From positions 1-36,009 of the forward strand of contig JAQYLJ010000011.1 in the NCBI GenBank assembly GCA_028720145.1: a stretch of 36,009 bases of DNA. Direction: 5' to 3'. Shown here in pieces: positions 1 through 36,009 of the stretch. The DNA comes from Clostridia bacterium. Lineage in GTDB: Bacteria; Bacillota; Clostridia; Oscillospirales; CAG-272. Every line of letters begins with the position of its first letter. Within the stretch, counting starts at the first letter, position 1. The notes below the pieces were generated by a model that had not been told where the DNA came from, did not search any database, and saw only the letters and a program-made list of their open reading frames with translations. A program made the position numbers and the translations under genes.

Positions 1-168
1 CAGGCTGAACCATCCGAAGTGGTACGCGAGCGCAACACATACGGCGAGCACCACGATGAGGGCAATGACGAGAATCACTTTTTGCCCGGTGCTGAGTTTC
101 TTCACCTGTTTTTTGACCGCACGGCGGACAGACTTCTTTCCGCCGCCGGAAGAATTTTTACTTGCCAT
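1..168 (-). CDS. N-terminus of a membrane-anchored protein, cut by window edge
   Basis: Only the first 56 codons are in the window; the gene runs off the left edge. The ATG at 168 is preceded by a GAGG ribosome binding site five bases upstream and lies 7 bp after the recR stop, so it is probably the last member of the dnaX-ebfC-recR operon. The N-terminus is Ser/Gly/Lys/Arg rich (about residues 3-28), followed by a clear hydrophobic helix (about 30-50) rich in Val, Ile, Leu and Ala. This predicts a type II (N-in) anchor or an uncleaved signal. No catalytic domain is visible, so no function can be given. Confidence 0.7.
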   Translation of the reverse strand, partial: MASKNSSGGGKKSVRRAVKKQVKKLSTGQKVILVIALIVVLAVCVALAYHFGWFSL

Positions 169-175
169 ACTGACC

Positions 176-781
176 TCACAAACTCTTTCTGCCCTGAATC
201 GCCTGTGTCAGGGTGATGGGGTCGGCATATTCGAGATACCCGCCCACGGGAATCCCCTGTGCGAGACGGGTGATGCGGACATCGGGATACTGCGCGGCGA
301 TGCGTTTATGGAGATACGCCGCGGTGGTGTCCCCCTCGAAAGTGCAGTTCGTCGCGAGCACGACCTCATGAATCTCTTCCTTTCCCACACGCTCAAGCAA
401 GTCCTCGATATGGAGTTTTTCCGCCGTGAGTTGGCGTTTCGGGTTCAGTACACCTCCGAGGATATGATACCGCCAGTCGGTCATATGGAGCCGCTCCATC
501 GCCATCGCGTCCTGTGGGGTCTCCACGACACAGAGGACCGAGCGATTTCTGTCGGGGTCCGCACAGACGGGACAAATCTCCCCCGCAGATATGTTATGGC
601 AGATCCGACATTCATGTACATCGCGTTTCGCACCGAGAATGGCATCCGCGAACCGCGCGACCTCCTCTTCCGACCGATGCAGAAGCGACATGGCATACCG
701 CACCGCGGTTTTCTCTCCGACACCCGGGAGAAGACGGAATTGCTCGATCAGTATTTCGAGCGGTGCAATGTATTCCGCCAT
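176..781 (-). CDS. recR: Recombination protein RecR
   Basis: 201 residues, the usual RecR length. RecR works with RecO and RecF to load RecA at single-stranded gaps and in recombinational repair. Visible domains in order: a helix-hairpin-helix near residues 10-30 (LLPGVGEKTA), a four-cysteine zinc finger with Cys58, Cys61, Cys70 and Cys73, a Toprim domain beginning near LCVVETPQDA at about residue 83, and a C-terminal segment ending GIPVGGYLEYAD, which is typical of the family. It follows ebfC with only one base between the genes, in the order dnaX-ebfC-recR that is conserved across Firmicutes and suggests one transcript. No unusual residues seen. Confidence 0.97.
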   Translation of the reverse strand: MAEYIAPLEILIEQFRLLPGVGEKTAVRYAMSLLHRSEEEVARFADAILGAKRDVHECRICHNISAGEICPVCADPDRNRSVLCVVETPQDAMAMERLHMTDWRYHILGGVLNPKRQLTAEKLHIEDLLERVGKEEIHEVVLATNCTFEGDTTAAYLHKRIAAQYPDVRITRLAQGIPVGGYLEYADPITLTQAIQGRKSL

Positions 782-782
782 A

Positions 783-1145
783 TCAGAAGAGTCCGGGCAT
801 CCCGCCGGGGAGACCCATCGCGCCTGTGATCTTATTCATCTCTTCGGCGGCGGTATCTTCCACCTTGCGAATCGCCTCGTTGACCGCCGCAGTCAAAACA
901 TCCGCGAGGGTCTCGATGTCGTCGGGGTCGACGATCTCAGGCTGAATCTCCATGGCTTTGATCTCTTTTTTCCCGGTGATGGTGACCTTCACCATCCCGC
1001 CGCCCGCGGAAACCTCGTATTCGCGGGTTTCGAGTTCGGCTTGCAGGGCGGCCATATCCTCCTGCATCTTCTGTGCCTGACGGAGCATACTCTGCATATT
1101 TCCGCCGCCCATGCCGCTGTTGTTTTTCGGAAGTTTTACATTCAT
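783..1145 (-). CDS. ebfC: YbaB/EbfC family nucleoid-associated protein
   Basis: 120 residues. Members of this family form dimers that bind DNA and are thought to organise the nucleoid and influence gene expression. The protein has a flexible Gly/Met/Asn-rich N-terminus, a helix (about 17-45, QSMLRQAQKMQEDM), a beta sheet including the family-typical segment with GGGMVKVTITG, and a C-terminal helical part with a Gly/Met/Pro-rich tail. The start is supported by an AAGGAG sequence 9 bases upstream. It sits between dnaX and recR, its usual place. The N-terminal and C-terminal tails are slightly longer than in the Bacillus protein. Confidence 0.95.
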   Translation of the reverse strand: MNVKLPKNNSGMGGGNMQSMLRQAQKMQEDMAALQAELETREYEVSAGGGMVKVTITGKKEIKAMEIQPEIVDPDDIETLADVLTAAVNEAIRKVEDTAAEEMNKITGAMGLPGGMPGLF

Positions 1146-1157
1146 GGATCCTTCTCC

Positions 1158-2792
1158 TTAATACAGATCTTCATCTGGAATTTTCGGCGCGTCCGAAGAA
1201 GATTTCGGGACTTCGATATCGAGCCGTGTCAGCGCGGTCTTCATCGTCTCCCCCGCGATTTTCAGTATCGCCTGCCCTGCGCGTTTGTCTGCCTGAAAAT
1301 TCGAGACGAGCACATGGGGACGGAGGTAAAGTGTCAGCGTCTCTCCCGAGACCTGCATACGGACACCCTGAAGCACGCCGCGGTAGTATGGGAACAGGCG
1401 GAGAAACTCTTCCTGTATCGTCTGCCATGCCACCTGTGCTTCGTCCGATGTGACTGGGGCACCGTCTCCCTCGTATTCGGGAGCGGCAGGCGCTACTGTC
1501 TTTTCGATGGGGCTCACGGGGTCTTCCATCGGAGCCGAAGTATGTGCGGTCATCTCCGCCTGTTCGACAGAGGCAGTAGCGGGTGCCGCGGACGCGGCGG
1601 GTGTTTGTGCTGTCTTTGTGGGCGACGGAGAAATCCCCATCCTCAAAATGGCGACCTCTCGTTCGAGTTCTTCGATTCTGCTCACCATCGCCTCGGGGGT
1701 CGTCCCGAGCCGCGGATCACACATTCGTGTGAGAGTAATCTCCGCTGCCGCGCGGCGGGCAATCCCCGTCTTTTGGAGCGAGGGTTGTAGGTTCTCGATC
1801 TCACGGCTGATATAGAGCAGACGGTCGAGTGACACGCTCTGTGCCATTTTGCGGAGTTTCTCCTCTTCGCTGTCTGTCAAATCGAGATAGGACTTCGCAT
1901 CGGGTACGGTCTTTACGACAATGAGGTTTCTCACCATGTCGGAAAGACCCGAGAAAAATCCCCCGAGGTCACCCGAAGACATGACTGTCTCGTCGACCGC
2001 ACGGAACAGTGCGGCATAATCCTTATGGAATACCGCCTCCAAAGTGGCTGCGAGCGCCCCGCGATTCCCCGCTCCGAGGAGCGAAGAGACCAATTCTTCA
2101 TTGATATCGGCATGGGCGCCGGCACAGAGTTCGAGCAAACTCACAGCGTCCCGCATCCCACCCTGTGACGCGCGGGCAATCATTCTCGCGCCGTCCTGCG
2201 TCAGGGTCATCTTCTCGGCTTCGGCAATCTTCGCGAGCCGCGCCATAATGACTTCCGTCCCGATTCTGCGGAAATCGCACCGCTGACACCGCGAGACGAT
2301 GGTCGGCGGGAGTTTCCCGAGTTCGGTGGTGGCGAGGATAAAGAGGACATGGGCGGGCGGCTCTTCCAGCGTTTTGAGCAGCGCGTTAAACGCGCTCGGG
2401 CTCATCATGTGAACCTCGTCGATGATATACACGCGGTATTTCAGTTCCGCGGGCATATAGATGATTTCTTCTTTTAAGTCACGGACATCGTCCACGCCGT
2501 TATTCGACGCGGCATCCATCTCGATGACATCGGTCGCGGTGCCCGCGTCAATCGCGCGGCACGCCTCGCATTCGTTACAGGGGTTCCCTCTCACCGGGTG
2601 CAGGCAGTTCACCGCTTTTGCGAGAATCTTCGCGCAAGAGGTCTTCCCCGTCCCGCGAGAACCGTAGAACAGATATGCGTGGGAGACTTTTCCCTCCGAC
2701 ACCTGATATTTCAGAATATCGGTGACATGGTCCTGCCCGCACACCTCGTCAAAGGTACGGGGACGCCATGTTCTGTAGAGTGCTCGATGCAT
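1158..2792 (-). CDS. dnaX: DNA polymerase III subunit gamma/tau
   Basis: 544 residues. DnaX is the ATPase motor of the clamp loader that opens the sliding clamp and organises the replisome. Visible motifs: Walker A GSRGTGKT (44-51), zinc-binding cysteines Cys63, Cys72, Cys75 and Cys78, Walker B/DExx VYIIDEVHMM (about 121-130), and the SRC arginine-finger motif in IVSRCQRCDF. After about residue 390 comes a Pro/Ala/Thr/Glu-rich linker and then a small C-terminal tau-like domain. The ATG at 2790-2792 has a strong AGGAGGGAG site upstream. The SRP RNA gene lies immediately upstream, as in Bacillus. No programmed frameshift signal was recognised. Confidence 0.97.
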   Translation of the reverse strand: MHRALYRTWRPRTFDEVCGQDHVTDILKYQVSEGKVSHAYLFYGSRGTGKTSCAKILAKAVNCLHPVRGNPCNECEACRAIDAGTATDVIEMDAASNNGVDDVRDLKEEIIYMPAELKYRVYIIDEVHMMSPSAFNALLKTLEEPPAHVLFILATTELGKLPPTIVSRCQRCDFRRIGTEVIMARLAKIAEAEKMTLTQDGARMIARASQGGMRDAVSLLELCAGAHADINEELVSSLLGAGNRGALAATLEAVFHKDYAALFRAVDETVMSSGDLGGFFSGLSDMVRNLIVVKTVPDAKSYLDLTDSEEEKLRKMAQSVSLDRLLYISREIENLQPSLQKTGIARRAAAEITLTRMCDPRLGTTPEAMVSRIEELEREVAILRMGISPSPTKTAQTPAASAAPATASVEQAEMTAHTSAPMEDPVSPIEKTVAPAAPEYEGDGAPVTSDEAQVAWQTIQEEFLRLFPYYRGVLQGVRMQVSGETLTLYLRPHVLVSNFQADKRAGQAILKIAGETMKTALTRLDIEVPKSSSDAPKIPDEDLY

Positions 2793-2836
2793 GATACTCC
2801 CTCCTCTCGCCCGTCTTTACCAAAGAAAAAGGGGAA

Positions 2837-2868
2837 AAGCCGGGCAAACGCCCAAGGTCCCGTCCCCC
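2837..2868 (-). terminator. Possible weak terminator after the SRP RNA
   Basis: On the minus strand a GGGC-GTTT-GCCC hairpin with flanking G-U pairs is followed by GGCTTTTCCCCTTTTT. The stem is short and the tract is interrupted by C, so some read-through into dnaX is likely. Confidence 0.35.
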
Positions 2869-2871
2869 GTG

Positions 2872-3188
2872 GCTTTCCCGCAAGTCGGGCAACGAATCAT
2901 ACGCCATATCCTTGATGGTCAATCTACACACGGTAACCAAGGTCTCCGCTCCAAACAGGCGTCCTTACGGCACACCGGGGTGACTGCTTAATGCTGCTTG
3001 GTTCCCCACCTGACATGATTCACAGTTCCCGATTGCGTAAGACCCATTCTTCAACACGAATTCCAAAGTGCAGACTGCACAGAAGGCCACCGCAGATATG
3101 ACATCACCCCTGCTATAGCGGATTGCAGGTACAGGGCACCGCTACCTCCCCGGCTAGTATGATTCTGCCCGACTCGCGGGTATTAACC
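2872..3188 (-). ncRNA. ffs: Signal recognition particle RNA, large bacterial type
   Basis: RNA scaffold of the signal recognition particle. Sequence matches the Bacillus large SRP RNA at two diagnostic places. The Alu domain has CCGGGGAGGTAGCGGTGCCC and a following TGTACCTGCAATCCGC on the minus strand near 3110-3160. The S domain has TGTCAGGTGGGGAACCAAGC near 3000-3020, with helix 8, a GGAA tetraloop and the downstream AGCAGCATTAAG. The ends pair over a long helix (about 3180-3157 with 2902-2877; GTCGGGC against GCCCGAC). The 5' end is placed from the promoter; the 3' end is approximate (within about 15 nt). The length of roughly 305-317 nt is somewhat longer than the about 270 nt of Bacillus. 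It lies directly upstream of dnaX, the conserved position. Confidence 0.93.
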
Positions 3189-3194
3189 TGATTC

Positions 3195-3223
3195 AGTATA
3201 CCAAATCCCCACCGAAAAAGCAA
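3195..3223 (-). promoter_or_regulatory. Sigma-A type promoter of the SRP RNA
   Basis: On the minus strand a -35 box TTGCTT (3223-3218) and a -10 box TATACT (3200-3195) are separated by exactly 17 bases. The predicted start is near 3188, just ahead of the terminal SRP helix. Confidence 0.8.
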
Positions 3224-3293
3224 GGGGGTTTCATAAATTAAGAGATAGAATATGTAGTGTTACAATTGATGTGAGACCGAGAAGGAATAGAAG

Positions 3294-3361
3294 AAGTGAT
3301 TGCGTTCTGTCAGACCTGTTCTGCTACAAACAGAAATCCAACCCGAAGGACTCAATCACTT
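3294..3361. repeat. 9-bp inverted repeat in the intergenic gap
   Basis: AAGTGATTG (3294-3302) is the exact inverse complement of CAATCACTT (3353-3361), about 50 bases apart, with a smaller CTGTT/AACAG pair inside. It lies between the TPR gene end and the SRP RNA promoter. It may be a weak transcript end structure or a remnant of an insertion; function unknown. Confidence 0.4.
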
Positions 3362-3377
3362 TATGAAAGAGTATGCG

Positions 3378-3878
3378 TCAGTAATTGCTTATTTCCAGCT
3401 TTTTCCGAAGTTCCCTCGCTATTGCGTGATCACCAAGCTCGGCGTATGTGTGTGCCAGATTATTCAGCGCCAACAGTGTTTGCGGATGCTTTTCACCCAA
3501 TACTTCCAAACGAAGCGCATATACTTTTTCATACAATTCCCGTGCTTTTTCGAGATTGCCGAGTTCGCCGTATGTGTATGCCAGATTATGCAGCGCCAAC
3601 AGTGTATCCGGATTCTTTTCGCCCAAGACTTCCAAACGAAGCGCATACACTTTTTCCAGCAGTTCCAGTGCTTTTGTGTGATTGCCGAGTTCGCCGTATG
3701 TGTATGCCAGATTATTCAGCGCCAACAGTGTTTGCGGATGCTTTTCACCCAATACCTCACAACGAAGCGCATACACTTTTTCCTTCAGTTCCAGTGCTTT
3801 TTCGAGATTGCCGAGTTTGCCGTATGTGTGTGCCAGATTGCTTAGAGCCGTCAGTGTTTGCGGATGCTTCTCGCCCAG
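3378..3878 (-). repeat. Tandem 126-bp coding repeats (four TPR units)
   Basis: Units at 3878-3753, 3752-3627, 3626-3501 and 3500-3378 each encode 42 residues starting LGEK(H/N)P. At DNA level the segments are nearly identical: a stretch covering the GCGCCAACAGTGTTTGCGGA core recurs unchanged in the second and fourth units. This points to recent duplication or gene conversion. Confidence 0.9.
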
Positions 3879-5012
3879 AGTTTGTGTGTAATAGTCAGCG
3901 AGCCGCTGCGCCCATTTCAGCGCTTGGCTGTAATCAAGTTTTACGGTCGTGCCCTCGAAATACAAATCAAACAGTTTCTCCATCGCCTCCGGCAGTTCCC
4001 TTTCGGCGGCTGTGGTGAGCAGTTCCAGCGCATATTCTCGGTTTATCTCGACATCAATGCCTTCCAGATAAGCCAGTCCGATGAGATAATTGTGCTCCGG
4101 ATCGTTTTCGTTCGGCTTTAATGCAATATCCATGAGGGACCTACGCACGCCCGCGTCAAGTTCGGCTTCCCGATGCGCATCCACGCACGGAGGAATGTCC
4201 TCGAACTTCCGTCCCAACTCCTCGTGGTCGGTCTGCACCATCTCGACGGGCAATATATGCTTTTGTGACTGCCGTGCGGCAGGATATTCGACATCGCAAA
4301 CATAGTTATTCTCATTGACAAGATTCGGCGTCACAAGCAATGCGAACAGGTCGCTCTTTTCAAGCGCTTTCCCGATATTCTCGTTGAAATTTTCACCCGG
4401 CGTCAAAAATTCATCGTACCATATCGCCACATCTCGATACAGCGGATTCTTGTGTATGAGCCGCATCAACTCGTTGGCATGGTGGCGGTCTTTTTTGCGG
4501 TAACTGAGGAATATGTAAGCGTCGAACGCCTTGCGCACTCGTTCCGCCGTAGCATCATCGAAAAGCACCGAGGAAAGATACTTTTTCAGTTTTTCCTCAT
4601 AACTGATTGCGGTCATGTCATGACTATACGGGCTGAGATACTGACGCTCGCCGAATCTTTTCTTGTAGAATTCTTCTATCCCCGACTCCATCATGATCGG
4701 AAGCACGGCGGCGTGATGCTCGTCGGCATAGAGATAGTCCTCGTCCATTGCGCGGTTCGGCTCTGTCAGAAGACGGAATGTCACCGGCATGACGAACAGG
4801 TTCATTTGCCCGAGGTCGGCATCGCGGTAGGTTTCGGGGAGCGGTGCCGTCATATCCTCCGTATAATAGATCGCGCAGTCATGCGTTTTGAAGATGCTCT
4901 CGCATATCTCATCGAAATACCTCGCAAAGTCCTCCGGATGGCAGGTAAAATATACTCTCAGCTTCCCTTGGGGGGTGGCATTTCCCCTTGTCCTGACTTT
5001 CAAGTGTTCCAT
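3378..5012 (-). CDS. TIR-like / TIR / Sel1 / TPR multidomain protein (candidate immune effector)
   Basis: 544 residues. Residues about 18-130 form a divergent TIR-like region (KLRVYFTCHPEDFARYF). Residues about 164-260 are a clearer TIR domain: AYIFLSYRKKD start, WYDEFLTPGENF, and VEYPAA with Glu242 at the position of the NADase glutamate in catalytic TIRs. Residues about 305-375 are two Sel1-like repeats. Residues 379-544 are four 42-residue kinesin-light-chain-type TPR units. TIR proteins cleave NAD+ or signal in bacterial immunity; Sel1/TPR arrays bind protein partners. That this protein acts in defence is inference. The start has only a weak GAGA ribosome site. It lies 89 bp downstream of an SDR gene on the same strand with no clear terminator between, so co-transcription is possible. 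It is inserted beside a conserved SRP RNA locus, which suggests acquisition. Confidence 0.88.
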   Translation of the reverse strand: MEHLKVRTRGNATPQGKLRVYFTCHPEDFARYFDEICESIFKTHDCAIYYTEDMTAPLPETYRDADLGQMNLFVMPVTFRLLTEPNRAMDEDYLYADEHHAAVLPIMMESGIEEFYKKRFGERQYLSPYSHDMTAISYEEKLKKYLSSVLFDDATAERVRKAFDAYIFLSYRKKDRHHANELMRLIHKNPLYRDVAIWYDEFLTPGENFNENIGKALEKSDLFALLVTPNLVNENNYVCDVEYPAARQSQKHILPVEMVQTDHEELGRKFEDIPPCVDAHREAELDAGVRRSLMDIALKPNENDPEHNYLIGLAYLEGIDVEINREYALELLTTAAERELPEAMEKLFDLYFEGTTVKLDYSQALKWAQRLADYYTQTLGEKHPQTLTALSNLAHTYGKLGNLEKALELKEKVYALRCEVLGEKHPQTLLALNNLAYTYGELGNHTKALELLEKVYALRLEVLGEKNPDTLLALHNLAYTYGELGNLEKARELYEKVYALRLEVLGEKHPQTLLALNNLAHTYAELGDHAIARELRKKLEISNY

Positions 5013-5101
5013 GTTTTTTCTCTTTCATTCAATACAGACACTAATGTTTTGGTTTTTATGATGCGAACCGCACTTTGAAATGACTCGTTCCGCTGTGTTT
5101 A

Positions 5102-5818
5102 TTAGATAAGGATACCCCCATTGGGACTGATGACCTGCCCGGTGATGAAATCCGCTCCGCGCGTAGTCAGGAACCAAACCGTCTCGGCAATCTCCTCGGG
5201 GGTCCCGATCCGCCCGAGCGGGGTCTCCTCCCGAAGCGCGTCCATATCCTCGTCGGAGAGCGCGCCGTTCATCTCGGTGTCGATCACCCCGGGGGCGACG
5301 CAGTTGACGCGGATACGCGAGGGTCCGAGTTCCTTTGCGAGGGCGCGGGTCATGCCGATGAGCGCAGCTTTCGCCGCGGAATAGTGCACTTCGCAGGAAC
5401 CGCCCGTGATGCCCCACATGGAAGAGATATTGATAATATTCCCGTTTTTCTCGTGGATCATATACGGGAGCACCGAGCGGGAATAGTGAAACGCGCCCTC
5501 TACATGGACGGCGAACATCTCGCGCCATTCCTCGGTCGTGATATCGGTGAACAGACGGGACGCGGAAATGCCCGCATTATTGACGAGGATATCCACCCCG
5601 CCGTAGACATCGGTCGCGACTTTCACCGCTCGCGAGATTTCCTCGGGAGACGCGTTATCCGCGCGAATCGCGAGCGCGCCCGTCTCGCGCGCGAGTGCAT
5701 TTGCCGCGTCCTCGCGCGTATGATAGGTAAACGACACTCGGTCGCCTGCCGATGCGAATTTTCGGACCACCGCCGCACCGATGCCACGGGAGCCACCTGT
5801 CACAAGAATATGTGCCAT
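5102..5818 (-). CDS. Short-chain dehydrogenase/reductase, FabG-like
   Basis: 238 residues, classical SDR length. These enzymes are NAD(P)(H)-dependent oxidoreductases; FabG members reduce 3-oxoacyl-ACP. Visible motifs: the nucleotide-binding TGGSRGIG near the N-terminus, NNAG (VDILVNNAGIS), the catalytic Ser in NIINISSMWG, and YSAAK giving the Tyr-x-x-x-Lys pair. The C-terminus (GADFITGQVISPNGGI) is FabG-like. The start at 5818 is chosen because AAGGAAG lies 7 bases upstream; a longer reading from 5848 would overlap the promoter. No fatty-acid genes are nearby, so the true substrate is unknown. Its neighbour downstream is the TIR/TPR gene. Confidence 0.9.
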   Translation of the reverse strand: MAHILVTGGSRGIGAAVVRKFASAGDRVSFTYHTREDAANALARETGALAIRADNASPEEISRAVKVATDVYGGVDILVNNAGISASRLFTDITTEEWREMFAVHVEGAFHYSRSVLPYMIHEKNGNIINISSMWGITGGSCEVHYSAAKAALIGMTRALAKELGPSRIRVNCVAPGVIDTEMNGALSDEDMDALREETPLGRIGTPEEIAETVWFLTTRGADFITGQVISPNGGILI

Positions 5819-5840
5819 GCGAATACTTCCTTTTCTTAAT

Positions 5841-5876
5841 GTCTCCATTATAATGGAGACGCCGACGCACTGTCAA
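5841..5876 (-). promoter_or_regulatory. Consensus promoter of the SDR gene with a palindromic operator over the -10
   Basis: On the minus strand a perfect -35 TTGACA (5876-5871) and perfect -10 TATAAT (5852-5847) are 18 bases apart. The -10 sits at the centre of a perfect 20-bp palindrome at 5841-5860 with half-site GTCTCCATTA. An operator covering the -10 implies repression by a dimeric regulator (inference). Confidence 0.8.
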
Positions 5877-5895
5877 GAAAAACCGCGGACGGCGG

Positions 5896-5924
5896 TTGCT
5901 TTTTGACGCGCCGACTGCTATAAT
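5896..5924 (+). promoter_or_regulatory. Promoter of the atypical response regulator gene
   Basis: -35 TTGCTT (5896-5901) and -10 TATAAT (5919-5924) with a 17-base spacer, diverging from the SDR promoter. The -35 matches that of the SRP RNA promoter. Confidence 0.75.
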
Positions 5925-5958
5925 ATTCTCCATAGTAACCGAATCGGGAGGTATCGCC

Positions 5959-6636
5959 ATGCTGCTCTTATCCGACAGCGATGAAGAAATGCTGCTCCGC
6001 GTGAGACGCATTCTGTTCGCATCGGGACTGACTTCCATTTCCCTCTCCTACCGCGAGGTGCTGGATGTCAAACTCGGGGATACCGTCGATGCGCTGATTC
6101 TGACAAATCCCTATGACGCCACGCTGCCCGAGCGGTTTTGTCTCACTTTTCACGGGCGTTATCCGCGCATCCCGATTTTCGTGTTTATCAGACCGCCGAA
6201 AGAGATTCCCGCCGATATGAAGCCGGTCGTCACACCGCTCGATGTCACCCTGTCCGCGAACCAATGGCAGAACGAGTTTCTCATCGCGCTCTCGCGCTTT
6301 CACGGTCGCGATATGGCACTCTATCAAGCAGGGAGCGCGCGCGATCATCTCTTGGAACCCGAGCCGTCGTTCGGCGGTGTCCGCATCCACATGACCCCCA
6401 TCGAGCGCAATATCTACCGCCGCCTGATTCGTGCGGACTTTCATCCCGTCTCTGCGGTGGAATTAAAAAAATACTGCACCAAACCCGGTACTTCTCCCAT
6501 TCTCTGCAATATCGCCACACATATCTATCACATCAATCGGCAGGCGACCGAAACACTCGGCTACCGCATCATTGTCTCCGAGGGCGGCGGTTACCGTCTC
6601 GTCACCGACGAGGAAATCCCCTCTTTTTCGCTTTAA
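5959..6636 (+). CDS. Atypical response regulator with winged-helix DNA-binding domain
   Basis: 225 residues from the ATG at 5959, which has GGGAGG seven bases upstream; a longer reading from 5896 would begin inside the promoter -35. Residues 1-115 resemble a receiver fold, with an acidic cluster SDSDEE at the N-terminus, but the end of the third strand reads DALILTNP, with Thr/Asn where the phospho-accepting Asp is expected. Residues about 143-215 resemble an OmpR/PhoB-type winged helix (MTPIERNIYRRLI, then NIATHIYHINRQATETLGYRI and a GGGYRL wing). It is probably a phosphorylation-independent regulator. It is located just upstream of sigK; targets unknown. Confidence 0.75.
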   Translation: MLLLSDSDEEMLLRVRRILFASGLTSISLSYREVLDVKLGDTVDALILTNPYDATLPERFCLTFHGRYPRIPIFVFIRPPKEIPADMKPVVTPLDVTLSANQWQNEFLIALSRFHGRDMALYQAGSARDHLLEPEPSFGGVRIHMTPIERNIYRRLIRADFHPVSAVELKKYCTKPGTSPILCNIATHIYHINRQATETLGYRIIVSEGGGYRLVTDEEIPSFSL

Positions 6637-6645
6637 TTCATTTTG

Positions 6646-6674
6646 ATACAAGCAGGACCGTTTTAATACAAGCA
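6646..6674 (+). promoter_or_regulatory. Two direct repeats ATACAAGCA upstream of sigK
   Basis: Identical 9-mers at 6646-6654 and 6666-6674, spaced 20 bp start to start (about two helical turns). The ACAAG core resembles the SpoIIID recognition sequence, and GATACAAG resembles a sigma-E -10 element. Both assignments are inference from knowledge of Bacillus sigK control. Confidence 0.4.
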
Positions 6675-6678
6675 TTTC

Positions 6679-6710
6679 TCCGCATATGTTTTGGCATATG
6701 CGGATTTTTT
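6679..6710 (+). terminator. Rho-independent terminator before sigK
   Basis: TCCGCATATG (6679-6688) pairs perfectly with CATATGCGGA (6695-6704) around a six-base loop, followed by six T. It ends 16 bases before the sigK start codon. Confidence 0.85.
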
Positions 6711-6726
6711 CATGCGGGAGGTCGCT

Positions 6727-7437
6727 ATGCTTGCTCTATTTGAACGGTTACTCCATTTTTTCTCGTCCCTGATTCTGGGCATCTCCACGGGACAGAACTT
6801 TCCTCCTCCGCTCCCGCGGAGCGAGGAGAACGCGCTCTTTCGTCGCCTCGCGGAAAATCAGGACCAAGAGGCGCGCGCGAAACTCATCGAACACAATCTC
6901 CGCCTCGTCGCCCATATCGTCAGGAAATACTATACCGCATCCCCGAATACCGATGAGTTAATCTCCATCGGGTCGATCGGGCTCATCAAGGCGATCGACT
7001 CATTCAAGTCGGACAACGGCGCGCGGTTCGCGACCTACGGAGCGAAATGTATTCAGAATGAAATACTCATGTATTTTCGCTCTCAGAAAAAACAGACCGC
7101 CGAGGTGTCTCTCTCCGAGACCATTGATGTCGACCGCGACGGCAATCCCCTCACCTATATTGATATTGTATCGGACGACTGCGACATCCCGGGAGAACTC
7201 GACCGAAAAATGTCCTCGGAGCGCATCCGCCGTCTCGTCGAGCGCTCGCTCGATGACCGAGAGAAAGAAATCATCTGCCTGCGCTACGGGCTGTCGACCC
7301 TCGCGCCCAAGACACAACGAGAAGTGGCGAAGAAACTCGGGATTTCCCGCTCCTATGTTTCGCGCATCGAAAAAAAGGCACTGGGAATCCTCCGACACGA
7401 ACTCGAAGAACACGAAAAAAACGATATGCATGAATGA
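6727..7437 (+). CDS. sigK: Sporulation sigma factor SigK
   Basis: 236 residues. Sigma-K directs late mother-cell transcription during endospore formation. The first about 20 residues (MLALFERLLHFFSSLILGIS) are a hydrophobic pro-sequence of the kind removed by SpoIVFB. The next segment (LPRSEENALFRRLAENQDQEAR, split here from a longer match) and LIEHNLRLVAHIVRKYY, ELISIGSIGLIKAID and GISRSYVSRIEKKAL match sigma regions 1.2-2.4 and 4.2 of B. subtilis SigK. The start at 6727 is set by GGGAGG six bases upstream. The coding region is continuous, with no skin-type prophage interruption. The nearest upstream hairpin is a terminator, so its promoter must be upstream of or within it. Confidence 0.93.
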   Translation: MLALFERLLHFFSSLILGISTGQNFPPPLPRSEENALFRRLAENQDQEARAKLIEHNLRLVAHIVRKYYTASPNTDELISIGSIGLIKAIDSFKSDNGARFATYGAKCIQNEILMYFRSQKKQTAEVSLSETIDVDRDGNPLTYIDIVSDDCDIPGELDRKMSSERIRRLVERSLDDREKEIICLRYGLSTLAPKTQREVAKKLGISRSYVSRIEKKALGILRHELEEHEKNDMHE

Positions 7438-7506
7438 GAGTGCGGTTTTTGCATCATACTACCCCTGACGGACATTGTTTCGTACTTTAATTTGGGGGAT
7501 ATTCCA

Positions 7507-7722
7507 ATGATTCTTGACAGAATCGCGCTCATCCTGACCATCATCGGCGCTCTGAACTGGGGAAGCATCGGACTGTTTTCCTTTGACATTGTCGCATGGA
7601 TCTGCGGCGGTCAAGGGGCTGTCGTTGCCAGAATCATCTACACGGTTGTTGCGCTCGCGGGGATTTGGTGCATCTCTCTTCTTTTCAGACCGAGAGAAGA
7701 AACTGTCGCAGATGAACACTAA
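7507..7722 (+). CDS. DUF378 family small membrane protein
   Basis: 71 residues with two predicted membrane helices (about 3-30 and 41-62) and a charged C-terminal tail (RPREETVADEH). The motif LNWGSIGLFSFDIVA after the first helix is the signature of the DUF378 (YuzA-like) family, whose function is not established. ATG at 7507 follows a GGGGGAT ribosome site eight bases upstream. It lies 69 bp after sigK and ends in a strong terminator. Whether it belongs to the sigK transcript is unclear. Confidence 0.85.
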   Translation: MILDRIALILTIIGALNWGSIGLFSFDIVAWICGGQGAVVARIIYTVVALAGIWCISLLFRPREETVADEH

Positions 7723-7735
7723 ACCCGATGGACTG

Positions 7736-7769
7736 CCGAGGCGGGGACTCCCCGTCTCGGTGTTTTTTT
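7736..7769 (+). terminator. Rho-independent terminator after the DUF378 gene
   Basis: CCGAGGCGGGG (7736-7746) pairs with CCCCGTCTCGG (7750-7760), one G-U pair, 3-base loop, followed by TG and seven T. Confidence 0.9.
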
Positions 7770-7774
7770 CACAT

Positions 7775-7802
7775 TTGCGAATTGCGGGAAATATCCTAAT
7801 AA
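7775..7802 (+). promoter_or_regulatory. Likely promoter of the mazF transcript
   Basis: TTGCGA (7775-7780) and TAATAA (7797-7802) with a 16-base spacer, placed between the upstream terminator and the mazF leader. Moderate match to the sigma-A consensus. Confidence 0.45.
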
Positions 7803-7808
7803 CGAGAG

Positions 7809-7897
7809 TTTCTCAAAAAAAGGTGACTAAAAACCGGTCCCGAGGGGCAAAGTAACGGCGAAGGGTCTTCCCTCCAAAAACGGAAAGGAAACGCAAA
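7809..7897 (+). promoter_or_regulatory. Structured 5' leader of mazF, candidate pemK-type RNA motif
   Basis: About 90 nt of non-coding sequence between the promoter and the first ribosome site. It contains A-rich single-stranded stretches and a possible stem GAGGG (7842-7846) with CCCTC (7870-7874), flanked by CCG/CGG. A structured RNA motif found upstream of PemK/MazF genes in Firmicutes has been described; assigning this leader to that class rests on position and general look, not on an alignment. Confidence 0.45.
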
Positions 7898-7915
7898 ATG
7901 CGATTGGCACCATGA
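7898..7915 (+). CDS. Five-codon leader ORF (MRLAP) overlapping the mazF start
   Basis: ATG CGA TTG GCA CCA TGA. The only good ribosome site in the region, AAAGGAA (7884-7890), sits seven bases before this ATG and 21 bases before the mazF ATG. The TGA overlaps the two mazF ATG codons, so ribosomes ending here could restart on mazF. Translation of this ORF is inferred, not shown. Confidence 0.4.
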
Positions 7916-8319
7916 TGAACATAAAACGCGGTGATATCTATTACGCGGACCTCTCCCCCGTCGTGGGGAGCGAGCAGGGCGGACTGCGCCCTGTCCTCAT
8001 CGTACAAAACGATGTGGGGAACCGATACAGTCCCACCGTCATCGCCGCCGCCATTACCAGTAAGCTCGGGAAAGCGAAACTCCCCACGCATATTGATATC
8101 TGCGCGTCCGAAGTGGGTCTGACGCGCGACTCGGTCATTTTGCTCGAACAGATCCGTACCCTCGACAAACGCCGTCTCAGAGAGAAGATGGGGCACCTGC
8201 CCGACAGGGTCATGGAGCGCGTGAATACCGCCATCACGGTCAGTTTCGGACTCACTCCGCACACGGTCGCTCCCCCCGCGCCCATCGCGCCGCCCGAGAG
8301 TCCCGCACCGAATATCTGA
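7912..8319 (+). CDS. ndoA: MazF/PemK (NdoA-like) mRNA endoribonuclease toxin
   Basis: 135 residues. The first about 115 align closely by eye with B. subtilis NdoA/Endo[53 protein letters not shown] and [15 protein letters not shown]. These toxins cut mRNA at short sequences; the conserved Arg in GGLRPV and the Thr in AAITSK are active-site residues in the family. Odd points: a 20-residue Ala/Pro-rich tail ([13 protein letters not shown]) that NdoA lacks; no MazE-type antitoxin gene directly upstream or downstream; and translation apparently coupled to a mini-ORF. The start may be 7912 or 7915. As in some Clostridia, the antitoxin may be elsewhere or absent. Confidence 0.93.
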
Positions 8320-8320
8320 C

Positions 8321-8349
8321 TTGACTTTTTCCCCGCGTCGGACTATAAT
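8321..8349 (+). promoter_or_regulatory. Promoter of the acyl-ACP thioesterase gene
   Basis: -35 TTGACT (8321-8326) and -10 TATAAT (8344-8349) with a 17-base spacer, immediately after the mazF stop. Confidence 0.85.
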
Positions 8350-8420
8350 ACGAAGGTCCGGCGCGCTTTTTTGCCCGAACAAAAACCGAGAAATTCTTGA
8401 AAAGTTAGGAAGAAAAACAA

Positions 8421-9137
8421 GTGTTCGACTGGCATACTCATTTGGTGACCGATTTGCATGACGCGGACTATAACGGGGTCATTCGTGCGTCCGCCGTGCA
8501 GAGATATATGCAGATCGCAGCGAACGGACAGCTCCGCGTGTGTGGTCCGTCCAATGAAGAGTTGTGGGCACAGGGAAAGGCGTTCTTGCTCACCGCTATC
8601 GATATCACGCTCCACCGCCCGCTGCTCCCCTATACCGAGATTGAATCGTCCAGTTGCGGCTGTCAGGGGCGCGGCTTCATTTTCCCGCGTTACTATGAGT
8701 TGGAAGACAGCGAAGGCGTGGTCGCCGAGGGGCTCGCACAATTCGGGCTCATCGATGTCGAGACGCGGAAACTGCTCCCCTTTGATTCCTGCCCGTGCGG
8801 GTTTGCACCGATGGAACTCCCCGCCTACACCATTCGCCGTTTCCGCCTCCCGCACATCGACGAGATGGAAAAAGTCGGGACCTACACCGTCACTTACGGC
8901 GAGACCGACCAGAACCACCATCTCAACAACACTTTTTACCCGAACCTCTTTACGAGTTTCCTCGATATGAACGGGAAATGGGTCTCCCGCATGGTCATCC
9001 GTTTCCAAAAAGACGCGCCGCTCGGCGAAACCCTGACGGTGTATCGTGTGAGCGAGGGAGATACCTACCGTCTCTGCTCGATTCGCTCGGACGGACAACT
9101 CAACGCCGAGGCGGAGTTCACCCTCTCGGACCTCTGA
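8421..9137 (+). CDS. Acyl-ACP thioesterase (double hotdog)
   Basis: 238 residues. The family hydrolyses acyl-acyl carrier protein to release free fatty acids and so ends fatty acid elongation. Two hotdog domains are visible: residues about 1-125, containing the DYNGVIRASAVQRYMQ central helix, and about 140-238. The second carries TDQNHHLNNTFY, the D-x-N-x-H-x-N-N motif that supplies the catalytic Asn and His. GTG start at 8421 with TTAGGAAG eight bases upstream. It has its own promoter and terminator, so it is monocistronic. Substrate chain length cannot be read from the sequence. Confidence 0.88.
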   Translation: MFDWHTHLVTDLHDADYNGVIRASAVQRYMQIAANGQLRVCGPSNEELWAQGKAFLLTAIDITLHRPLLPYTEIESSSCGCQGRGFIFPRYYELEDSEGVVAEGLAQFGLIDVETRKLLPFDSCPCGFAPMELPAYTIRRFRLPHIDEMEKVGTYTVTYGETDQNHHLNNTFYPNLFTSFLDMNGKWVSRMVIRFQKDAPLGETLTVYRVSEGDTYRLCSIRSDGQLNAEAEFTLSDL

Positions 9138-9158
9138 TTTCCTCATAAAATGTCGATG

Positions 9159-9192
9159 GCGCCCGGTCGGTTCCGGGCGCTTTTGTTCTTCT
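9159..9192 (+). terminator. Rho-independent terminator after the thioesterase gene
   Basis: GCGCCCGG (9159-9166) pairs with CCGGGCGC (9173-9180), loop of six, followed by TTTTG and further T-rich sequence. Confidence 0.88.
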
Positions 9193-9287
9193 TTTTTCTA
9201 GTTTTGTCGAATGGGTTCTTATTTCTTTTTCGGTCTCATAACCATATACTGTATTGCAAAAAAAAGACTGAAAAAGAGGTGTAAGTT

Positions 9288-10220
9288 ATGTATCCGTATC
9301 AACCGGAAGGAACCATTCTGCAAGGACTCGAAAACCGCGAATATCTCACAGGTCGTCCCGGTCTCGAAAAGGCCATGGAAAAGGGAAAAATCCTCGAAGC
9401 GACCGCCCTGCTCTGCGACAGCGACTTCTCGCTCCACTTTGACCTCGGCGGCATCCCGGGCATCATGCCGCGGGACGAGGTGGTGCTCTGCCGCCCGGGC
9501 GAACAGGTCAAGGACATCGCAGTCCTCACCCGCGTCGGGAAGCCCGTCTGTTTTAAGGTCATCGGCTTCACCCGGGACGAGAACGGAAATGTCTCTGCCC
9601 TGCTCTCCCGCCGCGAGGCGCAAAAAGACTGTATGGAGCACTATGTCTCCACGCTCGTGCCCGGAGACATCATTCCCGCGGCGGTCACGCATCTCGAAAA
9701 CTTCGGAGCATTCGTCGACATCGGGTGCGGGCTGATTTCGCTGCTCTCCATCGACAGCATCTCGGTCTCGCGCATCTCCCATCCCCGCGTGCGCTTCTCC
9801 CCCGGGGACAAAATCTTCACGGTCGTCAAGAACATCGACGACGAGGGGCGCATCTATGTCTCTCACCGCGAACTGCTCGGTAACTGGGAAGAAAACGCCG
9901 CACTCTTCACCCCGGGGCAGACCGTGGCGGGCATCGTCCGCTCCATCGAGCCCTACGGCATTTTCGTCGAACTCACGCCGAATCTCGCAGGTCTCGCGGA
10001 ACTGAAAGAGGGGGTCGAGGTCAATCAGATAGCCGCCGTCTACATCAAGAGCATCCTGCCCGAGAAGATGAAAATCAAACTGATCATCATCGACTCCGCC
10101 GCCGCTCCCGCGTCGGTCACGCCCATGCGGTATTTCACCGACACCAAAGAACATAACCATATCGACACATGGCGGTACTCGCCCACTTGCTGTGAGCGGG
10201 TCATCGAAAGTGTATTTTAA
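9288..10220 (+). CDS. S1 RNA-binding domain protein, three S1-like domains
   Basis: 310 residues. S1 domains bind single-stranded RNA in ribosomal protein S1 and related factors. Three consecutive S1-like units: residues about 33-108, 122-193 (VPGDIIPAAVTHLENFGAFVDIGCG) and 206-275 (TPGQTVAGIVRSIEPYGIFVELTPNLAGLAE). The end of the protein has no known domain. AGAGGTG lies six bases before the ATG. It resembles the RpsA-like S1 proteins of Clostridia, which are shorter than the six-domain E. coli protein; whether it acts on the ribosome or in RNA decay is not clear. A possible TATACT -10 lies at about 9245. Confidence 0.85.
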   Translation: MYPYQPEGTILQGLENREYLTGRPGLEKAMEKGKILEATALLCDSDFSLHFDLGGIPGIMPRDEVVLCRPGEQVKDIAVLTRVGKPVCFKVIGFTRDENGNVSALLSRREAQKDCMEHYVSTLVPGDIIPAAVTHLENFGAFVDIGCGLISLLSIDSISVSRISHPRVRFSPGDKIFTVVKNIDDEGRIYVSHRELLGNWEENAALFTPGQTVAGIVRSIEPYGIFVELTPNLAGLAELKEGVEVNQIAAVYIKSILPEKMKIKLIIIDSAAAPASVTPMRYFTDTKEHNHIDTWRYSPTCCERVIESVF

Positions 10221-10221
10221 C

Positions 10222-10250
10222 TTGTAATTCTCCCCTCTCTGTGTTACACT
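10222..10250 (+). promoter_or_regulatory. Possible promoter of ung
   Basis: -35 TTGTAA (10222-10227) and -10 TACACT (10245-10250) separated by 17 bases. It lies inside the hairpin described next, so its transcript would start after the hairpin's 5' arm. Confidence 0.5.
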
Positions 10251-10274
10251 GAAAAAAACAGAGGGGGGATTTTT
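10231..10274 (+). terminator. Terminator-like hairpin whose 3' arm holds the ung ribosome site
   Basis: TCCCCTCTCTGT (10231-10242) pairs with ACAGAGGGGGGA (10258-10269), 12 bp with one G-U, followed by five T and then the ung ATG at 10275. The GAGGGGGG in the 3' arm is also the ung Shine-Dalgarno sequence. Confidence 0.75.
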
Positions 10275-10958
10275 ATGCAGCCGCTCGGAAACGATTGGGA
10301 CGAAGTGATCGGAGACGAGTTCCGAAAGGACTACTATCTCGTGCTCCGCGCGTTCCTCAAAGAAGAATACGCGACCCGCACGGTCTACCCGGATATGTAC
10401 CGGATTTTCAACGCGCTGAAAAGCACGCCTTACTCTCAGGTGAAAGCCGTCATTCTCGGGCAGGACCCGTATCACGGCGCGGGACAGGCACACGGTCTGT
10501 GTTTCTCGGTACAGCCCGGCGTCGAGCCGCCACCCTCGCTCGTCAATATCTTCAAGGAACTGGCGACCGATATCGGGATGCCGACCCCGCGGGGCGGATG
10601 CCTCCAAAGCTGGGCAGACCAAGGCGTCCTGCTTCTCAACACCACGCTGACGGTGCGCGCGGGTGCGCCGCTCTCTCACCGCGGACACGGGTGGGAGACC
10701 TTCACCGACGCGGTGATCAAAAAACTGAATGACGCACCGCACCCCATCGTCTTTCTGCTCTGGGGCGGGAACGCTCGCTCCAAAAAAAGTCTCATTACAA
10801 ATCCGAAGCACTTGATTCTCGAAACCGTCCACCCCTCCCCGCTCTCGGCGTATAACGGCTTCTTCGGCTGTCGCCACTTCTCGAAATGCAACGCGTTTTT
10901 GACCAAGAACGGCATGACCCCGATCCGCTGGGAGTCGGTCTGTGAGGAAAACCGCTGA
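10275..10958 (+). CDS. ung: Uracil-DNA glycosylase, family 1
   Basis: 227 residues, normal length. Ung excises uracil arising from cytosine deamination or dUMP misincorporation, starting base excision repair. Motifs: the water-activating loop GQDPYHGAGQAHGLCFS with catalytic Asp64, the 4-Pro-type PPPSLVNIFKEL segment, LLLNTTLTV, and the DNA-intercalating HPSPLSAYNGFFGC loop. GAGGGGGG five bases before the ATG is the ribosome site and lies in a hairpin. The downstream NACHT gene starts 39 bp later with no terminator between, so it may share a transcript. Confidence 0.97.
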   Translation: MQPLGNDWDEVIGDEFRKDYYLVLRAFLKEEYATRTVYPDMYRIFNALKSTPYSQVKAVILGQDPYHGAGQAHGLCFSVQPGVEPPPSLVNIFKELATDIGMPTPRGGCLQSWADQGVLLLNTTLTVRAGAPLSHRGHGWETFTDAVIKKLNDAPHPIVFLLWGGNARSKKSLITNPKHLILETVHPSPLSAYNGFFGCRHFSKCNAFLTKNGMTPIRWESVCEENR

Positions 10959-10997
10959 CAGCAAACGGAATAACGAAAATACAAAGGATTTTTTCTT

Positions 10998-13541
10998 ATG
11001 GGACAGAAAAAGTGGAGAATCTTTATATCCTCTTCCCACGGAAGTGAAGAGGACACCCGCGCAAGGGATGCCCTTGCGCGGGATATGGATACACGGTGGG
11101 GGGTCGAGCCGGTCTTGTATTCCCGCCCCGACTTTTCCTCCGGGTACGGTGTTTCGATTCTGCAAAACTGTTATCATGCCCTCAACTCCTGTGATTTCGT
11201 CATTCTCATTCTAAATCACATTTACGGGAGCCCGGCGGAGAATACCGCTTATTCCTATACAGAGAACGAATATCGGTATGCCGTCGAACACGGAATCCCG
11301 GTACTGAAACTAGTGGGGCAAGAGGTCCTGCGTGATGCCATCGCTTACGGGAACCTCGTCTCGGACGACAAAAGAACCGCTTTTCTTGCCGAAAAAGCCG
11401 GGCGCTATGACGATCCTGCCCGCGTCTTTTCGTTCGTCCTGTCCATCAAAAACCAAGACAGAGACTCGACCATGTTTCCCTACCCGGACGAACGGCCGGA
11501 GGTCATCACGGACATTTCACGCACCCGTATTGCAGACTACGGATTGCATGTTTTCGGTGAACGGTTGCTCTCGGAGCAAATCACCCGATTGGAGAACCGT
11601 CTGGCGTCTGATATTTTCTCCCTCTCGGGGACACCCACTTTTCTCGATGCCCGCTATTCCGTGTATCCCGCAAACAATAAGGGAGAGTCCGCCCTCTCCG
11701 ACATAGTCGATCTTATGGCAGGCCGTGAGAGTCGTCGAATCCTCATCGCGGGAGAAGCGGGATGCGGAAAGAGTACGCTGCTACAAAATGCCTATCTGCG
11801 TGCCGCGCGGTCCTATCAAGGCGCATGGCGCAAGAGTTCTGTCCCCCTGCCCATCCCGGTCTATCTGTCTCTGACGGGGCGCGGCGGCACTTATGATTTC
11901 TCGGAAACCGGACTTGAAGACCTATGGCGCGAGGTTTTCCCGAATCGCGCATTCCCCGCATTTCTCTCGCTCGACAACCTGTCTTTCGACTACTATATCG
12001 ACGCATTGGACGAAGCGTGTGATGGGATCGCCGCCGAACAGGTGAAAACCGTCGTGGAAGGTCTTTTGAAAGCACCGAATGCCCACAGTATGCTTCTCTC
12101 CACGCGGAAACACCTCGTCAAAGACCTGGAACTCTATGGTCTCGTCGGCAGATTCTCCCATCGCTTTGAAATCTACGGATGGGATGACGAGAACATCCGA
12201 GACTATATCCGTCATCATACAGACCCCGACGATGCCGCGCGCATTCTCTTAGCGATTCACGGCATTCAGTCGCACAGAGGGGATAGCGGCTATTTTGCCC
12301 CGCTGCTCATTAAACTGGTACTTTGGAACATTCAACGGGAGGGTGTAGACGCTTTCTTTGACCGAACAAACGGCTGTGCCCGCTTCACGATCGGGCTCCT
12401 TCTGCGCTATACGGTCGAAGCTCTCTGCCGTCAGGAACTGAGTAAGAGAGGACTTCTCTCGGACGACGCCGTTCATGCACATCTGCAAGTGCTGTTCGAC
12501 TTCTGCTGGCGTCTGCACTGCGCATCGGACAAGCGCATCCGCGGAAAAGAATTACTGGAAGAGAGCGGGCGTGCGGCGGGTATCGCAGACCCTACCCCGT
12601 TCATCCGTCATTTCTACGACCTCTCCCGAGAGTTCCGCCCCACTTCCGTCCATCTGCAATTCGAGGAATACTTCCTCGCAGAAAAAGCACTGACGCTCTT
12701 GGGGTCTCGTGAAAGTGCGGGAGAACTCTATCATAATTCTTTCTTTCTGTCGTCCGAAGCAAACCGCATGATTGCGGATCTCATCAGCGTTGAGACCTCC
12801 GACAAAAAAGCCGCACTGCTTGATAATCTGTTCCGCCAATACCGCGCCAACAAAAACCACAGCCAACGAATCATGATTCTCTACCTCATGCCGCGTCTGG
12901 TCATGATGGAAAAGACCATCCTCCCTCGGCTGACCGCATTCATGAAGAAGGAACTTCATAAGCATCTGAAACACAAGAACCATCTGGAAGTCATCGTCAT
13001 CCTGAACTGCCTCACGCAACTCGAAGATTTCCGCGCCGAGCAGCTCTACTATCACCTCATCCGCGAGGATGCGGAGTTCAATTTGCTCAACCGCGGGGTC
13101 TACCTCATCTACCATCAGGATATCCACGCGGAGTTCGGGTATCGGGATACCGAAAACGCAGACTGGTTCCGCACGGCAGACCGCTTCCGAGAACACTACG
13201 GCAGTCCGGAAAAACGGCAAAAGTTTTTGCGCGCCGTGGATATGGAGATCATCCGCTCCTTCATCGAGAGCCGACAAAAAGTCCCCGAGGATATCCTCGC
13301 CGTCTATGGGAGCATCTCCGAAGAGGATCTGATGAATCAGACCCTCTATGCACCCATTCTCACAAAAACGGGTGTTCAAACCACCTATTTGCGCTATCTC
13401 TTGGACAGCGGACGGCTGACCCCTGAGGAAGCCGAGGTCTTCCACACCGATCTCGTCACTTCTTTCAAAGATCTGCAAAACGCCATTCGCGCCTGCTGTC
13501 AAAATCCACGGGAGACCGGGCAAGTCGTGTGCAACACCTGA
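10998..13541 (+). CDS. DUF4062-NACHT STAND NTPase (candidate antiphage sensor)
   Basis: 847 residues. N-terminus (about 6-106): DUF4062-type domain with IFISSSHGSEEDTRARDAL and SYTENEYRYAVEHGIPVLKL. Central NTPase: Walker A GEAGCGKST (252-260), Walker B DYYIDALDE (331-339) of the NACHT hhhDxxDE form, and LLSTR (366-370) as sensor arginine. A GYFAPLLIKLVLW segment (431-443) and VHLQFEEYFLA (551-561) match the conserved helical part and the sFxEYFxA motif of NACHT/NLR proteins. The rest (about 570-847) is helical with no recognised repeats and may be the ligand sensor. NACHT proteins in bacteria are antiphage switches and DUF4062 is a known N-terminal partner; that function here is inference. 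AAAGGA lies nine bases before the ATG. No companion gene adjoins. Confidence 0.88.
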   Translation: MGQKKWRIFISSSHGSEEDTRARDALARDMDTRWGVEPVLYSRPDFSSGYGVSILQNCYHALNSCDFVILILNHIYGSPAENTAYSYTENEYRYAVEHGIPVLKLVGQEVLRDAIAYGNLVSDDKRTAFLAEKAGRYDDPARVFSFVLSIKNQDRDSTMFPYPDERPEVITDISRTRIADYGLHVFGERLLSEQITRLENRLASDIFSLSGTPTFLDARYSVYPANNKGESALSDIVDLMAGRESRRILIAGEAGCGKSTLLQNAYLRAARSYQGAWRKSSVPLPIPVYLSLTGRGGTYDFSETGLEDLWREVFPNRAFPAFLSLDNLSFDYYIDALDEACDGIAAEQVKTVVEGLLKAPNAHSMLLSTRKHLVKDLELYGLVGRFSHRFEIYGWDDENIRDYIRHHTDPDDAARILLAIHGIQSHRGDSGYFAPLLIKLVLWNIQREGVDAFFDRTNGCARFTIGLLLRYTVEALCRQELSKRGLLSDDAVHAHLQVLFDFCWRLHCASDKRIRGKELLEESGRAAGIADPTPFIRHFYDLSREFRPTSVHLQFEEYFLAEKALTLLGSRESAGELYHNSFFLSSEANRMIADLISVETSDKKAALLDNLFRQYRANKNHSQRIMILYLMPRLVMMEKTILPRLTAFMKKELHKHLKHKNHLEVIVILNCLTQLEDFRAEQLYYHLIREDAEFNLLNRGVYLIYHQDIHAEFGYRDTENADWFRTADRFREHYGSPEKRQKFLRAVDMEIIRSFIESRQKVPEDILAVYGSISEEDLMNQTLYAPILTKTGVQTTYLRYLLDSGRLTPEEAEVFHTDLVTSFKDLQNAIRACCQNPRETGQVVCNT

Positions 13542-13565
13542 TTGTTTTCCTCGTCCTCTTGCAAA

Positions 13566-13595
13566 GAAAAAACTGCCGCGAGCGGCAGTTTTTTT
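13566..13595. terminator. Bidirectional terminator between the NACHT and U32 genes
   Basis: ACTGCCGC (13572-13579) pairs with GCGGCAGT (13582-13589) with A-runs before and seven T after, so it can stop both convergent transcripts. Confidence 0.9.
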
Positions 13596-13615
13596 CTGTT
13601 TTTCTATGAAAAAAG

Positions 13616-14866
13616 TCAAGCATCAGCTGGGTGTTCTCCGCCGCGGATGATATCGCCTGCGGCGACGGGAAACGGGACGGGCAGATAGAATACCATCGAG
13701 GGATGAGGGGTTGCGGGAATCTCCCGATGCTCCTCGTCATAGAGCGCGGTACAGGAAAACGGCTGTCCGCACTTCCCGGGGGTGAGCAGTTCGAGCGGCG
13801 CGCCGACCGAGGTCTTATTGCGCTGAATACATTTTGCCTCCCCGCTCGTCGGGTCGTAGGACAGAACGGTCGCGATATACGCTTTCTCCCGAATATATCC
13901 CTTTTCGGGGCAGGTCAAGGCATCTTTGTGGCTGTCGGTGAAGAAATACCCGGTATCATAGGCGCGGTGCGAAACGCTTTCGAGTTCTCTCTGCAAGCGG
14001 GGGTCAAATGCCGTGTTCCCTGCGGTATAGGCATCCATCGCCATCCGATACGCGTTCGTCACCACTGCGGCATAATAGGCACTTTTCATACGCCCCTCAA
14101 TCTTGAACGAGGCAATCCCCGCTTCCATCAGTTCGGGGACATGGGCAATCATCGAGAGGTCGCGGCTTGACATGACGAAGGTCTCTCCCCCCTCTTCCAC
14201 AACAGGAAGGGTCATATCGGGGCGTTTCTCCTCCGTGAGTTCGAGCGCGAGCGGCTGTGCGGTATAGTTCCAACGGCAGGGCTGCGCGCACTCTCCGTGA
14301 TTGGCATCCCGCCTACAGAGATAGTTCGAGAGCAGGCATCTTCCGCTGTATGAGATGCACATGGAGCCGTGAATGAAGCATTCGAGTTCCACGCTCGCGG
14401 GTGTATTTCGACGAATCTCGCGGATTTCGTCGAGCGTCAGCTCTCGCGAGAGGACCACCCGTTTTGCCCCGAGGGCGTGCCATGCGCGCACATCTGCCGA
14501 GGAGACCGCGCTCATCTGTGTCGAGATATGCCGTTCAATTTCAGGGATTATTTCGCGGCAGAGATTCAGCACTCCGACATCTCCGATGATGAGAGCATCG
14601 GGCTTTATTTCCCCGAGAAACCGAAGATAGGTTTTGAGGGCGGCGTACTCTCTGTCCCGCGGCATGGTGTTCACGGTCACATAGACCTTGACCCCGCGGG
14701 CATGGGCATAGGCGACCGCCTCGCGCATCTCGTCCTCCCCGAAGTTATCGGCAGAGGCGCGCATCCCGAATGCCCTGCCCGCGAGGTAGACAGCGTCCGC
14801 TCCGTAGTGAATGGCGGCGCGCATCTTCTCGAAGTTCCCGGCAGGAGCAAGCAATTCAGGCATCAT
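13616..14866 (-). CDS. U32 family protein (TrhP/YrrO-like)
   Basis: 416 residues, near the 420 of B. subtilis YrrO (TrhP2). Once called collagenase-like peptidases, U32 proteins are now linked to RNA hydroxylation: TrhP for 5-hydroxyuridine at tRNA position 34 and RlhA for 23S rRNA. Visible: PELLAPAGNFEKMRAAIHYG N-terminus, ADAVYLAG, the ECFIHGSMCISYSGRCLLSN segment and a following C-x(n)-C-x3-C cluster giving the four iron-sulfur cysteines, then SSRDLS and FKIEGRMKSAYY. The C-terminus is the U32 accessory domain. ATG at 14866 has AAGGAG six bases upstream; the gene overlaps the FkbM gene by 11 bp, so the two are coupled. Assignment to tRNA modification is by similarity. Confidence 0.92.
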   Translation of the reverse strand: MMPELLAPAGNFEKMRAAIHYGADAVYLAGRAFGMRASADNFGEDEMREAVAYAHARGVKVYVTVNTMPRDREYAALKTYLRFLGEIKPDALIIGDVGVLNLCREIIPEIERHISTQMSAVSSADVRAWHALGAKRVVLSRELTLDEIREIRRNTPASVELECFIHGSMCISYSGRCLLSNYLCRRDANHGECAQPCRWNYTAQPLALELTEEKRPDMTLPVVEEGGETFVMSSRDLSMIAHVPELMEAGIASFKIEGRMKSAYYAAVVTNAYRMAMDAYTAGNTAFDPRLQRELESVSHRAYDTGYFFTDSHKDALTCPEKGYIREKAYIATVLSYDPTSGEAKCIQRNKTSVGAPLELLTPGKCGQPFSCTALYDEEHREIPATPHPSMVFYLPVPFPVAAGDIIRGGEHPADA

Positions 14867-15971
14867 GGAGTTCTCCTTTCTCTTTCGGTACGGCAATACA
14901 CAGGGTCTCCCACGCGGGCAGACACCTCTTTCGTCTGAGATAATAGCGGTAATCGGGGGTGAGGCGCGCGAGCAGGAGCGGGAGCGCATAAAGGTCGCGC
15001 GGACGGTGATAGGCAGAGAGCAGCACCGTAGGGCGCGCGCGTGCAAGGGTCTTTTTCGACCCGAGGAGTGCCTCTTCTTCGGCTCCCTCGACATCGTACT
15101 TGATGAGGTCGGGCATCCCCTCGCCGAGAATCTCATCGAGGGTGAGTAGCGGGACTGTGGCGGTCTTTGCTTCGTAAGATGCCCCCATGAGCGAAGAATT
15201 TCGGTTCCCGCCCCGCTGAAAGACCCCCTCGCCCGCTTCGTTCCAAAGTGCGGCTTGCACACACGAAACTTTTACGCCCGTAAGACTTTCCGCATAGGCG
15301 GTGAGTTTCCGATAGTTCTTGACATCCGGCTCAATACAGACTGCCTCGCGGAGCGGCGCGCCCATGGAGATCAGTTCCGAAAGTGTATCACCGGTATACG
15401 CACCCGCATCGACATACGAGCGCACCCGCTCGGGCATCATCAGGGCGCGGGTCGCACCGTCGGGCGTACAGGCGCGCTCCAAGGCGAGCGGGTCTCCCGA
15501 GAGTTTCGCACGCAGGATTTCGGCATACAGCTCCCGGGACATTTCATCCTCAAATAGCGATAATGCCGCCTTGAAATCGTCAAAATGTTCGTGATAAAAC
15601 GCGGCATCAAACAATTCTTCGCCTACTACGGGCAAATCGGGAACATAGAGTTTCTCTTGCCTTGCAAGCGAGAAAATCCCATCGAGCACCTCCGTCCGCG
15701 AGGAGCCGAACGCAAGGACAAGCGCGTACTGCGGGTATTTCTCCCGCACCTCGGAGAACGAGAGGACCCGCTTCCCGTGAAAGACCTGTCCGCGGACGAA
15801 CCCGTCCGATGCGACGAAATCTGCGGCTGTCAGTCCATGTGCTGCAAAAGCGGTAAGCAGTTTATCCGCCCCGTTCCCCATCCCGTAGATGATGAGCGGG
15901 CGGGTCTCTGACGAAAGGCGCGACCAAATGTCCTCTCCCGTGTCAAACGGCAATATCTCTTCGTCTCTCAC
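14856..15971 (-). CDS. FkbM family methyltransferase with N-terminal Rossmann-like domain
   Basis: 371 residues from a GTG at 15971 preceded by GGGGAGGGG; a longer reading to 16028 lacks a ribosome site. The C-terminal half (about 190-350) is a SAM-dependent methyltransferase: SYVDAGAYTGDT (motif I), CIEPD (acidic end of strand 2), and LIKYDVEGAEEEALLG, typical of FkbM enzymes that O-methylate sugars or polyketides. The N-terminal part (about 25-115; PLIIYGMGNGADKLL, VLAFGSSRTEV) resembles a nucleotide or sugar-binding Rossmann domain seen in other FkbM proteins. No glycan cluster is nearby; the substrate is unknown. Shares an operon with the U32 gene. Confidence 0.85.
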   Translation of the reverse strand: MRDEEILPFDTGEDIWSRLSSETRPLIIYGMGNGADKLLTAFAAHGLTAADFVASDGFVRGQVFHGKRVLSFSEVREKYPQYALVLAFGSSRTEVLDGIFSLARQEKLYVPDLPVVGEELFDAAFYHEHFDDFKAALSLFEDEMSRELYAEILRAKLSGDPLALERACTPDGATRALMMPERVRSYVDAGAYTGDTLSELISMGAPLREAVCIEPDVKNYRKLTAYAESLTGVKVSCVQAALWNEAGEGVFQRGGNRNSSLMGASYEAKTATVPLLTLDEILGEGMPDLIKYDVEGAEEEALLGSKKTLARARPTVLLSAYHRPRDLYALPLLLARLTPDYRYYLRRKRCLPAWETLCIAVPKEKGELHDA

Positions 15972-15986
15972 GGTGCCCCTCCCCTC

Positions 15987-16015
15987 TTGCAAATACGGTT
16001 TCTTTGTGCTAAACT
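15987..16015 (+). promoter_or_regulatory. Promoter of the HIT protein gene
   Basis: -35 TTGCAA (15987-15992) and -10 TAAACT (16010-16015), 17-base spacer, in the gap between divergent FkbM and HIT genes. Confidence 0.65.
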
Positions 16016-16045
16016 TGAAAAAAATCAAATGCGAGGTATTGTTCT

Positions 16046-16384
16046 ATGGACTGTCTTTTCTGTAAAATCATCGCGGGGGAAATCCCCTCGACCAAGGTCT
16101 ATGAAAACGAGTATGTCTACGCGTTCCGCGATATCAACCCGCAGGCACCCGTCCATGTTTTGGTCATCCCGAAAACGCACATCGCGTCCGCGGACGAAGT
16201 CACGCCCGAGAACAGCGCGGCGGTGACTCATGTATTCGAGGCGATTCCCGCCGTCGCGAAGGCGTGCGGGCTCACGAACGGCTACCGCGTCATCACGAAT
16301 GTGGGCGAAGACGGCTGTCAATCGGTGAAACACATCCATTTCCACCTGCTCGGCGGAAAACAACTGCCCGAAACCATGGCGTAA
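16046..16384 (+). CDS. hinT: HIT family purine nucleotide-binding protein (HinT)
   Basis: 112 residues. HinT proteins hydrolyse AMP-lysine and nucleoside phosphoramidates. The family starts with MDCLFCKIIAGEIPS and ends with the histidine triad HIHFHLLGG; both are present, as is the DINPQAPVHVLVIPKTHI core. The two Cys near the N-terminus are common in the family, sometimes with a His/Cys zinc site. GAGG lies about nine bases before the ATG. It stands alone between its own promoter and a bidirectional terminator shared with rplS. Confidence 0.95.
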   Translation: MDCLFCKIIAGEIPSTKVYENEYVYAFRDINPQAPVHVLVIPKTHIASADEVTPENSAAVTHVFEAIPAVAKACGLTNGYRVITNVGEDGCQSVKHIHFHLLGGKQLPETMA

Positions 16385-16423
16385 TCGGCAGAACCACAAA
16401 ATCGGTATAAAAAAGCAAGATAG

Positions 16424-16458
16424 CAAAACAACCGCTGATAATTCAGCGGTTGTTTTTT
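16424..16458. terminator. Bidirectional terminator between hinT and rplS
   Basis: AACAACCGCTGA (16427-16438) pairs perfectly with TCAGCGGTTGTT (16443-16454), loop TAAT, T-run on the right and A-run on the left. Confidence 0.93.
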
Positions 16459-16474
16459 GCCACCCAAAGAAAAA

Positions 16475-16816
16475 TCAAATCTTCTCTTTGACTTTGGCGG
16501 CTTTCCCTACTCTGTCACGCAGATAGAAGAGTTTCGCACGACGGGCAACACCGCGACGAATGACCTCAACCTTCTCGACATTGGGAGAATGCAGGGGGAA
16601 GGTTTTCTCGACGCCGCAACCGTAAGAAACGCGTCTCACGGTAAAGGTTTCGGAAATGCCACCGTTGCGGCGGGCAATCACCGTACCCTCGTACATCTGG
16701 ATTCTGGTCTTAGCACCTTCCTTGATTCTGTTGTGGACACGGACGGTATCCCCAACATTGAACTCAGGGACTGTCTCCTTGAGTTGCTCGCTCGTAAAAG
16801 CCTCAATCTTATCCAT
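16475..16816 (-). CDS. rplS: Ribosomal protein L19
   Basis: 113 residues. L19 lies at the interface of the 50S and 30S subunits. The sequence follows the family throughout: [67 protein letters not shown] and [16 protein letters not shown]. The start at 16816 is set by similarity to B. subtilis L19 and by AAGGAGG eight bases upstream; the longer reading to 16894 would begin in the leader. Single gene with its own promoter, not next to trmD or rimM as in many Firmicutes. Confidence 0.97.
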
Positions 16817-16891
16817 TCTGAGACCCTCCTTAATTTTATCGGACATTCGTACCGAGTAGCAGAGGACTGTCCTACCGTTGCAAGCGCAACG
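16817..16891 (-). promoter_or_regulatory. 5' leader of rplS, possibly autoregulatory
   Basis: About 75 nt between the predicted transcription start and the rplS ATG. It holds a GTTGC-GCTT-GCAAC hairpin and a small GGAC/GTCC pair. L19 leaders that bind their own protein are known in Firmicutes; whether this one does is not shown. Confidence 0.4.
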
Positions 16892-16897
16892 CACTTT

Positions 16898-16926
16898 ATT
16901 ATAGCGGTATGTTCTGTAAAAATCAA
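16898..16926 (-). promoter_or_regulatory. Promoter of rplS
   Basis: Minus strand -35 TTGATT (16926-16921) and -10 TATAAT (16903-16898) with a 17-base spacer. Confidence 0.85.
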
Positions 16927-16980
16927 GGGGTTCACCAAAAAAAATTCACAAGTCGCGATATTTTTTTACTTTTTTCACAG

Positions 16981-17009
16981 TTGTATTTTTGACCTCTTTG
17001 CGATACAAT
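16981..17009 (+). promoter_or_regulatory. Promoter of the apgM operon
   Basis: -35 TTGTAT (16981-16986) and -10 TACAAT (17004-17009) with a 17-base spacer, diverging from rplS. Confidence 0.65.
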
Positions 17010-17060
17010 GTAAGAGAATGTATCACTATATGTAAAATTCAAGTGAACGGAGACTGCCCG

Positions 17061-18266
17061 ATGAAAGCACTCGTCATTTGCTATGACGGCATGGCGGACC
17101 GCCCCTACCCCCCGCTCGGGAATCATACGCCCATGGAACTCGCGAAGAAGCCCGCTCTCGACGGGCTCGCGCACTCGTCGCTTATCGGCACGGTCCTGAA
17201 TGTCCCGCACGGCATGGTCCCCGAGAGCGACACCGCCAATCTCGCCATTCTGTCTTATGACCCGCGGGTGTATTCCAAGGGGCGCTCCCCGCTCGAAGCG
17301 ATGGCGATGGGACTTTCCATGCTGCCCGAGGACACCGCTCTCCGCTGTAATGTCGTCACGCTGACCGAAGAGGAGCCGTATGAGGAGAAGACCATCCTCG
17401 ACCACTCGGCGGGCGAAATCTCGACCGAAGAAGCACGGGAACTGATTGAGGCGCTCGACCGAGCATTCGGGAATGAGGAACGCCGTTTCCATACCGGGGT
17501 CAGTTACCGTCACTGCATCCTCTGGAAAAATGCGTCCGACAGTTATCCCTTCTGCCGTCCGCACGATATTCTCGGGCGGAAGATAGGCGACTACCTGCCG
17601 CGCGGCGAAGAAGGAAAGCCCTTTCTCGACCTCATGAAACAAAGCTATGAAATTTTGAACCACCACCCCGTCAATGAAAAGAGACGGGCGAAAGGTCTCC
17701 CCGTCGCGAACTCCGCGTGGCTGTGGAGCCCCGGGAAAAAGCCCGCGCTCCCCTCATTCAAAGAAAAGTGGAACAAGGACGCGACTATCATCTCCGCCGT
17801 GGACCTCATCAAGGGCATCGGCATCTGCGCGGGGATGGAAGTCGTCCATATCCCCGGCGCGACCGGAAATCTGCATACCAACTACCGGGGGAAAGCCGAA
17901 GCTGCAATCGACGCTTTTCGGCGAGGGAAAGACATGGTGTATATCCATGTGGAAGCCCCGGACGAATGCGGGCATCAGGGAGATGCCGCGGGGAAAATCA
18001 AGTCGATCGAACTGATTGACGAGAAGATCCTCGCTCCCCTGCTCACCTATCTGCGGGAGACGGGCGAACCCTTCCGTATTCTCGCGCTCCCCGACCATCC
18101 GACCCCGCTCGCGCTGCGTACCCACTCGGAAGAGCCGGTCCCCTATCTTCTCTATGACAGCGAAGAGCCGCACCAAGGTGTAAACACATTCACCGAAAAG
18201 ACCGCCGAAGAAGCGGGCGACTATCTGCCCGACGGGACGGCGCTCATGGGGATGCTCTTCCGCTAA
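17061..18266 (+). CDS. apgM: Cofactor-independent phosphoglycerate mutase, archaeal type
   Basis: 401 residues. Interconverts 2- and 3-phosphoglycerate in glycolysis without 2,3-bisphosphoglycerate, through a phosphoserine and two metal ions. Visible: metal-site Asp9 in CYDGMADRP, the nucleophile Ser56 in VPESDTANLAILSYDP, the metal ligands in VEAPDECGHQGD and the C-terminal LPDHPTP and THSEEPVPYLLY. The length and these motifs fit the ApgM group of the alkaline phosphatase superfamily and not the about 510-residue GpmI. ATG at 17061 has GGAG eight bases upstream. First gene of a run of seven same-strand genes. Confidence 0.94.
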   Translation: MKALVICYDGMADRPYPPLGNHTPMELAKKPALDGLAHSSLIGTVLNVPHGMVPESDTANLAILSYDPRVYSKGRSPLEAMAMGLSMLPEDTALRCNVVTLTEEEPYEEKTILDHSAGEISTEEARELIEALDRAFGNEERRFHTGVSYRHCILWKNASDSYPFCRPHDILGRKIGDYLPRGEEGKPFLDLMKQSYEILNHHPVNEKRRAKGLPVANSAWLWSPGKKPALPSFKEKWNKDATIISAVDLIKGIGICAGMEVVHIPGATGNLHTNYRGKAEAAIDAFRRGKDMVYIHVEAPDECGHQGDAAGKIKSIELIDEKILAPLLTYLRETGEPFRILALPDHPTPLALRTHSEEPVPYLLYDSEEPHQGVNTFTEKTAEEAGDYLPDGTALMGMLFR

Positions 18267-18286
18267 AACGCCAAGAAAGGATTGCT

Positions 18287-18964
18287 ATGACAGATTTTCT
18301 GAACGGCGAGAGCAGCAGTTTCTTCCCTCAAGAGGAAGAAAAAACGCAAAATGCGCCCGATGCTAACGGGCGGCGTTTGTCCGTCTCTCCGACCGTAAAG
18401 ACCATATTCGATTATGTGGAACTGGTGGTCGTCACCGTCTGCATCATTCTCCTCGTCACGCTGTTTATGTTCCGTCATGCCGTGGTCGAAGGGTCCTCGA
18501 TGGAGACCACGCTCTCGAACGGGGAGCACCTGATGATCACCGACCTGTTCTACGACCCGCAAAGAAACGATATTGTCGTCTTTGAGAGCGAAGGAACCAC
18601 GGGCAAAGACAAGCCGCTCATCAAGCGCGTCATCGCGACGGAAGGAGAGACCGTCATCATCGACCAAGCAGGTGTTTGGGTCAATGGGTATTTGATCTCC
18701 GACGACGCGAGCACTTTTGCCAGCACCGAAGCGTGCTACTACGCAGGGTACCTCGAAACGGTACGCGCGAGACGAACAAGCGGCGACGGGTCGCATTACT
18801 ATGAATATACCGTGGGAGAGCACGAGATTTTCGTGATGGGGGACAACCGTTCGGTCGGCGGCTCCTATGACAGCCGCGCATTCGGCGCGGTGGATGTCGA
18901 TTCCGTCCTCGGTCATGTCGTCCTACGCATGTATCCCTTCTCCAAACTCGGGGGGGTCGACTGA
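18287..18964 (+). CDS. lepB: Signal peptidase I
   Basis: 225 residues. Cleaves signal peptides from secreted proteins on the outer face of the membrane using a Ser/Lys dyad. A cytoplasmic N-terminal tail of about 38 residues precedes one membrane helix (about 41-62). Catalytic Ser71 is in VVEGSSMETTL and Lys113 in LIKRVIATEG; the conserved GDNRSVGGSYDSRAFG box is near the C-terminus. The usual Pro after the Ser-Met (SMxPTL) is Thr here. Follows apgM by 20 bp and overlaps rbgA by one base (TGATG), so it is translationally coupled to it. The lepB-rbgA-rnhB order is typical of Firmicutes. Confidence 0.95.
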   Translation: MTDFLNGESSSFFPQEEEKTQNAPDANGRRLSVSPTVKTIFDYVELVVVTVCIILLVTLFMFRHAVVEGSSMETTLSNGEHLMITDLFYDPQRNDIVVFESEGTTGKDKPLIKRVIATEGETVIIDQAGVWVNGYLISDDASTFASTEACYYAGYLETVRARRTSGDGSHYYEYTVGEHEIFVMGDNRSVGGSYDSRAFGAVDVDSVLGHVVLRMYPFSKLGGVD

Positions 18965-19842
18965 TGCCGGACGAAAAGCAGATTCAGTGGTTCCCCGGGC
19001 ACATGGCGAAGACCCGCCGTATGATGAAGGAGTCCCTGCCCGATGTCGATATTGTCCTCGAACTTCTGGACGCGCGCATCCCTTACAGTTCCAAGAATCC
19101 CGAGATTCGCCGCATCGTCGGGGACAAGCCCCTCATCACCATCTTCAACAAAGCGGGCATGGCGGACCCTGCCGTCACCGCGAAATGGCGGAAGTGGTAT
19201 GAAGACCGCGGCAATCCCGCCGTCGCCCTCGACTGCATCACGGGTGAAGGGGTCTCCGACCTCAAAAACAAGGTGCGCGAAGTGCTCGCCGACAAGATTG
19301 CCCGCTACGAGGCCAAGGGGATGGGCACACGGCGGCTGAAAGCTATGCTCGTGGGAATCCCGAATGTCGGAAAGTCCTCGCTCATCAACCGTCTCGCGGG
19401 CGGCAAACACGCCAAGGTGGAGAACCGCCCCGGTGTCACTCTGACAAAACAATGGGTGTCGACCTCGATTGGGCTGACCCTGCTCGATATGCCCGGTGTC
19501 CTGTGGCCGAAATTCGATGAAAAGAAAGTGGGCGAGAACCTCGCCGTCACGGGCGCGATTCGCGACCCCATCCTCGACATGGAAGAAGTCGCCGTGGTGC
19601 TGGTCGGTCGTCTCCGCGCGGTCGCCCCTGCCCTGCTTTCAGAGCGCTATCATCTGTCGCCCGAAGACATGGACGAGAGAACCGACGGCGAGGTCATGGA
19701 ACTCATCGGGCAAAAACGGGGATTCCTCATCCGTGGCGGAGAAATCGATTTCCGTCGGACGGCGGAGATGCTTCTCGATGAATTTCGCTCGACGAAGATA
19801 GGCAGGATTTCTCTCGAAACCCCGCCGCAAAAGGAGAATTAA
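18964..19842 (+). CDS. rbgA: Ribosome biogenesis GTPase RbgA (YlqF), G4 motif altered
   Basis: 292 residues. RbgA is a circularly permuted GTPase needed for late 50S assembly. The N-terminus [13 protein letters not shown] is family-specific. The motif order is permuted: G4, then G1 GIPNVGKSS, then G3 DMPG. The C-terminal ANTAR-like region is present. The G4 motif reads NKAG ([10 protein letters not shown]) where NKxD is expected; the Asp that reads the guanine base is replaced by Gly, and codons AAC AAA GCG GGC confirm this. That could weaken guanine specificity. Everything else looks intact. In operon with lepB and rnhB. Confidence 0.94.
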
Positions 19843-19844
19843 CC

Positions 19845-20450
19845 ATGCCGGACTATTCGTTTGAACTGGCGGCGCGCGAAGCGGGCTACCAAATCGTATG
19901 CGGCATTGACGAAGCGGGGCGCGGACCTCTCTCGGGTCCCGTCGTCGCCGCCGCCTGCGTCCTTGATCCCACTGTCGAGATTCCGGGACTGAACGACTCG
20001 AAAAAGCTCTCCCCCGCGAAACGGGAACTTCTTTTTGAAAGAATCACCGAAAGTGCGCTCGACTACGCCATCGGAATGGCATCCCCCGAAGAGATTGACC
20101 GTCTCAATATTTTGAACGCGACCATGCTCGCTATGCGGCGCGCCATCGCGGGTTTGAAGACCCCGGCGGACTTCGCGCTCGTGGACGGGAACTGTACCCG
20201 CGACTTCCCGATCCCCGCGCGGGCGATCGTCAAAGGGGACGCGCTCTCCTGTTCCATCTCCGCCGCGAGCATTCTCGCGAAAGTGACGAGAGACCGCCTG
20301 TGTCTCGAAGATGAGAAAAACTATCCGCAGTACGGATTTGCCAAACATAAAGGTTACGGCACGGCAGAACATATCGCCGCCCTGAAACAGTACGGTCCCT
20401 GCCCCATTCATCGCAAGACATTCCTCAAATTTCTCTCCTCCGAAGAATGA
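19845..20450 (+). CDS. rnhB: Ribonuclease HII
   Basis: 201 residues. Removes ribonucleotides misincorporated in DNA and RNA in RNA-DNA hybrids. The N-terminal motif [19 protein letters not shown] carries Asp22 and Glu23 of the active site, and VDGN and [12 protein letters not shown] supply the remaining family motifs; [10 protein letters not shown] is near the C-terminus. AAAGGAG lies eight bases before the ATG. Starts 2 bp after rbgA and overlaps yraN by four bases (ATGA). Confidence 0.97.
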
Positions 20451-20869
20451 GTATCTTCTCGAAAGGAAAACCCCCGATAAAGACGGTCGCGCGCCGTCGC
20501 GGGGACTACGGAGAAGACGCGGCTGTACGGTATCTCCGCAAAAAGCATTTCCGTATTCGGGCGCGCAACCTGCAATTTAGCGGGCGGGAAGAAATCGATA
20601 TTATCGCAGAAGACAAACAGACAAGGCGGTATATCGAGGTCAAGACCCGCAGACAGTCCCCCGACGCGCCGAGCCGTTACGGCACCCCGTCGGACGCGGT
20701 CACGAAAGACAAGCAAGCGCATCTTCTCTCCGCCGCGAGACGGTATGAAGAGAGAAAGCCGACTGAAAAATCGAAGCAATTCGACATTATCGAGGTCTAT
20801 TTGGACCCCGCGTGTGAAGAGCCGAGCCTCCTCGCCATCCGCCATCTGGAAGACGCATTCCGCGGGTAG
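20447..20869 (+). CDS. yraN: YraN family (UPF0102) endonuclease-like protein
   Basis: 140 residues. Predicted nuclease fold of the restriction endonuclease-like/Holliday junction resolvase superfamily; cellular role is not established. The family signature is seen: [23 protein letters not shown] (split), then [22 protein letters not shown], which holds the Glu/Asp...ExK nuclease residues. Its ATG overlaps the rnhB stop (ATGA), the usual rnhB-yraN arrangement. Confidence 0.93.
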
Positions 20870-20880
20870 TGCATACACTG

Positions 20881-20898
20881 TCTTACCGGGAGGTAAGA
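20881..20898 (+). promoter_or_regulatory. Hairpin over the ribosome site of the M19 dipeptidase gene
   Basis: TCTTACC (20881-20887) pairs perfectly with GGTAAGA (20892-20898), loop GGGA. The Shine-Dalgarno GGGAGG (20888-20893) is partly inside. Ribosomes finishing yraN at 20869 could open it. Confidence 0.5.
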
Positions 20899-20901
20899 CG
20901 A

Positions 20902-21792
20902 ATGCGGATTTGGCTTTTACACGCGGACACCCCTTATCGCATGTACCGAGAGCGCAAGGATTTTCAAAATCCCGCGCTCCATATACACGCAGATGCGCTC
21001 CGCGCTTTTGAAAAAGTGCGGATAGGCATGGCGTACTGGACCGATAAACGGCTCACGGACGAAGAGGGCTGGAACGCCTATCTTGTCATGCAGGCAGACG
21101 CGCAACGGAAGTTCGGTGCTCTGCAACACGACTTTTTCGGTGCCGTCGAGGACGCACGCATCCTCGCAGAGGACCCCCTCCCCCGCCTAAAACAACTGTG
21201 GCGGGACGGTGTACGGGTCATCACCCCTTTTTGGGCGGGAGAGAACCCGCTCGGCGGCGCGCATGATACCGACACTCCCCTGACCCCGCTCGGGCGCTTC
21301 ATTTTGACAAATGCACTCGCGATGGGGTTCTTACTCGATACTTCCCACGCGTCGCGCCCCGCGTTTTGGGACATGGCGCAACTCACCCGCGCACAAGGGG
21401 TGCCTCTCATCGCGACCCACTCAAATTTCTTCGACATTTGCCCGCACACACGGAACCTCACAAGAGAAGAAGCCCTCGCCATCTCGTTAAGCGGCGGGCT
21501 CATCGGACTGAACTTTGTCCCCGCGCATGTCGGAGCGCCCGCCGATATTGACGCGCTCTCCCGTCATATTGACTACGCACTCGCAAACGGGCTCGGAGAC
21601 GCGCTCGCGCTCGGGAGCGATTTTGATGGGGTAGACACCCTCGCCTGCTCCCTCCACGGAGCGGAAGACTTATCTTTCCTCGCGGATACCCTCTCCTGCC
21701 GTTTTGGGAGCGAAACCGTGGAACAAATTTTCCATCAAAATGCGGAAACCCGTCTCGGAGGGTGGCTATCCTCCGTTACAGAAAATATATGA
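20902..21792 (+). CDS. Membrane dipeptidase, peptidase M19 family
   Basis: 296 residues. M19 enzymes are zinc dipeptidases (renal dipeptidase type). Visible: LLHADTP (equivalent of HxDTP, first metal pair), GAVEDARIL with the bridging Glu, LLDTSHAS with a metal His, IATHSNFFDICPHTRNLT (second metal His and the HxRN element), and LGSDFDGVD near the C-terminus. The start at 20902 is preferred because GGGAGG is eight bases upstream; a GTG at 20869 overlapping the yraN stop is the alternative. Slightly shorter than typical M19 proteins. It may act on peptides released from the cell wall, but this is inference. Confidence 0.88.
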   Translation: MRIWLLHADTPYRMYRERKDFQNPALHIHADALRAFEKVRIGMAYWTDKRLTDEEGWNAYLVMQADAQRKFGALQHDFFGAVEDARILAEDPLPRLKQLWRDGVRVITPFWAGENPLGGAHDTDTPLTPLGRFILTNALAMGFLLDTSHASRPAFWDMAQLTRAQGVPLIATHSNFFDICPHTRNLTREEALAISLSGGLIGLNFVPAHVGAPADIDALSRHIDYALANGLGDALALGSDFDGVDTLACSLHGAEDLSFLADTLSCRFGSETVEQIFHQNAETRLGGWLSSVTENI

Positions 21793-21842
21793 CTGCCAGT
21801 GACCGATTTTCGGGTGACCGACAGTCGAGAAAAGGAACAGCC

Positions 21843-23330
21843 ATGAACTACACAAGCACCCGTTCTCCCGCCAACGATCCCATCTCCGCACAGGAGGCCA
21901 TCAAACGTGGCATCGCCCCCGACGGGGGTCTCTATATGCCCATGCAAATCCCTGTCCTGACGCTCGCGGAAATCGATGTCCTGTGCACCAAGAGTTATGC
22001 GGCACGGGCGGCCTATCTGCTCGGAAAATTCCTCACGGACTATCCGACAGAGGACCTGCTCACCGAATGCGGACAAGTCTATTCCTCCGCGCGGTTCCCC
22101 GGCGGGGCGGCTCCCGTCGTGCGGGTGGACGATACCCTGCACTTCCTCGAACTGTGGCACGGACCAACGGCGGCGTTCAAGGACATGGCGCTCCAAATTA
22201 TGCCCCGCCTGCTCTCGGGTGCCCTGCGGCAAACGGGGGAGGAACGCACCGCCCTCATTCTGGTCGCGACTTCCGGCGACACGGGGAAAGCCGCGCTCGA
22301 AGGGTTCAAAGATGTCAAGCAGACCAAAATACAGGTCTTCTATCCGGTAGACGGTGTTTCTCCGGTACAGAAACTGCAAATGGCGACGCAGACGGGCGAC
22401 AATGTCTCGGTCATGGCGCTCCGAGGCAATTTCGACGACGCGCAGAGCGGGGTCAAGAACATATTCGGTGATGATGCGATTCGGGAGGAACTCGCCGCAC
22501 ACGGGGTCTTCCTGTCGAGTGCGAACTCCATCAACTGGGGACGGCTGGTCCCGCAGATCGTGTACTATGTCTCGGCGTACTGCGACATGGTGAAAAACGG
22601 GTCTATCGGCGCGGGCGAGCAAATTGATGTCTGCGTCCCGACCGGTAACTTCGGCAACATTTTCGCCGCCTATCTCGCGAAGACCATGGGACTGCCTATC
22701 GGGCGCCTCATCTGCGCGTCCAACACCAACAATGTCCTGACCGACTTCCTCTCGACCGGGGTCTATGACCGCAACCGCGCATTCCACACCACCATGTCCC
22801 CGTCGATGGACATTCTGATTTCCTCCAACCTGGAGCGTCTGCTCTTCCTGCTCTTCGGGCATGAGCGCACCGCCGCCTGCATGAATGCGCTCAAAAAGAT
22901 GGGGTGCTATGCCCTGTCGCGGGACGAGCTGTCCATCATCCAAAAGACATTCGTCGGATACTTCACCGACGAGGAGAATACCGCGCGGATCATCCGCGAG
23001 ACTTGGGAAAAATACGGCTACTTAATCGACCCGCATACCGCGGTCGCGGTGGGTGCCGCCGAACAATATGAAAAAGACCGTGGCACGAAGAGGAAACTCC
23101 TCGTCGTCTCCACGGCCTCCCCCTACAAGTTCGCGTCCGATGTCTACGCTTCACTCTACGGGGAAACCCCGAAGGACCCGCTCACGGCGGGAGAGCGCCT
23201 TTCCGAAAAGACCGGCACGGAAATCCCCGCTCCGCTCGCGGACATCGCGAAACGCACGGTGCGCTTCACGCAGGAGACAGATGCCGCACACATGGCGGAG
23301 GAAGTCCTCCGCTTTGCGACGGGCGACTGA
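21843..23330 (+). CDS. thrC: Threonine synthase
   Basis: 495 residues, the long threonine synthase form. Converts O-phosphohomoserine to threonine with pyridoxal phosphate. The PLP lysine is Lys113 in GPTAAFKDMALQ. ATSGDTGKAALEGF is the phosphate-binding loop, VPTGNFGNIFAAY and SANSINWGRLVPQIVYY are family-specific segments. AAAGGAA lies seven bases before ATG 21843. Last gene of the apgM run; no terminator precedes the convergent DUF1540 gene. Two GTGACCGA direct repeats lie upstream at 21799 and 21814. Confidence 0.97.
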   Translation: MNYTSTRSPANDPISAQEAIKRGIAPDGGLYMPMQIPVLTLAEIDVLCTKSYAARAAYLLGKFLTDYPTEDLLTECGQVYSSARFPGGAAPVVRVDDTLHFLELWHGPTAAFKDMALQIMPRLLSGALRQTGEERTALILVATSGDTGKAALEGFKDVKQTKIQVFYPVDGVSPVQKLQMATQTGDNVSVMALRGNFDDAQSGVKNIFGDDAIREELAAHGVFLSSANSINWGRLVPQIVYYVSAYCDMVKNGSIGAGEQIDVCVPTGNFGNIFAAYLAKTMGLPIGRLICASNTNNVLTDFLSTGVYDRNRAFHTTMSPSMDILISSNLERLLFLLFGHERTAACMNALKKMGCYALSRDELSIIQKTFVGYFTDEENTARIIRETWEKYGYLIDPHTAVAVGAAEQYEKDRGTKRKLLVVSTASPYKFASDVYASLYGETPKDPLTAGERLSEKTGTEIPAPLADIAKRTVRFTQETDAAHMAEEVLRFATGD

Positions 23331-23331
23331 A

Positions 23332-23514
23332 TCAGCCCTCCGTCTTGGGACGGAAAGTGACGCAGAGCGTCTCGGCGGAAGTGCTCGCCGAGGTGGGTCC
23401 TACGGCGATTTCAGACGCGGTGCAAGCGTTCTGCTCGTGATGGTACACGCAGTTCTTGACATTACACACGATTCCTTTGATGTGCTTACAGGAGCATTTG
23501 CTTTCTTCGTTCAT
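23332..23514 (-). CDS. DUF1540 family small Cys-rich protein
   Basis: 60 residues from ATG 23514, preceded by GGAGG eight bases upstream. Family signature: IKGIVCNVKNCVYHHEQNAC followed by TASEIAVG and an end with ETLCVTF. Conserved cysteines (Cys in SKCSCKHI, VCN, NCVYH, NAC, TLC) suggest metal binding; function is not established. Its stop lies one base from the thrC stop on the opposite strand. Confidence 0.9.
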   Translation of the reverse strand: MNEESKCSCKHIKGIVCNVKNCVYHHEQNACTASEIAVGPTSASTSAETLCVTFRPKTEG

Positions 23515-23599
23515 GGAAATGGCCTCCAAATGAAAAACTAGGCTTTCGCCCATGACAGTATACCCGCGCGACACCTTTTTTACACAATACGGAGGCGAT

Positions 23600-24334
23600 A
23601 TGGCTGTCTATTTACTGGCAGACCCTCACCTGTCGACATCGGTCGAGACCGACAAATCCATGGAGGTCTTCGGCGCTCGCTGGGAGGGTTACACCGACCG
23701 GCTGAAACGGAATTGGGAACACCTCGTGGAGCCCGATGATACCGTCGTGCTCCCGGGAGACATCTCTTGGGCGCTGACCCTCACGGAGGCGAAAGAGGAT
23801 CTCACCTTTCTCGACCGCCTGCCGGGGAAGAAGATACTCATGAAGGGGAACCACGATTTTTGGTGGTCCTCGCTGCAAAAAATGACCGATTTCTGTCGGC
23901 AGAATGACCTCTCGACCCTCTCCTTTCTCTACCATGACGCGGTAGCGGTCGAAGATCTGATTCTCACGGGGACCCGCGGTTGGACCATGGGCGACACCGA
24001 CGCCGAAAACGCAGACGACAACCGCAAACTCATCGCGCGCGAATCCATCCGACTCGAAATGGCACTCGACGCGGCAAAAAAACTGAAAGAGACCCACCCC
24101 GCGTCCGAGACTGTCGCGCTGTTCCACTATCCTCCGGTCTGGGGCGGTGTCCCCTGTCCCGCTTTCACCGAACAGCTCGAAGCGGCGGGCATCAAACGCT
24201 GTTATTTCGGGCATATCCACGGACTGGGAATCCCCTATCGGTTCACGCATGGGGGCATCACCTATACCCTCGTCGCGGCGGACGCGCTCGGGTTCACGCC
24301 CTATTTGATCTCCCCGAAAACCGACGCGCAATAA
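23600..24334 (+). CDS. Metallophosphoesterase (calcineurin-like)
   Basis: 244 residues. Calcineurin-type phosphoesterase with two metals. Motifs in order: ADPHLS (Asp8, His10), LPGDISWA (Asp54), KGNHDFWW (Asn84, His85), FHYPPV (His near 176) and GHIHGLG (near 206-210). The family includes diverse nucleases, nucleotide and protein phosphatases; this subgroup (YkuE/CpdA-unlike) is common in Clostridia and its substrate is unknown. ATG 23600 has GGAGG four bases upstream. Diverges from DUF1540; precedes tig by about 145 bp. Confidence 0.9.
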   Translation: MAVYLLADPHLSTSVETDKSMEVFGARWEGYTDRLKRNWEHLVEPDDTVVLPGDISWALTLTEAKEDLTFLDRLPGKKILMKGNHDFWWSSLQKMTDFCRQNDLSTLSFLYHDAVAVEDLILTGTRGWTMGDTDAENADDNRKLIARESIRLEMALDAAKKLKETHPASETVALFHYPPVWGGVPCPAFTEQLEAAGIKRCYFGHIHGLGIPYRFTHGGITYTLVAADALGFTPYLISPKTDAQ

Positions 24335-24396
24335 CCGGAGTCGCACCTCTTTCATTCCGTCAAATCAAACATTCCGCGGAAATGAGGAAAAAATAC

Positions 24397-24430
24397 TTGA
24401 CTTATCTACTTTTATTTATTAAAATAGATA
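24397..24430 (+). promoter_or_regulatory. Promoter of tig with overlapping inverted repeat
   Basis: -35 TTGACT (24397-24402) and -10 TAAAAT (24420-24425), 17-base spacer. TATCTA+TTTTA (24403-24414, one base bulge) pairs with TAAAA+TAGATA (24420-24430). The repeat spans the spacer and the -10, suggesting an operator. Confidence 0.65.
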
Positions 24431-24478
24431 GGCTATGCTAAAATGAACATTACAAACCATGCGGAGGTATCAAAACCT

Positions 24479-25792
24479 ATGAGTCTCGTCAAAAAGGAAC
24501 TGACCGAGAAAAACCAGTACGAAATCGAATTTCAAGTCGATGCGGCGACATTTGAAGCGGCGGTAGACCGCGCTTACAAGAAGAATGTCAAGAAGATCAG
24601 AATCGACGGTTTCCGTCCCGGAAAAGCGCCCCGTCATATCATCGAGCGCGTTTACGGCAAAGAGGTCTTCTACAACGATGCGATTGACGATGTTCTCCCC
24701 GGCGCCTATGAGGCGGCTGTGAAAGAAGCGGAACTCGCTCCTGTCGGTCAGCCCGAAATCGAGATTGTCACCATCGAAAACGGCGTGACTTTCAAGGCGA
24801 AGGTCGGGGTGAAGCCCGTCCTCACGCTCGACGGATACCTCGGACTGAAAGCCGAGAGAAAAGTGAAACGCGTCCTCAAAAAGGATATCGACGAAGAGCT
24901 CGAACGCGTACAGAAGCGCAACGCGCGCACCATCGAAGTGACCGACCGTGCGGCAGTCGACGGGGATACCGTCAACATTGACTACGCGGGGAGCGTGGAC
25001 GGCGTCGCATTTGAAGGCGGCACCGCCAAAGGACAGAGCCTGAAACTCGGCAGCGGGTCGTTTATCCCCGGGTTCGAGGAACAGATCGTCGGCAAGACCA
25101 TCGGCGAAGAGTTCGATGTGAATGTCACCTTCCCGACCGAATACCATGCCGAAGACCTCGCGGGCAAAGCCGCTGTGTTCGCCTGCAAACTGAACGGCAT
25201 CTCGGTCGAAGAACTGCCTGCTCTCGACGACGAGTTCGCGAAAGATGTCTCCGAGTTCGACACCCTCGAAGCATACAAAGCGGACATTAAGACGAAACTG
25301 CAGGATAAGAACGCAAAAGACGCCGACAGCGAAGTCTACAACAAACTCTGTGAGGCACTCATTGCGCTCGTCCCCTCGGACGAAATCCCCGAGGCGATGT
25401 TTGTGGCGGAGACCGAGAATCTCCTCCGCGACCAGGACAATCAGCTCAGAATGAACGGTCTCGATCTCAAGACCTTCTTCCAGTACACCGGCATGACCCT
25501 CGACGGTCTGCGCGAACAGCTCCGTCCCCGCGCCGAGAAACAGGTCAAACTGCGTCTCGCGCTCGAGACCATCGCCCGTCAAGAGAAACTCACCGTGACG
25601 GAAGATGCAATCGAAGGTGAATATACCCGCATCTCGGAGCAATATAATATGCCCGTCGATCAGGTCAAGACCATGGTGGCGCGCGAAGAAATCGAGGCGG
25701 ATATGCTTACCGCCGCAGCGATGGACCTCGTAAAAGAGAAAGCCGTCACCAAGGCCCCCGCCAAAGCCAAAGCGGAGAGCGAAGAACAGTAA
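24479..25792 (+). CDS. tig: Trigger factor
   Basis: 437 residues, normal length. Ribosome-bound chaperone and peptidyl-prolyl isomerase meeting nascent chains. N-terminal ribosome-binding signature IDGFRPGKAPRHIIE; the FKBP-type domain follows (about 150-245; GDTVNIDYAGSVDGVAFEGG, GSGSFIPGFEEQIVG); C-terminal helical chaperone arms to an Ala/Lys/Glu-rich tail. ATG 24479 has CGGAGG about 11 bases upstream; a start at 24443 is possible but lacks a site. Runs with clpP and clpX, the standard tig-clpP-clpX order. Confidence 0.97.
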   Translation: MSLVKKELTEKNQYEIEFQVDAATFEAAVDRAYKKNVKKIRIDGFRPGKAPRHIIERVYGKEVFYNDAIDDVLPGAYEAAVKEAELAPVGQPEIEIVTIENGVTFKAKVGVKPVLTLDGYLGLKAERKVKRVLKKDIDEELERVQKRNARTIEVTDRAAVDGDTVNIDYAGSVDGVAFEGGTAKGQSLKLGSGSFIPGFEEQIVGKTIGEEFDVNVTFPTEYHAEDLAGKAAVFACKLNGISVEELPALDDEFAKDVSEFDTLEAYKADIKTKLQDKNAKDADSEVYNKLCEALIALVPSDEIPEAMFVAETENLLRDQDNQLRMNGLDLKTFFQYTGMTLDGLREQLRPRAEKQVKLRLALETIARQEKLTVTEDAIEGEYTRISEQYNMPVDQVKTMVAREEIEADMLTAAAMDLVKEKAVTKAPAKAKAESEEQ

Positions 25793-25841
25793 TTCTCCCC
25801 TCCCCATCCACTCGTAAATCACCTATCAGGAGGTAATAATT

Positions 25842-26426
25842 ATGGCACTCGTCCCAATGGTCATCGAACAAACCAACCGCGGGGAACGCTCGTATGACAT
25901 TTATTCCCGCCTACTCAATGACCGCATTGTATTTCTCTCCGACGAAGTCAACGATGTCACCGCATCTCTCGTGGTCGCGCAAATGCTCTATCTTGAAGCG
26001 CAGGATCCCGACAAGGATATCAACTTCTACATCAACAGCCCCGGCGGTTCCATCTCCGCGGGCATGGCGATTTACGACACGATGAACTTCATCAAATGCG
26101 ATGTCTCGACCATCTGCCTCGGCATGGCGGCGAGCATGGGTGCGTTCCTTCTCTCCTCCGGCACCAAAGGCAAGCGGCTCGCGCTCCCGAACAGCGAGAT
26201 CATGATTCATCAGCCGCTCGGCGGTGCACAGGGTCAGGCGACCGATATCAAGATTCACGCCGAGCACATTGTGCGGATTCGTGAACGGATGAACCGCATC
26301 CTCGCGTCTCAGACCGGAAAGACCTATGAGGAAGTCTGCCGGGATACCGAACGCGACAACTTCTTAACCGCACAGGAAGCGATGGCATACGGGCTCGTCG
26401 ACAAGGTCGTAGAACGCCGCGCATAA
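25842..26426 (+). CDS. clpP: ATP-dependent Clp protease proteolytic subunit
   Basis: 194 residues. Forms the 14-mer serine protease chamber fed by ClpX. Catalytic triad visible as Ser98 (GMAASMGAF), His123 (MIHQPLGG) and Asp172 (ERDNFL). [17 protein letters not shown] is the oxyanion/strand region. AGGAGGTAA lies before the ATG. Starts 49 bp after tig. Confidence 0.98.
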
Positions 26427-26443
26427 TCGTTTGGGGCATTCGG

Positions 26444-26477
26444 ACGCGAAAACCGAGAGGATTCCTGTTTTTTGCGT
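26444..26477 (+). promoter_or_regulatory. Possible hairpin between clpP and clpX
   Basis: ACGCGAAAAC (26444-26453) can pair with GTTTTTTGCGT (26467-26477) with one extra T. It could reduce read-through into clpX. Weak A-T pairs make this tentative. Confidence 0.3.
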
Positions 26478-26516
26478 TCGACTGCTCCTTTTTTATCACA
26501 AGAAAGGATCGACTCC

Positions 26517-27833
26517 ATGCCGAACTTCGGAAAAAGCGGCAATCTCCGCCGCTGTGCATTTTGCGGCAAGACCGAAAATCAGGTCTACTGCCTCATCCCC
26601 TCCCCCACCGGGGTTTATATCTGCGACGAGTGCGTAGATGCCTGTGAGGAACTGCTCAACCAAAGCGAACGCGAGAACGCGGGCGACACTGCGCCTCTGA
26701 CCGCCGACACTCTCCCGAAGCCCGCCGAAATCAAGGCGATGCTCGACGAGCGGGTCATCGGGCAGGACGCCGCCAAGCGTGTCCTCTCGGTCGCGGTCTA
26801 TAATCACTACAAACGCATCCTCTCGCTCGACGAGCGCGAAGCGCGGAAAAAAGCGCGGGCGCGCGGTGCCGAGGGGCTCCCGCCCGAAGAGGATGTCGAA
26901 CTCCAAAAGTCCAATGTCCTCCTGCTCGGTCCGACAGGCGTCGGGAAAACCTATCTCGCGCAGACCCTCGCCCGCTCGTTCCGCGTCCCGTTCGCGATTG
27001 CCGACGCGACGACCTTGACCGAAGCCGGCTATGTCGGCGAAGATGTGGAGAATATTCTCCTGCGTCTGATTCAGGCGGCGGACTATGACATTGAGCGCGC
27101 GGAGCGCGGGATTATCTATATCGACGAAATCGACAAGATTTCGAGAAGAAGCGAAAACCGCTCGATTACGAGAGATGTCTCGGGCGAAGGTGTCCAGCAA
27201 GCCCTGCTCAAAATCATCGAGGGCACGGTCGCGAATGTCCCGCCGCAGGGCGGGCGCAAGCACCCGAACCAAGAGTTCATCCAAATCCATACCGAGAATA
27301 TTCTCTTCATCTGCGGCGGCGCGTTCGACGGTCTCGAGCAGTTGATCGAACAACGCAGAGGACAGAAGACCATCGGATTCCTCGGAGAGGTCAAAACCAA
27401 AGCCGAGAAGCTGACCCACGGTTCCTTCTCGGATGTCACCGCACATGACATTGTCAAGTACGGACTCATCCCCGAACTCGTCGGACGTCTGCCCGTCATC
27501 ACGACCCTCGAAAACCTCGATGAGGACGCGCTCGTCCGTATCCTCCGCGAGCCCAAGAACGCCCTCTACCGTCAGTATCAGAAACTCTTCGAGATGGAGG
27601 GGGTCGAACTGGTGTTCGAGGAAGAGGCGTTCCGCGCTGTGGCGCACCTCGCCATCGAACGGGAGACGGGAGCGCGCGGTCTGCGCTCCATCATGGAGTC
27701 CATCATGCTGGCACCCATGTATGATATCCCGTCCCGCAAAGATGTGAAAAAGGTCACCGTCACCGCCGACTATGTCCGCGGACAGGGAGACCTCATCATC
27801 GAGACAAAAAAAGAGGAAACGGCGGCAAAGTAA
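26517..27833 (+). CDS. clpX: ATP-dependent Clp protease ATP-binding subunit ClpX
   Basis: 438 residues. Unfoldase that recognises and threads substrates into ClpP. N-terminal zinc-binding domain with Cys13, Cys16, Cys36 and Cys39. AAA+ module: Walker A GPTGVGKT (138-145), pore loop [11 protein letters not shown], Walker [12 protein letters not shown], and the RKH loop ([10 protein letters not shown]). Sensor 2 arginine region [13 protein letters not shown] near the C-terminus. ATG 26517 has AAAGGA upstream; the earlier in-frame start at 26472 lacks a site. Terminates before the hairpin at 27865. Confidence 0.98.
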
Positions 27834-27864
27834 CCGCTGTTTCCAAAACACAAAACCAAATACA

Positions 27865-27907
27865 AAACCGGTAAAGCACTTCTCTTTCGAGACGACTTTA
27901 CCGGTTT
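27865..27907. terminator. Terminator hairpin between convergent clpX and AraC genes
   Basis: AAACCGGTAAAG (27865-27876) pairs perfectly with CTTTACCGGTTT (27896-27907). The 19-base loop has a small TCTC/GAGA pair. T-rich flank on the right, A-rich on the left. Confidence 0.75.
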
Positions 27908-27927
27908 ATTTCATATTGATCGGTTTG

Positions 27928-28758
27928 TCAGCGGTGCGCTCCCCTACGGAAGGCGAGCGGAGTCAGACCCAAAACCGCACGGAACATTTTACTGAAATAG
28001 TTTCCGCTTGCAAAGCCGATATCGGCAGCAATATCGGACACGGGCAGGTCGGTCTCGCTGAGGAGCATCATCCCGCGATTGATCCGTACCGAGTTCACAT
28101 AATCGACCGTGGTCTTCCCGATGCTGTCGCGGAACAGTTTGGTGTAGTAATCGGGCGTGACCTGCAAATAGGCGGCGAGATCGGGGACGGTGATGCGCTC
28201 CCGAAAATGCGAATCGATATAGGTCAAACTGTCGCGGAGACGCAGGACATTGTGATAGACCATCCTGTCGTTCTCGCGGGTGGCACCATAAGAGGAAATG
28301 AGCTGCGCCATCATGAGATAGAGCCGCCCCCGAATCCGCAGGCAGTAGCAGAGGTCGCGGGTCAGGTATTCCTCATAGCAGGTCTCAAACGCGTCTTTGA
28401 GACAGTGATACAGCGGCGCGCCCGATGAATAGAGATTCTCGCGCGTCCGCGACTGCACGAGGAACATATAGAAGAGATCGCGGTCGATCGCCTCGGGCAA
28501 ATCCTCGAAGAACGAAATGCTGAACCAAATGCTCTCGACGGCGGCATCCCCGCCCTGTGCCGAGACCGTCCGCACCATATCGGGGGCGAGGAAAAAGATA
28601 TCTCCCGTCCCTGCACGGAAGTCGCACATCGCGGTCTTGACCGTGACGCTGCCGCGGCGGACATACAGCATTTCGAGACACCCGACATGGCGCTCCGCAG
28701 GGAGCAGCATCCCGCCGCCGCTCTTTCCCGTCGCCCCAAATACGAAAGAATGTTCCAT
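27928..28758 (-). CDS. AraC family transcriptional regulator
   Basis: 276 residues. N-terminal half (about 1-150) is a cupin-like sensing domain (AERHVGCLEMLYVRRGSVTV, GDIFFLAPDMV). C-terminal 100 residues contain the two helix-turn-helix units: ITVPDLAAYLQVTPDYYTKLFR and LPVSDIAADIGFASGNYFSKMFR. AraC proteins usually answer a sugar or other small molecule. ATG 28758 has GGAGGG five bases upstream. Downstream of a P-type ATPase gene on the same strand but with its own promoter; the ligand is unknown. Confidence 0.92.
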   Translation of the reverse strand: MEHSFVFGATGKSGGGMLLPAERHVGCLEMLYVRRGSVTVKTAMCDFRAGTGDIFFLAPDMVRTVSAQGGDAAVESIWFSISFFEDLPEAIDRDLFYMFLVQSRTRENLYSSGAPLYHCLKDAFETCYEEYLTRDLCYCLRIRGRLYLMMAQLISSYGATRENDRMVYHNVLRLRDSLTYIDSHFRERITVPDLAAYLQVTPDYYTKLFRDSIGKTTVDYVNSVRINRGMMLLSETDLPVSDIAADIGFASGNYFSKMFRAVLGLTPLAFRRGAHR

Positions 28759-28788
28759 CGCACCCTCCGATTTCGCTTTTGTGATAAT

Positions 28789-28817
28789 AGTTTAACACAG
28801 ATTCGCACAAAAGTAAA
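28789..28817 (-). promoter_or_regulatory. Promoter of the AraC regulator gene
   Basis: Minus strand -35 TTTACT (28817-28812) and -10 TAAACT (28794-28789), 17-base spacer. Confidence 0.6.
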
Positions 28818-28861
28818 GAAAATATCGGAAAAGTGCAAATTTCATTTTTTCTCGCGGCGCG

Positions 28862-31492
28862 TTAAGTACGACGCAGGCGATAGAACCCGCGACGGATGAA
28901 GTCCGCGGGAATGACCGTCAGGGACATGAGAATGACGAGGGCGAGGTCCCCTGCCCTGACAGGTGTGGTGCGAAAGACCTCCCCGCCGAAATAAATCATC
29001 ACCATCTGCACGCAGGAGATGAAGAACATGATGACAAGGAACGGTCGGTTCCGCCCGATGGCGGAAAACAGGTTCATCCGCTCGCTGCGGGCGCAGAAAC
29101 AGTTTGCCAGCCCGCAGAAAATAAAGAGTGCAAAGAACAAAGTGAGAAAATAGGTCTCGTTGTTTGCTCTCCCGAAATAGGACGCGAGCGACGGCGAGAG
29201 CAGAAACCATATGCACAGTATCAGCGTATACGCGCCCGTCAGGGAGATCTGATGCACCATCGCCCCCGAGAGAATCTTCTCCTCGCGTTTTTTCGGGCGT
29301 TCCCGCATATAGACGGCGAGCGGCGGCTCTCCCGCGAAGGCAAGCCCGCCGAGGGTGTCCATGATGATATTCACCCACAGCATTTGGATAATGGTAACCG
29401 GGCTCTCAATCCCGATAAACTGCCCGAGGAGCGAAACGCCGACCGCGCAGAAGTTCATCGTGAGTTGGAAAGTGATGAATTTGCGAATAGAGCGGAAAAT
29501 GGTTCGCCCATAGAGCACCGTGCGGGTAATCGACGCGATATTGTCATCCAGAATCACAATGTCTCCAGCTTCCCGCGCAATATCGGTGCCGCTCCCCATG
29601 GCGAAGCCGACATCCGCGAGTTTGAGGGAGGGCGCGTCATTGATGCCGTCCCCCGTCATCCCCGTCACGAGTCCGAGAGACTGCGCGGCGCGCACCAAGC
29701 GGGTCTTATCCCCCGGGAGTGCCCGATAGACCACCGCGAGATGCGGGAGCCGCTCGCACAGTTCCTCGTCCGAGAGCCGCGCGAGTTCGCCCCCGCCGAT
29801 GACATTCTTCTCGGTCGGGTCGCGGAGAATCCCCGCCTCGCGGGCGATCGCCACCGCGGTGTCTCTCCCGTCCCCCGTCACCATGACAACCCGCACCCCC
29901 GCGGTATGTAGGGTATCGACCGCCTCTTTCGCCTCGCGGCGGACATGGTCGCGCAGGACCACCGCGCCGAGCAGAGTCAGGGGCGGCAGGGTCTCCCCCT
30001 CCCACATGGTATCTGCGGTACAGAACAGAAGCAGACGCTCGCCTGCGCTGCTGTATTTGCGCGCGAGGTCGAGAAAGGATGCGCGTTTCTTTTCGGAAAA
30101 GGCGTGCGGATTCCCGTCTGCACCGACATAATTCCCCACATGGGGGAGAAGCAGGTCGGGTGCGCCTTTGACATAGATGCCCTCCGAGGTCGCGACAGCG
30201 GCGTATTTCCGTGCGCTGGTGAACGGCTGTTTCGCGCGGATTCTGACGGCGGGCGGTTCGCTCTCATAGAAAAAGTCGAGACAGGCGCGGTCGGTCGCGT
30301 TCCCGCCCACGCTCCCGCGCGGGGTCATCTCGCTGTCGGTATTCCGCACGGCGCAGAGGGTCAGCGCGTTTTTAAGCGCGGGGGCGGCGGAGAGCGCGCG
30401 GGGACTGCGGTAAAAGACCCCCTCCCCCGTGAGTACCCCCGCCACGCTCATGCGTCCCTCGGTGAGGGTCCCCGTCTTATCGGTAAAGAGAATGTTCAGA
30501 CTTCCCGCCGTCTCGATGCCGACCATCTTCCGCACCAAGACCTGATTTTTCAGCATCTTTTTCATGTTGGAGGAAAGCACCACGGTAATCATCATGGGCA
30601 ATCCCTCGGGCACCGCCACCACAATCACGGTAATCACGAGGGTGACCGTGTGCATGAGGGTCTCGAAGACAAACCGCCCGTTTGAGAATCGGGCGGCAAT
30701 CTCGCTCGTGACGAAGTCCGCGGAGAGGAAAAAGGCGTGAAAGAGATACGCGAGGGCGACAAGCCCCGCCATGACATACCCGATACGGCTGATTTGACGC
30801 GCAAGGTGTGAGAGACGGAGTTTGAGGGGGCTCTCGCGGGTCTCGGTTTGGAGTTCCGCCGCGAGGGAGCCGTAAAGGGTGTCCCCGCCGACCCTCGCCA
30901 CGCGGGCACACGCTTCCCCCGTGCAGACGAGACTCCCACGGAACACATACGTGGGCGATGAGAGGTCCGGGTTCGCCGCCCCGCCCGCCCTCTTCGTCAC
31001 TTCCACGCTCTCTCCGTTCAGCGCCGACTGATCGACCGTCATCTCCCCCGAGAGCACGCGGGCATCCGCCTGTACCATCTCCCCACCCGAGAGAAGCAGA
31101 AGGTCGCCGACCACGACTTCTTCCGCGGGAATCTCACAGGTGACACCGTCTCGCCGCACCCGACATTTCCCCGCGCCGCTCCCGTTTTTTAAGCGTTCAA
31201 ACGCCCGTTCGCTCCCCCACTCGGAGATCGTGGACACAAAAGTAGATAAAAATACCGCGAGCAGAATCCCTCCGGTCTCAATCCAGTTGACCTCGCGGAA
31301 AAGGACAATGACATTGACCGCGAGCGCAATTAGGAGCACCCGAATGATAGGGTCTCCGAAATTCCCGAGCAGTTGCCGAAAAAAACTCTTTCTCTTTTTG
31401 ACCTCGAGGGTATTCGCGCCGTGTTTTTTTCGGGAGGCGATCACCTCTTCTTCGGTCAGTCCCCGCGTGTCTCGCGTCACCGTCTCTTGCAC
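28862..31492 (-). CDS. P-type cation-transporting ATPase, calcium-type (P2)
   Basis: 876 residues. ATP-driven cation pump in the cytoplasmic membrane; the ion is probably Ca2+. Motifs: N-terminal cation ATPase region (GLTEEEVIASRKKHGANTL), actuator TVDQSALNGESVEV (TGES-like), membrane VAVPEGLP (P2-type PEGLP), the phosphorylated Asp in DKTGTLTEG, KGAPDLLL nucleotide-binding, and TGDGINDAPSLKLADVGFAMG hinge (split). C-terminal membrane helices about 700-870. GTG start at 31492, with AGGG eight bases upstream, the best of the options. Monocistronic; P2A/P2B sub-type and ion are inference. Confidence 0.93.
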   Translation of the reverse strand: MQETVTRDTRGLTEEEVIASRKKHGANTLEVKKRKSFFRQLLGNFGDPIIRVLLIALAVNVIVLFREVNWIETGGILLAVFLSTFVSTISEWGSERAFERLKNGSGAGKCRVRRDGVTCEIPAEEVVVGDLLLLSGGEMVQADARVLSGEMTVDQSALNGESVEVTKRAGGAANPDLSSPTYVFRGSLVCTGEACARVARVGGDTLYGSLAAELQTETRESPLKLRLSHLARQISRIGYVMAGLVALAYLFHAFFLSADFVTSEIAARFSNGRFVFETLMHTVTLVITVIVVAVPEGLPMMITVVLSSNMKKMLKNQVLVRKMVGIETAGSLNILFTDKTGTLTEGRMSVAGVLTGEGVFYRSPRALSAAPALKNALTLCAVRNTDSEMTPRGSVGGNATDRACLDFFYESEPPAVRIRAKQPFTSARKYAAVATSEGIYVKGAPDLLLPHVGNYVGADGNPHAFSEKKRASFLDLARKYSSAGERLLLFCTADTMWEGETLPPLTLLGAVVLRDHVRREAKEAVDTLHTAGVRVVMVTGDGRDTAVAIAREAGILRDPTEKNVIGGGELARLSDEELCERLPHLAVVYRALPGDKTRLVRAAQSLGLVTGMTGDGINDAPSLKLADVGFAMGSGTDIAREAGDIVILDDNIASITRTVLYGRTIFRSIRKFITFQLTMNFCAVGVSLLGQFIGIESPVTIIQMLWVNIIMDTLGGLAFAGEPPLAVYMRERPKKREEKILSGAMVHQISLTGAYTLILCIWFLLSPSLASYFGRANNETYFLTLFFALFIFCGLANCFCARSERMNLFSAIGRNRPFLVIMFFISCVQMVMIYFGGEVFRTTPVRAGDLALVILMSLTVIPADFIRRGFYRLRRT

Positions 31493-31581
31493 TTCAAACG
31501 CCCTACCCTTTACTTTTCATTGTTACAATATACGGGAGAGCCCACCGAAAAATACCTTGCTCCCCGCACGGGGCAAAAGAC

Positions 31582-31611
31582 AAAAAAACCGGCACGGAAT
31601 GTCCGTGCCGG
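31582..31611 (-). terminator. Rho-independent terminator after the 6S RNA
   Basis: CCGGCACGGA (31589-31598) pairs perfectly with TCCGTGCCGG (31602-31611), 3-base loop; seven T follow on the minus strand (31588-31582). Confidence 0.93.
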
Positions 31612-31619
31612 AAAACAAG

Positions 31620-31815
31620 ATGATATTTGATACCCGCCGCTGCCGTGTAGATCGAGATTGACCCTGCATAGCAGGTGGGTGTCTTGTCGTCGGATTTGTG
31701 CTTCCAACATCCGGAGGCATCGGTCAAAAGACGGAAAACCTCGCGGGAGGCCTGCATTCCCTCTCGACGAGACCGGACTCCCTATTCATCAGTGTCGGTC
31801 CAAATACGGTTCTAT
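31620..31815 (-). ncRNA. ssrS: 6S RNA, sigma-A RNA polymerase regulator
   Basis: 6S RNA binds the housekeeping RNA polymerase and mimics an open promoter. The minus strand shows the family's conserved 3' half: CCGACGACAAGACACCCACC, a CCTGC-TAT-GCAGG hairpin in the bubble, then ACACGGCAGCGGCGGG, which lines up with the CGACGACA...CACCU...AGGGU...ACAGC...GCGGCGG order of E. coli 6S RNA. The 5' and 3' ends pair (GTATTTGG near 31805 with TCAAATAT near 31625). It is followed directly by a terminator. Exact ends are approximate, and the RNA lies just after a DUF1292 gene; a weak -35/-10 pair (TTCAGT, TGATAG) is visible before it. Confidence 0.85.
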
Positions 31816-31839
31816 CACGCACAGGGCAGGCAGACTGAA

Positions 31840-32160
31840 TCAGTCGTCGCAGTCCACCTCGCTGAAAAAGAGGTCGTCAAAAAATTCGGCGACGCGGTCG
31901 AGGGTCTCGTCATCGTCCACCGTGGAGAACATTTTCTCCCCGTCCTCTTCGTCCTGACGCAGAATCACATAGTCTCCCTCTTCGCTACTGTCATCCGTGA
32001 GGGCGGACATGGGCGCGAGAGCGACATAATGCGCATCGTCAATATCGGCTTCCGCGAGAAGTTGAAACTCCATTTCGTTCCCCTCTTCGTCCACCAAGGT
32101 GTAAATGTCTACGGTATCTTCTTCCAAGTCTTCCTGTTCGTTTTTGATTTCGTCGCTCAT
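31840..32160 (-). CDS. DUF1292 family protein
   Basis: 106 residues, very acidic (runs of Asp/Glu throughout). DUF1292 signature: IYTLVDEEGNEMEFQLL near the N-terminus, YVALAPM and the segment DYVILRQDEEDGEKMF. Function unknown; widespread in Firmicutes. AAAGGAG lies before ATG 32160. It has its own consensus-like promoter, and the 6S RNA lies downstream on the same strand. Confidence 0.92.
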   Translation of the reverse strand: MSDEIKNEQEDLEEDTVDIYTLVDEEGNEMEFQLLAEADIDDAHYVALAPMSALTDDSSEEGDYVILRQDEEDGEKMFSTVDDDETLDRVAEFFDDLFFSEVDCDD

Positions 32161-32199
32161 GTCGTGTCTCCTTTCGGGTGTCGAATGTTATGTGTTTCT

Positions 32200-32228
32200 A
32201 TTGTACCATGCTTCGGTGTCCCCGTCAA
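32200..32228 (-). promoter_or_regulatory. Promoter of the DUF1292 gene
   Basis: Minus strand -35 TTGACG (32228-32223) and -10 TACAAT (32205-32200), 17-base spacer. Confidence 0.8.
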
Positions 32229-32258
32229 GGGGAGCACGCAAGAAAGCCCCGCGTTTCG

Positions 32259-33389
32259 TCACTCCAAAATTTCGGAGAGAATCCCCAAACTGACATACAT
32301 ACCCGCGGGGGTCAAAGCCATGCCGTGTCCCGTGTGATACGCGAGCCCGTGGCTTACATAGGGAGCCATCTTCTCTCCGTATTTCTCGGTAAATGTCACG
32401 CCGAAGGCGCGGGCGAACGCCGCGTCGTCGATTCCCTCGCGGAGCCTAAGCCCCAGCATGACGGTCTCGTATTCGCGGGATGCCGCCGTCTCTGGCTCTC
32501 CCGCGGGGCGGCGGGAAAAGTCGTTTTGCAGATAATCGGCGAGAGAACGAGAGTGCCCGTATCGCACCCCCTCAAAATAAGAGTATGCGGATACCCCCAC
32601 CCCAATATACGGGGACAACTTCCAATAGCGCAAATTATGTTGGGATGCATACCCGTTTTTTGCATAATTGGAGATTTCGTACTGCTCGTACCCCGCCCGT
32701 CCGAGGGTCTCACGGCAGAGGTCGTAGAGGTCGGCGTTCTCCTCATCGGTCGGGAGCACGAGACGGTCTTTCTCTAAAAAGAAAGGTGTCCCCTCTTCTA
32801 TCTGCAACGAATACGTGCTGATATGCGTGGGAGAGAGTGCAATCGCCCGTTCGAGCGTCTCGCGGAATGACGCGGGGGTCTCATGGGGAATCCCATACAT
32901 GAGGTCGAGCCCGACATTTTGAAATCCTGCGCGGAACGCCGCGCGGACGAACTCCTCCGCCTCAAAAGCGGTATGCAGGCGTCCGAGGGCAGCGAGTTCC
33001 CTATCCGAGAAACTCTGGACTCCGATGCTCACACGGTTAAAGCCCATTGCCCGCCATTCACAGAGAAGTCCCTCGTCGGCGGTCGCGGGGTTGACCTCGC
33101 TCGTCACCTCGGCATCGGGGGCAATCTCCGCGACAGCGGCGATTTCATCGAGAATCCGCGCGGTCTCGGCAGGTGCGAGACACGAGGGCGTCCCACCGCC
33201 GAAGTAGATGGTATCTACCCGATAACCCCGCAAAGCATCGCGGTAAGAGGCAATCTCCCGACAGAGCGAGTCGGTATAGGCGGCGCGCAGGGTCTCATCC
33301 GTCCCTGCGAACGAGCAGAAGTCGCAATACAGGCACTTTCTGCGGCAGAACGGAATATGGACATAGAGCCCGACATCAGGTTTCATCAT
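32259..33389 (-). CDS. hemW: Radical SAM heme chaperone HemW
   Basis: 376 residues. HemW is the radical SAM homologue of coproporphyrinogen dehydrogenase HemN that carries and delivers heme. The radical SAM cysteines are Cys15, Cys19 and Cys22 in [15 protein letters not shown], with the HemW-type extra Cys25. FGGGTPS and SIGVQSF are typical, as is HNLRYW, the HemW heme-binding motif (HNxxYW). C-terminal HemN-like domain present. Overlaps lepA by 14 bp with no clear ribosome site, so translation is probably coupled. The lepA-hemW pair is conserved in Firmicutes. Confidence 0.95.
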
Positions 33390-35190
33390 CGAGTTTCAGA
33401 ACCGCCATGAATGCCTCGGGCGAGATTTCGACGCTCCCGAGTTTCCGCATCTTCTTCTTGCCCTCTTTCTGCTTTTCGAGCAGTTTCTTTTTCCGCGTGA
33501 TGTCCCCGCCGTAGCACTTGGCGAGCACATCTTTCCGCATGGCTTTGACCGTCTCGCGGGCGATGACCTTGGAGCCGACCGCCGCCTGAATCGGAATCTC
33601 AAACAGTTGACGCGGGATATTCTCTTTCAAGCGCTCGGCAATCTTGCGGGCGCGGGCATATGCTTTCTCCTCGTGGACGATGAAGGACAGGGCGTCCACG
33701 GGATCGCCGTTCAAAAGGAAGTCGAGCTTCACCAGCTTCGACGGCTCGTAACCCGCGAGTTCATAGTCGAGTGAGGCGTACCCTTTGCTGCGGCTTTTCA
33801 GCACATCGAAGAAATCATAGATGATTTCGTTGAGCGGCAGTTTATAATGCAGTTCCACCCGCGTGGTATCGATGTACTTCATATCGACAAAGACTCCGCG
33901 GCGATCCTGGCAGAGGTCCATCAGACCCCCGACATACTCGGTCGGGGTGATGATATTTGCCTTCACCATCGGTTCATAGGCGGTGTCAATCTCGTCGGGA
34001 GACGGGTAGCTCGCGGGGTTATCGCACATCCGCACCTCTCCGTTCCGCAGTTTCACCTGATAGATGACGCTCGGCGCAGTGGTGATGAGGTCGAGGTTGA
34101 ACTCCCGTTCGAGCCGTTCTTCAATCACATCCATGTGGAGCAGACCCAAAAAGCCGCAGCGGAATCCGAACCCGAGCGCAATCGAGGTCTCGGGCTCAAA
34201 AATCAGACTGGCATCATTGAGTTGCAGTTTATCGAGCGCGTCACGGAGATCGCCGTAGCGCGCGCCGTCCGCGGGATAAATCCCCGCGTAGACCATGGGA
34301 TGCACCTGACAGAATCCCGGGAGCGCGGTTTCGGTCCCGCCCTCGGCGAGGGTGACGGTATCGCCGACGCGGGTATCTCCGACCGTCTTAATGGATGCGG
34401 TGAAGTACCCGACTTCTCCGGCATACAGGCGTTCCTGCTTGGTATAGCCGAACGGCGAGAGCGTCCCCACCTCGGCGACCTCGTAGACCGCGCCCGTGGA
34501 CATGAGTTTCACGCGTTCCCCTGCGGCAATCGAGCCGTCAAAAATACGCATGACGACCACGACCCCGAGGTAGGAGTCGTAACTCGAATCGAAAATCAGG
34601 GCTTTCAGCGGCTTGTCCGCATCGCCCTGCGGCGCGGGAATGTCGGTGACGATGCGTTCGAGGACATCGTGGACATTCTGCCCCGTCTTTGCGGAGATCG
34701 CGGGACAATCCTCGGCGGGGATGCCGATAATGTCCTCGATTTCGCTCCGACACCGCGCGACATCGGCGGACGCGAGGTCGATTTTATTGACGACCGGGAG
34801 AATCTCTAACCCCGTATCGCTCGCGAGATAGGCGTTCGCGAGGGTCTGCGCCTCGACCCCTTGGGTCGCGTCCACGATGAGAATGGCTCCCTCACAGGCG
34901 TAAAGCGAGCGGGAGACCTCATAGCCGAAGTCAACATGACCGGGGGTATCAATGAGGTTAAAGACATAATCCTCCCCATTATCCGCCCGATAGGAGAGAC
35001 GGACGGCGCGCGCCTTGATGGTGATGCCCCGTTCCCTCTCTAAATCCATGTTATCGAGCAGTTGCTCTTCCATATCCCGCGTGGCGACGGTGCGCGTCTC
35101 TTCGAGAATACGGTCTGCGAGCGTGGACTTCCCGTGGTCGATATGTGCGATGATGGAGAAATTCCGAATATGAGACTGGTTGTAAGACAA
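33376..35190 (-). CDS. lepA: Elongation factor 4
   Basis: 604 residues. Ribosomal GTPase that back-translocates or remodels stalled ribosomes. G1 [14 protein letters not shown]3 DTPGHVDF and G4 NKID are intact. The C-terminal LepA-specific domain is present ([18 protein letters not shown]). Start is a TTG at 35190 with AAAGGAAC seven bases upstream. Lies 23 bp after the phosphohexomutase gene and overlaps hemW. Confidence 0.97.
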
Positions 35191-35213
35191 GTTGTGTTCC
35201 TTTCCGCGGCTCC

Positions 35214-36009
35214 TTACACCTCAGCGAATTTTTCAGCGTCCGCCCGATAGGCGCGGAGTTTCGGCTCCGCCTCCGCCGCCGTCGCGGCATGAGTCAGGAA
35301 ATAAATCTTGATTTTCGGCTCGGTGCCCGAGGGACGGACAATGACTTTGTCTCCCCCGTCCAAAATATACACGAGCACATCGGACGCGGGGAGCCCGCTG
35401 TCGGTCTTTTCCCCGGTCGCGAGGTCGGTATAGGCGCAGGCGCTGAAATCACCGATTTTTACGACTTTCACCCCTCCGATGGTTGCGGGCGGCGCGGTAC
35501 GGAGTTTCTCCATCACGCGGCGGCGGCGGGCAATGCCGTCAAGACCCTCCATATAGATATCGGACATCCCTTCGAGGTAGTAGCCGTAAGTGGCATAGAG
35601 TTTTTCGAGCGCGTCGCAGAGGGTGAGCCCCTGCTGACTGTAATAGGCGGTCATCTCGCAGATCATAAGCGCCGCACCGACCGCGTCTTTATCCCGCGCG
35701 TACGAGCCGGTCAGATAGCCGTAGGATTCCTCGAAGCCGAGCAAGAATCTGCCAGGACGGTTGTTCTTCTCATAATTCTTAATGACCTCGCCGATGAACT
35801 TGAACCCGGTGAGCACATCATAGAGCTTCACGCCCTGAACTTCCGCGATGCGGTACGCCATATCGGTCGAGACGATGCTCTTCACGGCGTAATCGTCCGG
35901 CGTGAGAGTACCGTTCGCGCGGCGGGCGCGGATGATATAGTCGAGCAGGAGCGCCCCCATCTGGTTCCCCGTAATGGTGCGGAACTTCCCGTCCGAGGTA
36001 CGCGCCATC
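35214..36009 (-). CDS. Phosphohexomutase (PGM/PMM family), C-terminal part
   Basis: Cut by the right window edge; the last about 265 residues are seen. The alpha-D-phosphohexomutase family interconverts hexose-1- and -6-phosphates. Visible are [21 protein letters not shown], the sugar-binding loop of domain III, and the C-terminal phosphate-binding [13 protein letters not shown] of domain IV. The active-site Ser and metal loop lie outside the window. The sequence fits the PgcA-type phosphoglucomutase or phosphomannomutase of Firmicutes; substrate cannot be told from this part. Upstream of lepA, possibly in the same operon. Confidence 0.9.

What the first reader, a model, noticed from the sequence alone, without database searches (positions are those of the whole stretch)
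10998..13541. DUF4062-NACHT STAND protein with an unrecognised C-terminal sensor
Seen: GEAGCGKST, the DxxDE Walker B (DYYIDALDE) and the SFxEYFxA-like motif (LQFEEYFLA) identify a NACHT STAND ATPase; the N-terminus fits DUF4062, a TIR-like/effector-type domain found in bacterial immunity proteins. Established: bacterial NACHT and Avs proteins are antiphage sensors. Inference: this stand-alone 847-residue protein is a new or divergent immune receptor, with residues about 570-847 as the sensor. It is bracketed by unrelated housekeeping genes (ung and a U32 gene) and ends at a bidirectional terminator, consistent with single-gene insertion.
Basis: partly seen in the sequence, partly recalled or inferred. 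Interest (0 to 1): 0.75.

Follow-up and report, generated by a model that had tools for sequence, protein, structure and literature searches.

The report
Putative DUF4062-NACHT bacterial immune receptor
A bacterium carries one gene that joins a predicted NAD-destroying enzyme, an ATP-driven switch and an unnamed sensor, the same enzyme–switch order as in the human vault protein TEP1; it is probably a phage alarm that stops or kills the infected cell.

Summary
In detail: window 10998-13541 encodes an 847-aa protein with DUF4062 (Pfam 3.7e-11) then NACHT (2.2e-6), both above curated cut-offs, then a C-terminus without a Pfam match. A 2026 preprint (PMC13174449) reports DUF4062 as a TIR-like NADase (bacterial Swarozyc, human TEP1). 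The catalytic Glu shown there (KpSwz E97, TEP1 E1008) aligns with E91 here; an Arg that aids TEP1 activity (R976) does not (Ile75). Six draws of whole genomes (1,521 searches, overlapping) held no full-length relative. One protein, of another order of the class, shares the P-loop region and C-terminal domain (score 84; 0 of 2000 shuffles reach it) but has a metallophosphoesterase instead of DUF4062. A metallophosphatase-NACHT protein, DS-8, is a validated E. coli antiphage protein. So the C-terminus is a module seen with two effectors. Most likely: a single-gene abortive-infection STAND receptor that depletes NAD+ on oligomerisation. No activity was tested. The 'single-gene insertion' reading is only partly borne out: three relatives have bacA in this slot. 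A TIR-TPR gene lies 6 kb away.

The parts
10998..13541 (+). DUF4062-NACHT-C-terminal domain protein, 847 aa (stop included)
   Evidence: ORF; codon usage; Pfam
10983..10988 (+). Shine-Dalgarno-like AAAGGA, 9 nt before the ATG
   Evidence: read
11016..11282 (+). DUF4062 TIR-like NADase-type effector domain, residues 7-95 (model domain about 1-150)
   Evidence: Pfam 3.7e-11; profile hits to KpSwz and TEP1; model pLDDT 72.8
11268..11270 (+). codon of E91, predicted catalytic Glu (TENE91Y)
   Evidence: aligned with the KpSwz E97 and TEP1 E1008 positions; Glu in 23 of 23 other aligned rows, two of them doubtful
11733..12218 (+). NACHT NTPase, residues 246-407
   Evidence: Pfam 2.2e-6; own-genome search
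11751..11777 (+). Walker A GEAGCGKST, residues 252-260
11988..12014 (+). Walker B with NACHT-type DALDE, residues 331-339
12651..12680 (+). HxxFEEYFLA motif, residues 552-561
   Evidence: meaning of the motif recalled
12708..13538 (+). C-terminal domain, putative sensor, residues 571-847; residues 603-760 shared with L083; helical by a low-confidence model only
   Evidence: phmmer domain E 6.6e-6 in a set of 34 ORFs and 0 of 2000 shuffles; no Pfam match; secondary structure
13566..13595 (+). intrinsic terminator-like hairpin between this gene and the convergent U32 gene

Best explanation
A single-gene bacterial STAND immune receptor. At rest it is closed with ADP in the NACHT domain (inferred from STAND biology). 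The C-terminal domain binds a phage or infection-made trigger; the NACHT domain exchanges nucleotide and oligomerises; the N-terminal DUF4062 domains are brought together and hydrolyse NAD+ with E91 as the catalytic Glu, so the infected cell stops growing or dies before phage release. Shown here: domain order, intact Walker motifs, intact catalytic Glu, and a C-terminal module also found with another effector. Inferred: NADase activity, oligomerisation, the trigger, and antiphage function.
For: DUF4062 and NACHT above Pfam cut-offs. A 16-row DUF4062 profile headed by this protein finds KpSwz (10wc, 2.7e-45) and human TEP1 (11gz, 2.9e-5) in the PDB. With the query alone, KpSwz is the only hit (E 0.066), and chain position 84, an Ala in the E97A construct, aligns with E91 (offset 13 is my arithmetic). 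In TEP1 the aligned Glu is chain position 115, i.e. residue 1008 with an offset of 893; with that offset the Arg named in the preprint (R908, R954, R976) also fall on Arg. Glu is kept in 23 of 23 other rows. DUF4062 as an antiphage NADase is experimental in PMC13174449 (abstract, first of two parts of Results, passages, Discussion, figure legends read). The P-loop region and C-terminal domain recur with a metallophosphoesterase effector; a metallophosphatase-NACHT protein, DS-8, is a validated defence protein that needs both domains (PMC13092281, passages read). No full-length relative besides the own gene in the draws.
Against: No activity, trigger or phage data. TEP1 R976, whose Ala mutant is less active, falls on Ile75 here; that position is Arg in most but not all of the other rows, so activity may be lower or lost. 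Purified human NWD1, NWD2 and NPHP3, also DUF4062-NACHT, showed no NADase activity in PMC13174449. No defence island: among six other window proteins scanned PADLOC found only weak TIR matches, in one. The whole-protein model was unusable (pLDDT 36), so the C-terminal fold is unknown. The DUF4062 model's Foldseek matches have TM-scores of about 0.4-0.5, and GTPases stand among the eight with E up to 0.001.
Confidence: 0.7

Rival explanations
1. It is a STAND receptor whose DUF4062 makes a nucleotide signal or is an inactive assembly domain that recruits another effector, for example the TIR-TPR protein 6 kb upstream, rather than depleting NAD+ itself.
For: TIR-family enzymes can make signals (stated in PMC13174449, read); three of four human DUF4062-NACHT proteins tested there were inactive; Ile75 replaces the Arg that aids TEP1 activity; a second TIR gene is in the window.
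Against: Catalytic Glu intact; no gene for a receptor of such a signal was recognised among the neighbours scanned, and the TIR-TPR gene is on the other strand with other genes between.
Confidence: 0.15
2. It is a STAND signalling protein of the cell's own physiology (stress or development), not phage defence.
For: STAND proteins also serve in regulation (recalled); it lies directly behind ung on the same strand, among housekeeping genes.
Against: Apart from the own gene, no full-length relative in the 147 relatives or the 394 order genomes, whereas ung is found in 67 of 119 relatives. Effector exchange and patchiness are typical of immune genes.
Confidence: 0.12
3. The match of the C-terminal domain to the metallophosphoesterase protein is chance between two helical sequences, and the sensor is an orphan.
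For: Only 21-23% identity over the alignments; the whole-genome E-value was 4e-4 in a scan of 391 genomes, so about 0.16 such hits are expected by chance; the stretch between NACHT and C-terminus is not significant (55 of 1000 shuffles reach it).
Against: The hit lies at the same place behind a P-loop NTPase; SW score 84 against a shuffle mean of 34.5 (sd 5.6, maximum 75, 0 of 2000), reversed sequence 40; NTPase part 0 of 1000.
Confidence: 0.1

Closest known systems
Swarozyc (KpSwz), DUF4062 antiphage NADase (PMC13174449)
   Same: Same effector domain with catalytic Glu aligned.
   Different: KpSwz has a helical stalk and HTH/winged AUX domain that binds the portal, and no ATPase is described; here NACHT and a longer C-terminus follow.
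Human TEP1, NWD1, NWD2, NPHP3
   Same: DUF4062 next to a NACHT ATPase; the TEP1 domain is hit by the same profile. Residues 33-36 read RWGV, as in TEP1 and in the bacterial rows L024, L036, L037, L038, and in none of the other rows aligned.
   Different: Several of the human ones carry WD40 repeats (PMC13174449); none was found here. The remaining DUF4062 sequence scores closer to stand-alone DUF4062 proteins (142 to L005, 59 to L036), and it falls outside the 98/97 clade of L024 and L036-L038; its own place is unsure (82/56, long branch).
DS-8, metallophosphatase-NACHT antiphage protein of E. coli (PMC13092281, passages read)
   Same: Single protein, N-terminal enzyme plus NACHT; the relative L083 with the same C-terminal domain has a similar layout (Metallophos 3.8e-15; its NACHT score of 20.9 is under the cut-off).
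   Different: Effector here is DUF4062.
bNACHT proteins (Kibby et al. 2023, paper not held; known from citations and PMC12169576 passages)
   Same: Effector-NACHT-sensor layout in one bacterial protein.
   Different: Effectors and C-termini in the passages read are PD-(D/E)XK with NCH1, and SNaCT without a discernible effector. Clade placement was not tested.
Avs / AVAST
   Same: STAND antiphage logic.
   Different: No PADLOC Avs model matched.

Membership tests
NACHT STAND ATPase | NACHT profile over curated cut-off | tested here: met
   28.1 bits against 26.7
NACHT STAND ATPase | Walker A and Walker B with D(G/A)xDE | tested here: met
   252-260 and 331-339
NACHT STAND ATPase | ATP-dependent oligomerisation | not testable with these tools
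   needs biochemistry
DUF4062 TIR-like NADase | DUF4062 profile over cut-off | tested here: met
   43.5 bits against 24.7
DUF4062 TIR-like NADase | conserved catalytic Glu | tested here: met
   E91 aligned with KpSwz E97 and TEP1 E1008 positions; 23 of 23 other rows, two doubtful
DUF4062 TIR-like NADase | Arg of TEP1 R976, needed for full TEP1 activity | tested here: not met
   Ile75 at this place; not invariant in the family
DUF4062 TIR-like NADase | TIR-like fold | tested here: inconclusive
   pLDDT 72.8; eight Foldseek hits with E up to 0.001: two TIR, two CMP N-glycosidase, two of an E. faecalis conserved protein, BipA, IRGQ; SARM1, SEFIR and deoxyribosyltransferases follow at 0.001-0.005; TM about 0.4-0.5
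DUF4062 TIR-like NADase | NAD+ hydrolysis | not testable with these tools
   needs biochemistry
Swarozyc | DUF4062 followed by stalk and HTH/winged AUX domain, no ATPase | tested here: not met
   NACHT follows instead; whole protein did not find the KpSwz chain at E up to 1, the N-terminus matched it at 62-108 only
TEP1/NWD/NPHP3-type | DUF4062 then NACHT | tested here: met
TEP1/NWD/NPHP3-type | WD40 or TPR C-terminus | tested here: not met
   no Pfam match for residues 409-847 up to E 10; a repeat test was negative
bNACHT clades | NCH1 or SNaCT C-terminal domain | tested here: inconclusive
   no Pfam match; whether Pfam holds these models was not checked
DS-8 | metallophosphatase effector | tested here: not met
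   no Metallophos match in this protein; present in L083
Avs | Avs profile | tested here: not met
   PADLOC at E up to 1 gives only P-loop-region matches, mad8 and VakA

The most novel reading that the evidence does not exclude
The NTPase plus C-terminal domain defines an unnamed family of bacterial STAND receptors on which whole effectors are exchanged (DUF4062 NADase here, metallophosphoesterase in L083 and perhaps DS-8). Its DUF4062 mixes features of the stand-alone bacterial kind (overall similarity) and of the TEP1-like kind (RWGV), so it is either a bridge between the two or a separate fusion: a compact bacterial counterpart of the effector-switch pairing of human TEP1.
Probability: 0.35. 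Interest if true: 0.65.

Novelty: new variant of a known kind. Interest (0 to 1): 0.5.

Why it matters
In the parts of the preprint that I read, the proven bacterial DUF4062 defence (Swarozyc) has no ATPase, while the four human DUF4062 proteins pair it with NACHT and three of the four were inactive when purified. A compact 847-aa bacterial protein with both parts and the catalytic Glu would let the NACHT-to-NADase switch be studied in one small protein, with a point-mutant control for each step. The C-terminus shared with a metallophosphoesterase receptor gives a testable claim: same kind of trigger, different weapon.

Tried and rejected
Whole-protein fold on a two-row alignment: pLDDT 36, discarded; its secondary structure string is the only basis for calling the C-terminus helical.

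Hits rejected: L003 (surface protein, SLH-like by eye, matching 658-729); L012/L040 (large ORF matched at 73-123 only); L084 (P-loop match only); G898 (E 0.0099, not followed). With A2, 67 of 211 family genomes, own included, have a match at E up to 0.01; apart from the own gene the rows printed cover the P-loop columns, except one at 488-523 in a frame with stops. Metallophosphoesterase part in plasmids: 8 records; I opened 4 of them, their proteins are about 435-490 aa, too short for a fused NACHT, and 3 of the 4 lie beside a GASH gene. One search opened a plasmid DUF4062 protein.

Pattern scans of genome contigs and viral contigs gave no relative (one locus rejected). Phages: no match. Plasmids: two records, DUF4062 region only; none for the NTPase-C-terminal part of L083. 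E. coli genomes and metagenomes were not searched, so DS-8 could not be located.

Internal repeat test of the C-termini negative (138 of 500 and 489 of 500 shuffles reach the best score). The DUF4062 tree left the protein's place unsure. C-terminal profile against the PDB: two hits, E 0.63 and 1.6, taken as chance; L083's C-terminus: best 0.17, a designed helical-repeat protein. A search for the name Swarozyc returned 0 papers although the preprint uses it, perhaps through an accented letter.

Full report
What is there. Window 10998-13541 (+) encodes 847 residues. Pfam places DUF4062 at 7-95 (3.7e-11) and NACHT at 246-407 (2.2e-6), both over their cut-offs. NCBIfam and PADLOC give nothing beyond the P-loop region. 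Residues 409-847 and 570-847 match no Pfam family up to E = 10. The reading frame has the window's codon usage (0.259 bits per codon; 15 reference ORFs 0.193-0.610; other readings 0.010 or less). GC is 0.538 and GC3 0.632, a little under most of the 15 other genes compared. The window is a whole 36-kb contig of a genome of 1.9 Mb, 97.8% complete and 0.3% contaminated.

The effector. A preprint of May 2026 (PMC13174449; abstract, first of two parts of Results, passages, Discussion and legends read) reports that DUF4062 is a TIR-like NADase, in the antiphage protein KpSwz (catalytic E97, activated by a phage portal) and in human TEP1 (E1008). phmmer of residues 1-164 finds KpSwz as the only PDB hit (E 0.066), and the Ala of its E97A construct aligns with E91 here (offset worked out by me). 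A profile of 16 DUF4062 rows headed by this domain finds KpSwz at 2.7e-45 and TEP1 at 2.9e-5, with the same Glu column. For TEP1 the offset of 893 puts the Glu at 1008 and the three Arg named in the preprint on Arg. In an alignment with 23 other rows, two of them doubtful (L040, L029), all 23 keep Glu at position 91. Against activity: TEP1 R976 falls on Ile75. AlphaFold on the 16 rows gives pLDDT 72.8, residues 147-165 under 50. Of eight Foldseek hits with E up to 0.001, two are TIR domains and two CMP N-glycosidases, but two are GTPases (BipA, IRGQ) and two an E. faecalis protein; SARM1, SEFIR and deoxyribosyltransferases follow. The library there ends in April 2026; KpSwz and TEP1 are not in the rows shown.

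The switch. Walker A (252-260), Walker B with DALDE (331-339) and HxxFEEYFLA (552-561) stand in STAND order (meaning of the last motif recalled).

The C-terminal part. A search of residues 165-847 in 391 genomes of the class returned the own gene and one relative, G787, of another order. Its 924-aa protein (L083:3319-6093) carries a calcineurin-like metallophosphoesterase (3.8e-15), a P-loop NTPase region (NACHT 20.9 bits, below the cut-off of 26.7) and a C-terminus matching residues 603-760. Smith-Waterman of the C-termini is 84; 2000 shuffles: mean 34.5, sd 5.6, maximum 75; reversed 40. NTPase part 69, 0 of 1000 shuffles. The stretch between is not significant (35; 55 of 1000). So one receptor chassis is found with two effectors, on one example each. 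A metallophosphatase-NACHT protein, DS-8, defends E. coli and needs both domains (PMC13092281, passages); whether DS-8 shares this C-terminus could not be tested.

Distribution. Full-length relatives: none in 147 relatives (4 of 147 matched: own, two DUF4062-only, one surface protein); none in 394 of the order (10 of 394 matched, own included); C-terminal profile in 338 of the phylum: own and one at E 0.0099; 40 of the G787 family: G787 only; 211 of the own family: own and P-loop-type matches. The draws overlap and are a small part of the species held. In 247 order genomes 19 have a DUF4062 match, 15 over the cut-off, own included. Three large proteins among them (L036, L037, L038; 1318-1505 aa) also carry a P-loop after DUF4062, so DUF4062-STAND proteins are not unique to this gene. 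Those three and L024 form a 98/97 clade; this protein sits next to it only weakly (82/56) on a long branch. It shares RWGV (33-36) with that clade and TEP1, and with none of the other rows aligned; by pairwise score it is nearer to stand-alone DUF4062 (142 to L005, 59 to L036). One origin or two of the fusion is thus open.

Locus. Ten same-genus loci around ung were fetched. The S1 gene is next to or near ung in eight of them. Three (L130, L131, L132) hold U32, and in all three bacA lies between ung and U32; the other seven show no U32 in the stretch held, and none of the ten holds this protein or the TIR-TPR gene at E up to 1e-6. A tblastn with the L131 bacA found no copy in the window. So the gene sits where relatives have bacA; replacement or rearrangement is as likely as a clean insertion. 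No direct repeats flank it. It starts 39 bp behind ung on the same strand and no promoter-like site was found between 10000 and its start, so read-through from ung is possible. The hairpin at 13566-13595 lies between the two convergent genes.

Verdict. Best reading: a DUF4062-NACHT abortive-infection receptor (0.70). It is a new variant of a known kind: known effector, known switch, unnamed sensor, and a combination known from human proteins and from larger bacterial ones. In the parts of PMC13174449 that I read, bacterial DUF4062-NACHT proteins are not described; its supplementary Figure S1 on co-occurring domains was not seen. Full-text searches for DUF4062 with NACHT gave 7 papers and for DUF4062 since 2020 gave 7; by title and start of abstract only this preprint concerns bacterial immunity.

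Noticed in passing
window 3378-5012 (-): 544-aa protein with a TIR domain (7.6e-12) and very similar TPR_12 repeats, GC 0.50; not found between dnaX and the SDR gene in L123 and L129, where the gap is about 0.5 kb against 2.3 kb here. Weak PADLOC matches to SAVED_TIR and ThsB.
   Followed up: partly
L075:3301-8337 (+), genome G017, same genus: 1678-aa protein TIR - NACHT - BspA-type leucine-rich repeats, laid out like a plant TIR-NLR.
   Followed up: no
L080:395-5764 (-), genome G104: 1789-aa TIR plus long BspA-type LRR protein; the NACHT-type match there is below cut-off.
   Followed up: no
L079:2304-5165 (+), genome G033, same genus: 953-aa TIR - NPHP3_N-type NTPase protein.
   Followed up: no
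L036:1552-5508 (-), L037:1900-6327 (-), L038:1279-5796 (-): Large DUF4062-ATPase proteins (1318, 1475, 1505 aa) with RWGV as in TEP1; possible bacterial counterparts of TEP1/NPHP3.
   Followed up: partly
residues 62-109 of the protein, window 11181-11324: Matches phage protein family phrog_15411 (4.7e-9), so DUF4062-like proteins may also occur in phages.
   Followed up: no
L131 3582-7732: About 4 kb of extra genes between the S1 gene and ung in G014, suggesting that the surroundings of ung change in this genus.
   Followed up: no
L089, L091, L092 (Agrobacterium plasmids): Stand-alone metallophosphoesterases beside genes annotated GTPase-associated system all-helical protein GASH; they match the effector of L083.
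   Followed up: no
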